Shown: piece after piece, positions 1 to 64,000 of the stretch
Numbering within the stretch: position 1 is the first letter of the stretch
How the letters are laid out: each line of letters starts with the position of its first letter
Notes under the pieces: generated by a model
Told to the model about the DNA's origin: nothing
What the model saw: the letters and a program-made list of their open reading frames with translations, nothing else
Databases searched by the model: none
Source of the DNA: Mesorhizobium sp.
Lineage (GTDB): Bacteria > Pseudomonadota > Alphaproteobacteria > Rhizobiales > Rhizobiaceae
Length of the DNA stretch: 64,000 nucleotides
Assembly (NCBI RefSeq): GCF_024710845.1
Contig: NZ_JANJTZ010000056.1
Location: 186,001 to 250,000, forward strand
Reading direction: 5' to 3'
Made by a program: the position numbers and the translations under genes

Positions 1-63
1 AAAATCCCGCTGCTGACCGGCCGGTTTCTCATCTTCGACGGGTCGACTTTCTCGCTTGCCTGA
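1..63 (+). CDS. C-terminal end of an upstream CDS, product unknown (partial)
   Basis: Open frame KIPLLTGRFLIFDGSTFSLA* from window edge to TGA at 61-63. Confidence 0.35.
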   Translation, partial: KIPLLTGRFLIFDGSTFSLA

Positions 64-138
64 TGCGGCGAACCCGCAGCCGAGCCTGCCGCACGGACCT
101 CATCCAGAATCGGAACTCCTGCAGGAAGCGCGCGTTGA

Positions 139-152
139 TTGATCCTCGTCAA
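139..152. promoter_or_regulatory. FNR/FixK-like box TTGATCCTCGTCAA upstream of hsp20 operon
   Basis: Matches TTGAYNNNNRTCAA. Confidence 0.55.
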
Positions 153-380
153 CGACGTCGGCGCCGCTTTCCGCTTTCTTATGTGTGCATGCTGCGTCGC
201 GCCATTCGGAAACGCCAAGTGGTTCCCATCGAACGAGGCCGCGCTCGGAGGATCCGGAGGGACGAGGTTACGCAGCAGCCGGGCGTAGCCTAGGTATCGG
301 CATTCACGGCGGAAAACCACGCGTGAAAGACCGGAAAGCACGGCGCCCGAGGCTGTTCAACGTTGCCAAGGAGGTTCGTC

Positions 381-917
381 ATGGCCGAATCCGCGAAGAA
401 AGTACCCGTCAAGTCCGAGAAGTCCAGCGTCCCCGCGCCGTCCGAAGGCTGGGCGCCGTTCGAGAGCCTGCGAAAGGAGATCGACCGCCTCTTCGACGAT
501 TTTCATCCGTTCCGTTCGCGCCTTCCGTCCGCGCGGTCGATGTTCGACCTCGAGATGCCGCGCTTCTCCGGCACAAGCTGGCCCGTCGCGCCGGCCATCG
601 ACCTCGCCGAGAAGGAGAAGGAGTTCGAGATAACCGCTGAACTGCCCGGAATCGACGAGAAGAATGTGGAGATCAAGGTCGCCAGCAACACGCTGACGAT
701 CAAGGGCGAGAAGACGGAAGAGAAGGAGGAAAAGGAGGAGGACTACCACCTTTCCGAGCGCCGCTACGGCGCCTTCCAGCGCTCCTTTACGCTTCCCGAC
801 GGCGTCGACGCCGACAAGATCGAGGCGAAGTTTGCCAAGGGTGTTTTGACGGTGAAGCTGCCGAAAACGGCCGAGGCGCAGAAGGCCGTGAAGACGATCG
901 CGGTCAAGTCCGCCTGA
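381..917 (+). CDS. Hsp20/alpha-crystallin family small heat-shock protein
   Basis: MAESAKK...; FEITAELPGIDEKNVEIKVASNTLTIKGEK and GVLTVKLPK are typical of the alpha-crystallin domain. Confidence 0.9.
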   Translation: MAESAKKVPVKSEKSSVPAPSEGWAPFESLRKEIDRLFDDFHPFRSRLPSARSMFDLEMPRFSGTSWPVAPAIDLAEKEKEFEITAELPGIDEKNVEIKVASNTLTIKGEKTEEKEEKEEDYHLSERRYGAFQRSFTLPDGVDADKIEAKFAKGVLTVKLPKTAEAQKAVKTIAVKSA

Positions 918-973
918 GAGAACGCCAACCTGCCGGCGCGGCGCGGCCGCGCCGGTCGTCGGGAGGAGCCATC

Positions 974-1402
974 ATGGCCCACACAGGCATATCCAACTTC
1001 GCCCAGGCCGCGCAGCAGGCGCAGCAATGGGTGAACGAACTCGCCGGCGATCTCGGCTGGGAAGAGCGCCGGGCTTACCGGCTGCTGCGCGCCGTCCTTC
1101 ATGCATTGCGCGACTGGCTGACGCCGGAGGAGATGTCCGACCTGTCGTCGCAGCTTCCCGTTCTCGTGCGCGGCATTTATTTCGAGGGGTGGCAGCCGCT
1201 CCAGGCGCTCGTCCGGGATCGCAAGAAGGACGAGTTCGTCGCGCGTATCGAGAAGGATTTCACCGACGATCCGCTCGATGATCCGGATGCGGCCATCGCG
1301 GCGGTGTTCAGGCTGCTTGACCGTCACATTTCGCAGGGGGAGATCGTGCAGGTGCGGCAGTCCATGCGGAAACCCTTGCGGCAGTTGTGGCCGGTGCACT
1401 GA
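974..1402 (+). CDS. DUF2267 domain protein
   Basis: WVNELAGDLGWEERRAYRLLRAVLHALRDWLTPEEMSDLSSQLPVLVRGIYFEGW. Confidence 0.85.
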   Translation: MAHTGISNFAQAAQQAQQWVNELAGDLGWEERRAYRLLRAVLHALRDWLTPEEMSDLSSQLPVLVRGIYFEGWQPLQALVRDRKKDEFVARIEKDFTDDPLDDPDAAIAAVFRLLDRHISQGEIVQVRQSMRKPLRQLWPVH

Positions 1403-2094
1403 TGTTCCGGGACCGCGCGGAGGCAGGCCGGCTACTGGCCGCAAGACTGGCGGAACTTGAAATTCGCGACCCCGTCGTGCTGGCGCTGCCGCGCGGTGGC
1501 GTTCCCGTTGCCGCCGAGGTGGCGAAGGTGTTGAATGCGCCGCTCGACCTGGTGATCGTGCGCAAGGTCGGAGCACCCGGCAATCCCGAACTCGCAGTCG
1601 CGGCAATCGTCGACGGCAATCCGCCCGACGTGGTGCTGAACCGCGAGATGGTGGAAGCCTACGGGCTGCAGGAAGAGGAACTCGCCGACCTGATCCGGCA
1701 GGAGCGCCCCGAACTCGAGCGCCGGCGCCTGGCCTATCGCGGTGCCAGAGCGCCCCTGTCGATCACCGGCAAGACGGCTGTCCTGGTAGACGACGGTGCC
1801 GCGACCGGCACGACGATCAAGGTTGCGGTGCGGGCGCTGAAGCGGCGTTCGCCGCGCTTGATCGTCATCGCCCTGCCCGCGGCGCCGCCCGACACGGTGG
1901 CCGAGCTGTCTGCCGAAGCCGACCGCGTCGTCTGCCTCGAGCAGCCCGCGCACTTCCGCGCGCTGGGGTATCATTATGTCAGCTTCCCGCAGCTCACGGA
2001 CAACGATGTCGTCGCCGCCATGGAGGAGGCAGGGCGCCGCTTCAGGGAAGAGAAGCCTTCGCGGGGTGCAAAGCGGGTCGCGCCTAAGCCGTAA
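1402..2094 (+). CDS. Phosphoribosyltransferase family protein
   Basis: VLALPRGGVPVAAEVAKVLNAPLDLVIVRKVGAPGNPELAVAAI; VLVDDGAATGTT PRPP loop; TGATG overlap with DUF2267 gene. Confidence 0.88.
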   Translation: MFRDRAEAGRLLAARLAELEIRDPVVLALPRGGVPVAAEVAKVLNAPLDLVIVRKVGAPGNPELAVAAIVDGNPPDVVLNREMVEAYGLQEEELADLIRQERPELERRRLAYRGARAPLSITGKTAVLVDDGAATGTTIKVAVRALKRRSPRLIVIALPAAPPDTVAELSAEADRVVCLEQPAHFRALGYHYVSFPQLTDNDVVAAMEEAGRRFREEKPSRGAKRVAPKP

Positions 2095-2138
2095 CGGCGG
2101 TATCGTTAGTCGACAGTCCCGGCCGCGCGGATCGCGGC

Positions 2139-2152
2139 TTGACCCGCATCAA
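2139..2152. promoter_or_regulatory. FNR/FixK-like box TTGACCCGCATCAA upstream of ABC exporter operon
   Basis: Matches TTGAYNNNNRTCAA, 57 bp before ATG at 2209. Confidence 0.5.
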
Positions 2153-2208
2153 GGTCGCCTGCGCTATTGTCTCCTAGGTATTCGCGTCTTCAACCGTGAA
2201 CCGGGTCA

Positions 2209-2916
2209 ATGGCCGCACCGATCTTCTCGTGCAAGGACGTGGCGAAGGTCTACCGCTCCGGCGACGTGGAAGTGCACGCGCTCCGCGGCGTCGATCTCGA
2301 CCTCTACGAGGGCGAGATGGCGGTACTTCTCGGCCCTTCGGGAAGCGGCAAGTCGACCTTGCTCAACATCATCGGCGGGCTCGACCAGGCGTCATCGGGC
2401 ACGGTGCATTTCCGCGAACAGGAACTGACCGCCTGTTCGGAACGGGAGTTAACCCGATACCGGCGCGACCATGTCGGCTTCGTCTTCCAGTTCTATAATC
2501 TGATCCCCAGCCTGACGGCCTGGGAGAACGTCGCCCTCGTCACCGAGATCTCGAAGAACCCGATGACGCCGGACGAAGCCCTGGAGATGGTGGGGCTGAA
2601 GGACAGGACAGCGCATTTTCCCGCCCAGCTTTCCGGCGGCGAGCAGCAGCGCGTGGCGATCGCGCGGGCCATCGCCAAGCGCCCCGAAGTGCTTTTGTGC
2701 GACGAGCCGACAGGCGCGCTGGATTCGAAGACGGGCATCATCGTGCTGGAGGCGCTATCGCGCATCAACGAGGAACTGAACACGACGATGGCGATCATCA
2801 CTCACAACGCCGGCATCCGGCAGATCGCGCATCGCGTCTTTTCCTTCCGGGACGGCCGCATCGTCGAGGCGCAGGTCAACGAGACCCGGAGCAAGCCCGC
2901 CGAGGTGACCTGGTAG
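2209..2916 (+). CDS. ABC transporter ATP-binding protein (MacB/LolD type)
   Basis: [42 protein letters not shown]. Confidence 0.93.
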
Positions 2917-2920
2917 CGCC

Positions 2921-5284
2921 ATGTCGATGCTCGACCGAAAGCTCCTGCGCGATCTTGCCCGGCTATGGGCCCAGGTTCTCGCCATCGCGCTCGTCATGGC
3001 CTGTGGCGTGGCGACGATCGTCATCGCCGTCGGAGCCTATCGGTCGCTGGAGGAGACACGGTCGGTGTTCTACGACCGCTACCGTTTCGCCAATGTCTTC
3101 GCCGCCGCCACGCGCGCGCCGCTGCATCTGATGGAAAGAATGACGAGTCTTGGCGGCGTCAGCGGCATCGAGCTGCGGGTCGTGCGGCCCGTCCTGCTCG
3201 ACATCATCGGCATGGTTGAGCCGGGAACCGGCGTCGCCGTATCGATACCCGACCGCGGCGAGCCCGCCGTCAACCGGCTCTACCTACGCACGGGCCGTCT
3301 TCCTGAACCCGGGCGGGCCGGCGAGGTCGCAGTCACCGAACCGTTCGCGGCCGCCCACGGCATGCAGCCGGGGAGTCGATTCGACGCGATCCTCAACGGG
3401 CGCAAGATGACACTGACGGTGACGGCGATCGTTTTGTCGCCGGAATACATCTATGCGATGGGCCCTGGCGACATGGTGCCCGACCAGCGGCGCTTCGGAG
3501 TGTTCTTCATGCTGCGCTCGGCGATGGAGGGGCTCTTCGACATGAAGGGCGCGTTCAACGATGTGGCCATCAGAACCCAGCGCGGCGTGGAAACCGCGGC
3601 TGTCATTGATGCGGTGGACGCGATCCTCAAGCCTTATGGCGGCACCGGCGCGCACGAGCGCGCGGACCAGATGTCTCATGCCTTTCTCGACAATGAACTC
3701 ACCCAGCTGCGGGGCATGGCCATGGTCATTCCTCCGGTCTTCCTGTTCGTGTCGGCGTTCCTCGTCAACATGATCCTGTCGCGGCTGATCGCGCTCGAAC
3801 GCGAGCAGATCGGCCTGCTGAAGGCGATAGGCTACGGCCCGATGGCGATTGCCTGGCACTACGCAAAGCTGACCCTCGCCATAGGCGCGATCGGCGTCGT
3901 CATCGGCGCGGCGGCGGGCAACTGGACCGGTCGGGCGATGACCCGGCTCTATGGCGAGTTTTTCTCGTTTCCTTTCCTCGTTTTCCGCCAGAGTCTCGAC
4001 CTCTATGCCATCGCCGCCGGTGCGACGGCGCTTGCCGCGCTCGCCGGTGCGGCGCGCGCCATCTTCTCAGTCGTCGCTCTGCCGGCGGCCGTCGCCATGC
4101 AGCCTCCGGCGCCGACACGATATCGCAGCCTGCTCTCCGGGAAGGGCGGCCGTTTGAAGATGTTTTCGCAGCTGACGATCATGGCGCTGCGCCATCTCGT
4201 GCGCTGGCCGGTCAGGACGCTGCTTACCGCCATCGGCACGTCGCTCTCGGTGGCGCTGCTGGTCACCGCTTTGTTCTCGACGGACTCGATCGACTACATG
4301 ATCGACGCCGTGTTCTTCCGCGCCGAGCGGCAGGATGCGACGCTGAGCTTCGCGCAGGGGCTGTCGCCACGCGCGCTCCAGTCCGTCGCGGCAATGCCGG
4401 GCGTGATGCGGGCCGAACCTTACCGGGCAACGGCGGCGGTGCTGCGCAACGGCACCCGTTCGCGCCGGCTCGCCATCGTCGGCGTGGCGCCGGGCGCCGG
4501 GCTGTCGCGCGTTCTTGACGTCAACCTCCAAGCGGTCGAGCCGCCCGAAACGGGCCTCCTGGTCTCGGATTACGCGGCGGAACTGCTGGGGCTGAGAATC
4601 GGCGACCGCGCCGAGGTGGAACTGCTGGAACAGGCCGGGCGCGTCGTCTTCGTGCCGGTCACGGCGATTGTCAGCAGCTATGTCGGGCTCACCGTCTACA
4701 TGAGTGCGGAGGCGCTGGACCGGCTGCTGGCCGACGGCCCCCGCCTGTCGGGCGTACGCGTCGCGGTCGATCCGGCGCGGACGGACGAGCTCTATGCTGC
4801 GGTCAAGCAGACGCCCGCCGTCGCCTCCATCGCACTCCAGGGCGTCTCGCGCCGACGATTCCGCGAGACGATCGAGACCAATATGTCGATGATGATGACC
4901 ACCTACATGGTGCTGGCCATCATCATCACGATCGGCGTCATCTACAATTCGGCCCGCATCCAGCTCTCGGAACGCGCGCGCGAACTCGCCAGCCTCAGGG
5001 TGCTCGGCTTCACACGGGCGGAGGTCTCAAGCGTTCTACTGATCGAGCTCGGCGCGGTCGTCGCGCTGGCGCAGCCGCTCGGCTGGCTGTTCGGATACCT
5101 CTTCTCCTGGCTCGTGGTGGTCGGGTTTGCGACCGATCTGTTCCGCATCCCGTTCGTGATCAATCCGTCCACCTTCGCCATCGCCAGCCTCGTCGTTCTG
5201 GCAACCGCCGCACTTTCGGCGCTGATCGTGCGCCGCCGTATCGATAGTCTCGACCTGATCAGCGTGCTCAAGACAAGGGAATGA
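2921..5284 (+). CDS. FtsX-like ABC transporter permease
   Basis: 787 aa with repeated FtsX/MacB-type membrane segments; follows cognate ATPase. Confidence 0.9.
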   Translation: MSMLDRKLLRDLARLWAQVLAIALVMACGVATIVIAVGAYRSLEETRSVFYDRYRFANVFAAATRAPLHLMERMTSLGGVSGIELRVVRPVLLDIIGMVEPGTGVAVSIPDRGEPAVNRLYLRTGRLPEPGRAGEVAVTEPFAAAHGMQPGSRFDAILNGRKMTLTVTAIVLSPEYIYAMGPGDMVPDQRRFGVFFMLRSAMEGLFDMKGAFNDVAIRTQRGVETAAVIDAVDAILKPYGGTGAHERADQMSHAFLDNELTQLRGMAMVIPPVFLFVSAFLVNMILSRLIALEREQIGLLKAIGYGPMAIAWHYAKLTLAIGAIGVVIGAAAGNWTGRAMTRLYGEFFSFPFLVFRQSLDLYAIAAGATALAALAGAARAIFSVVALPAAVAMQPPAPTRYRSLLSGKGGRLKMFSQLTIMALRHLVRWPVRTLLTAIGTSLSVALLVTALFSTDSIDYMIDAVFFRAERQDATLSFAQGLSPRALQSVAAMPGVMRAEPYRATAAVLRNGTRSRRLAIVGVAPGAGLSRVLDVNLQAVEPPETGLLVSDYAAELLGLRIGDRAEVELLEQAGRVVFVPVTAIVSSYVGLTVYMSAEALDRLLADGPRLSGVRVAVDPARTDELYAAVKQTPAVASIALQGVSRRRFRETIETNMSMMMTTYMVLAIIITIGVIYNSARIQLSERARELASLRVLGFTRAEVSSVLLIELGAVVALAQPLGWLFGYLFSWLVVVGFATDLFRIPFVINPSTFAIASLVVLATAALSALIVRRRIDSLDLISVLKTRE

Positions 5285-6487
5285 ATGATGAACACCGTCT
5301 GGATCAAGCGGGCCGGAATGGCTGCACTGGTGCTTGCCGCGGTCGGCGGCTTCGCCTGGGCATTGCGCGAGCGCCCTGCCCTGATCGACGTGGCGCAAGT
5401 CGTCGAGGCGCAGATGACGGTGACGATCCGCGAGGAGGGCATGACGCGCGTGCGCAACGTCTACACCGTCTCGGCGCCGATCGCCGGGCACCTGACCCGT
5501 TCGGTGCTGACGGAGGGTGACCGGGTCGTCGCCGGGAAAACCGTGGTCGCCTCCATTCATCCGCTCGACCCGCCGCTGATCGACCGGCGCACCGAGGCCG
5601 AGCTCTTCGCCGCGCGCGACGCGGCGCGCTCGGCCGTCGGCATCGCCGAGGCGGAGCTGCAGCGAGTCGAGACCGGTCTGGCGCTTGCCGAGGATGAACT
5701 GGCGCGCGCGTTGAAGCTGTTCGGCCCCGGCGTCATCTCGGAGAGCGCCCTGCAGAAATTCACGAACCAGGTCGAGAACCAGAAGGCGGCCGTGGCAGCG
5801 GCAAAGGCGACGGTCGGCTTCCGCCAGGCCGAGCTCGCCAGCGCGGAAGCCCGCCTGCTCCAGCCGGAGCCGTTGGACCCGGACGGCGAGAGCTGCTGCG
5901 TCAATCTGATTGCGCCCGTCGATGGCAGCGTGCTCAGCGTCTTGGCCCGCAGCGAACAGGCCGTCGCCGCGGGCATGCGCATCGCCGAGATCGGCGATAC
6001 CGCCGACCTCGAGGTCGTCGTCGATCTGCTCTCGGCAGACGCGGTCAAGGTTCGTGCCGGAGCTAGGGCAACGGTACGCGACTGGGGTGGGGATCGTGGT
6101 CTGCCGGCCGTCCTGCGGCGGGTGGACCCGGCCGCCTTCACCAAGGTGTCGGCCCTCGGCATCGAGGAACAGCGCGTCAACGCGGTTCTCGACCTTGCCG
6201 AACCGGACGATCGCCTGGGGCATGCCTACAGGGTGTTCGTAGAGATTCCGATCTGGGAATGCGACCTCTGCCTGCAATTGCCGATCGGGGCGCTGTTCAG
6301 GAACCGCGACGCGTGGAATGTGTTCGTGGTCGAGAACGAACGCCTGCGCCAGGCACAGGTCGAGATCGGCCGCATGAACGACGAAGTGGCGCAGGTGCTG
6401 GGTGGGCTGGCAATCGGCGACGCGGTCGTCCTGCATCCGGGAGACACGCTGGAGAATGGCAGCCTGGTGGAAGTTCGCGCCGACTGA
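5285..6487 (+). CDS. HlyD-family efflux periplasmic adaptor
   Basis: N-terminal TM, VYTVSAPIAGHLTRSVLTEGDRVVAGKTVVASIHP biotinyl-lipoyl-like region, coiled coil; last gene of exporter operon. Confidence 0.88.
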   Translation: MMNTVWIKRAGMAALVLAAVGGFAWALRERPALIDVAQVVEAQMTVTIREEGMTRVRNVYTVSAPIAGHLTRSVLTEGDRVVAGKTVVASIHPLDPPLIDRRTEAELFAARDAARSAVGIAEAELQRVETGLALAEDELARALKLFGPGVISESALQKFTNQVENQKAAVAAAKATVGFRQAELASAEARLLQPEPLDPDGESCCVNLIAPVDGSVLSVLARSEQAVAAGMRIAEIGDTADLEVVVDLLSADAVKVRAGARATVRDWGGDRGLPAVLRRVDPAAFTKVSALGIEEQRVNAVLDLAEPDDRLGHAYRVFVEIPIWECDLCLQLPIGALFRNRDAWNVFVVENERLRQAQVEIGRMNDEVAQVLGGLAIGDAVVLHPGDTLENGSLVEVRAD

Positions 6488-6588
6488 CGCCGCGTCGGAC
6501 AGAGTAGACCAACGCTGTTTCGGCGGGCGTGTGCCTCACGCCGCCATTCCGGCGGGCCGATCGGTCGGCGCGCCGGAAAGCAGTAGGA

Positions 6589-6993
6589 CTACAGACGAGC
6601 CAGCGCTTCCGTGATGTCGTTTGCGCTGTGGCCAGTCAGGTTCTTGGCGAGGTCGCCGACCAGTTTCGCCTTCAGCGCATCATGGAAATGCAGGCGCATT
6701 TCGCCGAGCGTCCTCGGATCGGCGATCACGAATAGGTCAGCGATGCTGCCGGCGAGAACCTGCCGGTTGAGGTAGCCGGCAACCGCGGCGGCGAAATTGT
6801 CCTCAGTCAGCCTCCCCGCGTCAGGGTTGGCGGTCGAGCTCCTGTGGCGCGTTCCGGATCCCTGGTTGTCCGCCGCGATGTCCGGATCGGGCAGCGCGAC
6901 CAGCTCGATATGCGGCTCGTGGCCCTTGTTGCGGAACAGGCGGAGGTTCTCACCATCCACCACCGCGACCGTCGTTTCATTCGGCAAGATCAT
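6589..6993 (-). CDS. Host attachment family protein (baeRF/AtsA-like)
   Basis: VAVVDGENLRLFRNKG... LFVIADPRTLGEMRLHFHDALKAKLVGDLAKNLTGHSANDITEAL. Confidence 0.8.
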   Translation of the reverse strand: MILPNETTVAVVDGENLRLFRNKGHEPHIELVALPDPDIAADNQGSGTRHRSSTANPDAGRLTEDNFAAAVAGYLNRQVLAGSIADLFVIADPRTLGEMRLHFHDALKAKLVGDLAKNLTGHSANDITEALARL

Positions 6994-7116
6994 TCGCTTT
7001 CCCCACGTCTTTCAAACTGGTGCCATCGGCACATCTACGCTACCGCCGACAAGGCCAGCAACTGGACGACGACTTCGTCATCCGCTGCAATCTCATCCGG
7101 TTCGAACAAGGAAGCC

Positions 7117-7130
7117 TTGATCCGCATCAA
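7117..7130. promoter_or_regulatory. Consensus FNR/FixK-like box TTGATCCGCATCAA
   Basis: Perfect TTGATNNNNATCAA between divergent host-attachment gene (-) and recQ (+). Confidence 0.55.
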
Positions 7131-7231
7131 GGGTTCCATCGGAAACGGAAGAACTCGCGTTTCCTCTATGCGGCGGGCAGACGGCAAAGCTGTTATGAGA
7201 CGCCATCCCTCTGATTCTTCCCCAGGCTGCT

Positions 7232-9034
7232 TTGACCACCCATCCCCTGCACATCCTGAAAACCGTCTACGGCTATGATGCCTTTCGCGGGCCTCAGGCG
7301 GAGATCGTCGCGCACGTGATGGCCGGCAACAACGCCTTCGTGCTGATGCCGACGGGCGGCGGCAAATCGCTGTGCTACCAGATCCCGGCCATTGCCCGGC
7401 CTGGGATGGGCCTCGTCGTCTCCCCGCTGATCGCGCTGATGGCCGATCAGGTGGCCGCACTGCGGCAGGCAGGTGTTAATGCCGCCGCGCTCAATTCCGA
7501 CCTGCAGGGCGACGAGCGCCGCGCCCTGTGGCGGGACATATCGAGCGGCGCGCTGGATCTCCTCTACGTCGCACCCGAAACGCTGCTTCGACCCGACATC
7601 CTGGACCTACTCGGCCGGACGCCGCTGTCGCTCATTGCCATCGACGAGGCCCATTGCCTGTCGCAATGGGGGCATGATTTCCGCCCCTCCTACCGCCAGC
7701 TCGATGCGCTCGTCGCGCAGTTTCCCGACACGCCGCGCATGGCGCTGACGGCGACGGCCGACGCGCCGACACGCGCCGAGATCCTTGCACATCTCAAGAT
7801 CGCCGACAGCGACGCCTTCATCGCTGGCTTCGACCGACCCAATATCCACTACGCCATGGCGGAGAAGGACAATCCCCGGGCGCAGTTGAAACGCTTTCTG
7901 AAAGACCACGAGAACGAGAGCGGCATCGTCTACTGCCTGTCGAAGCGAAAGACGGAAGAAACAGCGTCCTGGCTCTGCGACCAAGGCTACACCGCGCTGC
8001 CGTATCACGGCGGCATGGACAAGGCCGCGCGGGAGACTAACCAGACCCGCTTCCAGCGCGAGGAGGCCGTGATCATCGTGGCCACCATCGCTTTCGGCAT
8101 GGGGATCGACAAGCCGGACGTGCGCTTCGTCGCGCATCTCGACCTGCCCGGCAGCATCGAAGCCTATTACCAGGAGACCGGGCGCGCCGGACGTGACGGC
8201 CTGCCGTCCGACACGCTGATGCTCTACGGCCACGAGGACATCGCGCTACGCAGCCGCTTCATCGACGAATCCGACGCGCCGGAGCAGCGCAAGCGCATGG
8301 AGCGGCAGAAGCTCGATGCGCTTCTGGGCCTGGCCGAGACGGCCGGGTGCCGCCGCCAGGTGCTCTTGTCCTATTTCGGGGATCACTCCGAGCCGTGCGG
8401 CAATTGCGACACCTGCGCCACTCCGCCCAAGCTCTTCGATGGGACGGTCGCGACGCTGAAGGCGCTGTCCTGCATCCACCGGACGGGTGAGCGCTTCGGC
8501 CAGGCCTATGTCGTCGAGGTTCTGCTGGGCGGAGCGGACGAACGCATCGTGCAGAACAGCCACGACAAGGTCTCGACCTACGGCATCGGCAGGGAGCATG
8601 ACAGCCGCACCTGGCGCGCGATCCTGCGCCAACTCATTGCGCTTCGCCTGATCGATGTCGACCTGACCGGCCATGGCGGGCTGACGATCTCGGAGACGGG
8701 CCGCCGGTTCCTGCGCGAAAAGCCGGCGCTGATGCTGCGCGTGCCCGTGAAACCTCAGGCCGCTCGTGACAAATCGGTCCGCAACCAGGCGTCGGCCGCC
8801 CTCCCCGAGGCCGACCGCGCGCTCTTCCAGGCGCTGCGCGACAAACGCACCGAAATCGCCCGCGCCCAGAACGTGCCGCCCTATGTGATCTTCCACGACA
8901 AGACGCTGATCGAACTGGCCGCCGCGCGCCCCGGCTCACGGTCACAGATGGCGAAAGTCCCGGGTGTGGGCGAGGCCAAGCTGGATCGCTACGGCGCCGC
9001 CTTCCTCGCAGTGATTGCCGAGCACGGGGGATAG
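7232..9034 (+). CDS. recQ: ATP-dependent DNA helicase RecQ (TTG start)
   Basis: MPTGGGKSLCYQIPA, DEAHC, HRDC at C terminus, Cys-rich zinc site CGNCDTC. Confidence 0.95.
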   Translation: MTTHPLHILKTVYGYDAFRGPQAEIVAHVMAGNNAFVLMPTGGGKSLCYQIPAIARPGMGLVVSPLIALMADQVAALRQAGVNAAALNSDLQGDERRALWRDISSGALDLLYVAPETLLRPDILDLLGRTPLSLIAIDEAHCLSQWGHDFRPSYRQLDALVAQFPDTPRMALTATADAPTRAEILAHLKIADSDAFIAGFDRPNIHYAMAEKDNPRAQLKRFLKDHENESGIVYCLSKRKTEETASWLCDQGYTALPYHGGMDKAARETNQTRFQREEAVIIVATIAFGMGIDKPDVRFVAHLDLPGSIEAYYQETGRAGRDGLPSDTLMLYGHEDIALRSRFIDESDAPEQRKRMERQKLDALLGLAETAGCRRQVLLSYFGDHSEPCGNCDTCATPPKLFDGTVATLKALSCIHRTGERFGQAYVVEVLLGGADERIVQNSHDKVSTYGIGREHDSRTWRAILRQLIALRLIDVDLTGHGGLTISETGRRFLREKPALMLRVPVKPQAARDKSVRNQASAALPEADRALFQALRDKRTEIARAQNVPPYVIFHDKTLIELAAARPGSRSQMAKVPGVGEAKLDRYGAAFLAVIAEHGG

Positions 9035-9403
9035 CTGCCGGGCGGGTGCCCATCGCGTATCTGTGAAGCGCGTCTGGATGTAGGCAAGGTACAGACCTCC
9101 TATGGCTCCGACTGCCTCAACGGGCGGACCATCGGCCTGTCGAAATCCCCGGGCCTGTAGCCGCGCGCGCAAAACATCGCACGATTTGGCGAGCGCTCCG
9201 GACCTTCGGCGGTGTTTCGCAACCTCTCAATTCCTCACATTCCGTTCTCCCTGACGCGGGCCATTCCCGCTCGTCCAGTTCGCACCTGCCGAGCATGGCT
9301 CGCCGTGCCTCCGGCGAGAGGTGCCGGTTCGGCGCCAACGCGCTCACCGAGGCAAGCTTTTCCGCGAAAAAGCTCCGGCCATAGTCTCCATCTTTCTGTC
9401 CTA

Positions 9404-9428
9404 TTGACAGACGGAATATTGTCATACA
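9404..9428 (+). promoter_or_regulatory. Putative -35 (TTGACA, 9404-9409) and TTGTCATACAA-type operator (9418-9428) upstream of SBP gene
   Basis: ATTGTCATACA is the exact reverse complement of the 11-mer at 18160-18170. Confidence 0.5.
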
Positions 9429-9458
9429 AAGATTGATCCTGCTTCAGAGGGAGGAACC

Positions 9459-10751
9459 ATGAGCAAGCATTTCAACTGGCCAAGGCCCAACCGCCGACAG
9501 ATCATTAAGGGCGCCGCCGCGAGCGCCTCGGCCGCCGTCTTCGGCTTCCCGAACATCGTGCGCGCTGCGGAAGACACGATCCGCATCGGCTACATCGACC
9601 AGATCACCGGCATCCGCGCCAATTTCGGCGAGACGGCGCCCTGGGTGGTCGAGCAGATCCAGAACCACGTGAAGGACGGCATCGAAATTGGCGGCAAGAA
9701 GTGGGCGGTCGAAATCCTCGTCCGCGACAGCCAGTCCGACGTCAACCGCATGGGCAGCCTCGGCAACGAATTGGTCCTGCGCGAGAATGTCGACCTCCTG
9801 CTCGTCGCCGACGGTCTCGCCGCCCCCGCGCTCGAGATCTGCGACCAGAACGGCACGCCGGCAGTCTCGACCATCCTTCAGTGGGAGCCCTTCTACGCCT
9901 CACGCGGTTCGGGGCCCGACAAGGGCTATCCGTGGAGCTTCCTGTTCTTCTGGAGCGGCGCCGACATCATCAAGAACTACATCGGCATGTGGAAGGCTTC
10001 CGGCATCGACCAGGTCGTCGGCACCTTCTACGAGGACAACGATTTCGGCCGCGGTTTCTCCGGCGGCATGACTGCGGAACTCGCCGCCAACGGCTTCAAG
10101 GAAGTGCCTGGCGGCCTGTTCAAGGAGCAGGTCGATGACTTCTCCAATCAGGTCGCGGCCTTCCGTGACGGCGGCGCCAAGATCGTCACCGGTCTCGTCT
10201 TCCCGCAGCATTTCGCCACGTTCTGGGGGCAGGCCAAACAGGCTGGCCTGTCGCTCGAAGCGGCGACCATTGCCGCGGCGTTCGTCTTTCCGGCGGGCGT
10301 CGAGGTGCTCGGCGACCAGGGCGCCGGCATGTCGACGGAGATCTGGTTCAACAACGAGCTGCCGTTCAAGTCGAGCCTGACCGGCGAGTCGGCGCACGAT
10401 TTCTGCGCCGCCTACGAAGCCTCCACCGGCAAGCAGTGGGCTCAGCCGATGGGCTACCACCACGCGGTCTGGGAAGTGGGCTTCGCCGCGCTCAAGGCTT
10501 CCGGCGACCCGAAGAACCGCGCCGCGGTCCGCGACGCGATCGCTGGGCTGGACCTCGACACGATGGTCGGTAAGGTCGACTTCAAGAACTCCAAGATGAA
10601 GTCGGTGGCAAATACCTGGGTGACGATGGGCCAGTGGCATCGCGCCAAGGAAGGCTCCAAGTTCCCCTACGAGCTGTTCGTCACCAACAATGTGACGGCG
10701 CCGCACGTGCCGATCCAGAAGGAGTTCATGCCGCTGTCGAAGTTCTCCTGA
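9459..10751 (+). CDS. Branched-chain-type ABC transporter substrate-binding protein with Tat signal
   Basis: NRRQIIKGAAASASAAVFGFP Tat-like leader; type I periplasmic binding fold; PFKSSLTGESA motif. Confidence 0.9.
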   Translation: MSKHFNWPRPNRRQIIKGAAASASAAVFGFPNIVRAAEDTIRIGYIDQITGIRANFGETAPWVVEQIQNHVKDGIEIGGKKWAVEILVRDSQSDVNRMGSLGNELVLRENVDLLLVADGLAAPALEICDQNGTPAVSTILQWEPFYASRGSGPDKGYPWSFLFFWSGADIIKNYIGMWKASGIDQVVGTFYEDNDFGRGFSGGMTAELAANGFKEVPGGLFKEQVDDFSNQVAAFRDGGAKIVTGLVFPQHFATFWGQAKQAGLSLEAATIAAAFVFPAGVEVLGDQGAGMSTEIWFNNELPFKSSLTGESAHDFCAAYEASTGKQWAQPMGYHHAVWEVGFAALKASGDPKNRAAVRDAIAGLDLDTMVGKVDFKNSKMKSVANTWVTMGQWHRAKEGSKFPYELFVTNNVTAPHVPIQKEFMPLSKFS

Positions 10752-10767
10752 ACCGAAAGCGCAACCT

Positions 10768-10807
10768 GACGGTCCGGGCCTCTGAGCCCGGACCGTCCCT
10801 TCATTTT
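10768..10807 (+). terminator. Intra-operonic attenuator/terminator-like hairpin
   Basis: GACGGTCCGGGC (10768-10779) - 6-nt loop - GCCCGGACCGTC (10786-10797) then CCTTCATTTT. Confidence 0.65.
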
Positions 10808-10821
10808 CGAGGACGCCGCCG

Positions 10822-11556
10822 TTGGCACCAGTCATTTCCGTCGAAGGGCTGACGCGACGTTTCGGTCAGATCACCGTCGCCGACGACCTGTCCTTTTCCG
10901 TCGAGTTCGGCGAATGCCTCGGCATCATCGGGCCGAACGGTGCCGGCAAGACGTCGGTCTTCAACATGCTTGCCGGCGCCATCAAGCCGCAGGCGGGTCG
11001 TATCGTCCTTGACGGCACCGACATCACCGGAACATCGCAGCATGCCCGCACGCTGATGGGGCTCGGCCGCACCTACCAGGTGCCGCAGCCGTTCGCCCTG
11101 CTCACCACTTTCGAAAACGTGTTGGCGGCCGCCACCTTCTCGCGCCGCAACCGCGGCCAGGAGGCAGATCTCGCCCGGTCGATCCTGATGCGGACCGGCC
11201 TCGCCGCCCGCGCTGACCTGCCCGCTGGCTCCCTGCCGCTTCTCGACCGCAAGCGGCTGGAGCTCGCCCGTGCAATGGCGTTGAAGCCGCGCGTCCTTCT
11301 GCTCGACGAGATCGCGGGCGGGTTGACGGAAGCCGAGGTGACGCAACTCGTCACGCTGATCCGCGAACTCAAACCGGAGCTTGCGATCGTATGGATCGAG
11401 CACGTGACCCACGCGCTCTCGGCGGTGGCGGACCGGATCGTCGCCATCAACTTCGGCGCCCGGATCGCTGAGGGCAGCCCGTCCGAGGTCATGGCCCACC
11501 CGGCCGTGCAGGAAGTCTACATGGGGACGGTTCTCGATGTCGCTTCTCAGGGTTGA
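10822..11556 (+). CDS. livG: Branched-chain amino-acid-type ABC transporter ATP-binding protein LivG
   Basis: GPNGAGKTSVFNMLAG, LLLDEIAGGLTEAE. Confidence 0.92.
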   Translation: MAPVISVEGLTRRFGQITVADDLSFSVEFGECLGIIGPNGAGKTSVFNMLAGAIKPQAGRIVLDGTDITGTSQHARTLMGLGRTYQVPQPFALLTTFENVLAAATFSRRNRGQEADLARSILMRTGLAARADLPAGSLPLLDRKRLELARAMALKPRVLLLDEIAGGLTEAEVTQLVTLIRELKPELAIVWIEHVTHALSAVADRIVAINFGARIAEGSPSEVMAHPAVQEVYMGTVLDVASQG

Positions 11557-12244
11557 AAACCTCGACGTCTTCTACGGCGATTTCCAGGCCGTTCGAGGCG
11601 TCAGCCTGGCGGTCGACGAAGGCCGCACGGTCGCCATCATCGGCGCGAACGGCGCGGGCAAGTCGACGCTTCTCAATGCCATCGTCGGGCTCCATCCGCA
11701 AAAGCGCGGAAAGGTCGTCTTCGCCGGCGCGGACGTGACGTCCAACCGGGCAGATGCCATTGCGCGCGCGGGCATGACGATGGTGCCTGAGGGCCGGCGC
11801 CTGTTCGGAACACTTACCGTCGAGGACAATCTGCGCGTCGGCGCCGCGGCCGGTCGCAAGGGACCGTGGACCTTGGGCGAAGTCTACCGGCTCTTCCCGC
11901 GCATCGGCGAACTGCGCCACATGCCGGCCGCCAGTCTTTCCGGAGGACAGCAGCAGATGGTCGCGATCGGGCGCGCGCTGATGACCAATCCACGGATCCT
12001 GCTCTGCGACGAGATCTCGCTCGGCCTCGCGCCGAAGATCATCCTGGACATCTACCGCTGCTTCGAGGCGATCTCGGCCACCGGCGTTTCGATCGTCGTG
12101 ATTGAACAGAACGTGGGCCAGGCATGCGCCGCCGCGCAGTATGCCTACTGCATGTTGGAAGGGAAGGTCAGCCTCGAAGGGCCGACCGCCGACCTTTCGA
12201 TGGAGGCGATCACAGCGGCCTATTTCGGATTGGACCACGCATGA
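11537..12244 (+). CDS. livF: ABC transporter ATP-binding protein LivF
   Basis: GANGAGKSTLLNAIVG, LSGGQQQMVAIGRALM. Confidence 0.92.
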   Translation: MSLLRVENLDVFYGDFQAVRGVSLAVDEGRTVAIIGANGAGKSTLLNAIVGLHPQKRGKVVFAGADVTSNRADAIARAGMTMVPEGRRLFGTLTVEDNLRVGAAAGRKGPWTLGEVYRLFPRIGELRHMPAASLSGGQQQMVAIGRALMTNPRILLCDEISLGLAPKIILDIYRCFEAISATGVSIVVIEQNVGQACAAAQYAYCMLEGKVSLEGPTADLSMEAITAAYFGLDHA

Positions 12245-13104
12245 TCTGGGTCGAGACGATCGTCAACGGACTGCTGCTCGGCGGTCTCTACGCCCTGGTT
12301 GGGCTTGGCCTCGGCTTCGCCTTCGGCGTCATGCGCATCGTCAACGTCGCGCAGGGCGATTTCATCGTCGCCGCCGCGTTCCTGGGCGTCTTCCTTCTGC
12401 CCTGGACGCCGGTCCATCCGCTGCTCGTCATCATCCCGGTCGCAATCGCGGCCTTCGGGATCGGCATGCTGCTGCAATGGCTCTTGATCAACCGCGTGCT
12501 CGGCCACGACCAGATCCCGCAGATCCTGCTCACCTTCGGCCTCGCCATCGTGCTCCGGAACGGCATGGTCGAGCTGTTCGGTGCGAACACGCGCTCGATC
12601 AATGTCGGCGACCTGCGCTTCATGGGCTTCGACTTCCTGGGGTTGAAACTGGGTGTGCTGCCCGTTCTGATCCTGGCGATCGCGGTGTTCCTGTTCGCGA
12701 CACTGCATCTTTGGCTTCGAAAGTCCGACATGGGGCGCCTGATACGCGCGACCGCGGACGACCATCGCATCGTCCAGCTCTGCGGAGTGAACTTCCGCTC
12801 TATCTATGCGGTGGCGATGGGCCTCGCGATGGCGCTGTCGGCGGTAGCGGGCATCCTGCTCGCGATGCGCGGCTCGTTCACCCCCTATTCCGGAGCGGAT
12901 CGGTTGCTCATCGCCTTCGAGGTGGTGGTCATCGGCGGGCTGGGCTCCTTCTGGGGCATGTTCCTCGGCGGCATGGTTCTGGGCGTGGCCCAACTCGTGG
13001 CCCTGAAGCTCGACCCCGCCTCGGGGCTGATGTACGGCCACATCGTCTTCATCCTGATCCTCATCATGTCGCCCAGCGGGCTTGCCGGAGCCTTCCGCCG
13101 ATGA
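12241..13104 (+). CDS. livH: Branched-chain ABC transporter permease LivH
   Basis: MIWVETIVNGLLLGGLYALVGLGLGFAFGVMRIVNVAQGDF; ATGA overlap with livF. Confidence 0.92.
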   Translation: MIWVETIVNGLLLGGLYALVGLGLGFAFGVMRIVNVAQGDFIVAAAFLGVFLLPWTPVHPLLVIIPVAIAAFGIGMLLQWLLINRVLGHDQIPQILLTFGLAIVLRNGMVELFGANTRSINVGDLRFMGFDFLGLKLGVLPVLILAIAVFLFATLHLWLRKSDMGRLIRATADDHRIVQLCGVNFRSIYAVAMGLAMALSAVAGILLAMRGSFTPYSGADRLLIAFEVVVIGGLGSFWGMFLGGMVLGVAQLVALKLDPASGLMYGHIVFILILIMSPSGLAGAFRR

Positions 13105-14108
13105 CCCGCCTTCTCCTCAAACGCCCGACGCTCGTCGCCGCGGCGGCCGTCGTCGCAGCCGCTCTCGTGATCGCCACGCCCTGGTTCGTCGCGGAAGGCG
13201 ACATGCGTCTCATGATCGAGATTTTCGCCGTCTTCGCTTTCGCGCAGGGCTGGAACTTCCTCGCCGGCTACGTCGGCATCATGTCGTTCGGACAACAGTT
13301 GTTCATCGGCCTGGGTGCCTACTGCCTGTTCCTGGCGTCGAACTGGACTGGCCTGAACCCCTTCCTGATCCTGCCGCTGGCCTTCGTCTTCAGCGCAGGC
13401 TTCGCTGCGATGATCTCTCCCTTCATCTTCCGCCTGCGCGACGCCTACCTCGCCATCAGCATCTGGGTGATCGCGGAGATCGTCCGCTCGTTCATCTCGC
13501 AGCGCGACTGGCTGGGGTCGGTGAGCGGCCTGCCGCTGGTCGCGACCCGCGAGATGGCGCGTTCGGTCGTCGCCACGTCGACCTTCTACTATGCCGGAGC
13601 GCTGGCACTGATCTCGGTCTTTGGGCTCTACTACCTGTCGATCTCCCGCCTTGGCCTCGCACTCGCGGCGGTGCGCGACAATGAGGAGACTGCCAGCGCG
13701 ATCGGCATCAACGTCTGGTGGACCCGCTTCTTCGGCTTCGTGCTCGGCTCCGGCTTCACCGGGCTGGCGGGCGCGGTCTACTACATGTCGGTCTTCCACG
13801 TGGAGCCGGGCGGCGCATTCGATCCCAACTGGATGGTGATCATGCTGTTCATCGTCATCATCGGCGGCGTCGGCACCATCGAAGGGCCGATCATCGGCAC
13901 CGCGATCTACTTCCTCTTCCGCGCCTGGTTCGCCGGCACTGGAAACCTCTACCTGATGATGCTCGGCGCCGCGGCGGTGCTGGTCATGCTGATCTCGCCG
14001 AGCGGCATCTGGGGTATCGTCAAGTCGAAGCTCGGCATCGACCTGCTCGGTGCGCGGCGCGCGAGCGGGCTAGAGGCTTCGTCGAAAAAAACCAGGACCG
14101 CATCATGA
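13101..14108 (+). CDS. livM: Branched-chain ABC transporter permease LivM
   Basis: LAGYVGIMSFGQQLFIGLGAY; IIGGVGTIEGPIIGTA. Confidence 0.92.
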   Translation: MTRLLLKRPTLVAAAAVVAAALVIATPWFVAEGDMRLMIEIFAVFAFAQGWNFLAGYVGIMSFGQQLFIGLGAYCLFLASNWTGLNPFLILPLAFVFSAGFAAMISPFIFRLRDAYLAISIWVIAEIVRSFISQRDWLGSVSGLPLVATREMARSVVATSTFYYAGALALISVFGLYYLSISRLGLALAAVRDNEETASAIGINVWWTRFFGFVLGSGFTGLAGAVYYMSVFHVEPGGAFDPNWMVIMLFIVIIGGVGTIEGPIIGTAIYFLFRAWFAGTGNLYLMMLGAAAVLVMLISPSGIWGIVKSKLGIDLLGARRASGLEASSKKTRTAS

Positions 14109-14854
14109 CGTCGCGACTGCAGGACAAGCGGCTGCTGGTGGTAGGCGCCGCGACCGGCATCGGCAGGGCGGTCGCCGCGGCCGCGGTCGCCGAAGGGGCG
14201 CGGGTGGTGATCGCCGATCTTGCGGTGGAGCAGGGAGAGGCGACAGCGCGCGAACTCGGCGCCGGCTTTATCCGCTGCGACGTGTCCGACGAGGCGAGCG
14301 TGAAGGCGGCGGTCGCCGGCGCGGTGGAGCGGCTCGGCGGCCTCGACGGGCTCGTCAACAATGCCGGCCTGCAGCGTGCGGGCGCGATCGAGACCATCAC
14401 CGTTGACGACTGGAACAGCCTGATGGCGGTCAACACTCGTGGCGTCTTCCTCGCGACGCGCGAAGCGATCGCGCATCTGCGCGCCGCAGGCGGCGGCTCG
14501 ATTGTCAACACGTCATCTCTCGCCGGCAAACGCGGCGGGCCGGGCATCGCCGCCTATGCCGCGTCGAAGGGCGCGGTAATGGCCTTTACCACGGCCGCCG
14601 CGCTCGAACTCGCCCGTGACCGCATCCGGGTGAATTCGGTCTGCCCCGGATTCATCGACACGCCGTTCAACAATCCGGCGATCGCCTTCATAGGCGGCCG
14701 CGAGGAGCAGGCGCGCGTCGTCGAGCGCATGGTGCCGCTCGGCCGCCAGGCCGTGCCGGACGAAGTCGCACCGCTCTACGTCTACCTCCTATCCGACGAG
14801 TCCGCCTATGTGACCGCGCAGGCGCTGTCGATCGACGGCGGCGTCTACAACTGA
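14105..14854 (+). CDS. SDR family NAD(P)-dependent oxidoreductase
   Basis: VVGAATGIGRA, NNAG, YAASKGAV. Confidence 0.92.
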   Translation: MTSRLQDKRLLVVGAATGIGRAVAAAAVAEGARVVIADLAVEQGEATARELGAGFIRCDVSDEASVKAAVAGAVERLGGLDGLVNNAGLQRAGAIETITVDDWNSLMAVNTRGVFLATREAIAHLRAAGGGSIVNTSSLAGKRGGPGIAAYAASKGAVMAFTTAAALELARDRIRVNSVCPGFIDTPFNNPAIAFIGGREEQARVVERMVPLGRQAVPDEVAPLYVYLLSDESAYVTAQALSIDGGVYN

Positions 14855-14867
14855 TCAGGGCGAGGCG

Positions 14868-16475
14868 ATGGGCGAGACTTTCGACTATATCGTCATTGGC
14901 GCCGGCTCGGCCGGCTCGGTGATCGCCAACCGGCTTTCCGAAGACCCGGGGCTGCGCATCCTGGTGCTGGAGGCAGGGCCGGACGAACGCGTTATCTACA
15001 GCCGCGCGCCCGGCGCCTTCGTCGGCCTGTTCGGCACCGACCGCGTCTGGCCCTATGCGTCCGAGCCCGAACCCGCCGCCGGCGGTCGGCGCATTCACGT
15101 CCCGCAGGGGCGCATGCCTGGCGGATCGAGTTCGATCAACGGGATGATCTACATTCGCGGCGACGCCACGGACTACGACGACTGGGCAGCGGCCGGCTGC
15201 GCGGGCTGGAGCTATGCAGACGTGCTGCCCTATTTCCGCAAGGCCGAGGGCAACGAACGGCTGGCCGACAGGTATCATGGGACCGACGGCCCACTCTCGG
15301 TCGTCGACGTGCCCTACCGCCATCCGCTCAACGCCGCCTTCGTGCTCGCGGCGCAGCAATGCGGCCACGCCTACAACCACGATTTCAACGGCGCCTCGCA
15401 GCTTGGTGTCGGCTACTTCCAGGTGACGCAGAAGAACGGCGAGCGCGCGAGCACCGCCGCGTCCTATCTGCGCCCGGCGCTGGCACGCGGCAACATCGCG
15501 CTGGAGATCGAGGCCGAGGTCGAGCGCATCCTTTTCGAAGGCCGCAGGGCCATAGGCGTCGCCTGGCGCCGGCGCAGACAGGCGAGATCGGCTCACGCCA
15601 CGCGGGCGGTCGTGCTCTGTGCAGGCACGTTGGCAAGTCCGAAGATCCTGATGCAGTCGGGTGTAGGCCCCGCGGCGCATCTGAAGGAGAACGGCGTGGA
15701 GGTCGTCCACGATCTCCCCGGCATCGGCCGCAACTACCAGGACCACCTCCAGGTGCTGAACTATCATCGCACCAGACGCCCGATCAGCCTGACCGGCCAG
15801 GACAAGGGGCTCAGCGCGCTGCGCAACGGGCTGCAATGGATGCTGTTCCGCAGCGGCCTGCTGACCTCCAACGTCGCCGAGGCCTGCCTGTTTGTCGACA
15901 GCGACCGCGACGGCCGCGCAGACCTGCAGATCCATTCCTTCCCGGTCTTCGTACCCGATCATGAACGCGCGCCGCCGGAGGGCCACGGCTTCACCATCGG
16001 CGCCTGCGACGTGCGGCCGCGCTCGCGCGGCAAACTGCAGCTCGCCGGGCCCGACCCGTCGACACCGGCGAAACTTTACTCGAACGCCCTGTCAGACGAG
16101 CGTGACGTGGCGAGTCTGGTACGTGGCCTGCGCCTGTCGCGCCGCATCGCGCGGGCAGCGGCGCTCGCCGGCCATCTCGGCGATGAACTCGTGCTCGACG
16201 CCGGGCTCGATGCGCCGGAAGCGGTTCTTGCCGACTATGTCCGTAACTATACCAAGACCGTCTATCACCCGGTGGGAACGTGCGCGATGGGAACAGGCGC
16301 CGATGCCGTGGTCGGACCCTACCTCGCTGTGCACGGCATGGACGGCCTGCGCGTCGTCGATGCCTCCGTCATGCCCTCGATTCCCAGCGGCAACACCAAC
16401 GCGCCGACGATCATGATCGCCGAGAAGGCCGCCGACATGATGCTCGGTCGCGCACCGCTGCCGGCCGGCACCTGA
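14868..16475 (+). CDS. GMC family FAD-dependent oxidoreductase (choline/alcohol dehydrogenase-like)
   Basis: YIVIGAGSAGSVIANRLSEDP, GRMPGGSSSINGMIYIRG, YHPVGTCAMG. Confidence 0.93.
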   Translation: MGETFDYIVIGAGSAGSVIANRLSEDPGLRILVLEAGPDERVIYSRAPGAFVGLFGTDRVWPYASEPEPAAGGRRIHVPQGRMPGGSSSINGMIYIRGDATDYDDWAAAGCAGWSYADVLPYFRKAEGNERLADRYHGTDGPLSVVDVPYRHPLNAAFVLAAQQCGHAYNHDFNGASQLGVGYFQVTQKNGERASTAASYLRPALARGNIALEIEAEVERILFEGRRAIGVAWRRRRQARSAHATRAVVLCAGTLASPKILMQSGVGPAAHLKENGVEVVHDLPGIGRNYQDHLQVLNYHRTRRPISLTGQDKGLSALRNGLQWMLFRSGLLTSNVAEACLFVDSDRDGRADLQIHSFPVFVPDHERAPPEGHGFTIGACDVRPRSRGKLQLAGPDPSTPAKLYSNALSDERDVASLVRGLRLSRRIARAAALAGHLGDELVLDAGLDAPEAVLADYVRNYTKTVYHPVGTCAMGTGADAVVGPYLAVHGMDGLRVVDASVMPSIPSGNTNAPTIMIAEKAADMMLGRAPLPAGT

Positions 16476-16538
16476 CGGGTCCGACGACGCCGCGACGGTA
16501 GACGCGGCCTTCGCCGCCTGCGGTCCCGGCCGAACGGC

Positions 16539-18140
16539 TCAGGCCGCGCGGCGCGCCTTCAGGATGGCCTCGGCTCCCTTTTCGCCGATCACCATGCTGA
16601 TGGCGTTGATGTTGCCGCTGGGGATCTGCGGGATGATCGAAGAATCGACGACCCGCAGGCCTTCGACGCCATGAACTCTCAGATCTGGATCGACGACCGC
16701 GTTCGGGTCGATGCCCATCTTGCAGGTGCCGCAGGGATGGAACACGCCCGACGCCGACCGCCGGACGTGATCGACGAGATCCTCGCCGTCGCCCATGTCG
16801 GGGCCGGGCTTGTACTCACCGAGGAAATGTGGTGCGAAGGCCTTGGTTCGGAAGATCCGCCGGCCGTAGCGCACGCCTTCGACCAGCGTCTCGACATCGT
16901 AGGGATCACCCATCATGTTCGGATGGATCGCCGGCGCATCCTTGGGATCGGCCGAGCGGATCTCGAGATGGCCGCGGCTGCGGGTGCGGTTGACGTTGGG
17001 CTGCAGCGTCACCGCGGGCCGGTCCAGCATCTGCACGCCGTCGGGCGTAAAATCATAGCCGTAGGCGCCGAAATGGAACTGGATGTCCGGCTCCTCCAGG
17101 TCTGGCCGCGTCTTCACGAAGGCGATGGCCGGCGCGATGTAGGTCGCCTGGCCCGTGCGGAAGAGGGCGAATTGCGCGACATGGCGGAGGACCGACAGCC
17201 GGCCGACATCCATATTGGCTGTGCGCATGTTGACCAGGCCGACGATATGGGTGCAGGCGTGCTCCTGCAGGTTGCGGCCGACGCCCGCGCTCTCGTGGAC
17301 GAGTTCTATGCCGTGGCGCTGAAGCAGCGCGCCTGGACCGATGCCGGACAGCATCAACAGCTTCGGCGAGTTGATCGCGCTGGCGCTGACGATGACCTCG
17401 CCCTGCGCATCTGCGGTCTCGACCCGGCCCTCGCGCTCGTATTCCACGCCGGTCGCGCGCTTGCCCTCCATGACGATGCGCCGCACCACCGCGCCGGTCA
17501 CGACCTTCAGGTTCGGACGACTGGCCGCAGGCTTGAGATAGCCGCTCGCCGCGCTCATGCGCCAGCCGCCCGACTGGTTGACGTGGGCGATCGAGGCGCC
17601 GGTCTGCTCCTCGCCATTGTAGTTGGGATTGGTCGGCGTGCCGAGCTCGGCCATCGCCGCGAGAAAGACCTCCGCCAGTGGATGAGGCCCGCGTGTCGGG
17701 GAGATCGATATTGCGCCGTCCTTGCCGTATATATCGGACGTGCCCGCGGCATTGCCCTCGATCCGACGGAACACGGGCATCAGGTCGTCATAGCTCCAGC
17801 CGGTATTGCCGAGCTGGCGCCAGTGGTCGTAGTCGCCGCGGTTTCCGCGCACCCAGACTGTGCCGTTGATGGCGCTCGACCCTCCAAGGACGCGGCCGCG
17901 CGGCCAGTGGTCGGTCCGGTTTTCGCGGCTCGGATCCGGCTCGGTAACGAAATCCCAGTCCGAACGCGGGTCTCCGAGGCAGCTGAAAGGACCGAGGGCC
18001 GGCACCTTGTAGCGCATCGCGTCGTCTCGGCCACCGGCTTCGAGGAGCAGGACCCTCACCGACGGGTCTGCGCTCAACCTGTTGGCCACGATACAGCCGG
18101 CCGATCCCGCGCCAACGATGATATGGTCCCAAATATCCAT
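16539..18140 (-). CDS. GMC family FAD-dependent oxidoreductase
   Basis: HIIVGAGSAGCIVANRLSADP, GRVLGGSSAINGTVWVRG, FHPCGTCKMG. Confidence 0.93.
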   Translation of the reverse strand: MDIWDHIIVGAGSAGCIVANRLSADPSVRVLLLEAGGRDDAMRYKVPALGPFSCLGDPRSDWDFVTEPDPSRENRTDHWPRGRVLGGSSAINGTVWVRGNRGDYDHWRQLGNTGWSYDDLMPVFRRIEGNAAGTSDIYGKDGAISISPTRGPHPLAEVFLAAMAELGTPTNPNYNGEEQTGASIAHVNQSGGWRMSAASGYLKPAASRPNLKVVTGAVVRRIVMEGKRATGVEYEREGRVETADAQGEVIVSASAINSPKLLMLSGIGPGALLQRHGIELVHESAGVGRNLQEHACTHIVGLVNMRTANMDVGRLSVLRHVAQFALFRTGQATYIAPAIAFVKTRPDLEEPDIQFHFGAYGYDFTPDGVQMLDRPAVTLQPNVNRTRSRGHLEIRSADPKDAPAIHPNMMGDPYDVETLVEGVRYGRRIFRTKAFAPHFLGEYKPGPDMGDGEDLVDHVRRSASGVFHPCGTCKMGIDPNAVVDPDLRVHGVEGLRVVDSSIIPQIPSGNINAISMVIGEKGAEAILKARRAA

Positions 18141-18159
18141 GACGGCACGCTCCTACTAC

Positions 18160-18176
18160 TGTATGACAATCATACA
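18160..18176. promoter_or_regulatory. Palindromic operator TGTATGACAATCATACA in GMC promoter
   Basis: Perfect 7-bp inverted repeat with 3-bp spacer, 20 bp upstream of start; overlaps a TCGACA-16-TATGAT promoter on the minus strand. Confidence 0.6.
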
Positions 18177-18631
18177 TTCTTGAGAAGCGATGTCGAGACA
18201 CTGGCGCACCCTGTTCGATATCCCAAAGCAGCCGTCTGACGCTGACCTTATGGACGCCGGCAAGGCAGCGGGCTGCGACGCTTATTATGTGCGGGGCGAT
18301 CCATAGGCTTCTGAAAGGCTCCCGGCTTCGACCGTCGCACAGTTTCGGAGACCGTCGCGTTTGGGAGAGGAAAGAGGCCAGATAGCAGTGCGATCATGCC
18401 GCGCCACCGACCGCTTCGATCGCGGTCGGAGTCCTCAATACTTGAAAAAATTCAGTCAAACGCATCGCTTGGATCGACGGTTTCCAGATCTGTGACCAGC
18501 ATGATGACTGACGATGCCGTCAGAGGTTGCGTGACAAAGGGTCCACGCCCACCGGCAGAACTCGATTGACGAGGCACGAAATACTACTTCCTTCAGTCTC
18601 TTATGGAGAACTCTGCCGTAACTTCGGATGG

Positions 18632-18656
18632 GCCAAAATCATTTCCACTTTATTGT
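18632..18656. repeat. Candidate distal attachment (att) core: copy of guaA 3' end
   Basis: GCCAAAATCATTTCCACTTTATTGT, 22/25 identical by hand to 45412-45436. Confidence 0.7.
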
Positions 18657-18725
18657 TAAGTGACATATAACCCATTGAAATCTCTGTCAAATATTTCTCT
18701 GCGTCGCGCAAACTCCGACTTCAAG

Positions 18726-18733
18726 ACCGTCAG
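18726..18733 (+). promoter_or_regulatory. ACCGTCAG octamer, candidate integrase arm-type site
   Basis: Same octamer as the three sites at 45226-45297. Confidence 0.4.
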
Positions 18734-18815
18734 AAGGCTACGCTTTTGATTTTAAAGAAACGCGCTAAGAAATATTTCGAGGTTTCACCAACTATCGGGC
18801 GCAGATCGTCGTGCA

Positions 18816-19058
18816 TCACCACTCCGGGAAGGAGCGGAACATGGCGATGAGTTCGGGCACGTTGACGAAGGTGGTTAAGTGTGTCACCGGCTTGTCCTTG
18901 CCGTTCGGCTGCAGTTCGAGCTCGGTGGTGATGTCGCCGAAGATCGAGGTCCAGGCGTCGAACTCGTGGTCTCGCGGCGAACTACGCCAACATAGCCGCC
19001 GCTCAAGCGCCTCTTGCGCGCCCTTGGAAACTGACCGGCAGCGCGCGAGCGGCGGCAA
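18816..19058 (-). pseudogene. Fragment of large SNF2-type helicase/N6-methylase protein of conjugative elements
   Basis: FDAWTSIFGDITTELELQPNGKDKPVTHLTTFVNVPELIAMFRSF; tiny fragment of a normally very large protein. Confidence 0.6.
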
Positions 19059-19580
19059 CGGGGCTGGGTATCACAAGCTTTCTCGTCAGCGTGACTCGCG
19101 GCACTCAATGCGCCGCTGTGGTGGGCGAAGCCGAAGCTAGCCCCCGCCAGCATGTCATCCGAGTGGCACCATCTACATTTTTCCGCCTCGCGATCGACAA
19201 AGTGGCCGGATTCTCGACGTGTCGTTCGAAGGGCTTCCAGGCCTCGCCGACGGCGTGCTTGTGCCATGCCCAGTGAGCGGGCCTATGCGAGGGGCTTCTT
19301 GGAGCGGGAAGCAATAACAACCGGCGTTCGCACGGCACCCGTTGTCGGACCAAGCATCATCGTGCTCGACCGCATCGACGGCCGCTCTCGTCGGCAAAAG
19401 TCGCCAAATCCCTCGATCGGATCAAATCACTGTCGGGCTTCGGGTATCGGTGCTCATTTTCCACCAACGAACGCGAGGCGCTCGCCAGATTGGATCACAG
19501 CCATATCACAGACAGCACACAGGTCACCGTCTGTGACAAGGCAATTGCACGGCCTGCCGCGCATCCGACCTTCCCGTAGA

Positions 19581-20537
19581 TCAGAACCCGACCATGTCGC
19601 CGCCTTTCAGCCCCAGCAGTTGCCGTGCCTCCGCGGGGGTTGCGATCTCGTGCCCGAGTTCGGTGAGGATGGTTCTGATTTTGCGCACCTGTTCGGCATT
19701 TGACGAGGCGAGCCTGCCGCGGCCGATATGGAGCGAGTCCTCGAGACCCACGCGCACCGATCCGCCGAGCATCGCCGCCTGCGTGGCGAAAGGCATCTGG
19801 AAGCGCCCGGCCGCCAGTACCGACCAGCGGTAGTCGGAGCCGAACAGCTTGTCTGCCTTCTGCTTCATGAAGGTCAGGTTCTCCATATCCGGCCCAATTC
19901 CACCGAGGATGCCGAAGATCATCTGGACGAAGAAGGGTGGCTTCACGAGGCCGCGGTCGACGAAATGGGCGAGGTTGTAGAGATGCCCCACGTCGTAGCA
20001 CTCGTGCTCGAAGCGTGTGCCGTGCTCCTGGCCGAGCATTTTCAGGATGCGCTCGATGTCGCGGAACGTGTTGCGGAAGATGAAGTCGTCGGTACCGCGC
20101 AGGTAGGGCTCCTCCCATTCGTGCTTCCACGAGGCATAGCGGTCGGCCAGCGGATAGATGCCGAAGTTCATCGACCCCATATTCAGCGAGCACATTTCCG
20201 GCTTCGCCAGTAGCGGCGCGGCGAGACGCTGCTCGACCGTCATGTTGAGCCCGCCGCCGGTGGTGACATTGATGACCGCGTCGGTGGCCTGCTTGATGCG
20301 CGGCAGGAACTGCATGAAGACGGTCGGGTCGGGTGTCGGCCGGCCATCCTTCGGGTCGCGTGCGTGAAGGTGCAGGATCGCCGCCCCCGCTTCCGCTGCC
20401 TCGATCGACTGGCGGGCGATCTCGTCAGGCGTGATCGGCAGCGCATCAGACATGGTCGGCGTATGAATGCCGCCGGTGACGGCGCAGGTGATGATGACTT
20501 TCTTGGACAGGTCGGCCATTTCTCTCTCGATTTTCAT
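19581..20537 (-). CDS. BKACE family protein (DUF849, beta-keto acid cleavage enzyme)
   Basis: VIITCAVTGGIHTPTMSDALPITPDEIARQSIEAAEAGAAILHLHARDPKDGRPTPD. Confidence 0.93.
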   Translation of the reverse strand: MKIEREMADLSKKVIITCAVTGGIHTPTMSDALPITPDEIARQSIEAAEAGAAILHLHARDPKDGRPTPDPTVFMQFLPRIKQATDAVINVTTGGGLNMTVEQRLAAPLLAKPEMCSLNMGSMNFGIYPLADRYASWKHEWEEPYLRGTDDFIFRNTFRDIERILKMLGQEHGTRFEHECYDVGHLYNLAHFVDRGLVKPPFFVQMIFGILGGIGPDMENLTFMKQKADKLFGSDYRWSVLAAGRFQMPFATQAAMLGGSVRVGLEDSLHIGRGRLASSNAEQVRKIRTILTELGHEIATPAEARQLLGLKGGDMVGF

Positions 20538-21544
20538 TCGGGGAAGACGACACGCCGGCGCACGGGCACCAAGGTGATGCCGGTACGCTGGACGAAATAG
20601 CCCCACAGGCCCTTCGGCGCCCGCAGCATGACGAGGATGGCCACGGCGCCCAACACGATCAGATAGGTCGTGCCGAGATCGGCGAGCGTTTCGCGCAGCA
20701 GGAAAAACAGGATGGTACCTATGATCGGACCTTCGATGGTGCCGATGCCGCCGATGACCGCGATGAAAATGACGTAGGCGGTCCAGTCGTTGACGCTGAA
20801 CGCGGCGTCCGGCGAAATGCGCAGCTTCTGGAGAAAAATGAACGCGCCGGTCATCGACGTGAAGCCCGCCACGGCGGTGTAGACGACGAGCTTGGTGCGC
20901 CAGATGTCGATGCCGAGGCTTTCGGATGCAACCTCGCTGTCGCGCAGCGCGGTCAGTGCCAGACCCATGCGCGAGCGGAGCAGTAGGACGACGAAGGCGA
21001 TCGATGCGACAGCGATGGTCAGCGCAGTCCAGTAGATCGCCGCCTCGCGCAATCCGCGGTCAGAGGCGATGTTGACGACGATTGCCGCAGGTAGGCTGGT
21101 GCCCGAGCCGCCGCCGAGCGAAGAAACCTGCGCGAAGGACAAACGGAAGACCTCCGCCAGAACCCAGGTGCCAATGGCGAAGTAGGCGCCCTGCAACCGA
21201 AAAAGCAGCGGCGCGATGGGCAGGGCAATGATGGCGCCGGCGACGCCGGCAATCGCGATGGCCGCAAGGGGGTGGATGCCGAGAAACATGGCAAGCGCGA
21301 ACAGCATGTAGCCGCCGAAGCCGACATAGGCTTGCTGCCCGACCGAGACGAGGCCGGCATAGCCGGCCATCAGGTTCCACAGAGTCGCCAGCGCGACGAA
21401 GGAATAGACCTCGCCTAGCAGCCGCACATTGGCGCGACCAGCCCACCACGGCGCGGCAATGAGGCCGGCCAGCAGCAGGAGCGCGACGATCGCGGTGACG
21501 CGGCTCAGTCGCGTCGAGCGCTGGATCGCGAAGGATACGGCCAT
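20534..21544 (-). CDS. livM: Branched-chain ABC transporter permease LivM
   Basis: LMAGYAGLVSVGQQAYVGFGGYM; IGGIGTIEGPIIGT; ORF track start at 22417 is an extension. Confidence 0.92.
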   Translation of the reverse strand: MAVSFAIQRSTRLSRVTAIVALLLLAGLIAAPWWAGRANVRLLGEVYSFVALATLWNLMAGYAGLVSVGQQAYVGFGGYMLFALAMFLGIHPLAAIAIAGVAGAIIALPIAPLLFRLQGAYFAIGTWVLAEVFRLSFAQVSSLGGGSGTSLPAAIVVNIASDRGLREAAIYWTALTIAVASIAFVVLLLRSRMGLALTALRDSEVASESLGIDIWRTKLVVYTAVAGFTSMTGAFIFLQKLRISPDAAFSVNDWTAYVIFIAVIGGIGTIEGPIIGTILFFLLRETLADLGTTYLIVLGAVAILVMLRAPKGLWGYFVQRTGITLVPVRRRVVFPE

Positions 21545-22406
21545 CAGTCCATCCTCGGAAACAGGCCGCGCGGCCGGACGGCCAGGACCAGGAAAAAGAC
21601 GAGATGGCCGGCGAGGATCTGCCAACCGGGAGAAATCTGAGCGCCGATGGCCTGCGCCACGCCGAGTGCGATCCCGCCGGCCAGTGTGCCCCACAGATTG
21701 CCCAGCCCCCCGATAATGACCGCTTCGAAGCCGAAGATCAGACGTGCAGGTCCGGCAGACGGGTCGAAATTGGTGCGTATGGCAAGGAAGATGCCGGCGA
21801 TGGCGACGATTGCCGCCGAGAGCGCCATAGCCATGCCGAAGACGTGGTTGCGGTCGAGCTTCATCAACTGCGCGATCTCTGGATCGTCCGACGTGGCCCG
21901 GAAAGCGCGTCCCAGAGAGGTGCGATAGAAGATGAGTTCCAGCCCGAAGATGATCAGGACCGAGGCCGCGAACATGACAAGCGGCAGCACGCCCAGCGCC
22001 AGGCCGGGTGCGACCTGAATGCTGGCTGTCTCGATGCTGCCCGCCGCCAGCCGGTGGCTGTCCGCGGTGAAGGCAACGAGCAGGCCGTTCTGCAGGATGA
22101 CCGAAATGCCGAAGGTGACCAGCAGCGGCGACAGCAGGTCCTTGCCGATGGTGGGATTGAGAAGCAGCCGTTGCATTGCATAGCCGAGCGCGGCCATCAG
22201 CGGCACGACGATGACTGCCGAGGCGAGCGGATGCAGACCCGTTGCCTGAACGACGACGAGCGCGACGTAGGCCGCGGCGACGATCATGTCGCCGTGCGCG
22301 ATGTTGACCAGCCGCATGACGCCGAAGATCAGCGACAGGCCCGCGGCGAACAGCGCGTACAGCCCACCGATCAGAATGCCCTGCACGATGGCGTTGACCC
22401 ACTCCA

Positions 22407-22407
<1 letters not shown>
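21544..22407 (-). CDS. livH: Branched-chain ABC transporter permease LivH
   Basis: MEWVNAIVQGILIGGLYALFAAGLSLIFGVMRLVNIAHGDM. Confidence 0.92.
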
Positions 22408-23124
<717 letters not shown>

Positions 23125-23132
<8 letters not shown>

Positions 23133-23859
23133 GCGCCGCCTCGCCGTCGATGCCCATGTAGATCTCGGCGACCTGAGGGCTGGCCATCACTGAACGTGGC
23201 TCGCCCTCGGCGATCTTTCGGCCGAAATCGATAACGGCGATGCGGTCCACCACGGCAAGCAGCGCATGCACCACATGTTCGATCCAGATGATGGAGACGC
23301 CGGACGCGCGGACGCCATTGATGGTGGCGACCAGATCGACGCATTCGGGCTCCGTCAGTCCGCCGGCGATCTCGTCGAGCAGCAACAGGCTCGGATCGCT
23401 CGCCAGAGCCCGCGCCATTTCCAGCCGCTTGCGCTCGAGCAGCGTCAGGTCGCCAGCCAGCGTGTTGGCCTTGCGCTTCAGGCCGGCTATCTCCAGCACC
23501 TCCACAGCGCGGGCCTCGCTTGCTCGCTCGGAAGCGCCGCGTCCGAATGCCGCTCCGACGAGCACGTTCTCGTAGGTTGTCATGCCCGTGAACGGGTGCG
23601 GAATCTGAAACGATCGGGCGATGCCGCGATGGCAGCGCGCCCGTGCCGACATGCCTGTGACGTCTGTGCCATCGAAGCGGATGCTGCCTGCATCGGTCTT
23701 CACCGTGCCGGCAATCAGGTTGAACAGCGTCGTCTTTCCGGCGCCATTCGGGCCGATGATCCCCAAAGCGTCGCCACGCGCGAGCGACAGCGATACCGTG
23801 TCGATCACCTGTAACTCGCCGTAGCGCTTGCTCAAACCTTCAGCGGCAAGAATCGACAA
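23125..23859 (-). CDS. livG: ABC transporter ATP-binding protein LivG
   Basis: GPNGAGKTTLFNLIAG, LLLDEIAGGLTEPE. Confidence 0.92.
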
Positions 23860-23918
23860 TGACGAATGTCCTTTTGGCTGATTGTGGGGCGCAGGCCGTG
23901 CCCGTGCCCCGTCCCTTG

Positions 23919-25220
23919 TCAGGACAGCAGTTGCAGCTCACCGCCGACCGGAATCTGCGGCGCATTGGCGTTGGTCGTGACCACGAGGTCAACCTTGTCG
24001 CCTTGCTTCTGCCACTGGCCGGCAACGAGCGGGGTCTTGGTGACGTTCTTCACGGGACCCTTCGACCAGTCGACCGACCCGACGATCGTGTCGACCGACG
24101 TAGCGCGAATGGCTTCGACTAGAGCTTCTGAATCCTCGAGATCCGCCGCGCGCTTCACGACATCGGCGACGACTTCGAACAGCGCATGCTTGAAACCGAT
24201 CGGCTGTGTCCACGGCCGGCCGGTCGCCGAGGAATAGCCTTCCGCAAGCTGGCGCGCGCTCTCGCCCGTCAGGCTCGACTTGAAGGGATGGCTCGGCGTC
24301 CACCATATCTCCGAGGTCAGTCCGACACCCCGGTCGCCGAGCGAAGCGATGACCGACGGGAACAGCAACGCCTTGCCGATGGTGACGATCTTCGGTTTGA
24401 ACCCTTGCTGACCGGCCTGGCTCCAGAAATTGGCGAAATCCGGCGGGATCATGTTGCCGGTCACGACCTCGACGCCCGCTGCCTTGAAGGCGGAAATCTG
24501 GGCGGTAAAATTGTCGCTGAGCGGCTGGTAGCGTCCGGGATCGGTGAGCGAAAAGCCGGCCTGCGCCAGCGGCTTGGGGAAGCCCCGTTCGGCGTCGCCC
24601 CAGGCATTGCCGTCGGCGTCGTTGGGAAACAGCCCGCCGACCTTCTTCGCAACTCCTTCGTGTTGCCACAAGGCGAGGAAGGAGGCGATGACATCTTCCA
24701 AGCCCCAGAAGAAGTGGTAGGTCGACTGAAAACCCGTGTCCGGTACGCCGTTGCGCCCGAAGAAATAGGGCTGCCATGGGCAATCCGTGGTGATGCAAGG
24801 CGTGCCGTTCACCTCGGCCTGATCCGAAACCGGGTTGACCGTGTCCGGCGTCGATGCGGCGACGATGATGTCGACCTCGTCGTTGAGGATGAGCTCGGAT
24901 GACACTTCCGCGGCTCGGTTCGGATTGGACTGGCTGTCCTTGGAGATGATCTCGACCGCCCAGGCGCGGCCATTGTTGTCGATCCCTCCGGAATAGGCCT
25001 TCGAGATCCCGGCAAGGATGTGGTCGTCGGCCTCCGCGAAGCCCGCCAGCGGCCCGGTTCGTGGGCTGACGTGGCCGATCCTCAGCTTCGGTGTCTCGGC
25101 ATAGGCGCGGCTGTGCCGCAGGATCGCCGGTGCTGAGACGGCTGCGCCGGCGGCGGCGGTCAGAAACGATCGCCGGTTCATCAAGCTTCGTATCCTCCCA
25201 GTGCTCGTCGATGTCGCCAT
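23919..25220 (-). CDS. Branched-chain-type ABC substrate-binding protein, Tat-like leader
   Basis: MNRRSFLTAAAGAAVSAPAI; PFKSSLTGESA; alternative start 25181. Confidence 0.9.
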   Translation of the reverse strand: MATSTSTGRIRSLMNRRSFLTAAAGAAVSAPAILRHSRAYAETPKLRIGHVSPRTGPLAGFAEADDHILAGISKAYSGGIDNNGRAWAVEIISKDSQSNPNRAAEVSSELILNDEVDIIVAASTPDTVNPVSDQAEVNGTPCITTDCPWQPYFFGRNGVPDTGFQSTYHFFWGLEDVIASFLALWQHEGVAKKVGGLFPNDADGNAWGDAERGFPKPLAQAGFSLTDPGRYQPLSDNFTAQISAFKAAGVEVVTGNMIPPDFANFWSQAGQQGFKPKIVTIGKALLFPSVIASLGDRGVGLTSEIWWTPSHPFKSSLTGESARQLAEGYSSATGRPWTQPIGFKHALFEVVADVVKRAADLEDSEALVEAIRATSVDTIVGSVDWSKGPVKNVTKTPLVAGQWQKQGDKVDLVVTTNANAPQIPVGGELQLLS

Positions 25221-25273
25221 GATCTCCTCCCGAGTTTGGCGGTCGTCGCCGGCCATCGGCCGGCCTGAAAGCG

Positions 25274-25930
25274 TTAGAATGTCGCGTCGCCGGTCACCTG
25301 GCGGTAGAGCACCGGCAGGAGGTCGGCCATGTATCCCATTTCCTCGATGGCGTGCTTGTGGAGCCCGGCGCAGAACTCGTCGTTCAGTGCCTCCTTGCGA
25401 ATGTGCGCACTCTGGTCCTCCGGCAAGGGCAGGCCGCCCGGCATGCGCACGTCGCCGAACCAGAAGCGCGTGCGCATCTCGCAGCCATAGTCCGTATTGC
25501 GCACGAAGTGGCACATGTAGCCGAGGCTCACCGGGTTGTCCCGCGCCCCCGGAAAGGCGCAGACGGCGATACCGTCGACGGCGTCGTACCGAGTCGGATC
25601 GAAGAATTCGTGGGGGTCGCGGAAACTGATCCTCAGCCGGTGAACGGGACCGGAGCCCCCGAGATACTCTTCGACCAGGTGATGTGCGCCGACATAGTTG
25701 CCCCCGACGCGCCCTTCCCAGTCGCTGGAGACGTGATCGCGGGGATGCCAGAGCTTGTACTGGTCGGTTCCGCCCAGCCAGCCGAACCACCAGTGCACCA
25801 TCTTCGCCCGGCAATGCGGCATGCGCGTCAGCGCGGCGATCGTTACATGGCCGTCATCGTAACGGACGATCCCGGACTCGAACGGCAGGTAGCCGGGTTT
25901 CAGCAAATCATTGCGGTCTTCGAAGCGCAT
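25274..25930 (-). CDS. DAPG hydrolase (PhlG)-like protein, copy 1
   Basis: AKMVHWWFGWLGGTDQYKLWHPRDHVSSDWEG, HKHAIEEMGYMADLLPVLYR. Confidence 0.8.
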   Translation of the reverse strand: MRFEDRNDLLKPGYLPFESGIVRYDDGHVTIAALTRMPHCRAKMVHWWFGWLGGTDQYKLWHPRDHVSSDWEGRVGGNYVGAHHLVEEYLGGSGPVHRLRISFRDPHEFFDPTRYDAVDGIAVCAFPGARDNPVSLGYMCHFVRNTDYGCEMRTRFWFGDVRMPGGLPLPEDQSAHIRKEALNDEFCAGLHKHAIEEMGYMADLLPVLYRQVTGDATF

Positions 25931-25939
25931 TCCGCTCTC

Positions 25940-26602
25940 CTAGAATGTCCTGTCGCCCGTAACCTGCCGGTAGAGGATCGGCAGGAACTCGGCGAGATAG
26001 CCCATCTCCTCGGTCGCATGCTGGTGCAGGCGCCTGGCGAGTTCGGACGTCACACGTTGGCCGCGCAATTCGGCGGCCCTTTCCGGCGTGAATGGCGCAG
26101 CCGGGTCCCGGCTCTCCAGGTGTCCGAGAAAGAAGCGCGAGCGCATCTCGCAGCCGAACGAAGTGTTACGCACGAAATGAATCGTACGACTATGATTCAC
26201 CGGCACGTCAAGCGCACCGGTTCGAGCGCAGATCGCGACGCCGTCGAACGCCGCGTAGGCCGTCGCGTCGAGGAATTCGGCAGGATCGCAGAAATTGATC
26301 CTGAGCTTGAACACCGGCCCGTCGTCGCCGCCGAGATATTCGTGGACCAGATGACTGGCGCCGATGTAGCTGCCCGGCGTGCGGTCTTCCCAGTCGCTGA
26401 ACAGGTGATCGGTCGGATGCCAGATCTTGTACTGGTCGGTGCCGCCCAACCAGCCGAACCACCACGCAATCATCTTCGCGCGGCTGCCCGGCATGCGTGT
26501 CAGCGCGCACACGGTACGGAAGCCGTCATCGAAATCGATGACGCCTGATTCGACCGGGAGGTATCCCGGCCGAAACAGCTCGTTGGCGTTTTCGAAGCGC
26601 AT
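25940..26602 (-). CDS. DAPG hydrolase (PhlG)-like protein, copy 2
   Basis: AKMIAWWFGWLGGTDQYKIWHPTDHLFSDWED, HQHATEEMGYLAEFLPILYR; tandem paralog of 25274-25930. Confidence 0.8.
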   Translation of the reverse strand: MRFENANELFRPGYLPVESGVIDFDDGFRTVCALTRMPGSRAKMIAWWFGWLGGTDQYKIWHPTDHLFSDWEDRTPGSYIGASHLVHEYLGGDDGPVFKLRINFCDPAEFLDATAYAAFDGVAICARTGALDVPVNHSRTIHFVRNTSFGCEMRSRFFLGHLESRDPAAPFTPERAAELRGQRVTSELARRLHQHATEEMGYLAEFLPILYRQVTGDRTF

Positions 26603-26612
26603 CGGCCGGTCC

Positions 26613-27896
26613 TCAGAGTGCACTCAGACCCCCGGAAGTCGGTATCGGCTGGTCCGTGGGATTGGCGCGGATCTTCAGGTCGAAACGGTCGCCGGACTTG
26701 ATCCACTGGCCGCCGACCATGGCCGTCTTGGTGACATTCTTGATCGGCGATCCCTGCCATTTGACGCGGCCGGAGAGCGTCTCGTGGTCGGTCGCCATGA
26801 TGGATTCGATGACAGCGTCGCGATCCGTCGCGTCACCGGCGCGCGACAGGACGTCGAGGGCGATCTCGAACAGCGCGTGCTTGGATCCGATGAGCTGGAT
26901 CCACTGCCGGCCGGTCTCCCTTTCCCACGCATCGCACAGGCTCGGCGCCGTCTCGCCGGTCAGCGCCGACTTGAACGGGAAATCGCGATGCCAGCTGACC
27001 TCCGCCGAAAGACCGCTGCCGATGGCGCCGATCGTCTCCAGGGTCTTGGGGAGCAGAAGGGTCTTGCCGATCGACGCGACTTTCGGCTTGAAGCCCTGCT
27101 GGGCGGCCTGGGTCCAGAATGCGAAGAATTCCGGCGGGACCATCGTCGCGACGACAATGTCGACGCCGGCCTTCTTGAACGCGGTGATCTGCGCCGTGAA
27201 GTCGTCCGCCATCGGCGTGTAGCGCCCGGCATCGACGCCCTCGTATCCGGCCTTGGCGAGCGCGGCCGGAAAGCCGAACTTCTCGTTGCCCCAGGCATTT
27301 CCGTCGGCATCGTTGGCGAACATCATGCCGACCTTCCGGTTGGTCTCGATCGTTCCCCACAGCGCCATGTAGGCGGCGATGACGTCCTCGAGTCCGAAGG
27401 CGAACAGGTAGGTCCAGTCGAAGCCCTTGTCGGGCGTGCTGTTGCGGCCCATCACGAAGGGCTGCCAGGGGCAGGAATTGGCGACCATCGGCACGCCGTT
27501 GACCTCGGCCTGGTCGGCGACGGGGTTGACCGTGTCGGGGCCGCCAGCGGCGATGAGCAGGTCGACATTGTCGTCAAGGATAAGCTGGCTGGCCACCTCG
27601 GAGGCGCGGTTGGCGCTCGATTGGCTGTCCTTGATGACGAACTCCACCGGACGGGTTTCGCCCTTCACGGATATGCCCGCCGCGATTTGCGTCTCGAAGC
27701 GCTTCAGGATGAACGCGTCGGGCTCACCAAAGAACGCAAGAGGTCCGGTCTGGGGTGTCACCAGGCCGATGCGGACGGGTGTGCTTGCCGCGAACGACTT
27801 GCTGACCCGCAACACGGCAGGCGCCGCGAGCGCGGCGGATCCCGCCAGGAACAGGCGCCGTGAGATTCTAGGCGTTGTTCTCTTCAAGGTGTGCAT
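26613..27896 (-). CDS. Branched-chain-type ABC substrate-binding protein, paralog of 23919-25220
   Basis: RRLFLAGSAALAAPAVL leader; DTVNPVADQAEVNG; PFKSALTGETA. Confidence 0.9.
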   Translation of the reverse strand: MHTLKRTTPRISRRLFLAGSAALAAPAVLRVSKSFAASTPVRIGLVTPQTGPLAFFGEPDAFILKRFETQIAAGISVKGETRPVEFVIKDSQSSANRASEVASQLILDDNVDLLIAAGGPDTVNPVADQAEVNGVPMVANSCPWQPFVMGRNSTPDKGFDWTYLFAFGLEDVIAAYMALWGTIETNRKVGMMFANDADGNAWGNEKFGFPAALAKAGYEGVDAGRYTPMADDFTAQITAFKKAGVDIVVATMVPPEFFAFWTQAAQQGFKPKVASIGKTLLLPKTLETIGAIGSGLSAEVSWHRDFPFKSALTGETAPSLCDAWERETGRQWIQLIGSKHALFEIALDVLSRAGDATDRDAVIESIMATDHETLSGRVKWQGSPIKNVTKTAMVGGQWIKSGDRFDLKIRANPTDQPIPTSGGLSAL

Positions 27897-28818
27897 GCGA
27901 TCCTCCCAGACACGATGCTGATTGCTTTAGATGCGCAAACACGTTTGCGCGTAGAACGGCCGCCTCGTCCGGCGTCCATTTTCGGAAACCCTCGCCACTT
28001 TTCATGCCGAGCCTTCCGTCCTCGACCAGTTGCTCGAGATAGGCCGACGGTTCCGGCGAGCGGTTCAGATGGCGAAGCACGACTTTGTGGATGTCGAGAG
28101 TCAGGTCGGTCCCGACCAGATCGGCGTTCTCGATGGGGCCGAGCACGGCCAGGCGTCGGCCGAAGCTCGCCTTCACCACGGTGTCGACCGTCTCGGCATC
28201 CGCGATGCCCTCCGCAACGATCGCGATCGCCTCGCGCCACAACGCATGCTGCAATCGGTTGCCGACAAAGCCCGGGACGTCCTTCCTGACATGCACCGGC
28301 TGCTTGCCGACCGACTTGAGCAGTTCGATCATGCGATCGACGGCGCTGTCGGTGGTCCGATCAGTTCCGACGACTTCCACCAGCGGCACGAGGAAGGGCG
28401 GGTTCCACCAGTGCGTGCCGAGAATGCGATGTGCCGTGTCCAGCCCGTCTGCGATCTGGCCGATGGGGATGACGGATGTATTCGACGCGAGCAGCGCTTC
28501 GGGTTTCGACAGCGCCACGAGCGACCTGAAGATCGTGCGCTTCAGGTCCAGGCGTTCCGGCGCGGCTTCGATCACTACATCCGCGTCGGCCACCGCCTGA
28601 GCGAGGTCTGCATGACCGGATACCAGACCTTCCGCACCCGGCGGCAGATCGAGCTGGAGCAGATTGGCGCGTATGCGGCTGCGCAGGCTGTCCAGAGCCG
28701 CCTGCTGCGCGTCATAGACCTGAACCCGATGGTCGGCGAGCGCGAAGACTTGCGCGATCCCGTGGCCCATGAGGCCGGCGCCCACGATCGCTATGGTTGC
28801 GCGCGCTGTCATCGTCAT
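27868..28818 (-). CDS. 3-hydroxyacyl-CoA dehydrogenase family protein
   Basis: IAIVGAGLMGHGIAQVFA, LASNTSVIPI, GTHWWNPPFLVPLVEVV. Confidence 0.92.
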   Translation of the reverse strand: MTMTARATIAIVGAGLMGHGIAQVFALADHRVQVYDAQQAALDSLRSRIRANLLQLDLPPGAEGLVSGHADLAQAVADADVVIEAAPERLDLKRTIFRSLVALSKPEALLASNTSVIPIGQIADGLDTAHRILGTHWWNPPFLVPLVEVVGTDRTTDSAVDRMIELLKSVGKQPVHVRKDVPGFVGNRLQHALWREAIAIVAEGIADAETVDTVVKASFGRRLAVLGPIENADLVGTDLTLDIHKVVLRHLNRSPEPSAYLEQLVEDGRLGMKSGEGFRKWTPDEAAVLRANVFAHLKQSASCLGGSHAHLEENNA

Positions 28819-29606
28819 CCCGCCGTGTAGCCGCCGTCGGCGTAGAGGATGTGGCCCGTGAAGAAATCCGACGCCTTGGACGCCAGGAACATCAAAGGAC
28901 CTGCCAGGTCTTCCGGCTCCCCCAACCGCCCCTTGGGCACGCGCGCAAGAAAGCCTTTGCGGACGGATTGAGCGTTCTCGGTCTCCTCGAACATCCACGC
29001 GGTCAAGGGCGATCGGAAGACCGTCGGTGCGATGGCGTTGACGGTGATTCCGGTCGGCCCGAGTTCGCAGCCCAGTGCCCGGGTGATCCCGTCGATGGCA
29101 GCCTTTGAGGCGCAGTAGGCGGTATAGCCGGCAGGATGCCCGAGCAGTCCGCGGGCCGACGACATCAGCACGATCTTGCCGCCGTCGCCCTGCGAGAGCA
29201 TCTGTCTGGTCGCTGCGCGCGCCATCAGCCAGCTCTGCGTGACATTGGCGTCCATCACGTCGAGAAACCGCCCTGGCGCCATGTCGCCGATTTTGGCGAC
29301 GTCGTTCTTGCCGGAGGCGACGATCAAAATGTCGACGCGGCCGAAACGGGCGGCAGTCTCGGCGACGATACGGTCGCATTCTGCTTCGTCGGAAGGACGC
29401 GCATTGATCGAGAGGATCTCGGCATCGCCGCAGGCATCGGCCGTTTCGGCAAGAGCGTTCGCATTGCCGGCAACCAGCGCAACCCGCGCTCCCGCGCCGG
29501 CCAGTACCTGAGCCGCGACTGCTCCGAACGCCCCCGATGCTCCCGTGACGATCGCCACCTTGCCGGCAATGTCGAACAACGACAGCGGGTTCGCGAGCGC
29601 GCTCAT
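28815..29606 (-). CDS. SDR family oxidoreductase
   Basis: VTGASGAFGAVAA, YCASKAAIDG, ATGA overlap. Confidence 0.92.
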   Translation of the reverse strand: MSALANPLSLFDIAGKVAIVTGASGAFGAVAAQVLAGAGARVALVAGNANALAETADACGDAEILSINARPSDEAECDRIVAETAARFGRVDILIVASGKNDVAKIGDMAPGRFLDVMDANVTQSWLMARAATRQMLSQGDGGKIVLMSSARGLLGHPAGYTAYCASKAAIDGITRALGCELGPTGITVNAIAPTVFRSPLTAWMFEETENAQSVRKGFLARVPKGRLGEPEDLAGPLMFLASKASDFFTGHILYADGGYTAG

Positions 29607-29953
29607 ACGACTGCTCCTGGCGGATGGGGGATTACTACGAGCATGATGCAGACCCGATTGGAGCGATTGACGATCTCACGCACCTCGCCCGGCGCTATCG
29701 TGCAGGAATCGAACGGGCCGAGCACGGTCTCCACGCCGTCGACGATTACGGCCATTTCTCCGTCGAGGACGACGTAGACCTTCTCGAAGGGCGTGGAGTC
29801 CGGCCCGGCGCCGCCGCCGGGAAGGAACTGCGACAGGCCAACCCACTGGTTCGTCGGCCCGCCCTTCTCGAAGCCCTGAAGCCTCAGACCGACCATGCCG
29901 CGATGGTTGGGGGCGTCATAGGGCTTCGCGTCGGAGAAGCGTCGGGCGAGCAT
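29603..29953 (-). CDS. Cupin domain protein
   Basis: VGLSQFLPGGGAGPDSTPFEKVYVVLDGEMAVIVDG. Confidence 0.85.
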   Translation of the reverse strand: MLARRFSDAKPYDAPNHRGMVGLRLQGFEKGGPTNQWVGLSQFLPGGGAGPDSTPFEKVYVVLDGEMAVIVDGVETVLGPFDSCTIAPGEVREIVNRSNRVCIMLVVIPHPPGAVV

Positions 29954-30792
29954 CAGAATGCCTCGCCTTTTTCGATACGGTACGACTGATTGCGGTCAAT
30001 CATGGCGACCAGACGGATGATGCAGCCGTCGCCGCGGTCCCAGTTGATCGGGAAAAACGCGAAGGTGCAGCGCTTGCCCGTGACCGCGTCGAGGTCGCCG
30101 CCGACGTTCTCGATGCCCAGAATGCCTGCCTTGAAGATCTTCTGGTGCACCGGCTCCCACTCGGGGAAAGCGTCCTTCCAGTCGACGCCGCCGGACCATT
30201 CTTTGTATTCTTCCGCCAGGTGCGGAAGCAGCGGCCCGTTGCGCTGCGGACCGATCGCAGTGGCGAGCGGATGGTCGTTCGCCTGCGTATCGTGGCCGAC
30301 GACCTTGACGCCCTTCTCGATCATCCAGTCGGCGGCCGAAGGCACGAAGCCCGGGCAATAGGCGAAGTAGTCCCCGTCCTCGTACACCTTGTGCCAGCCG
30401 GTGTTGATGATCAGCACGTCGCCCTTGCGGATCGCCTTGCCGCAGGCCCGTTCGAGATCGTCGCCGGTGATCTGTTCCCACTTCTTCTTCGGGAGCGAGA
30501 CCACGATGCCGGAGCCGAAGAAGTGCGGCAACGGCACCTCGTCGATGAAGGGCGTGCCCTGCACGACATGCGCCGGCGCATCGATGTGGGTCGTGACGTG
30601 CATCGTCGTCGTGATCGTCTGCGACAGCACACCGGACTTGGCCATATAGTGCATGCGCTCAATACGGACGTCGCGGAAATATGGCCAGTTCGGGCACTGG
30701 TACCCGAAGCGATGGGACAGATTGTAGAACTCGATACCCATCGGGTTGTCGAGGTTTGCTTCGAATTCGATGCCGCGCACAGTGATAGTCAT
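29953..30792 (-). CDS. Cyclase family protein (kynurenine formamidase-like metal hydrolase)
   Basis: THIDAPAHV motif, GDVLIINTGWHK, GIENVGGDLDAVTG. Confidence 0.87.
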   Translation of the reverse strand: MTITVRGIEFEANLDNPMGIEFYNLSHRFGYQCPNWPYFRDVRIERMHYMAKSGVLSQTITTTMHVTTHIDAPAHVVQGTPFIDEVPLPHFFGSGIVVSLPKKKWEQITGDDLERACGKAIRKGDVLIINTGWHKVYEDGDYFAYCPGFVPSAADWMIEKGVKVVGHDTQANDHPLATAIGPQRNGPLLPHLAEEYKEWSGGVDWKDAFPEWEPVHQKIFKAGILGIENVGGDLDAVTGKRCTFAFFPINWDRGDGCIIRLVAMIDRNQSYRIEKGEAF

Positions 30793-30886
30793 ACAGATGC
30801 TCCTCGGCGCCCGGTCGAGCGCCGCCAGTTGATCTTGGATGGTGTTGGGGCTCCTCCCTGAGCCTGTATGTTAATACGGTAGGGAT

Positions 30887-30921
30887 GAATTGCATTGCGG
30901 TCAATGTGTACCGTATCGTGG
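30887..30921. repeat. 35-bp promoter repeat, copy A (candidate IclR operator)
   Basis: GAATTGCATTGCGGTCAATGTGTACCGTATCGTGG; overlaps the ATACGGTA/TACCGTAT inverted repeat (30874-30881, 30909-30916). Confidence 0.65.
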
Positions 30922-31174
30922 TCATGTCCTAGGCGCGACCTAGCTGGCCTGCACTCGATTGCAACTGCGCTGCGCCTACGGCGCTAAGAGAACTGCAGCC
31001 CGGGAAAGCGTGCGTGCCGCCCGTTGCTGAATGTGGAGCCAAAGTCGAACCCGGCGCACGACATATGGCGGTTCGCAGCCGGGCACCGATCGATGGCCAG
31101 TGGCGCGCCCCGCCTCAGGGGTGTGGCGTCACTGTGAAACTCCTCCCGAAGGTCTCTTGCGAATCTGCACAGCT

Positions 31175-31209
31175 GAATTGTATTGTGGTCAATATGTACC
31201 GCATCGTAG
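31175..31209. repeat. 35-bp promoter repeat, copy B
   Basis: GAATTGTATTGTGGTCAATATGTACCGCATCGTAG; 30/35 identical to copy A, direct orientation. Confidence 0.65.
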
Positions 31210-31239
31210 GCGGACTCTCGGAAGTCGGGACTGCAGGAT

Positions 31240-32001
31240 ATGGTTGAGATGACACGCTCCGGCCTGAAAGTTCCGGACCAAAGCGACCGAACCGGCGTTC
31301 AGGTGATTGCGCGAGCGGCGGCGGTGCTGCGAGCCCTCAAGGGCTCGTCGGGCATGAGCCTTGGCCAGATTGCGTCGCGCGTCGAACTGCCCCGCTCGAC
31401 GGTCCAGCGCATCGTCGGCGCCCTCCAGGCCGAACGCCTGGTCATCGCGACAAGCGGCGGCGCAGGCATTCGGCTCGGGCCGGAGCTTCATGCTTTGTCG
31501 GAGGCGGCGCGCTTCAACGTTGTCGATCTCATGCGGCCGATGCTGCTGCGTCTGTCGGCGCAGACCGAGGAGACCGTCGACCTGTCGGTGCTGCGCGACG
31601 GCAAGATGGTCTTCATCGACCAGGTGCCGGGCTCGCACCGCCTGCGCGCCATTTCCGCCGTCGGTGAGGTCTTTCCGTTGGCCACCACAGCCAATGGGCG
31701 GGCCTGCCTGTCGTTGCTCGGCGACGAAGAGGCTATGCGGTTGCTGAAGGCCGAGGGACTGGCCTCCACCGATGGGGTCATGGCGAAGCTCGCCGATGTG
31801 CGGCGCCTCGGATTGGCATTCGACGAAGACGAACACACGCCCGGGATATCCGCCGTTGGCCTCGGGTTCATCGACCCGCGCGGCGATACCTATGCCGTGT
31901 CGGTGCCGGTCCCTACGAGCCGCTTCGCGCAGCAGCGCGACAGGGTATCCGCCGCGCTCAGGCTGCTCCGGGAACCGATCAACGAGATCATCGGAAGGTG
32001 A
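31240..32001 (+). CDS. IclR family transcriptional regulator
   Basis: MSLGQIASRVELPRSTVQRIVGALQAERLV HTH; IclR effector-domain features. Confidence 0.92.
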   Translation: MVEMTRSGLKVPDQSDRTGVQVIARAAAVLRALKGSSGMSLGQIASRVELPRSTVQRIVGALQAERLVIATSGGAGIRLGPELHALSEAARFNVVDLMRPMLLRLSAQTEETVDLSVLRDGKMVFIDQVPGSHRLRAISAVGEVFPLATTANGRACLSLLGDEEAMRLLKAEGLASTDGVMAKLADVRRLGLAFDEDEHTPGISAVGLGFIDPRGDTYAVSVPVPTSRFAQQRDRVSAALRLLREPINEIIGR

Positions 32002-32080
32002 CCGCGAGGTCCTCGCTGTCTGAAACCTTGAAACCGATGCTCCCCTAACTTAGACGTCTCATGGAGGCGCTAAGTGAAAT

Positions 32081-33286
32081 TCAGTTCGCGATGAACCTCA
32101 CCTGCAGATGTTCGTAGCCCCTGAGGACATTGTTCATCGCCAGGACGGGAACGCCCACCTCAATCCGCTTCACCCGCTTCACCATCGCGGTGAGGATGCT
32201 GCGGATCTCGAGCCTGGCCAACTGCATCCCGGCGCATGAATGAATGCCGTGACCGAAGCCGACGTGATCTGTCAGCAACCGCTTCACGTCGAAGGTTCCG
32301 GGATTTTCCCAACGCCGCTCGTCCCGGTTGGCCGACGCATAGAGCATCAGCGCCCGCGAGCCTTTCGGGATTAGAGTGTCACCGACCAACTTGTCATCGG
32401 CGAGATAGCGGGTAAATCCCCGGATCGGCGACTCCACCCTGACCGCCTCGTTGATCGCATTGGGTATCAGGCTCGGGTCGTCTCGGATCATCTGCCACTG
32501 CGCGGGATTGGTTCCCAGAAGATACAGGAGGTGGCCGGTCGCGAAGATCGTCGTATCGAGACTGGGCCCAAGGTAGTCGCGCATCAGCATCTGCACCTGC
32601 TCGGGACGAATGAGCCCCTTGTCGGCCGCCTCATACAGAAGGGACACCCAGCCGCCTGGCCGCACCTTGTCCCGCGTGGCTTCGTTGACCGTGTAAGCCC
32701 GCATCTCCATGACGACGGGGAGCGCATCCTCGCCGCGTTTGTTGGCACCGCCGAGCATGTCGAACACCGCGCTTGCCCAGCGCAGCATGTTCTCACGCCC
32801 GTGTTCCGGCATTCCGACCAGCTCGGACACGATAGAAACGGGAAGGTATTGCGCAAGGTCCGTCATGCCGTCGAAGGTGCCGCGCCGGACCAGCCGGTCG
32901 ACGAGATCCTCCGCCGTTACCTCGATGCGATCTTTGACTTCGTTCAGCCCGCGCGGACTCAACGGCGCGGCGACGATGCGGCGCAGATGATCGTGAAGCG
33001 GCGGATCGGAGGCGAGCAGGTTCCCGGGTGCCATCCGGTTGGCAGCCTCGCTTCCCGAAACGCCGTTTCCGGATCGGAACGTCTCGTGGTCTGCGAGGCC
33101 CGCGCGCACGTCCGCGTGGCGACCGATCGCCCATAGCCCGTTTGCAGGCAGCCAGACCGCTGCGCCCGCATCGCGGATCCGCTGGTAATGCGGATAGGGA
33201 TCGCGAATGACTTCGTCGGAATAAATGTCAACATCATAGACGGGCGGACTGTCCGACCGGCTCGCAGATTTCGTGGAAGCCGACAT
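32081..33286 (-). CDS. Cytochrome P450
   Basis: FGHGIHSCAGMQLARLE heme loop. Confidence 0.93.
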   Translation of the reverse strand: MSASTKSASRSDSPPVYDVDIYSDEVIRDPYPHYQRIRDAGAAVWLPANGLWAIGRHADVRAGLADHETFRSGNGVSGSEAANRMAPGNLLASDPPLHDHLRRIVAAPLSPRGLNEVKDRIEVTAEDLVDRLVRRGTFDGMTDLAQYLPVSIVSELVGMPEHGRENMLRWASAVFDMLGGANKRGEDALPVVMEMRAYTVNEATRDKVRPGGWVSLLYEAADKGLIRPEQVQMLMRDYLGPSLDTTIFATGHLLYLLGTNPAQWQMIRDDPSLIPNAINEAVRVESPIRGFTRYLADDKLVGDTLIPKGSRALMLYASANRDERRWENPGTFDVKRLLTDHVGFGHGIHSCAGMQLARLEIRSILTAMVKRVKRIEVGVPVLAMNNVLRGYEHLQVRFIAN

Positions 33287-33390
33287 CGTTCCTACTCCTC
33301 GCGCACACTGCGACCCAGGGAACCTTCATTCGCGCGGTCCACGCAACATCTCGATCTGAGGTGTTCGGTCTGCGGACAGCATCACAGCGG

Positions 33391-33939
33391 CTATAACGGC
33401 GCTTTCAGAAGCTCCTGGGCCACGTCCGGATCGATCGGCGTGTCGAAAGAATTCAGGATAAACGCCAGCGTGGTGTAGAAACCAACGACGGCGATGAGAT
33501 CCAGGACACCTGCCTTTCCCGCCAGTCTGGTGACAGCCGCGATGCTGTCTCCCGACAGCCGGCGACTGGTCGAAAGATCATCGACTGCGATCGCGACCGC
33601 TCGGTAGCGAGGGTTCGAGACCGTGGCTCCCGCTACAATTTCGCGAATGGAACGATCATCCAGACCGCAGGCCCTGGCCCGGACGATGTGATGCGCCTGC
33701 TCATAGGCGGAGTTCATATGAAAGGCCGCGCGCAGGATCGCGACCTCGGAAAGTTCGGGACCGAGGACATTGTCGACCACGACATGCTGACGCAATCCTG
33801 CCCAGGCCTTCAGCAAATCCGGATGGTGGGCCATCACATGGTAGACGTTCAGTCGCGCCGCAAAACCGGATTTGAGTGGTGAGAGTTGCTCCGGCCATTG
33901 CGACGGTGCGAGAGGGTCGAAGTCATCCTGTTCGTACAT
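33391..33939 (-). CDS. Carboxymuconolactone decarboxylase family protein
   Basis: SEVAILRAAFHMNSAYEQAHHIVRARACGL. Confidence 0.85.
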   Translation of the reverse strand: MYEQDDFDPLAPSQWPEQLSPLKSGFAARLNVYHVMAHHPDLLKAWAGLRQHVVVDNVLGPELSEVAILRAAFHMNSAYEQAHHIVRARACGLDDRSIREIVAGATVSNPRYRAVAIAVDDLSTSRRLSGDSIAAVTRLAGKAGVLDLIAVVGFYTTLAFILNSFDTPIDPDVAQELLKAPL

Positions 33940-33973
33940 GGAGTCCCTGGATCCGAACCGTGCGACCGAATGG

Positions 33974-35212
33974 TCACGATGAGATTTCCGGCAACGTAGC
34001 CTTCGCAAGGTTACGCAAATCGAAGGAAGGATTCCCGATCGCGGCACGATCGACATCCATACCACTGTCAATCAGGCGGCGTCCGGCAAGGAAGGCCTGA
34101 GCGTCGTTGATGGCATCCACAGCAATGAGGTTGTCTTTCCTGAAATACCAGCACGAACTGCGTGATCCGTCCGAAGTCCGGCGCAGGACGGTCTCGTCAT
34201 GGCCGGCCGACAGTCCGGCGATCTGCATCCGCACGCCGTGCTGCTCGGTCCAGAACCAGGGCCGGGGCCGATAGGCCCGTTCGCCGCCCATGATGTTGGC
34301 CGCCACGGTTTCAGCTTGGTCGATGGCATTCCCCACGCTTTCAAGCCGGATGGAACCCGCGGAGGTGCGGACCCGTGCGCAATCGCCGGCTGCCCATATG
34401 ACGGGGTCGGAGGTGCGGCAGAACTCGTCGGTGACAACGCCATCGTCGACCTCAAGGCCGGCAGCGACGGCGAGCGCGGTGGAGGGGATCGCGCCGATCC
34501 CGACGATGACCAGGTCGCACGCTATCACCTCGCCGTTCTCCAGCTCGGCTCCTTCGACCCTGCCGCCACCGAGGAGGCGGCGGATCCCCATTCCTTCGAC
34601 GATCCTGATGCCGTGGGCCACATGCAAGGTACGGAAGTATCGGGCAGTGTCCTCACCCGCCACCCGGTTGAGAATGCGCTTCTGTGCTTCGACAACGGTG
34701 ACCGCAAGGCCGAGCGTTCTTGCGACGGATGCAAGTTCTAGGCCCACATATCCGCCGCCGATGACCAGGATGGAGCCGGCAGATCGCAGAGCAAGAGACA
34801 GGCTGTCGGCGTCCGAGACGGTGCGGAGAGTTCTGACCTCCTCCAGTGTGCCGCCGAGCGCCGCCGGCCAGCTTCGCGCCGCCGATCCGGTGGCAAGGAC
34901 CAGATGATCGTAGGGGATAACCTCGTCTCCTTGCAGCCGAACCACCCGAACGCCGGTTTCGATCGCGATGGCGCGACATCCCAGGCGCAGGTCGATCTGC
35001 GCCTGGCTGTAGAACGCAGCCGGGCGCAGATGAAGCTGCGCCATCGCCTGCTTTCCCAGAAGATAGGCTTTGGAAAGCGGCGGCCTCTGGTAGGGCAGCG
35101 TGTTCTCGTCGCCCAGAACCGTGATACCGCCATCGTAGCCATCGGCACGTAGCTTTGCGGCGAGCGTTGCCGAGACCTGCCCTGCGCCGACAATGACGAC
35201 TTTGCGACCCAT
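33974..35212 (-). CDS. FAD-dependent ferredoxin reductase
   Basis: VVIVGAGQVSATLAAKLRADGYDGGITVLGDE, YQRPPLSKAYL, WAAGDCARV. Confidence 0.92.
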   Translation of the reverse strand: MGRKVVIVGAGQVSATLAAKLRADGYDGGITVLGDENTLPYQRPPLSKAYLLGKQAMAQLHLRPAAFYSQAQIDLRLGCRAIAIETGVRVVRLQGDEVIPYDHLVLATGSAARSWPAALGGTLEEVRTLRTVSDADSLSLALRSAGSILVIGGGYVGLELASVARTLGLAVTVVEAQKRILNRVAGEDTARYFRTLHVAHGIRIVEGMGIRRLLGGGRVEGAELENGEVIACDLVIVGIGAIPSTALAVAAGLEVDDGVVTDEFCRTSDPVIWAAGDCARVRTSAGSIRLESVGNAIDQAETVAANIMGGERAYRPRPWFWTEQHGVRMQIAGLSAGHDETVLRRTSDGSRSSCWYFRKDNLIAVDAINDAQAFLAGRRLIDSGMDVDRAAIGNPSFDLRNLAKATLPEISS

Positions 35213-35222
35213 CGTCGACCTT

Positions 35223-35546
35223 TCAATACTGCGAGGCCGGCACGGTGACTTCCAGGCCGTCAAGCGTGTCGTTCAGCTTGATCTGGCAACCGAGCCGGCT
35301 GTTCTCCATCCGCGGAGCTCCCGTCCCTTCAAGGAGTTCGTCTTCGAACTCCGACACTGGCGGAATCCGTGCGAGCCAGCCCGGCGAGACATAGACATGG
35401 CAGGTCGCACACATGGCCGCTCCTCCACACTCCGCGACGATGCCGTGGACCCCGTTGTTGCGCGCGATCTCCATGACGGACTCGCCGTCCGTTCCGACTG
35501 CCGACGTGACCGATCCGTCCTGGGTCGTGAAATGCACCTGGATCAT
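35223..35546 (-). CDS. 2Fe-2S ferredoxin (adrenodoxin/putidaredoxin type)
   Basis: CGGAAMCATCHVYV Cys cluster, ENSRLGCQIKL. Confidence 0.92.
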   Translation of the reverse strand: MIQVHFTTQDGSVTSAVGTDGESVMEIARNNGVHGIVAECGGAAMCATCHVYVSPGWLARIPPVSEFEDELLEGTGAPRMENSRLGCQIKLNDTLDGLEVTVPASQY

Positions 35547-36568
35547 CGCGGCTCCTCAGCGCCGATCCTCGTTCCCGACAGATTTGGCCGGGACATCGTC
35601 AGCACGATCTTTCCGTGGTGGGCGTTGGTCTCGAGCAGACGGTGGGCTTCGGCCGCCTCTTCGAGGGGGAAGACCGCGTGCACGTGCGGCACAAGGCGGC
35701 CGGCCGCCAGATGGGGCACGACGTCTCGCGTCACACGCTCTACGATCGCAGCCTTCCAGTCCGCGGAAAGCGGGCGGAGTGTCGAGCCGACCAGCATCAG
35801 CCGACGGCGGAGCACCGGCTCGAGGTTGATCTCGGCCCGCGCACCCCCTTGAAGCGAGATGAGAGCATAGCGCCCGTCCTCTGCCATACAGGCGAAGTTG
35901 CGGTCGGCATAGACACCTCCAACCATATCGAGCACGACATCGACGCCGCGCCCGCCGGTGTGCCGCATCACCGCCTCGGTCCAATCCCCCTCGCTCGCAT
36001 CGATCGCCAACGAGGCACCGACCTCGCGGCAATATCGCGCCTTTTCCGCGCCGCGCGATGTCGTGATGACGGAAGCGCCGAGGCTCCTCGCCCGCGCCAC
36101 CGCATGCGTGCCGATGCCGGACGTGCCGCCGTGGACGAGGACGGTCTCGCCCGCGCGCAGGCCGGCCCGCATGACCATATTGAACTCGACTGTCATCGCA
36201 GCTTCGGGAAATGCGGCTGCCTCCTCGACCGAAAGCGTGCCCGGTATCCGCATGACGTGTCGGGCGTCGACGCAGCAGTATTCGGCGTAGCCGCCACCAT
36301 GCACGAGCGCCGTCACCCTATCGCCCATCCGGAACGGCGATTGTGCGTCACCTGTTTCCGCGACCACGCCGGCCACCTCCAGCCCGAGGATCGGACTGGC
36401 ATCGGCCGGGACCGGATAACGTCCCAGCCGCTGCGAGATGTCTGGCCTGTTGACCCCTGCGGCTTGGACCTCGATCAATACCTCGCCCGGGCCGGGTACC
36501 GGCGTGTCAGCCGTCCCGACATAGAGGACATCCGGACCGCCGGGAGCATCGAACCGGATTGCCCGCAT
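35543..36568 (-). CDS. NAD(P)H:quinone oxidoreductase / zinc-type alcohol dehydrogenase-like (MDR) protein
   Basis: MRAIRFDAPGGPDVLYVG; VLVHGGTSGIGTHAVARA. Confidence 0.9.
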   Translation of the reverse strand: MRAIRFDAPGGPDVLYVGTADTPVPGPGEVLIEVQAAGVNRPDISQRLGRYPVPADASPILGLEVAGVVAETGDAQSPFRMGDRVTALVHGGGYAEYCCVDARHVMRIPGTLSVEEAAAFPEAAMTVEFNMVMRAGLRAGETVLVHGGTSGIGTHAVARARSLGASVITTSRGAEKARYCREVGASLAIDASEGDWTEAVMRHTGGRGVDVVLDMVGGVYADRNFACMAEDGRYALISLQGGARAEINLEPVLRRRLMLVGSTLRPLSADWKAAIVERVTRDVVPHLAAGRLVPHVHAVFPLEEAAEAHRLLETNAHHGKIVLTMSRPNLSGTRIGAEEPR

Positions 36569-36578
36569 GGTCACGGCG

Positions 36579-37430
36579 TCAGCCTTCGTCGACAATGGGA
36601 TTGGACAATGTGCCAATCCCGGAGATCTCAACCTCGACTCGGTCGCCCGCCTTCATGAATAGCTTGGGTTCGCGGAACAGGCCTACGCCGCTCGGCGTGC
36701 CGGTGGCGATGACGTCGCCAGGCAGCAACTCGCACACTGTGGAGAGGTAGGCGATGAGCTTGGGGATTTCGAAGGCGAGGTCCGAGATCGGTGTCGATTG
36801 GACGACCTCGCCATTGAGCCTCGTCACCATCAACTGCGCGGCGGGGTCGCCGAATTCGTCTTCGGTAACCAGCCACGGTCCCATTGAGCCGCTGCGGTCG
36901 AAGTTCTTGCCGGCCCAGAACTGTGTCGTGTGGCGCTGGTAGTCCCGCACTGACCCGTCGTTGAAGCAGGTATAGCCCGCGACGTGTTCCATCGCACGCG
37001 CTTCCGGGATCGCCCGCCCGGGACGGCCGATGACGACAGCGAGTTCACCCTCGAAATCGAACCATGTCGAGACCGAAGGGCGCACCATCGGTTCGGCATG
37101 TCCCACCAGCGACGATGGATAGCGCGTGAATATGGAAGGATGGCTGGGCGCTTCGCGTCCGGTCTCCTTGATGTGGGTCATGTAGTTGAGCCCGATGCAA
37201 AGGATCTTGTCGGGGTTCTCGATCGGTGGAAGCAGCACGACAGTGTCGAGCGGAACCTCGCGAGAGGCGGCTGCGGCTGCCGGCAGGTCGGCGAGCGCTC
37301 CTGCCGCCAGTGCAGCGCGCAGGGTGGGAAATTTGCTCCTGAATGCCTCGCCGACATCCCTGACGGCGCTCCCTTCGACGAGACCGTAGGACTTAACGCC
37401 GCCGTCGGCGACGTACGAACTTATACGCAT
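36579..37430 (-). CDS. Fumarylacetoacetate hydrolase family protein
   Basis: DKILCIGLNYMTHIKETG, DFEGELAVVIGRPGR, LLPGDVIATGTPSGVG. Confidence 0.92.
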   Translation of the reverse strand: MRISSYVADGGVKSYGLVEGSAVRDVGEAFRSKFPTLRAALAAGALADLPAAAAASREVPLDTVVLLPPIENPDKILCIGLNYMTHIKETGREAPSHPSIFTRYPSSLVGHAEPMVRPSVSTWFDFEGELAVVIGRPGRAIPEARAMEHVAGYTCFNDGSVRDYQRHTTQFWAGKNFDRSGSMGPWLVTEDEFGDPAAQLMVTRLNGEVVQSTPISDLAFEIPKLIAYLSTVCELLPGDVIATGTPSGVGLFREPKLFMKAGDRVEVEISGIGTLSNPIVDEG

Positions 37431-37474
37431 CTGAATGCTCCGGTTTTAGAGAAAGGTCAGGGAGGCGGAGAACG

Positions 37475-38455
37475 TCATTCGTGCCTGACCACACTGTCGA
37501 ACCAAGCGCAGCCGCTCGATGGATCGGGCGCCCGCTGGCCTCGTCGCGCCGCGTCAAGTCTCATGTCGCGCAGGCGCAGCCGGTCCGCGGAATCTTCGGG
37601 AAGGTAGAGGCGCTCATGACCCCAGTAACTCGGCCCGTCGAAGGTCTCGTGAGGTTCCCAGGTGGCGGGGTCGATAACGCGGGCGCCCCAGCCGTATTCG
37701 ACGAAGAAACCGGAGGGGCTGTTGGCGTAAAAGCTCAACATGTGGTCGTTCGAGTGGCGCCCGAGCGTATAGGCGATCTGACCTTCAGTCTGGTTCGCAA
37801 GGTCGTATCCCTGTCCTACATCGTCCAGGCTCATCAGTTCGACCATGAAATGATGCATGCCCTGACGACCGGTGCCGACCATAGCGAAACTGTGGTGACG
37901 GCCGTTGAGGTGGAAGAAGTAGAGTTTGAACGGCTTCAGTCCGTAGTCGGTCACGCGGAAACCGAGCAAGTCCCGATAGAACGGGAGCAGCAGGTCAACA
38001 TCGCGCGCATGGAGCACTGCATGCCCCATTCCTAATGATCCCGTCTTGAACCCTGAGATCGCCCTGCCTGGCAGGAATGGATCACTCGCGGTGGCGGGCC
38101 CGCAAAAAACCTCGATGCGATTGCCTTCGGGGTCATAGAAAGAGATCAACCGGGCCACATGACGCTGGTCCGCCAATGTCATGGGCTCGAGGATGACGCT
38201 GACACCTGCGTTCTCGAGGCGCGAGGCCAGCAAATCCAACGCTTCCGCGGAAGCGACTTCCCAGCCCATGAAACCAAGCCCGTCGCCGGCGTCGTCGGTG
38301 ACGACGAGCCGCTGTTTGCGGTCGTCCATCCGAAAGGCTCGCACACCGGCGCCAGCATCAACCTGCTGCATTCCAAGCAGGTTTGTGGCGAACGATTGCC
38401 ATTCCTGCGTCTGCCTGGAACGGATTCCGATGTAACCGAGGGAGGCAAGGGTCAT
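37475..38455 (-). CDS. VOC-family extradiol ring-cleavage dioxygenase
   Basis: GHAVLHARDVDLLLPFYRDLLGFRVTDYG; FYANSPSGFFVEYGWG. Confidence 0.88.
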   Translation of the reverse strand: MTLASLGYIGIRSRQTQEWQSFATNLLGMQQVDAGAGVRAFRMDDRKQRLVVTDDAGDGLGFMGWEVASAEALDLLASRLENAGVSVILEPMTLADQRHVARLISFYDPEGNRIEVFCGPATASDPFLPGRAISGFKTGSLGMGHAVLHARDVDLLLPFYRDLLGFRVTDYGLKPFKLYFFHLNGRHHSFAMVGTGRQGMHHFMVELMSLDDVGQGYDLANQTEGQIAYTLGRHSNDHMLSFYANSPSGFFVEYGWGARVIDPATWEPHETFDGPSYWGHERLYLPEDSADRLRLRDMRLDAARRGQRAPDPSSGCAWFDSVVRHE

Positions 38456-38512
38456 GATTGCAGCCCGATCCAAGAGAGGGGCACCGCGCTCCATGGCGCG
38501 GTGCCATGCCGA

Positions 38513-39526
38513 TCACTGCGCAGCGGTCTTATGCGCGGCGATAGCTGCGGCGAACGCGTCGTAGAGAGCCTGGCCGCCAGGATTCTGAGCGATCCAGTCG
38601 GTCTGAGCGACGCTGACCGCATCCTTCCACTGGACCAGGAGCGCCTCGTCGGGGTCAAGGATCTTGGCCTTGGAACTGGCCGCGATGCGTGCGCGCGTTT
38701 CTACCATAGACTTGTCGAAGAGTTCGCCGAACCGCTTGGAGAACGCAGCACCCGAGAACTTATCGAGGGCAGCCTTGGCCTCCTCGGAAAGCGACTCGTA
38801 CTTTGCCTTGTTCATGACCACCAGCATAGGCGTCGCCCCCAACGGAACGGTGTTGTAATTCGTGATGACTTCGCCCATCCGGAATGTCTCCACGGCACCC
38901 CATTGCGTCAGCGTGCCCACAATGAGACCCTTGCTGATGCTGTCGGCGATGGAAGGGCCTGTGATGCCACCGACTGGCACCGCGCCGATCGCCTTGATGG
39001 CGGTCAGCATAGTCGGCCCGGGGGCCCGGAAATTCACGCCCTGCAGGTCGGACGGCTTCTCGACGGGCCGTGTTGCAGCCACGAAGTTGGGGAAGGACGC
39101 AAAGATGCCGAGCACCTTCAGTTTTTCATAGTCGCCCTTGAATAATCCCTTCTCGTACATTTCCCACATCGCTGCCGAACCGGCGCTGGCGTTGGGAACC
39201 AGGAACGGCAATTCGGCAACGGTGCCCTCCTGGAACCGGCCCGGCGAATAACCCGGAATGACCCAGGCAATATCGGCGACACCTTGTTCCACAAGCTGGA
39301 GCTGCTGAGCTGGATCTCGCCCCAACGACCCTCCCGCGAAGATCTGAACGTTCAGAGCGCCATTCGACCCATCAGTAACGTCCTTCGCCCAGGGAGTGAG
39401 GATTTCCTTCGTGACCATGGCCAAGGGAGGCTCAAAACTGGAGAAACGTAGGGTTTCCGCCGAGACGATGTTGGTCGCGACGAGAATCGCCGCAGCCGCC
39501 GCAAGTAGACGAAGCATGAGTTTCAT
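38513..39526 (-). CDS. dctP: TRAP transporter substrate-binding protein DctP
   Basis: DctP fold: LQLVEQGVADIAWVIPGYSPGRF, DLQGVNFRAPG. Confidence 0.9.
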   Translation of the reverse strand: MKLMLRLLAAAAAILVATNIVSAETLRFSSFEPPLAMVTKEILTPWAKDVTDGSNGALNVQIFAGGSLGRDPAQQLQLVEQGVADIAWVIPGYSPGRFQEGTVAELPFLVPNASAGSAAMWEMYEKGLFKGDYEKLKVLGIFASFPNFVAATRPVEKPSDLQGVNFRAPGPTMLTAIKAIGAVPVGGITGPSIADSISKGLIVGTLTQWGAVETFRMGEVITNYNTVPLGATPMLVVMNKAKYESLSEEAKAALDKFSGAAFSKRFGELFDKSMVETRARIAASSKAKILDPDEALLVQWKDAVSVAQTDWIAQNPGGQALYDAFAAAIAAHKTAAQ

Positions 39527-39623
39527 CGAAGTCCTCCCTGGGTGATGATTGCGCCGATGCTAGCCGGCACGGGATGCCTGGGCACGGCGGTTCCCAGTTT
39601 CGTCCATCTGATGGACATCGCTT

Positions 39624-40931
39624 TCACCGGATCATCTGCGGCAGCCAGAGGGTGATTTCCGGGAACAGGGTCAGCAAGATAAGGCGCACGAATTCGGCGC
39701 AGAGGAACGGAAGGATGCCGACGTATATGGTCTTCAGCGGCACCGATTTGTACATGGAGTGGAGCACCATGACGTTGATACCGATCGGCGGGGCCAGCAT
39801 GCCGATGCCAATGACGACGATGTTGATGATGCCCCACCAGACGAGATCGTAGCCGAACGACAGAATAAGGGGTGCGACTATCGGCAGGGTGATTACCATG
39901 GCAGCCACTTCGTCGAAGAAGGCTCCAAGGAAGATATACAGAACCAACAGGGCGAAGATGATCGCCTGCGGCGGTACGGGTAGTTGCGTGATTACGGACA
40001 CCAGGAAAGCGGCAGCGCCGGTGACTGCCATGAAGTAGGAGAAAATCGTCGCGCCGAAGACCATGACGTAGATCATCGCTGTGCCGGCGCTGGCTTCGGC
40101 GAGCACCTTGATGAAGCCCTGCCACCCGAGCCTGCGTCTGATCAGGGCGAACAGGAAAGCCACGACCACGCCGATGGCCGCGGCTTCGTTGACCGTGAAT
40201 ATACCCGAGTAGATGCCGCCGATCACCACGGAAAAGAGGACGTAGACTCCCCAGGCCTGCTTCACGGCCAGCCACCGTTTCGCAGAGGTCGCCCGAGTTC
40301 CACGCGGACCGGCCTCCGGGCTGATCATCAGTTTTATCTGTATGGCGACGACATAGAAGATGATCGCCATGATGGCGGGCACCAAGCCCGCGGCAAACAG
40401 TTCAAGGACCGACTGTTCCGTCAGGACGGCGTAGAGGATCATTATGCTGGAGGGGGGAACAATGATGCCGAGCGTGCCTCCCGCGGCAACTGACCCCGCG
40501 GCAAGATCCGCCCTGTAGCCACGCGAGAGCATTTCGGGCATTGCCACCCGGCCGAATGTCGCCGTCGTGGCCACGCCGGAGCCGCAGATCGCACCGAAGC
40601 CACCGCTTGCAACGATCGTCGTGGTGGCCAGACCGCCACGTCGGTGGCCGATGAGGGCATAGGCAAGGTTGTAGACGTCGGATGCGAGTCCGCCCGCAGC
40701 AGCGAGGCTGCCCATCAGCATGAACAGCGGGATGACCGCGAGATCGAGGCTCGCCATCGCCGATGCCGGCTCGCTAGCCATCAAGGTCAGGGCCGGGCCC
40801 CATCCGGCAATCTGGGCGAACCCAACCATACCAACTAGGGCCATGGCGACGCCGATGGGTACGTGAAGGAGGATGAGGCCCATCATTGCGATGAACCCTA
40901 GAAGGGCAAGCAGCAGCGGATCCATGACCAC
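39624..40931 (-). CDS. dctM: TRAP transporter large permease DctM
   Basis: GGTLGIIVPPSSIMILYAVLTEQSV; 435 aa membrane protein. Confidence 0.92.
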   Translation of the reverse strand: MVMDPLLLALLGFIAMMGLILLHVPIGVAMALVGMVGFAQIAGWGPALTLMASEPASAMASLDLAVIPLFMLMGSLAAAGGLASDVYNLAYALIGHRRGGLATTTIVASGGFGAICGSGVATTATFGRVAMPEMLSRGYRADLAAGSVAAGGTLGIIVPPSSIMILYAVLTEQSVLELFAAGLVPAIMAIIFYVVAIQIKLMISPEAGPRGTRATSAKRWLAVKQAWGVYVLFSVVIGGIYSGIFTVNEAAAIGVVVAFLFALIRRRLGWQGFIKVLAEASAGTAMIYVMVFGATIFSYFMAVTGAAAFLVSVITQLPVPPQAIIFALLVLYIFLGAFFDEVAAMVITLPIVAPLILSFGYDLVWWGIINIVVIGIGMLAPPIGINVMVLHSMYKSVPLKTIYVGILPFLCAEFVRLILLTLFPEITLWLPQMIR

Positions 40932-40951
40932 GTCCTCGCGATGTATCGAGA

Positions 40952-41497
40952 TCAGAGGTGAGCGTCGGTGGCGGCAGGATCATCTTCTGGTTCCGGCGGA
41001 CCATTGCCGCCGCGCACGAGCGCGGCGAAATCGGCTAGGAACACAACCAGTTGGACGACAGCTGCGAGGATCATCATCACGCTCGCCGCCGTCCACCAGG
41101 GCCATACTGCCCATGCCAGCACCCACGTGCGGTCGCCGTTCGTTCGCAAGTTGGCGGCATAGGGTAGGAATTGCCAGGCAACGAGGATGATGAAAACCAG
41201 CGTAACGAGGCTCGCAAAGGCGGTCAGTGCACTTTCTGCCCGCCCCCCGCCCGCGAGGGATCCGAACACCTCTACAGAGATGTTCTGCTTCATTGCGAGA
41301 TTGGCAGGGATGCATGCTGAAATCACAACGGCCATGACGACCGCGCTGACATCGTTCACACCCTGGATGGGCGTTCCGGCCAACCAGCGCAGGAGTACAT
41401 CGAGTGAGGTCATGACCGCGAGGCCCAGCAAGCCGGCGAAGCCGAGCAGGGCAAGTGTCTGGGATGCGGCACGGAGGCGCGCTTCAGCCAATTTCAA
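40952..41497 (-). CDS. dctQ: TRAP transporter small permease DctQ (probable TTG start)
   Basis: LDVLLRWLAGTPIQGVNDVSAVVMAVVISACIP; GGGAGGAAC 5' to TTG at 41497. Confidence 0.85.
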   Translation of the reverse strand: MKLAEARLRAASQTLALLGFAGLLGLAVMTSLDVLLRWLAGTPIQGVNDVSAVVMAVVISACIPANLAMKQNISVEVFGSLAGGGRAESALTAFASLVTLVFIILVAWQFLPYAANLRTNGDRTWVLAWAVWPWWTAASVMMILAAVVQLVVFLADFAALVRGGNGPPEPEDDPAATDAHL

Positions 41498-41562
41498 CGA
41501 TGTTCCTCCCGTTGCTCCGAAAGGAGCGATGTGAACTTGACGTCTGGAGGGTGGATTGCAAT

Positions 41563-42396
41563 GTGGGTCCCCAGATTGTCCATCACGCGAACAGGGGGTG
41601 GCCTGCCATTTCGAACTTCGGATCAGTGCGTTCACTGCAACGCGGTCTGGCAATTCTCCAGGCCGTGAACAGGCATAATGGAATGAAGGCTGCGGATGTC
41701 GCCAAGCTGGCTGGGGTCCCACGCCCGACCGCCTATAGGCTGCTCGAGACCCTAGAGGGCCTTGGTTTCGTAGTCCGCACTCAATCCGGGGACATGTGGC
41801 GCCCCACCTTGCAGACCAAATCCTTGAGCTCGGGCTTCAGGGACAAGGACTGGGTTGCGCAGATCGCCGTGCCGCAGATGATGAAGCTAGGCCGGAAGCT
41901 GTTATGGCCTCTTGACCTGGTCACCTTCCGCGACTTCCGGATGGAGATTCGAGAGTCCACACATAACATCAGTCCCTTTTCAGTCGACCATGGCATGGTG
42001 GGCCGAGGTCTGCCCGTTCTCGACACAGCGGGCGGCCGGGCTTACCTGGCCTACCTGCCAGATGCCGAGAGGGAACAGGTCTTGCAGGCTCTGCGGACGG
42101 AACTCGGCGAGGAGAAGGTCGGTTTCCACGAGGATGGTCCGCTGGAATTCATCCTTGATCGAACGCGCCAGATTGGTCTCGGCTATCGGATCCGGGGCTT
42201 CAACGAACGTACCATGAGTATCTCCGCGCCGGTGATGGCCGAACATCGCCCCGTCGCCTGCCTGACCATGATCTGGATCGGATCCGCGTTGAGGTTTGAA
42301 GACGCGGTGCGCACTCACGGCGACGCGCTGAAGGCCACCGCACGTTCGATTGGCGATGAACTCGCCAGGTTGACCCTTGAGAACAACGACCTGTAG
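41563..42396 (+). CDS. IclR family transcriptional regulator (start uncertain)
   Basis: VRSLQRGLAILQAVNRHNGMKAADVAKLAGVPRPTAYRLLETLEGLGFV. Confidence 0.88.
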   Translation: MGPQIVHHANRGWPAISNFGSVRSLQRGLAILQAVNRHNGMKAADVAKLAGVPRPTAYRLLETLEGLGFVVRTQSGDMWRPTLQTKSLSSGFRDKDWVAQIAVPQMMKLGRKLLWPLDLVTFRDFRMEIRESTHNISPFSVDHGMVGRGLPVLDTAGGRAYLAYLPDAEREQVLQALRTELGEEKVGFHEDGPLEFILDRTRQIGLGYRIRGFNERTMSISAPVMAEHRPVACLTMIWIGSALRFEDAVRTHGDALKATARSIGDELARLTLENNDL

Positions 42397-43946
42397 CGGT
42401 TCAGGCCGATCACCAGATCCGCAGGATCGAAGCTCGCTGCACAGTAGCGGTCCGGACGGACAAGCATGATCTGATCGCGGTGTGTGAGGAGTGGTCGGGC
42501 AGACGGATCGATCCGCATCCAGTTGGCCGTATCCGAGAACGGATCGCCGTTGTCGAGGTGCAAGTGCACCATCGGGAGACCGAGCATCTCGTGACTGAGG
42601 CCAGTCACGGCTGCCCTGGCCGCAGGTGACTGAGTGATGAGCGCAAATCCCGGCCCCAACTTCTCGTCCAGGAGGACGGTTCCTTCGCCTGTCGGGACCC
42701 GCGGTTGCGGTATCATCTCGCCGACGAGTGACGCCTCGAAACAGGGGACATCCAGATCGAGGAACAGGCCCTCGGCATATCGCGGCCGCGGCTTGAACTT
42801 CATCTGGATCAGGTAGTCGCGCACGTTCGGATATGGTCCCAGCGCAGCGAGAAGGAGTTCCCTGAATCGAAGCTGTTCGGCATCGGCCGGCATCACGAAA
42901 TTGCCCATGGTGACTGCGACCATAATCATATCCCATGCCGGCTTGCGCCGCTCGAGTTCGTAGCTGTCCAGCGTCGCCGCTTCGGCACCGCCGTTTACCG
43001 CGACGGCGATCTTCCAGGCCACGTTGTGGGCATCACGGAGGCCCGCGTTCATCCCTTGTCCAGCGAATGGGGGTGTCAGATGTGCCGCGTCCCCAAGAAG
43101 GAGGATCCGCCCGGACCTGAACCTGTCGGCAATGCGGGCATGGAAAGTGTATACGGTCTTTCGCAGAACCTTGGAGCTATCGTAGTCCCGAAAAGGCTTC
43201 AGCAGACCAGCGAGGAAGCTGTCCGCGAGTACGTCCTCCCGCTTCTCGCCGGGAAGAAGCATGAATTCGTACCGACGTCCTCCATTTGGCGCAGGCACGC
43301 TGACCGTCGGCCGGATGGAACTGCAATAGAACTTCGAGAACCTGGATGGGTCTGGATCCTCGATCATGTCGAGAACGATCCAGTCTTGCATGTAGGTGTT
43401 GCCGGACATGCCGATGCCAAGGCTCTCGCGGATCGGACTTCTTCCGCCATCGCACGCGAGAACCCAATCTGCTCTGATCTGGTGCTGTCTGCCGCTTTCG
43501 TCGGTAACGTTCACGACCGCTTCGCCGCTCGCCTCCAAAACGTGCGTGACGTTCGAGGCGAAGAACAGACAGCCGGGAGCCTGTTCATCGAGCCGTTCAC
43601 GAAGAGCCCGCTCAAGCTCGGGCTGGTAGATGTACTGCCTCTTGGCAAAGCCATAGGTTTCGGGTCCTGCGCCCGTCTCGGCGATGCAGTTGCCTTCATC
43701 GTCGAGATACTTGGAACCGACCGCCTTCATGGTGTGCGCGACAAAACTCTCGTCCAGCCCGAATACTTGCAGGGTTCGCGCGCCTTCGTCATCCAGAACG
43801 ATGGCACGCGGAAGATTCATGGGTCCCGGTTCGCGGTCCAGCACGACGAGATTCACGCCATAAGCCGCCAGAAGATTGGCCACCGTCAATCCCGTTGGGC
43901 CCGCACCGACGATCACGACCTGGGTGCGGGAGGGGTAAGTTGGCAT
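42315..43946 (-). CDS. FAD-dependent aromatic monooxygenase, 3-(3-hydroxyphenyl)propionate hydroxylase (MhpA)-like
   Basis: VVIVGAGPTGLTVANLLAAYGVNLVVLDRE, GRILLLGDAAHLTPPFAGQGMNAGLRDAHNVAWKI. Confidence 0.9.
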   Translation of the reverse strand: MPTYPSRTQVVIVGAGPTGLTVANLLAAYGVNLVVLDREPGPMNLPRAIVLDDEGARTLQVFGLDESFVAHTMKAVGSKYLDDEGNCIAETGAGPETYGFAKRQYIYQPELERALRERLDEQAPGCLFFASNVTHVLEASGEAVVNVTDESGRQHQIRADWVLACDGGRSPIRESLGIGMSGNTYMQDWIVLDMIEDPDPSRFSKFYCSSIRPTVSVPAPNGGRRYEFMLLPGEKREDVLADSFLAGLLKPFRDYDSSKVLRKTVYTFHARIADRFRSGRILLLGDAAHLTPPFAGQGMNAGLRDAHNVAWKIAVAVNGGAEAATLDSYELERRKPAWDMIMVAVTMGNFVMPADAEQLRFRELLLAALGPYPNVRDYLIQMKFKPRPRYAEGLFLDLDVPCFEASLVGEMIPQPRVPTGEGTVLLDEKLGPGFALITQSPAARAAVTGLSHEMLGLPMVHLHLDNGDPFSDTANWMRIDPSARPLLTHRDQIMLVRPDRYCAASFDPADLVIGLNRYRSLFSRVNLASSSPIERAVAFSASP

Positions 43947-44069
43947 GCTGCCGTGCTCCTTGTTCCAACAACTGCCACAGATGAGAATATGGGGAGACCT
44001 ATGAAGTCTACTCGCTAAGCCAGAGCGTCCGGTCCACGGACAAATGCGCCGCCGAGCCCGTTGCGCGTT

Positions 44070-44290
44070 CGATGGTGCGGGCGCAATGCGCTAAGGCCGG
44101 GTACTTTGCGCGGCGAACTGCGGCAGGAAGGTCAGCGTGTGTCGCGGCACTACTACGACCTGCATTGTCGCATGCAGTCGAAAGCCGGCAAGGCTGCGCT
44201 TGCCGACCTCGATCTCAGCGCCGATGGCATACGTCACGCACGCATGTTTTTCGATCGGCCAGATAATGATCTCGCCTCTGCGATGCCCGG
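44070..44290 (+). pseudogene. Fragment of AbiEii-type nucleotidyltransferase toxin
   Basis: [61 protein letters not shown] resembles the C-terminal part of AbiEii; no N-terminal domain. Confidence 0.6.
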
Positions 44291-44309
44291 AACTTCGCGA
44301 TGGAGCCGG

Positions 44310-44767
44310 CCCTCAAGATGATTGGCTCGTCGAGCAGCAGCATGGCCCGATCCTGCACCACGGTGCACAATAGAGCAGCGCGTTGTCGCATGCCGCCCGA
44401 GAGCTGAGCGGGATATTGTTGCTCGAAGCCATGGAGGCCGAACTCGGCATAGCGGCGCCACCTTGGCGCGCGCGGTGTTGCGACTGGTGTCCTACACTTC
44501 GAGGCCGAGCGTGGTGTTCTCGATGATCCACCGCCACGGCATCAACGCGTCGCGCTGTGGCATGAAGGCGCGGGGCCTGCCATCGCCCAGCGTTGCGCCG
44601 ACGAAACGGATCTCGCCGCTATCGTGCGCCACCTCGCCCGCCAGCAACCGGAACAGCGTGGACTTGCCGGCGCCGGAAGGGCCGAGGATGGAAACGAACT
44701 CGCCGCGTTTCATCTGCAGGGCGATGCCGCCAAGAACCTCCAGACCGGCTAAGATCGCCCCTACCAC
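44310..44767 (-). pseudogene. Decayed ABC transporter ATPase (nitrate/sulfonate/thiamine-precursor type)
   Basis: Walker A GPSGAGKSTLFRLLAG; in-frame stop after NTTLGLEV; continues in another frame as [27 protein letters not shown]...LLLDEP and is truncated there. Confidence 0.8.
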
Positions 44768-44821
44768 CGCATCGACCGGCGCGTCGCCCGCGTGCTGTCG
44801 CCATCGGCGCTGCGGTCAACC

Positions 44822-45181
44822 ATTTCTCACCGAAGTCGCCAAAGCTCTTCGCTTCCAGGAGCCGGCGCTTCTCCCATTGCTTTTCAATCGCTGCCGATGA
44901 TCCCTCGCTGATCGCCCGCTTGGCGTCGATGTATAGCTCTCGCGCACGAGCGAGAGCCCTGCGAGGCCGCACTTGCCGAACGTTATAGTCTCGCGTCGCC
45001 CATTCATCCGGTAGTCGAGCCGGAATGTGAGTGTCCCCGAGGGCTTCACGAGGGCGTGCATGCCGTCCCGGTCCGTCATCCTGCAGATCTTCTCTTTTGA
45101 TTTCAGATGCTTAAGGGCCATATCAGTCAGCATTTCGAGCGCCCCTCGGAAAAAGATCGTCAGGCCGTTTTCGGCCACCAT
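44822..45181 (-). pseudogene. Frameshifted, truncated tyrosine-recombinase integrase (DUF4102-like N terminus)
   Basis: LKSKEKICRMTDRDGMHALVKPSGTLTFRLDYRMNGRRETITFGKCGLAGLSL then frame change to RARELYIDAKRAISEGSSAAIEKQWEKRRLLEAKSFGDFGEKWL; no catalytic domain. Confidence 0.82.
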
Positions 45182-45225
45182 CGCGGCAAAATCTCTTTCT
45201 TCACAGCTAGTTAGATAGAAAACAG

Positions 45226-45297
45226 ACCGTCAGTTAGCACCCACACCCTGACGGTATCGGACGAATTCCATTTTCGCGATAGGAGGCGCACCGTCAG
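45226..45297. repeat. Three ACCGTCAG octamers (+,-,+), candidate integrase arm-type sites
   Basis: ACCGTCAG 45226-45233; CTGACGGT 45248-45255; ACCGTCAG 45290-45297. Confidence 0.5.
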
Positions 45298-45411
45298 GAA
45301 GTACGTCAGCCGTGATCTCTGCCGGCCGATAGTCCTCGAGCGTCTCTGGATGGTTTTTTTTACCAGTGCGTTACGTCGTATTCTGGCGCGCCACAGGATA
45401 CACTCGGACAA

Positions 45412-45436
45412 GCCAAAATCATTCCCACTCGATTGT
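45412..45436. repeat. Candidate attachment (att) core overlapping guaA stop codon
   Basis: GCCAAAATCATTCCCACTCGATTGT, pairs with 18632-18656. Confidence 0.7.
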
Positions 45437-46996
45437 CCCGGGCGGCTTGCTCGTAACGTCGTAAACCACGCGGTTGATGCCGCGCACCTCGTTGATGATG
45501 CGGGTCGCGGCGCGGCCGAGGAAGGACATGTCGTAGTGGTAGAAGTCGGCCGTCATGCCGTCGACCGAGGTGACGGCACGCAATGCACAGACATATTCGT
45601 AGGTGCGGCCATCGCCCATGACGCCGACCGTCTGCACCGGCAGCAGCACGGCGAAGGCCTGCCAGATCGCGTCGTAGAGGCCGTCCTTGCGGATTTCGTC
45701 GAGATAGACCGCGTCGGCCTCGCGCAGGATTTCGAGCTTTTCGCGTGTCACGCCACCCGGGCAGCGGATAGCCAGCCCCGGCCCCGGGAAGGGATGGCGG
45801 CCGATGAAGTGGTCGGGCAAGCCGAGTTCGTGGCCGAGCGCCCGCACCTCGTCCTTGAACAGTTCCCGCAGCGGCTCGACCAGCTTCATGTTCATGCGCT
45901 CGGGCAGTCCGCCGACATTGTGGTGCGACTTGATCGTCACCGACGGTCCGCCGGTGAAGGACACGCTCTCGATCACGTCGGGATAGAGCGTGCCCTGAGC
46001 GAGGAACTGCGCCGGCTGGCCGCCCTGTGCGAGCTTCTCGGCTTCCTTTTCGAACACCTCGATGAACAGCCGGCCGATGGTCTTGCGCTTCTTTTCGGGA
46101 TCCGCTTCGCCTTCCAGGGCCGAGATGAACAGGTCCGAAGCGTCAACATGGACGAGCGGGATGTTGTAGTGTTCGCGGAACATGGCGACGACGTCGGCCG
46201 CCTCGTTTTTGCGCATTAGACCATGGTCTACCAGGATACAGGTCAGCCGCTCGCCGATCGCCTCGTGGATCAGCACGGCGGCAACGGAAGAATCGACGCC
46301 GCCCGACAGACCGCAGATCACCCTTCCCTCGCCCACCTGAGCGCGGATGGCGGCCACCGCCTGCTCGCGATAGGCGGCCATGGTCCAGTCGCCCTTAAGG
46401 CCGGCGATCTTGTGCACGAAGTTGGAGAGGAGTTTGGCGCCGTCCGGCGTGTGCACCACTTCGGGGTGGAACATGATGCCGTACATCTTCCGCGCGACAT
46501 CGCCAAACACGGCGAAGGGCGAATTCTCCGAGCGGCCGAACACTTCAAACCCTTCGGGCAAAGAAATCACCCGGTCGCCATGGCTCATCCAGACCTGATG
46601 CCGCTGACCCGTCGCCCACATGCCTTCGAAGAGTGGGCAATCCTTCTCCACGTTCACGAAGGCCCGACCGAATTCGCGGTGGTTCGAACCCTCCGCCTTG
46701 CCACCCATCTGCACGCACAATGTCATCTGGCCGTAGCAGATGCCGAGGATCGGAATCCCCGCGTCGAACACGATCTGCGGTGCACGCGGGCTGCCGATAT
46801 CGGTGGTGGAGGCTGGCCCGCCGGAAAGGATCACGGCCTTGGGCCGGATGCGCTTGAAGGCTTCCTCGCCGAGCTGGAACGGCACGATTTCGGAATAGAC
46901 CCCCGCCTCGCGGATACGCCGGGCAATCAGTTGCGTGAACTGGCTGCCGAAATCGAGGATGAGGACGGTGTCGGGATGGGCTGTCATGGCGAGCAT
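45419..46996 (-). CDS. guaA: GMP synthase (glutamine-hydrolysing)
   Basis: [43 protein letters not shown]-terminal [18 protein letters not shown]. Confidence 0.98.
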
Positions 46997-47063
46997 TTAG
47001 AGACAAAGTTGAGTCGGCGCAACGGGTTCTGCTTCCGGTTTGCGCGCGCCCTTCGACCGGTGG

Positions 47064-47561
47064 TCAGGTCTCGGGATGCACCCCGGCGTCCAGTGCGCGC
47101 AGGGCATCCATCAGCGCTGAGAAACGCGCCTGACCGATGCGTTCAATCCAGCGCCGCTCGATCTCGCGCTTGATGCGGTCGCCGTCCCGCAACGCCGCCA
47201 GACCCTTCGGCGTATAGCGCACCAATTTGCCGCGGCCGTCGCGCGGGTCCGGCAGCCGTTCGACTACGCCCTCGGCCTCTAACCCGTCGAGCAACTGCTG
47301 CACCGCCTGCTTGGAAATCGCCATGCGCTCGATCAGGGCGGCCTGGCGCGAGCCGTCGCGTGCGATATGGCCGAGAAGGCCGGCGCGTGCATCGGAGAAC
47401 CAGTCATGCCCTGCCGCGCGCATTGCGGCCGCGAACTCGCCTTGCCAGGCGCGATTCGCCTGCCAGAGGCGCCAGCCGAGATGATCCGGCGGGGCTTCGG
47501 ATTTTTCGTCAAGTCCCTTGACCATTCTTTCAAATCCAATATAGTCAAGTGACTTGACCAT
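47064..47561 (-). CDS. MarR family transcriptional regulator (start may be 47525 or later)
   Basis: ISKQAVQQLLDGLEAEGVVERLPDPRDGRGKLVRYTPKG wHTH. Confidence 0.87.
   Translation of the reverse strand: MVKSLDYIGFERMVKGLDEKSEAPPDHLGWRLWQANRAWQGEFAAAMRAAGHDWFSDARAGLLGHIARDGSRQAALIERMAISKQAVQQLLDGLEAEGVVERLPDPRDGRGKLVRYTPKGLAALRDGDRIKREIERRWIERIGQARFSALMDALRALDAGVHPET
47508..47522. promoter_or_regulatory. GTCAAGTCCCTTGAC palindrome (candidate MarR operator 1)
   Basis: GTCAAG-N3-CTTGAC. Confidence 0.5.
47544..47558. promoter_or_regulatory. GTCAAGTGACTTGAC perfect palindrome (candidate MarR operator 2)
   Basis: GTCAAG-N3-CTTGAC, 36 bp centre-to-centre from the first. Confidence 0.55.
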
Positions 47562-47620
47562 CTCGCACGTTACGCGCGGCGACTGGCCAAGGCAATCGGA
47601 AACAAGCCAAGGAGTACATC

Positions 47621-47947
47621 ATGACGGCGCTGAAAAAGGACACGCTGGCGATTCTCATGCCCGGCACGACCCATGTGCTGGAGCGCAGCGGCAAGGAGGC
47701 TTACGTCTACTTCGAAACCGATGGCGCCGCCCATATGCTGCTCGACGACGGCGAACAGCGCAGCGGGCACTGGACGATGCAGGACGACGGCTACGTCGCC
47801 GAATGGGACAGTGGCGCGACCGGACGGTGGATGCTCGACCACGACGGCGGCTCGGTCAACTATGTCAACCGCGACAGCGCAGCGCGTCTGAGAATGATTG
47901 GCGTCCTGTTCGGCAATCCCAGGGGTTTGCCGCTTCAGCGGACCTGA
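47621..47947 (+). CDS. Small hypothetical protein divergent from marR
   Basis: 108 aa, MTALKKDTLAILMPGTTHVLERSGKEAYVYFETDGAAHML; AAGGAG before ATG; no family recognised. Confidence 0.6.
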   Translation: MTALKKDTLAILMPGTTHVLERSGKEAYVYFETDGAAHMLLDDGEQRSGHWTMQDDGYVAEWDSGATGRWMLDHDGGSVNYVNRDSAARLRMIGVLFGNPRGLPLQRT

Positions 47948-48585
47948 AGATGGACGGCGCCGGACTTGATGGCATCCTCCAGCAACCCCACCGCCGCCGC
48001 CAGCTTCTCGTCGATGACGTGCAGATACTCCGTCCAGTCGCCGACATGGCGCAGTTCCGCCGCACCGTCCGAAATGCCACGAAGCGCCACCAGCGGCACG
48101 TCGAAGCGATGGCAGGCGCGCAAAACCGCGAAAGTCTCCATGTCGACCATGTCCGCTTCGATTGCGTCATAGGCCGCGCCCGAGACGATGTTGGCACCCG
48201 TCGACAGCGTCGCCTCGGCAATACCGGGGATCCTGAGCGGCAGGGGCACGACCGCCGGCAGATCGAGGAAGGGCGTCGCGCCTTTCGCGAAGCCCAGCGG
48301 CGAGGCATCCATGTCGCGGTAGGAAACGGATGTGGCCTGGTAGATCTGCGTCTGTTCCAGCCTCCGGCTGCCGGCGGAGCCGAGCGACACAACGAGATCC
48401 GGAGCGACCCCCTCCCTGTGCAGACCGGCTAGCGCCGCGGTCAGATGGACAGCCGCCTCGACCGGTCCGACACCGATCATCAGCGGCGTGAACCGGGCCT
48501 TGAGATGTGGGCCGTATTCCGCCTCCGCGGCCATCGCGAACAGCACCTTCCGCCCCGCAATATCGGCAGACAGGGACAGCGCCAT
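47935..48585 (-). CDS. 5'-methylthioadenosine/S-adenosylhomocysteine nucleosidase family protein
   Basis: VLFAMAAEAEYG, VVSLGSAGS, VDMETFAVLRACHRFDVPLVALRGISDGA. Confidence 0.88.
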   Translation of the reverse strand: MALSLSADIAGRKVLFAMAAEAEYGPHLKARFTPLMIGVGPVEAAVHLTAALAGLHREGVAPDLVVSLGSAGSRRLEQTQIYQATSVSYRDMDASPLGFAKGATPFLDLPAVVPLPLRIPGIAEATLSTGANIVSGAAYDAIEADMVDMETFAVLRACHRFDVPLVALRGISDGAAELRHVGDWTEYLHVIDEKLAAAVGLLEDAIKSGAVHLQVR

Positions 48586-48586
48586 T

Positions 48587-49045
48587 CTACCCCGCCAATC
48601 CTTCGCGGCCGGTGACCGTCATCATCGTCGCCGTCATGGTCGCGATAAGCCGTGCCTCGCCGTCGGCGGAATAGGCATAGGCCTGACCGTCGGCGACGAT
48701 GATCGTGCGGCCGGGCTTAGTGACCGAGCCGCGGAACAGGAAACGCTCGCCCTTGCCGGGCGAGAGCATGTTGAGCTTGAACTCGATCGTCAGAACCGCT
48801 GCTTCCGGCGGCATCAGCGAATAGGCGGCGTAGCCGCAGGCTGAATCCAGAGCGGTCGAAATGATACCGGCATGCAAGAATCCGTGCTGCTGGGTCAAGG
48901 CAATCGAATAGGGCATCTCGATCTCGACGGTGCCCGGCGTGACACTGGTCAATTCGGCGCCGATGGTCGACATCACGACCTGGCGCGCGAAACTCGAGCG
49001 CACGCGCTCCTCGTAGTCAGTACTGGTCTGAACTGTCGCCTTCAC
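48587..49045 (-). CDS. PaaI-like hotdog thioesterase
   Basis: ALTQQHGFLHAGIISTALDSACGYAAYSLMP. Confidence 0.88.
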   Translation of the reverse strand: MKATVQTSTDYEERVRSSFARQVVMSTIGAELTSVTPGTVEIEMPYSIALTQQHGFLHAGIISTALDSACGYAAYSLMPPEAAVLTIEFKLNMLSPGKGERFLFRGSVTKPGRTIIVADGQAYAYSADGEARLIATMTATMMTVTGREGLAG

Positions 49046-49124
49046 GCTGCTTCCTCCGCCACGAAGGCTTTATCGCAAAGCGAAGCCGGCGCTGCAATCA
49101 TTCAATGCTGCAATGCAGCAGCGA

Positions 49125-49577
49125 TCACTTGAGCCACAGGATCGATGCGTTCAGAAGCGTCGCGAAGGAGACCCAGGCCGCGTAGGGCACGAATAGCAAA
49201 GCGGCGATCCGGTCGCGGTTCCAGGCTAGGCCAATGAAGGCAAGGATGGCGGCGAGCATCAGCACGACGATGACCAGCGCGCCACCGACGCTCTGCAGCG
49301 TGAAGAAGACCGGCGACCAGGCGAAGTTGAGCAGCATCTGCGCCCACCACGCCTTCATCGCCCGTCCGCCGCGGTCACGCTCCCAGATTCGCCAGCCGGC
49401 AACCGCAATGAGAACGTAGAGGATCGTCCAGGCAGGGCCGAAGACCCAGTTGGGCGGGTTGAAGGGCGGCTTGACGAGAGCCTCGTACCAAGGCCCCGGC
49501 AGATTCATGGAGCCGATCGCGGCTCCACCGCCTACGACCAGGATGAGAAAGGCGGCCAAGGCGAGATAGCGGTTCAT
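49125..49577 (-). CDS. TspO/MBR family protein
   Basis: PWYEALVKPPFNPPNWVFGPAWTILYVLIAVAGW. Confidence 0.92.
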   Translation of the reverse strand: MNRYLALAAFLILVVGGGAAIGSMNLPGPWYEALVKPPFNPPNWVFGPAWTILYVLIAVAGWRIWERDRGGRAMKAWWAQMLLNFAWSPVFFTLQSVGGALVIVVLMLAAILAFIGLAWNRDRIAALLFVPYAAWVSFATLLNASILWLK

Positions 49578-49652
49578 GTGGAATGTCCGTCGAGTGTCTC
49601 TGCCCCCGCACATGTGTCGGCCGCCTGGATCGTCAAGGGCCGCGGCGCCGCT

Positions 49653-50930
49653 TCATCCCGCGCGCCGCATCGAGGCGAAGAAGAAGCCGTCGGTACCGCT
49701 GCGCAACGGTGTCAGGACGATGCCATGTTCTCCCGTCCGCGCCTTGTCGGGGTGCGCCGGGAACATGCCCGTCCAGATCGCTGCATGGTCGACGGTCGAG
49801 AAATCGGGATGGCGGTCGAGGAAGGCGGCGACCTGGTCCTGGTTTTCCCGCGGAAACACCGAGCAGGTGACGTAGGCAATGGCCCCTCCCGGCTTCACGT
49901 AACGGGCGGCGTTGTCGAGGATCGACCGCTGTTCGCCGATGCGCACGTCGAGTTGGCGCTCGGTCAGCCGCCATTTCGCGTCCGGCCTGCGCCGCCAGGT
50001 GCCGGAACCGGTGCAGGGCGCGTCGATGAGGACGAGATCCATACGGCCTTCGAGATCGGCGAGGCCTGCCGGATTGGCGATCACCTGCACGTTTCGGCAT
50101 TCGGCGCGCTTGAGGCGGTCGAAGATCGGCGCGAGCCGCGCCTTCTCGGAATCATGGGCGAAGATCTGGCCGCGATTGTCCATCGTCGCCGCCAGCGCCA
50201 GCGTCTTGCCGCCGGCCCCGGCGCACAAGTCGAGCACCTGCATGCCCGGCGCCGCACCGGTCAGCCCGGCGGCGATCTGCGAGCCTTCGTCCTGGATCTC
50301 GAACCAGCCCTTCTGGAAGGCGGGCTCGACCTGGACGTTCGGGTGGCGGCCGTCACCCTCGATCGGCGGAATGCGGATACCTTGCGGGGCAATGGCGGTC
50401 GCCGAGGCACCGGGAAGCTCGCCGATCACCTTGTCGCGCGAGGCAAGGAGCGTGTTTGCGCGCAGGTCGAGCGGCGGACGGGCGGCGAGGCCTTTCGCCT
50501 CCTCGACCCAGTCGTGGCCGAACGCCTGTTCCAGCATCGGAACGCACCAGTCGGGTACGTCGGCGCGAACGGCCTCGGGCGCATCCGCGAGGTCGCGCGA
50601 GGCGGCGGCGAGTTCGTCGGAAGACAAGGGTTCGGGCGCGAAGCGGTCCCCGTCCAGCGCGGCGTTGATCTTCTGCGCCGACCGCCCGCTGCCGAGGATC
50701 ATCCCGCCGAAGGCGACGGCGCGCGGCGTATCCGCGCCGAGTAGCCAGCCGGCGGAGCGGCGGCGGCGCAGCGCGTCATAGACGATGTTGCCGATCGCGG
50801 CGCGGTCGCCGGCCCCGGCGAAGCGGTGCGACAGACCCCAATCCTTCAGCGCATCGGCCGCGGGACGGTGGCGTCGCTCCATGTCCTCGAGAATTTCGAT
50901 GGCCGCAGCCAGCCGTCCGCCCAGTCGCAT
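49653..50930 (-). CDS. RsmB/NOP family class I SAM-dependent rRNA methyltransferase
   Basis: VLDLCAGAGGKTLALAA, DAPCTGSGTWRRRPD, YVTCSVFPRENQDQV. Confidence 0.92.
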   Translation of the reverse strand: MRLGGRLAAAIEILEDMERRHRPAADALKDWGLSHRFAGAGDRAAIGNIVYDALRRRRSAGWLLGADTPRAVAFGGMILGSGRSAQKINAALDGDRFAPEPLSSDELAAASRDLADAPEAVRADVPDWCVPMLEQAFGHDWVEEAKGLAARPPLDLRANTLLASRDKVIGELPGASATAIAPQGIRIPPIEGDGRHPNVQVEPAFQKGWFEIQDEGSQIAAGLTGAAPGMQVLDLCAGAGGKTLALAATMDNRGQIFAHDSEKARLAPIFDRLKRAECRNVQVIANPAGLADLEGRMDLVLIDAPCTGSGTWRRRPDAKWRLTERQLDVRIGEQRSILDNAARYVKPGGAIAYVTCSVFPRENQDQVAAFLDRHPDFSTVDHAAIWTGMFPAHPDKARTGEHGIVLTPLRSGTDGFFFASMRRAG

Positions 50931-51180
50931 GTCGGAATTCCTTTCGTCGCGGCGGGTCATATAGCGGACGCCGGCAAAAGGCCAACAGCACTCTCCAGCC
51001 TGCCGCAGTGCAATATGGAGGTGGCGACAGGCGCGAAATTGTGGATAGAGTGCGCACTGGAGCGCCGTGCGTCCGTCGGACGCACAAAGGACGCTCCAGC
51101 ACGTTGAATCTGCTGCATCGTGCTTTCCGAACGCCGGTGACGGCGTTCGGGCCGATGCAGTAGGCACCGAACGAGGCACC

Positions 51181-54100
51181 ATGGCGATCCACGCGGCGAT
51201 CTACCACCTGACGCATTACACATACGACAAGCCTGTCGTGCTCGGGCCACAGGTGATCCGTCTCCAGCCGGCGCCGAATTCACGGACCAAGGTTCTCAGC
51301 CATTCGCTGAAGGTTTCGCCGTCCAACCATTTCGTGAACCTGCAGCAGGACCCCTACGGCAACTTCCTGGCGCGTTTTGTTTTTCCGGAGCCGGTCAGCG
51401 AGTTCAAGATCGAGGTCGACCTCGTCGCCGACATGACGGTCTACAACCCGTTCGACTTCTTTGTGGAGGAGAGCGCCGAGACCTGGCCGTTCGAATATCC
51501 GGAGGAGATCCGGGAAGACCTCGCGATCTACCGCAAGCCCGAGCCGGCCGGACCGTTGCTGCAGGAGTTTCTGGCGGGAATAGATCGTTCGGAAACGAAC
51601 ACTGTGAACTTCCTCGTGGCTCTCAACGCCAAGGTGCAGCAGCAGATCGGCTACATCATCCGCATGGAGACCGGCGTGCTGACGCCCGAGGAAACACTGG
51701 GATTCCGCACCGGCTCGTGCCGCGATTCGAGCTGGCTGCTCGTCCAGATCCTGCGCAATCTCGGCTTCGCCGCGCGGTTCGTCTCCGGTTACCTGATCCA
51801 GCTCAAGCCCGATCTCGTCGCGCTCGACGGGCCGGCGGGCACCGCGGTCGACTTCACCGATCTGCATGCCTGGTGCGAAGTCTATCTTCCGGGCGCCGGC
51901 TGGATCGGCTTCGACCCGACATCGGGCCTGCTCACCGGTGAGAGCCACGTGCCGCTGGCGGCGACGCCGCATTTCCGCAACGCCGCGCCAATTTCTGGCG
52001 GCTATTTCGGCGAGGCGAATGTCGGATTCGACTTCGCCATGCGCGTCGACCGCGTCTCGGAACATCCGCGTATCACCAAACCCTTCTCGGACGAATCCTG
52101 GGCGCGGCTCGACGCGCTGGGCGACAAGGTGGACGAGATCCTGAAGAGCCAGGACGCGCGGCTGACCATGGGCGGCGAGCCGACTTTCGTGTCGATCGAC
52201 GACTTCGAATCTGCCGAGTGGAACACCGCCGCCGTCGGCCCGACCAAGCGCGAGAAGGCCGACGCGCTGATAAGGCGGCTGCGCGAGCGCTTCGCGCCGA
52301 CGGGCTTCCTGCATTACGGCCAGGGCAAGTGGTATCCCGGCGAGACACTACCGCGCTGGACCTTCTCGCTCTACTGGCGCCACGACGGCGAGCCCGTCTG
52401 GGCCGACGAGAAACTCATCGCGAAAGAGGGCGAGACGACCGCGGCCAAGCCTCAGGATGCTCAGCGACTCCTGACTGAGATCGCCTCGGAACTCGGCGTT
52501 GAACGCGAGATGGTCGCGGAAGCCTATGAAGACCCCGGCGAATGGCTGCTCAAGGAAGGCAAGCTGCCGGACAATGTCGATCCGTCCAACTCGAAGCTCG
52601 CCGACCCCGAGGAGCGCAGCCGCATGGCCCGCGTATTCGAGCGCGGCCTGACCAATCCGAGCGGCTACGTGCTGCCGGTGCAGCGCTGGAACGCGGCTGC
52701 GACCGCGAGCGGACCGCGTTGGCGCAGCGAGAAATGGAAGACGCGCCGCGGCCGGCTGTTCCTGGTGCCGGGCGACTCGCCTGTAGGCTACCGCCTGCCG
52801 CTCGGCGCCCTGCCCTACGTCCCGCCGGCGCAATTCCCCTATATCGTTCCTGTCGATCCAACCGTGCCGCGCGGCTCCCTGCCACCGCGCGCCGAGATCC
52901 TGCCCGCCTCAACCGCTACGGCGGGCGCCGACGAGATGGCGCAACGCCAGGCGGCTGCCTCCTTCGTCGCGTCGAGCGAGCAGCAGGACCGGGTCGAGCA
53001 GACGCTGAGCGAGATCGGCGGCGCGGTGCGCACCGCGCTCTCGACCGAGCTGCGCGACGGCCGGCTGTGCGTTTTCATGCCTCCCGTCGAGGCGCTGGAG
53101 GACTATCTCGAACTCATCGCGGCGGCCGAAGAAGCGGCGAAGCGGATCGGCCTGCCGATCCACATCGAGGGCTACGCCCCGCCGCACGATCCGCGCCTCA
53201 ACGTCATCCGCGTCGCGCCCGATCCGGGTGTCATCGAGGTCAACATCCATCCTTCCGCGAACTGGAAGGAATGCGTGGCGACGACCACGGCGGTCTACGA
53301 GGAAGCGCGCCAGAGCCGTCTCGGCGCCGACAAGTTCATGATCGACGGCCGCCACACCGGCACCGGCGGCGGCAACCATGTCGTGGTGGGCGGTGCGACG
53401 CCGAACGACAGCCCCTTCCTGCGCCGGCCGGACCTGCTGAAAAGCCTCGTCCTGCACTGGCAGCGGCACCCCGCGCTCTCCTACCTCTTCTCCGGCCTGT
53501 TCATCGGCCCGACCAGCCAGGCGCCGCGTGTCGACGAGGCCCGGCACGACTCGATGTACGAGCTCGAAATCGCGATGGCGCAGGTGCCGCATCCGGCCAA
53601 CGGTCCGGGGCCCCTGCCCTGGCTCGTCGACCGGCTGTTCCGCAACCTGCTCGTCGACGTGACCGGCAACACGCACCGGTCCGAGATCTGCATCGACAAG
53701 CTGTTCTCGCCGGACGGCCCGACCGGCCGCCTCGGCCTTGTCGAGTTCCGCGGCTTCGAGATGCCGCCCAACGCCCGCATGAGCCTGGCACAGCAGCTCC
53801 TCGTCCGCGCGCTGATCGCGCGCTTCTGGGCCAATCCCGCCGACGGCCGCTTCGTGCGCTGGGGCACCTCGCTGCATGATCGCTTCATGCTGCCCTGGCA
53901 CGTCTGGCAGGATTTCCTCGACGTGCTGCAGGATTTGCGCACCAGCGGCTTCGACTTCGCACCGGAATGGTTCGAGGCACAGCTCGAGTTCCGCTTTCCG
54001 TTCTGCGGCGAGGTCGAATACGAGGGCGTCAAGCTGGAGCTCCGCCAGGCGCTGGAGCCCTGGCACGTGATGGGCGAGCAGGGCGCGATCGGCGGCACCG

Positions 54101-54543
54101 TCCGCTTCGTCGATTCCTCCGTCGAGCGGCTGCAGGTGCGCACCGACGGGCTCAACCCCGAGCGCCACAAGGTGCTGTGCAACGGCCGCGTCGTGCCGAT
54201 GACCTTGACCGACAGCCGCGAGACCGCGGTCGCCGGCGTGCGCTATAAAGCCTGGCAGCCGGCCTCGGGCCTGCATCCGGTGCTGCCGGTCAACACGCCG
54301 CTGGTGTTCGACATCTACGACACCTGGTCCAACCGCTCGATCGGCGGCTGCATCTACCACGTGGCGCACCCCGGTGGCCGCAATTACGAGACCTTCCCTG
54401 TCAACGCCAACGAAGCCGAGGCGCGCCGGCTCGCGCGCTTCGAGCCGCGCGGCCACACGCCCTCGCTCTATATCCCGCCGGTCGAGGCGCCCAATCTCGA
54501 CTTCCCGATGACGCTCGACATGCGTCGGCCGGTGTTCAGGTGA
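51181..54543 (+). CDS. Large DUF2126 transglutaminase-family protein
   Basis: [32 protein letters not shown] ... [26 protein letters not shown]2126-type C-terminal region. Confidence 0.92.
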
Positions 54544-56951
54544 TCGCAGGCGAGCCCAAACGCGACGCACCCGCCGGCCGGAGCGGGCGCAGCCTGCTTG
54601 CCAGCTATCGGCCGATCGCGGGCGTCACCGACGAGATGCTGGACGCGTCGGGCAATGTCCGGCCCGGCTGGGACATGCTGATCTCGGCGCTGTCCTACAT
54701 CCCCTACAAGGATCGCACCGAACGCTTCGGCCGCGCCGACCAGTACCTGCGCGACGCTGGTGTCTACTACCGCGTCTACGAAGGCCAAGGCGCGCGCGAA
54801 CGGGAATGGCCACTCGCGCACCTGCCGCTGATCATCTCCGAAACCGAATGGCAGGACATTTCCGCGGGGCTGGAGGAGCGCGCCGAACTGCTCGAGCGGA
54901 TCGTCGCTGACATCTACGGCGCCAACATGCTGGTTGCACGTGGGCTCATCCCGCCCGCGCTGATCGCCGGCAATCCGGAGTTCCTGCGCCCTCTCGTCGG
55001 CATCCAGCCCGTCGGCGGTCATTTCCTGCATTTCTGCGCCTTCGAACTGGGGCGTGGACCGGATGGCCGATGGTGGGTGCTCGGCGACCGGACCCAGGCG
55101 CCCTCCGGCGCCGGCTTCGCGCTCGAAAACCGCGTCGCGACCACACGCGCCCTGCCCGACATATTCGGTGACATGAACGTGCACCGGCTGGCCGGCTTCT
55201 TCCGGCAGTTCCGCGACACCTTGCTGTCGCTTGCCGAGGATCCGGCAGGCCGCGCCGCCATCCTGTCGCCGGGACCTCTCAACGAAACCTATTTCGAACA
55301 CGCGTGGATCGCGCGCTATCTCGGCATATCTCTGCTCGAGGGCGAGGATCTGCGGGTCTCGGGCGGCAAGGTGATGGTGCGCACCGTATCTGGCCTCAAG
55401 CCCGTCAGCGTGCTGTGGCGGCGCATGGACGCCGACTTCATGGACCCGCTGGAACTCAGGGGCGACTCGCACATCGGCACGCCGGGCATCGTCGAGGCGT
55501 TGCGGAGCGGCACGCTCGCCGTCGTCAATGCGATGGGCTCCGGCATCGTCGAGACCCGCGCGATGCTCGCCTTCATGCCGGGGATCGCGCGTGCGCTCAT
55601 CGGATCCGAGCCGAAGCTGCCCTCCGTCGCGACCTGGTGGTGCGGCCAAGCGCGCGAGCAGCGGCACGTGATGGACAGGCTCGACCGGATGGTCGTCGGT
55701 CCGGCGCTTTCGACCCGCCTCCCCTTCGAGGACTCCGAAGCGACGCGGCCGGGTTCGGCACTGGACGCCAACGAGCGCGCCGACCTTCTCGCGCGCCTGG
55801 CGGCGGATGGTGCCGCCTACGCTGCCCAGGAGAACGTCACGCTGTCGACCACTCCTGTCTATTCGCACGGACGGCTCGTGCCGCGGCCGATGTCGCTGCG
55901 CGTCTATGCGGCGCGGACGAAAGACGGCTGGAGCATCATGCCGGGTGGCTTCGCGCGGATCGGGCGCACCAACGACGCCGCCGCGATCGCGATGCAGCGC
56001 GGCGGACAGGCGGCGGATGTTTGGATCGTCAGCGACCGTCCGGTCAGGCGGGAGACGCTGCTGCCGGACGACACGGGTTCGGCGCGGCGCTCCGCCAGCG
56101 GCAATCTGCCGAGCCGCGCGGCCGAGAACATGATGTGGCTCGGCCGCTACTCCGAGCGGCTGGAAGGCACGGTGCGCATCCTGCGCGCCTATCACGTCCG
56201 CCTTGCCGAAGCCGCCGATCCCGCGTTGCCGCTGCTCAAGACCGTGCGGGCCTATCTCGATTTCCTCGGCGTTGATGCGACCTGCGCCGTTTCGCCCGGC
56301 GTTCTGCGCACCATCGACAACGCAACCGGCAGTGCCGGCCAGATCCGCGACCGGTTCTCGCCCGACGGCTGGCTGGCGCTCAACGACCTGTCGAAAACGC
56401 TGCACCGTTTCGCCGACAAGGTGGAGCCGGGCGACGACGCGGCCCGCGCGATGACGGTGATCCTGCGCAAGCTCGCCGGTTTCTCCGGCCTCGTGCACGA
56501 GAACATGTATCGCTTCACCGGATGGCGCTTCCTCGAGATCGGCCGCCGCGTCGAGCGCGGCATCCACATGGCGCGGGTCGTCGGCGCACTCGCCTCCACC
56601 AAGGCGCCCGACGGCGGCCTCGACATGCTGCTGGAGATCGGCGACAGCGTGCTCACCCATCGCCGCCAGTTCAGCGTCAATGCGAGCCGGCGCTCGGTCA
56701 TCGAACTTCTGGCGCTCGACCCGCTCAATCCGCGTTCGATCGCTTTCCAGCTCGACAGGTTGAAGGCCGGTGTCGCCGAACTCCCCGGCAACGAGACCGG
56801 CCACCTGACCGCCGCCGCCAAGGAAGTACTGAACCTCCACACACGCCTGTCCATCTGGGAGGCGAAGGATCTCGACACCGCGCAGTTCAATGAGATCGTG
56901 TCGGGCCTCGGCGCCATCTACGACGCGATCTCGCACAGCTACTTCGTCTGA
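54540..56951 (+). CDS. Circularly permuted ATP-grasp protein fused to alpha-E domain (GTG start)
   Basis: [30 protein letters not shown]...; [27 protein letters not shown] alpha-E region. Confidence 0.9.
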
Positions 56952-56953
56952 CG

Positions 56954-57835
56954 ATGCTCTACGACGTCCGCCTCAACCTCCACTACGACTACCCCTACAC
57001 GGTTGAGGGCGGGCGTCATCATCTGCGCGCGATGCCGCTGACCCTGCCGGGGACGCAGCGGGTGATCGCGGCGAACATCGCGCTTTCCCCGAAGCCTAGC
57101 GAGCAGACGGCATTTTCCGACTTCTTCGGCAACGCGGTCACGTCGATCGCCTTTCGCAAGCCGCACGATACGCTTGACCTCACCATGAAGGCGCGCATCA
57201 GCGTCACCCGGCCCGAACCTCCGCTCGACATATCGCCGACACTGGAAGGCCTGAGGTCCGAGATCGACGCGACGCTGACGCTCGATGCAACGTCGCCGCA
57301 TCATTTCCTAGCCGGGAGCCTGCATGCGCCGATCGAGCCCGCGATCACGGCCTATGCGCGTGAGAGTGCAGCTTCCTCACGCAGCGTCTTCGAACTCGCC
57401 TTCGACCTGTGCAAGCGCATCCACACCGATTTCGACTACGAACCGGACGCCACCAATGTGCGGACCCTTTCGCCCGAAGCCTTCCGCCTCAAGGCCGGCG
57501 TCTGCCAGGACTTCTCTCATGTGATGATCTCGGGCCTGCGCGGGCTCGGCGTTCCGGCCTGCTATGTCAGCGGCTTCATCCGCACCATTCCGCCGCCTGG
57601 CAAAGAGCGACTGGAGGGAGCGGACGCGATGCATGCCTGGGTCAGCGTCTGGTGCGGGCGCGAAGCGGGCTGGCGCGAATTCGACCCGACCAATGCGATC
57701 CTGGCGGGCAACGACCACATCGTCATCGGCTATGGCCGCGACTATGCCGACGTCGCCCCGATTGTCGGCGTGCTGCGCACGGTCGGACGGCACTCCTCCG
57801 AACAGTCGGTCGACGTCATTCCGGTCGCAGAGTAG
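56954..57835 (+). CDS. Transglutaminase-like family protein
   Basis: FRLKAGVCQDFSHVMISGLRGLGVPACYVSGF; DAMHAWVSVWCGREAGWREFDPTNA. Confidence 0.92.
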   Translation: MLYDVRLNLHYDYPYTVEGGRHHLRAMPLTLPGTQRVIAANIALSPKPSEQTAFSDFFGNAVTSIAFRKPHDTLDLTMKARISVTRPEPPLDISPTLEGLRSEIDATLTLDATSPHHFLAGSLHAPIEPAITAYARESAASSRSVFELAFDLCKRIHTDFDYEPDATNVRTLSPEAFRLKAGVCQDFSHVMISGLRGLGVPACYVSGFIRTIPPPGKERLEGADAMHAWVSVWCGREAGWREFDPTNAILAGNDHIVIGYGRDYADVAPIVGVLRTVGRHSSEQSVDVIPVAE

Positions 57836-59030
57836 CGGTTCGGCGCAGCACCGCGATGGTCGCGAAGGCCGCGACCGAGACGAACGACACGACGACCAGC
57901 GTCACCAGCGAGGGGACGATGCCCAGACCGGCCAGCATCGCCGAGAAGGCAAAGGGCGCGAAGGCCGCCGAGAACTGCCGCGCCGAAGTCGCCCATCCGA
58001 CCATCGCGCCGTAGCCGGCGCGGCCGAACAGCTCGAGCGGGAGCGTGCCGCCGACGATGCTGTTCAAGCCCGACCCCAGGCCGAACATGACGACGAAGGC
58101 GAGAGCGCCCGGCAGCCAGGGGGTCGTCAATAGCAGCGTGACCAGACCCGCCGGAAGCAGGCATGCCGAGATGACGGCCAGCCAGGCCTGCGGCAGGCGT
58201 CCGCCGAAGACCATGTTGACCAGGCGGCTGGCGACCTGGGCCGGTCCGAACAGCGTCGACGCCCACAGCCCCGCCGCCCCCATGCCGAGCGCGGCGGTCA
58301 GCGGTACCATGTGAATCAGAATGGAGTTCAGCACGAAGCCTTCAGCGGCGAAGCCCGCCAGCATGAGCAGGAAGATAGTCCGCCTGGCGGCCGATGCGGC
58401 TGCGGGATGATGCGGCGGCTCGTCGACCGCGACCGCCTGCGCCGACGCGGCCCTGACGCGGCGCGCATGGCCCGCGATCCATGCATGCAACGGCAGGCAG
58501 ACGAGAAGATGCAGCGCGGCGAAGGCGAGGAACACCTGCCGCCAGTCGAGCACCTCGTGCAGCCATGTCGTCACCGGCCAGAACACCGTCGAGGCAAACC
58601 CGGCGATCAGGGTCAGATGCGTAATGGACAGCGATGCGCGCTGTCCGCCGACCTGCACGATGGCGACGAAAGCGGTCGAGTAGAGCACGAAGGACGCCGC
58701 CACCTGCATGGCGAACAGCGCGCCAACGAAGGCGTAGGCGTTGGGAGCGGCGGCGGCGAGCCCCAGCGCAGTCGATGCCGCGAGTGAGCCCCATGTCATG
58801 ACACGCCCCGCGCCGTGCCGGTCAGCGAGCCTGCCGGCGGTCGGCGCGACGAGGCTTCCGGCGATCAGGGACAGGGAGAGCGCCGCGAACATCCATTGCT
58901 GCGGCCAACCGAACGCGGCCGAGATCGACGGCGCGAGGATCGCGAAACTGTAGAACAGCGTGCCGTAGCCGGCGATCTGCGTGACGCCGAGCGACCAGAT
59001 GACGGCCGCGGGTGCGCGATCGGCGCTCAC
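57816..59030 (-). CDS. MFS transporter
   Basis: 12-TM-like protein; probable GTG start at 59030 (ORF opens at 59135); 3' ends overlap with 56954-57835. Confidence 0.88.
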   Translation of the reverse strand: MSADRAPAAVIWSLGVTQIAGYGTLFYSFAILAPSISAAFGWPQQWMFAALSLSLIAGSLVAPTAGRLADRHGAGRVMTWGSLAASTALGLAAAAPNAYAFVGALFAMQVAASFVLYSTAFVAIVQVGGQRASLSITHLTLIAGFASTVFWPVTTWLHEVLDWRQVFLAFAALHLLVCLPLHAWIAGHARRVRAASAQAVAVDEPPHHPAAASAARRTIFLLMLAGFAAEGFVLNSILIHMVPLTAALGMGAAGLWASTLFGPAQVASRLVNMVFGGRLPQAWLAVISACLLPAGLVTLLLTTPWLPGALAFVVMFGLGSGLNSIVGGTLPLELFGRAGYGAMVGWATSARQFSAAFAPFAFSAMLAGLGIVPSLVTLVVVSFVSVAAFATIAVLRRTATLRPE

Positions 59031-59197
59031 TGGGAAAACGCCTTTGCAGCGGTGGAAGTCGGGACGACTGAATCTTGCACGGAAGGGCTGCCGGAGAGGA
59101 CCACCCTTCCTGAAGCCCGCAGCGGCGGTCGTCAACCGCGGCGGTGCGCTGGATCAACGACCTTGACAGGCTGTCCGATGCGTTAGGCCATGTCTTC

Positions 59198-59740
59198 TCA
59201 ACCGCGTTCGAGCGAGGCGAAGAATGCCCTCACCGCTTCGAACAGGAAGACTTCGATCGCCTCGTCGGCAAGGTATCCATCACGGACCTTGGTGTTCGCA
59301 TGGGTGACGATCACCTCCTGCCAGACGAAAGTATGCGCCAGCACGCCGCCGAGGATGTTCTTCAGATGCGCCTGCGCGCGCACTCCGCCGAGCGCCCCGC
59401 CCGACACCGAAGCGATGAACACCGGCTTGGCCTTGAATACCGAGGCGTAGCCCGGGCGCGACGCCCAGTCTATGGCGTTCTTCAGCACGCCCGGGACCGA
59501 GTAGTTGTATTCCGGCGTGACGATGATCAGCCCGTCCGCGTCCGCGATCGCCTGCTTGAGTGCGACGACCGTATCCGGCAGCGGATCGAAATCGGCGTTG
59601 TAGTGCGGCAGCGAGCCGATGTCGAACCGCGAGAAATCCGCTTCCGTCGCCAGTTTCGCGCAGATCGTCTCGACCACCGCCCTCGATGAAGCGGCGGCGC
59701 GCAGGCTTCCGGCGAGGCAGAGAATTCGCGGCATGGTCAT
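59198..59740 (-). CDS. NADPH-dependent FMN reductase family protein
   Basis: MPRILCLAGSLRAAASSRAVVETI; TPEYNYSVPGVLKNAIDWASR. Confidence 0.92.
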   Translation of the reverse strand: MTMPRILCLAGSLRAAASSRAVVETICAKLATEADFSRFDIGSLPHYNADFDPLPDTVVALKQAIADADGLIIVTPEYNYSVPGVLKNAIDWASRPGYASVFKAKPVFIASVSGGALGGVRAQAHLKNILGGVLAHTFVWQEVIVTHANTKVRDGYLADEAIEVFLFEAVRAFFASLERG

Positions 59741-61050
59741 AGTCTCGCGAGCCAGGTGGCGATGCCCGGGAAGACTGTCAGCACGGCCAGGCACGCAACC
59801 ATTGCCAGCACGAAGGGAAACGCGCCGCGGAAGATGTCGCCGACCTTCAGGGTTCGGTCGTCGATGGACGATTTGATCGTATAGACCGAGAGCCCGAAGG
59901 GCGGAGTCAACAAGCCGATCTCGACCGCGACAACCGTCATCACGCCGAACCAGATCAGGTCGAAGCCGGCGGCCTTCGCAACCGGCAGCGCGATCGGCAG
60001 CAGGATCAGCATGATCGAGATGGAATCGATGAAGCAGCCCATCACGATCACCAGCGCCAGGAACAGGAGCAGGAAGCCGTAGGGTCCGAGCGTGCCGCCG
60101 ATGAGGAATTCCGCCAGCGCTGCCGGTAGGCCCGACATCGCCAGCATGCGGCTGAAGAAGGTCGCCGCGACGATCAGGAACAGGACCGAGACGGTGATCT
60201 GACCGGTCTCGACCAGCAGCGACCAGAATCGCGAGCCGGTGAGCGAGCGCCGCAGAAGGGCGATCAGCAGCGCGCCGAGCGCGCCCATCGCGCCGGCTTC
60301 GGTGGGGTTCAGGAAGCCGCCATAAAGCCCGCCCAGCACGACAAGCACGAGCATGACGATCGGCGAGCCCTTGCGCAGCATGTCCGCTGTACCCATCGCC
60401 TCGCCGACTGCGCCGCGCCGTTCCTCGACGAAGACGAAATCAGGCTTCCACCAGGCGAGCAGCAGGATAGTAAAGGCGAACAGGATCGACAGGAGGATGC
60501 CAGGGCCGACGCCGGAGAGGAACATGCGCCCGACCGATTCCTCGGCCAACACCGCATAGACGACCATCAGCAGCGACGGTGGAATTAGCATGCCGAGCAC
60601 GGAGCTTCCGGCGACCACGCCAGTGGAGAATTTCCGCGTGTAGCCATGTCGCGTCATTTCGGGCACTGCGATACGCGAGAAGACCGAAGCCGAAGCCACC
60701 GAGATGCCGGTGATCGAGGCGAACACGGCGTTGGCGAAGACGGTCGCGATACCGAGCCCTGCCTTCACCCGCCGCAGCAAGCGCTCGAAAATGTCGAACG
60801 TGTCCTTGCCAACGCCCGAGATCGTGACCAGCAGTCCCATCAGCACGAAGAGCGGGACGATGGCGAAGAGATATTCTTCCAGGCTGTCGTTGGCGACCGA
60901 ACCCAGCATGCGCAACGCCACGCTCTCGTTGCGGATCAGCGCGACCGCGCCGAAAGAGGACGCCATCATGGCTACGCCGATCGGCATGCCGAGCACAATG
61001 AGGAGGAGCAGGACCGCGATGGCCGCGATGCCGATCTCGATTCCGGTCAT
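59737..61050 (-). CDS. dctM: TRAP transporter large permease DctM
   Basis: GSSVLGMLIPPSLLMVVYAVLAEESVG. Confidence 0.92.
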   Translation of the reverse strand: MTGIEIGIAAIAVLLLLIVLGMPIGVAMMASSFGAVALIRNESVALRMLGSVANDSLEEYLFAIVPLFVLMGLLVTISGVGKDTFDIFERLLRRVKAGLGIATVFANAVFASITGISVASASVFSRIAVPEMTRHGYTRKFSTGVVAGSSVLGMLIPPSLLMVVYAVLAEESVGRMFLSGVGPGILLSILFAFTILLLAWWKPDFVFVEERRGAVGEAMGTADMLRKGSPIVMLVLVVLGGLYGGFLNPTEAGAMGALGALLIALLRRSLTGSRFWSLLVETGQITVSVLFLIVAATFFSRMLAMSGLPAALAEFLIGGTLGPYGFLLLFLALVIVMGCFIDSISIMLILLPIALPVAKAAGFDLIWFGVMTVVAVEIGLLTPPFGLSVYTIKSSIDDRTLKVGDIFRGAFPFVLAMVACLAVLTVFPGIATWLARL

Positions 61051-61619
61051 TGGGCACCATCTCCGGATTTAGCGAGGCTGCGCATGCGGCTGAGCGCCAA
61101 GAGGACGAATTGCACCGACGCCACCACGGCGCCGATGAAGATGAGCGCGCGGAAGGGTGAAGTCGGCATGGTCAGAACGCCGGTCACGCCGATGAATTCG
61201 CGGTGGTCGATGTCGCGCCAGAGGATGCCCCAACTCGCCCAGGCAATGCCTGCGCACAGTGCCGCGCCGACGAGGTCCCACACGGCGCGTATCGCGAGCG
61301 CAGCGCGCGGCCGGGACCGCGCCACGGCGTCCAGAACGAAGTCGGTGCTCGCGAGGCGGTCGTTTCTGACCGCGGCAGCAAGCTGAAGGAAGACGATGAG
61401 CACCACAGTCAGCGCGCCGAGCTCGGCGATCAGCGGCAGCGATGCGCCGACGAGGTTGCGCACCAGAACGTCGGCCACGATGATCGCCATCAGGAAGACG
61501 ATCAGGATCGTGCCGAGCGCGGCGAGACCGTCGACGCCGCGGGTCCATACTAGCGATGGTCCGCCGATGCCGCGCGGAAGAGTCTCTTCCGCGCGGGTGC
61601 TGTCGCTGTCATGCTCCAT
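61047..61619 (-). CDS. dctQ: TRAP transporter small permease DctQ
   Basis: VADVLVRNLVGASLPLIAELGALTVVLIVFLQLAAAVRNDRLASTDFV; ATGA overlap. Confidence 0.87.
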   Translation of the reverse strand: MEHDSDSTRAEETLPRGIGGPSLVWTRGVDGLAALGTILIVFLMAIIVADVLVRNLVGASLPLIAELGALTVVLIVFLQLAAAVRNDRLASTDFVLDAVARSRPRAALAIRAVWDLVGAALCAGIAWASWGILWRDIDHREFIGVTGVLTMPTSPFRALIFIGAVVASVQFVLLALSRMRSLAKSGDGAQ

Positions 61620-61645
61620 GTCCGCCCCCGGTCGCCGTCAGCGGC

Positions 61646-62725
61646 CTACATGCCCTTGTCCCAGTCGCGGGCCGGCTTTTCGCCGGCGGCGCGCAGGCCA
61701 TCCATGTAGGCCTTCATGAAGGCCTTGCCCGGCAGGCCGCGAGACTCGGCGTCCGCCGCCCATTCGCCGGCGATGTCCGGCAGGCCGTCGACCCATTTCT
61801 GGCGGTCGCCGGCCGGCAGCTCAGAGATCGTGACCGGCGGGTTCTGGCCCTTGCCGAGTTCGACCATCTTGCCGAAGGCCGCCTCATGCCGCTCCAGAAG
61901 GTCCTTGCCATGCGCTTCGGTGTAGAACTTGCCGGCGGCGACCATCGCCTCCTGAACCGCCGGAGGCAGCGCGTCCCACGAATCCTTGTTGATCGCTACA
62001 GCGCCGGAGAAGGCCGTGCCGATGCGGACGCGGGTGATATAGGGCGCGACCTCATAGAGCTTTGCCGGCAGCACGCCGAGCGCCAGCGACAGCACGCCGT
62101 CTGACACGCCGGTCTGGATGTCGGTGTAGAAAGTCGGCAGCGAGCCGTCGACGGCGTTGGCGCCGGTGCCGCGCAGCCACTGGCCAAGCACGCCGGGTGC
62201 TGAGAGCTTCATTCCATTCAGGTCAGCGACGCCGGTGATCTGCTTCTTGGTGTAGATGTCGTAGTCGTCTGTGCCGGTGAGGCCGAGGACCTTCAGGTTG
62301 TACTGCTCCCACTCCTTCTTGAATGCCTCGTTGTTCTCGAGCAGGTCGCCCATGACCTTGAGCTGGACCGGCGGGTTCGCGGTCGAGAAAGGCGCGTAGG
62401 TCGAGGCCTGGCTCAGCGGCAGCTTGGCGCCTTCGAGGAAGGAGAACACCCAGCCGATGTCGGTCACGCCTTCCTGCACCGATGTGAGCGTGGCGTTGGC
62501 CTTGTAGAGCGAGCCGCCGAAGGCCTCGTTCCACTTGATCTTGTACTCGCCCTTCTCGGCCAGGAGCCGATCGGTTTCCGCCATGAAGTGCGACTTGATC
62601 ATGCCCACCCACGGAATCGCCAGCGGATGGCTCGACGCCACCGTCAGTTCGATCTCCTCCACGGCATAGGCAGCGGTCGGCAGCGCCATCATGGCGCCCA
62701 TCAGCATTCCGGTCAGTCTGTACAT
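61646..62725 (-). CDS. dctP: TRAP transporter substrate-binding protein DctP
   Basis: Signal peptide; SSHPLAIPWVGMIKSHFMAETDRLL; GVADLNGMKLSAPG. Confidence 0.9.
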   Translation of the reverse strand: MYRLTGMLMGAMMALPTAAYAVEEIELTVASSHPLAIPWVGMIKSHFMAETDRLLAEKGEYKIKWNEAFGGSLYKANATLTSVQEGVTDIGWVFSFLEGAKLPLSQASTYAPFSTANPPVQLKVMGDLLENNEAFKKEWEQYNLKVLGLTGTDDYDIYTKKQITGVADLNGMKLSAPGVLGQWLRGTGANAVDGSLPTFYTDIQTGVSDGVLSLALGVLPAKLYEVAPYITRVRIGTAFSGAVAINKDSWDALPPAVQEAMVAAGKFYTEAHGKDLLERHEAAFGKMVELGKGQNPPVTISELPAGDRQKWVDGLPDIAGEWAADAESRGLPGKAFMKAYMDGLRAAGEKPARDWDKGM

Positions 62726-62743
62726 GTTGGTTCCTCCCAGGAT

Positions 62744-63127
62744 CTACAAAATCGTGAACTTCTGGCTCGACAGGTCGAGCCGCACCGTCATCGTTCCCTC
62801 GTTGATCATCCACGGCCTGACCGTGAATCTGCGCGCACCGCTCCTGTGCATCGGATCGCGCTCGGCGATCTCCACCGCTTCGGCACGGTTTGCGGCTCGC
62901 ACGACGACGAGCCCATCGCCGTTCCATTCCTGCTCGTCGTCGCTCCACATCGGACCGGCGGCGAACATGATCCCCTCGCGCTCGAGCTGCATCTGAAACG
63001 CCAGATGCTCTCCCAGCCCCTGCAGGATCGGTTCCATCCCACCCGTAGGTACGGTGAACACCGCGTAGAGCTGCTTCTGCAGCATCGCACTGCTGGCTGT
63101 CTTCACGTCGGCGACTGGTAGCCCCAT
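62744..63127 (-). CDS. YCII-related domain protein
   Basis: LAFQMQLEREGIMFAAGPMWSDD... RAEAVEIAERDPMHRSGARRFTVRPW. Confidence 0.75.
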   Translation of the reverse strand: MGLPVADVKTASSAMLQKQLYAVFTVPTGGMEPILQGLGEHLAFQMQLEREGIMFAAGPMWSDDEQEWNGDGLVVVRAANRAEAVEIAERDPMHRSGARRFTVRPWMINEGTMTVRLDLSSQKFTIL

Positions 63128-63150
63128 ACGTCCTCCCTACTCCCTTGCCG

Positions 63151-64000
63151 TCACCGAGCCTTACGCGCTGCGATCTCGGCCCGGATCTCCTCGCCGTGCT
63201 CGTCCAGCGTCGGCGGCGGCAGGATCGACAGGTCCGCCTCACCGTCGAAATTGTAGGGCGCCCGCACTGTCGTGAACGGTCCCATTTCCGTATGATCGGC
63301 CGAGACCTTGATCTTGAGATGAACCGCCTGCGGATCTTCCAGCGCCTCGTTCGAATCGTAGGCGGGCGAGTGCGGCACCTCGTTCTTCAGCAGGATGTCG
63401 CACCACTCGTCGCGGCTGCGGCTCTCGAACACCGGCCGCAGCAGCTCGATCAGCGCCTGCTGGTTCTCGATGCGGGCAGTGCGCTCGGCGAAGCGCGGAT
63501 CGGTCATAAGCTCCGGCAGCCCGACGGACTCGACCAGCCCCTCCCAGAACTTCGGCGGGGAGGACAGGTGGATCGCCACCCATTTCCCGTCGGAACAGGC
63601 GAACGTGTAGGACTGCGACACCATCGGGCGCGACAGCGGTCCCATCACCTCGCCGACCGAGAAATAGTGGGTGAAGCTGTCCAGGTTGAAATGGCACATC
63701 GCTTCAAGCATCGAGATGTCGAGGCGGCGGCCCTTGCCAGTCGACACCCGCTCCAGCAGAGCGGCCACGATGCCTAGCGCCGCGTAATGACCGGTGACGG
63801 CGTCGGCGATCGCCGGGCCGATCACACGCGGATTGGTCGGCGGGGTCAGCAGGCGCAGATAGGCGCTCGCGGCCTGCGCCACCGTGTCGTAGGCGGGCCG
63901 GTCGCGCGCCGGGCCGGTCGGGCCGAAGCCGGAGATGGCGCAATAGACCAGCCGCGGATTGATCCGGTGCAGTTCCTCCTCACCGGCACCGAGCTTCTCG
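63151..64000 (-). CDS. CaiB/BaiF family CoA-transferase (5' end beyond window)
   Basis: GRRLDISMLEAMCHFNLDSFTHYF; ...CAISGFGPTGPARDRPAYDTVAQAASAY runs to window edge. Confidence 0.92.
   Translation of the reverse strand, partial: EKLGAGEEELHRINPRLVYCAISGFGPTGPARDRPAYDTVAQAASAYLRLLTPPTNPRVIGPAIADAVTGHYAALGIVAALLERVSTGKGRRLDISMLEAMCHFNLDSFTHYFSVGEVMGPLSRPMVSQSYTFACSDGKWVAIHLSSPPKFWEGLVESVGLPELMTDPRFAERTARIENQQALIELLRPVFESRSRDEWCDILLKNEVPHSPAYDSNEALEDPQAVHLKIKVSADHTEMGPFTTVRAPYNFDGEADLSILPPPTLDEHGEEIRAEIAARKAR

Follow-up and report, generated by a model that had tools for sequence, protein, structure and literature searches.

Regulators of the IclR family form tetramers, and a comparative survey of their binding sites described tandem sites 18-22 nt apart for 94 orthologous groups, an arrangement read as tetramer binding (Suvorova and Gelfand 2021; PMC8222616). 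In the group-1 operators of that survey, a 17-bp palindrome near GKTYCRYW3-4RYGRAMC is repeated in tandem at 18-22 nt, and a catabolic operon lies beside the regulator gene. The same survey tabulates nine DNA-contact positions of TtgV from Pseudomonas putida (PDB 2xrn, 2xro), which binds tandem sites as a tetramer. BhcR of Paracoccus denitrificans is encoded divergently from a catabolic cluster, with two promoters. A further point of reference is the phloroglucinol pathway, which was shown biochemically in Clostridium scatologenes and was also noted in Mesorhizobium loti, Bradyrhizobium, and marine alphaproteobacteria (PMC10470551). The C. scatologenes cluster encodes a short-chain reductase, a cyclase-family cyclohydrolase, a 3-hydroxyacyl-CoA-type dehydrogenase, and TAL/BKACE. 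That paper mentions a regulator for the cluster but does not speak of IclR, and among the papers searched we found none that names an IclR regulator for this pathway.

Features of these systems recur in a 64-kb stretch of DNA from Mesorhizobium sp., the whole of which is referred to here as the window (Table 1). An iclR gene diverges from a 13-gene operon (30792 to 19581, minus strand), and a similar element, A or B, lies in front of each. We consider it very likely that A and B are two-dimer operators at which this IclR protein represses the operon, and probably its own gene, until it is released by a ligand, and that B originated as a duplicate of the A region. The operator is of a known kind, of which it is a well-conserved example, with one operator here per divergent promoter.

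Table 1. Features of the iclR/cyclase region and of the adjacent operon; promoter hexamers and gene functions are predictions, and scores are those of the held-out position weight matrix (PWM)
Feature	Position	Strand	Remarks
BKACE gene, 3,5-dioxohexanoate:acetyl-CoA acetone transferase (TAL)	19581..20606	-	last operon gene; NF053538 539.7 bits, cut-off 430
Two adjacent DAPG-hydrolase (PhlG) family genes	25274-25930, 25940-26623	-	in only 8 of 71 related loci
PF04199 cyclase gene, probably dihydrophloroglucinol cyclohydrolase	29953..30792	-	first operon gene; 80-96% identical in divergent loci; PMC10470551
CTCCTCCC (mRNA GGGAGGAG)	30851..30858	+	loop of leader hairpin H1; 36 nt from operator A
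box0, degenerate third box	30866..30882	+	21 bp from A1; -3.1; right half is ATACGGTA
Predicted -10 TACCGT	30876..30881	-	17-bp spacing; inside box0
Operator A, box A1 GAATTGCATTGCGGTCA	30887..30903	+	15.6 bits, rank 1 of 63984 positions
Predicted -35 TTGACC of the cyclase operon	30899..30904	-	at edge of box A1
Operator A, box A2 GTACCGTATCGTGGTCA	30908..30924	+	21 bp from A1; 15.3 bits, rank 2
CTCCTCCC, second copy	31140..31147	+	35 nt from operator B
Operator B, box B1 GAATTGTATTGTGGTCA	31175..31191	+	13.1, rank 5
Operator B, box B2 GTACCGCATCGTAGGCG	31196..31212	+	21 bp from B1; 8.2, rank 9
iclR, IclR-family regulator	31240..32001	+	TtgV-like recognition helix LPRSTVQRI; PF01614, PF09339; TtgV best PDB match

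A predicted phloroglucinol operon

Apart from the genes listed in Table 1, the operon contains genes for an SDR, a 3HCDH-type dehydrogenase, a cupin, and a branched-chain-type ABC transporter. The cyclase, SDR reductase, and 3HCDH are encoded together with TAL, the gene set expected of a phloroglucinol operon and also present in C. scatologenes, whereas the transporter, the cupin, the two PhlG-like hydrolases, and the IclR regulator are additions of the window. Among 63 related loci with the cyclase, the SDR was found in 62, the 3HCDH in 62, and TAL within reach in 53. The operon is predicted to encode the reductive pathway for phloroglucinol together with PhlG-like hydrolases, its substrate being deduced from this gene content, so that phloroglucinol or an intermediate of the pathway is the likely ligand of the regulator. 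The PhlG-family pair may be an accessory that feeds acylphloroglucinols or phloretin into the pathway.

Two copies of one element in the genome

The 35-mers at 30887-30921 (copy A) and 31175-31209 (copy B) agree at 30 of 35 positions and all five differences are transitions, exactly as described in the initial annotation. Copy A is found upstream of the cyclase gene, 95 bp from its ATG (30792, minus strand), and the iclR ATG (31240) follows 30 bp after the end of copy B. The similarity is far beyond chance: when the 447-bp intergenic region was shuffled 1000 times with its dinucleotide composition preserved, the highest ungapped self-match of any 35-mer reached 24/35. A seed-based repeat search missed the pair, as it starts from exact matches of 9 bases and the copies share none of that length. 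The genome scan that had been proposed along with the initial annotation was carried out with a degenerate 35-mer (up to three mismatches) and returned copies A and B only in the 5.36-Mb genome, with no match in the control; a looser paired pattern gave no third copy elsewhere in that genome. The element is therefore not a dispersed repeat, and a mobile element was likewise ruled out, given two copies in 5.36 Mb instead of occurrences in many unrelated places.

A 17-bp palindromic box on a 21-bp lattice

Comparison with other genomes shows that the natural unit is not the 35-mer but a 17-bp palindromic box (consensus GTACCGCATTGCGGTAC) repeated in tandem at 21 bp, which would make each 35-mer a two-dimer operator. 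IclR orthologues were gathered from sampled relatives and from a collection of 84,980 species genomes, and a first PWM, seeded with the four window boxes, identified 239 sites in 79 intergenic regions, as compared with 5 in shuffled ones. The dominant spacing between neighboring boxes was 21 bp (94 adjacent pairs), followed by 23 bp (14 pairs). The divergent iclR-cyclase pair is kept across Rhizobiales and Rhodobacterales, and together with the box lattice it was found in about 75 alphaproteobacterial loci, the cyclase being mostly 80-96% and IclR about 50-83% identical.

The number of boxes differs among these loci. In many roseobacters there are four boxes, with spacings of 21-23-21, and most close relatives (L113, L114, L116, and L035) have three at 21-21, with two clear boxes in L005. 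The weak box0 of the window is clear in L113 (10.0) and L114 (13.6), in the same 21-bp register. The perfect inverted repeat reported in the initial annotation is present, with arms ATACGGTA (30874-30881) and TACCGTAT (30909-30916), but it is not a separate structure: on the lattice its arms are half-sites of two different boxes, box0 and A2. The four differences between the boxes of A and B all keep purine or pyrimidine, and three of them fall at Y/R-degenerate motif positions. The close relatives examined, with an intergenic region of about 150-190 bp, have one operator, whereas the window has two. Wide two-operator layouts were also seen in L115 and L117, and the distance between operators is 288 bp in the window, 125 bp in L115, and 44 bp in many roseobacters.

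Association with the cyclase operon

A second, held-out PWM was trained on 71 loci, leaving out the window, its close relatives, and long-spacer loci. It ranked boxes A1, A2, B1, and B2 at positions 1, 2, 5, and 9 among 63,984 window positions; the best 21-bp pairs in the 64 kb were A1+A2 (30.9) and B1+B2 (21.3), with box0+A1 third at 12.5. Of 23 non-orthologous iclR loci, only L029 had a comparable pair (23.4). Located at L029:2279-2316 beside a distant IclR gene (29% identity), it perhaps belongs to another regulator of the same motif class. Within the window, a second IclR gene (41455-42396, plus strand) is divergent from TRAP transporter genes and has an IclR-like box, GGATTGCAATGTGGGTC (41553-41569), near its start; this box scored 14.0 bits with the held-out PWM, rank 3 in the window.

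Where the cyclase is separated from the IclR homologue, the box pair stays upstream of the cyclase in L095 (30.6), L112 (23.6), and L084 (15.6), and in L050 and L057 a pair is found upstream of both genes. This pattern indicates an element that goes with the cyclase operon and, more loosely, with this group of IclR proteins. No box was found upstream of the IclR homologues of L086, L097, L103, L107, and L125 (about 55% identity, cyclase not adjacent), so that the box is not used by every close homologue. A single-box search of the genome (up to two mismatches) gave 29 matches versus 26 in the reversed control, and a wider regulon can therefore not be claimed.

The predicted binding protein

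The iclR product contains both family domains above the Pfam cut-offs (HTH_IclR PF09339, 39.2 bits, cut-off 22; IclR_C PF01614, 107.6 bits, cut-off 24), and its closest solved structure is TtgV (E 9e-35). The nine tabulated DNA-contact residues of TtgV (Gln15, Val16, Arg19, Pro46, Arg47, Ser48, Thr49, Gln51, and Arg52) are all identical in IclR (Q21, V22, R25, P51, R52, S53, T54, Q56, and R57) and invariant in six orthologues. TtgV differs in that it controls efflux pumps; in a comparison made at the protein level, its tetramer on tandem sites may serve as a model for the 21-bp pair. The consensus GTACCGCATTGCGGTAC fits the group-1 palindrome at 15 of 17 positions, the exceptions being A/T at positions 3 and 15, where the window motif reads GTA...TAC and group 1 reads GTT...AAC. 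The 21 bp between box centers in A, in B, and in the 94 adjacent pairs lies within the group-1 range of 18-22 nt. In contrast to group-1 operators, there is here a lattice of three or four boxes, and the operator of the window is duplicated. The best NCBIfam match of IclR is BhcR (NF045644), but its 113 bits are far below the equivalog cut-off of 350, and the pathway is also a different one. No relatives of IclR were found among viral contigs. We infer from these data that IclR (31240-32001) is the protein that binds A and B.

Predicted promoters, leader RNA, and probable history of the duplication

On the operon strand, 66 of 73 loci carry the hexamer TTGAC where a box ends, and a -10-like hexamer lies 16-18 bp away; in nearly all loci displayed the spacing is 17 bp, and the -10 types are TACCGT or TATCAT. 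A strict sigma-70 scan found no promoter in the iclR/cyclase region, the predicted -35 and -10 scoring below its threshold. Box A1 covers the predicted -35 and most of the spacer, which is a repressor position. At operator B the TTGAC hexamer is kept and the leftward -10 slot reads TGCAGA, so that B should no longer drive the operon. Since CTCCTCCC is kept near B and the leftward -10 is lost, B appears to be a duplicate operator that now serves iclR.

The second CTCCTCCC is probably a trace of a duplicated unit longer than the 35-mer. The 28-nt segments that separate CTCCTCCC from the operator resemble each other in A and B no better than shuffled sequences do (p 0.13), while the operator has kept 86% identity; the flanks outside the stretch from CTCCTCCC to the operator are not alike (p 0.26 and 0.67), and the unit can thus not be extended. 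Counted by eye, each copy has about 4 differences from the single L113 operator and A has 5 from B, so that the duplication is not recent. Both operator copies look constrained.

In the leader of the cyclase gene (30804-30870, minus strand), two stem-loops, H1 and H2, recur in related loci. H1 (GGCUC AGGGAG GAGCC, loop with GGGAGG) lies just past the predicted transcription start and was found with 26 different stems in 45 of 54 leaders; H2 immediately precedes the Shine-Dalgarno sequence. A global-pair alignment of 36 leaders gave a fold of -15.1, as compared with -0.8 +/- 1.2 for column shuffles, whereas no consensus pairs were obtained with a MAFFT alignment. Rfam had no match in 30600-31400.

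Proposed mechanism and alternative explanations

In the mechanism that we favor, each operator would hold a pair of IclR dimers on one face of the DNA, making up a tetramer as in TtgV, since box centers 21 bp apart are separated by two helical turns. Operator A would overlap the promoter of the leftward catabolic operon at its -35 and spacer, and operator B lies directly upstream of iclR. Without inducer, IclR would occlude the operon promoter and probably its own, and a phloroglucinol-pathway ligand would free it from the operators. B would have been born by duplication of the A region and kept as the iclR-side operator, whereas its leftward -10 and leader decayed. The low scores of box0 and B2 are weak points of this model. 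The proposal in the initial annotation that IclR controls both directions agrees with the comparative evidence for duplicated sites, one per divergent promoter; the looping that it also envisaged did not hold up, as discussed below.

Repression is not certain, because IclR proteins can also activate: BhcR, an IclR protein whose gene adjoins a divergent catabolic cluster, is needed for expression (PMC11323563). By analogy with what was proposed for BhcR, IclR may bind A and B to activate the operon in response to a ligand and to repress iclR, which would suit the poor -10 of the operon (TACCGT); the position of box A1 and the nearly invariant TTGAC -35 hexamer argue against it, and we see this alternative as possible but rather unlikely. 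More doubtful is a scheme with two layers of control, in which oligomers above the tetramer would occupy a lattice of three or four 21-bp-phased boxes and the conserved two-hairpin 5' leader, with GGGAGG in its first loop, would act after initiation. That an IclR tetramer bridges both operators into a repression loop is quite improbable. Tetramer formation (PMC8222616) and the two operators of several loci are compatible with such a loop, but two dimer sites are already available within each operator, 288 bp correspond to 27.4 turns at 10.5 bp per turn, operators lie anywhere from 44 to 288 bp apart, and only one is present in close relatives.

It is slightly more improbable still that the boxes are the sites of another regulator, with IclR a mere neighbor. 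The homologues without a box upstream would be in line with this, but the palindrome class, the 21-bp tandem spacing, the position, and the co-conservation with this IclR group point to IclR, and there is no further copy in the genome. Finally, a dispersed repeat, the end of a mobile element, or a functionless chance duplication has practically nothing left to recommend it. As would be the case for an insertion, the 253 bp between the copies (30922-31174) had no match in 41 genomes or in the fetched loci, and none convincing elsewhere in the window. However, there are only two copies in the genome, the operator was preserved next to a diverged 28-nt segment, and conservation across genera already refutes a functionless repeat. 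Repression by IclR from two-dimer operators is the reading that we retain.

Significance

This analysis predicts the regulator, the operator, and the likely effector class for a widespread alphaproteobacterial phloroglucinol pathway, and the two divergent promoters would form a compact pair for biosensor work. The locus also appears to be a clear case of an operator that was duplicated to give one for each divergent promoter, with single-operator relatives at hand for comparison.
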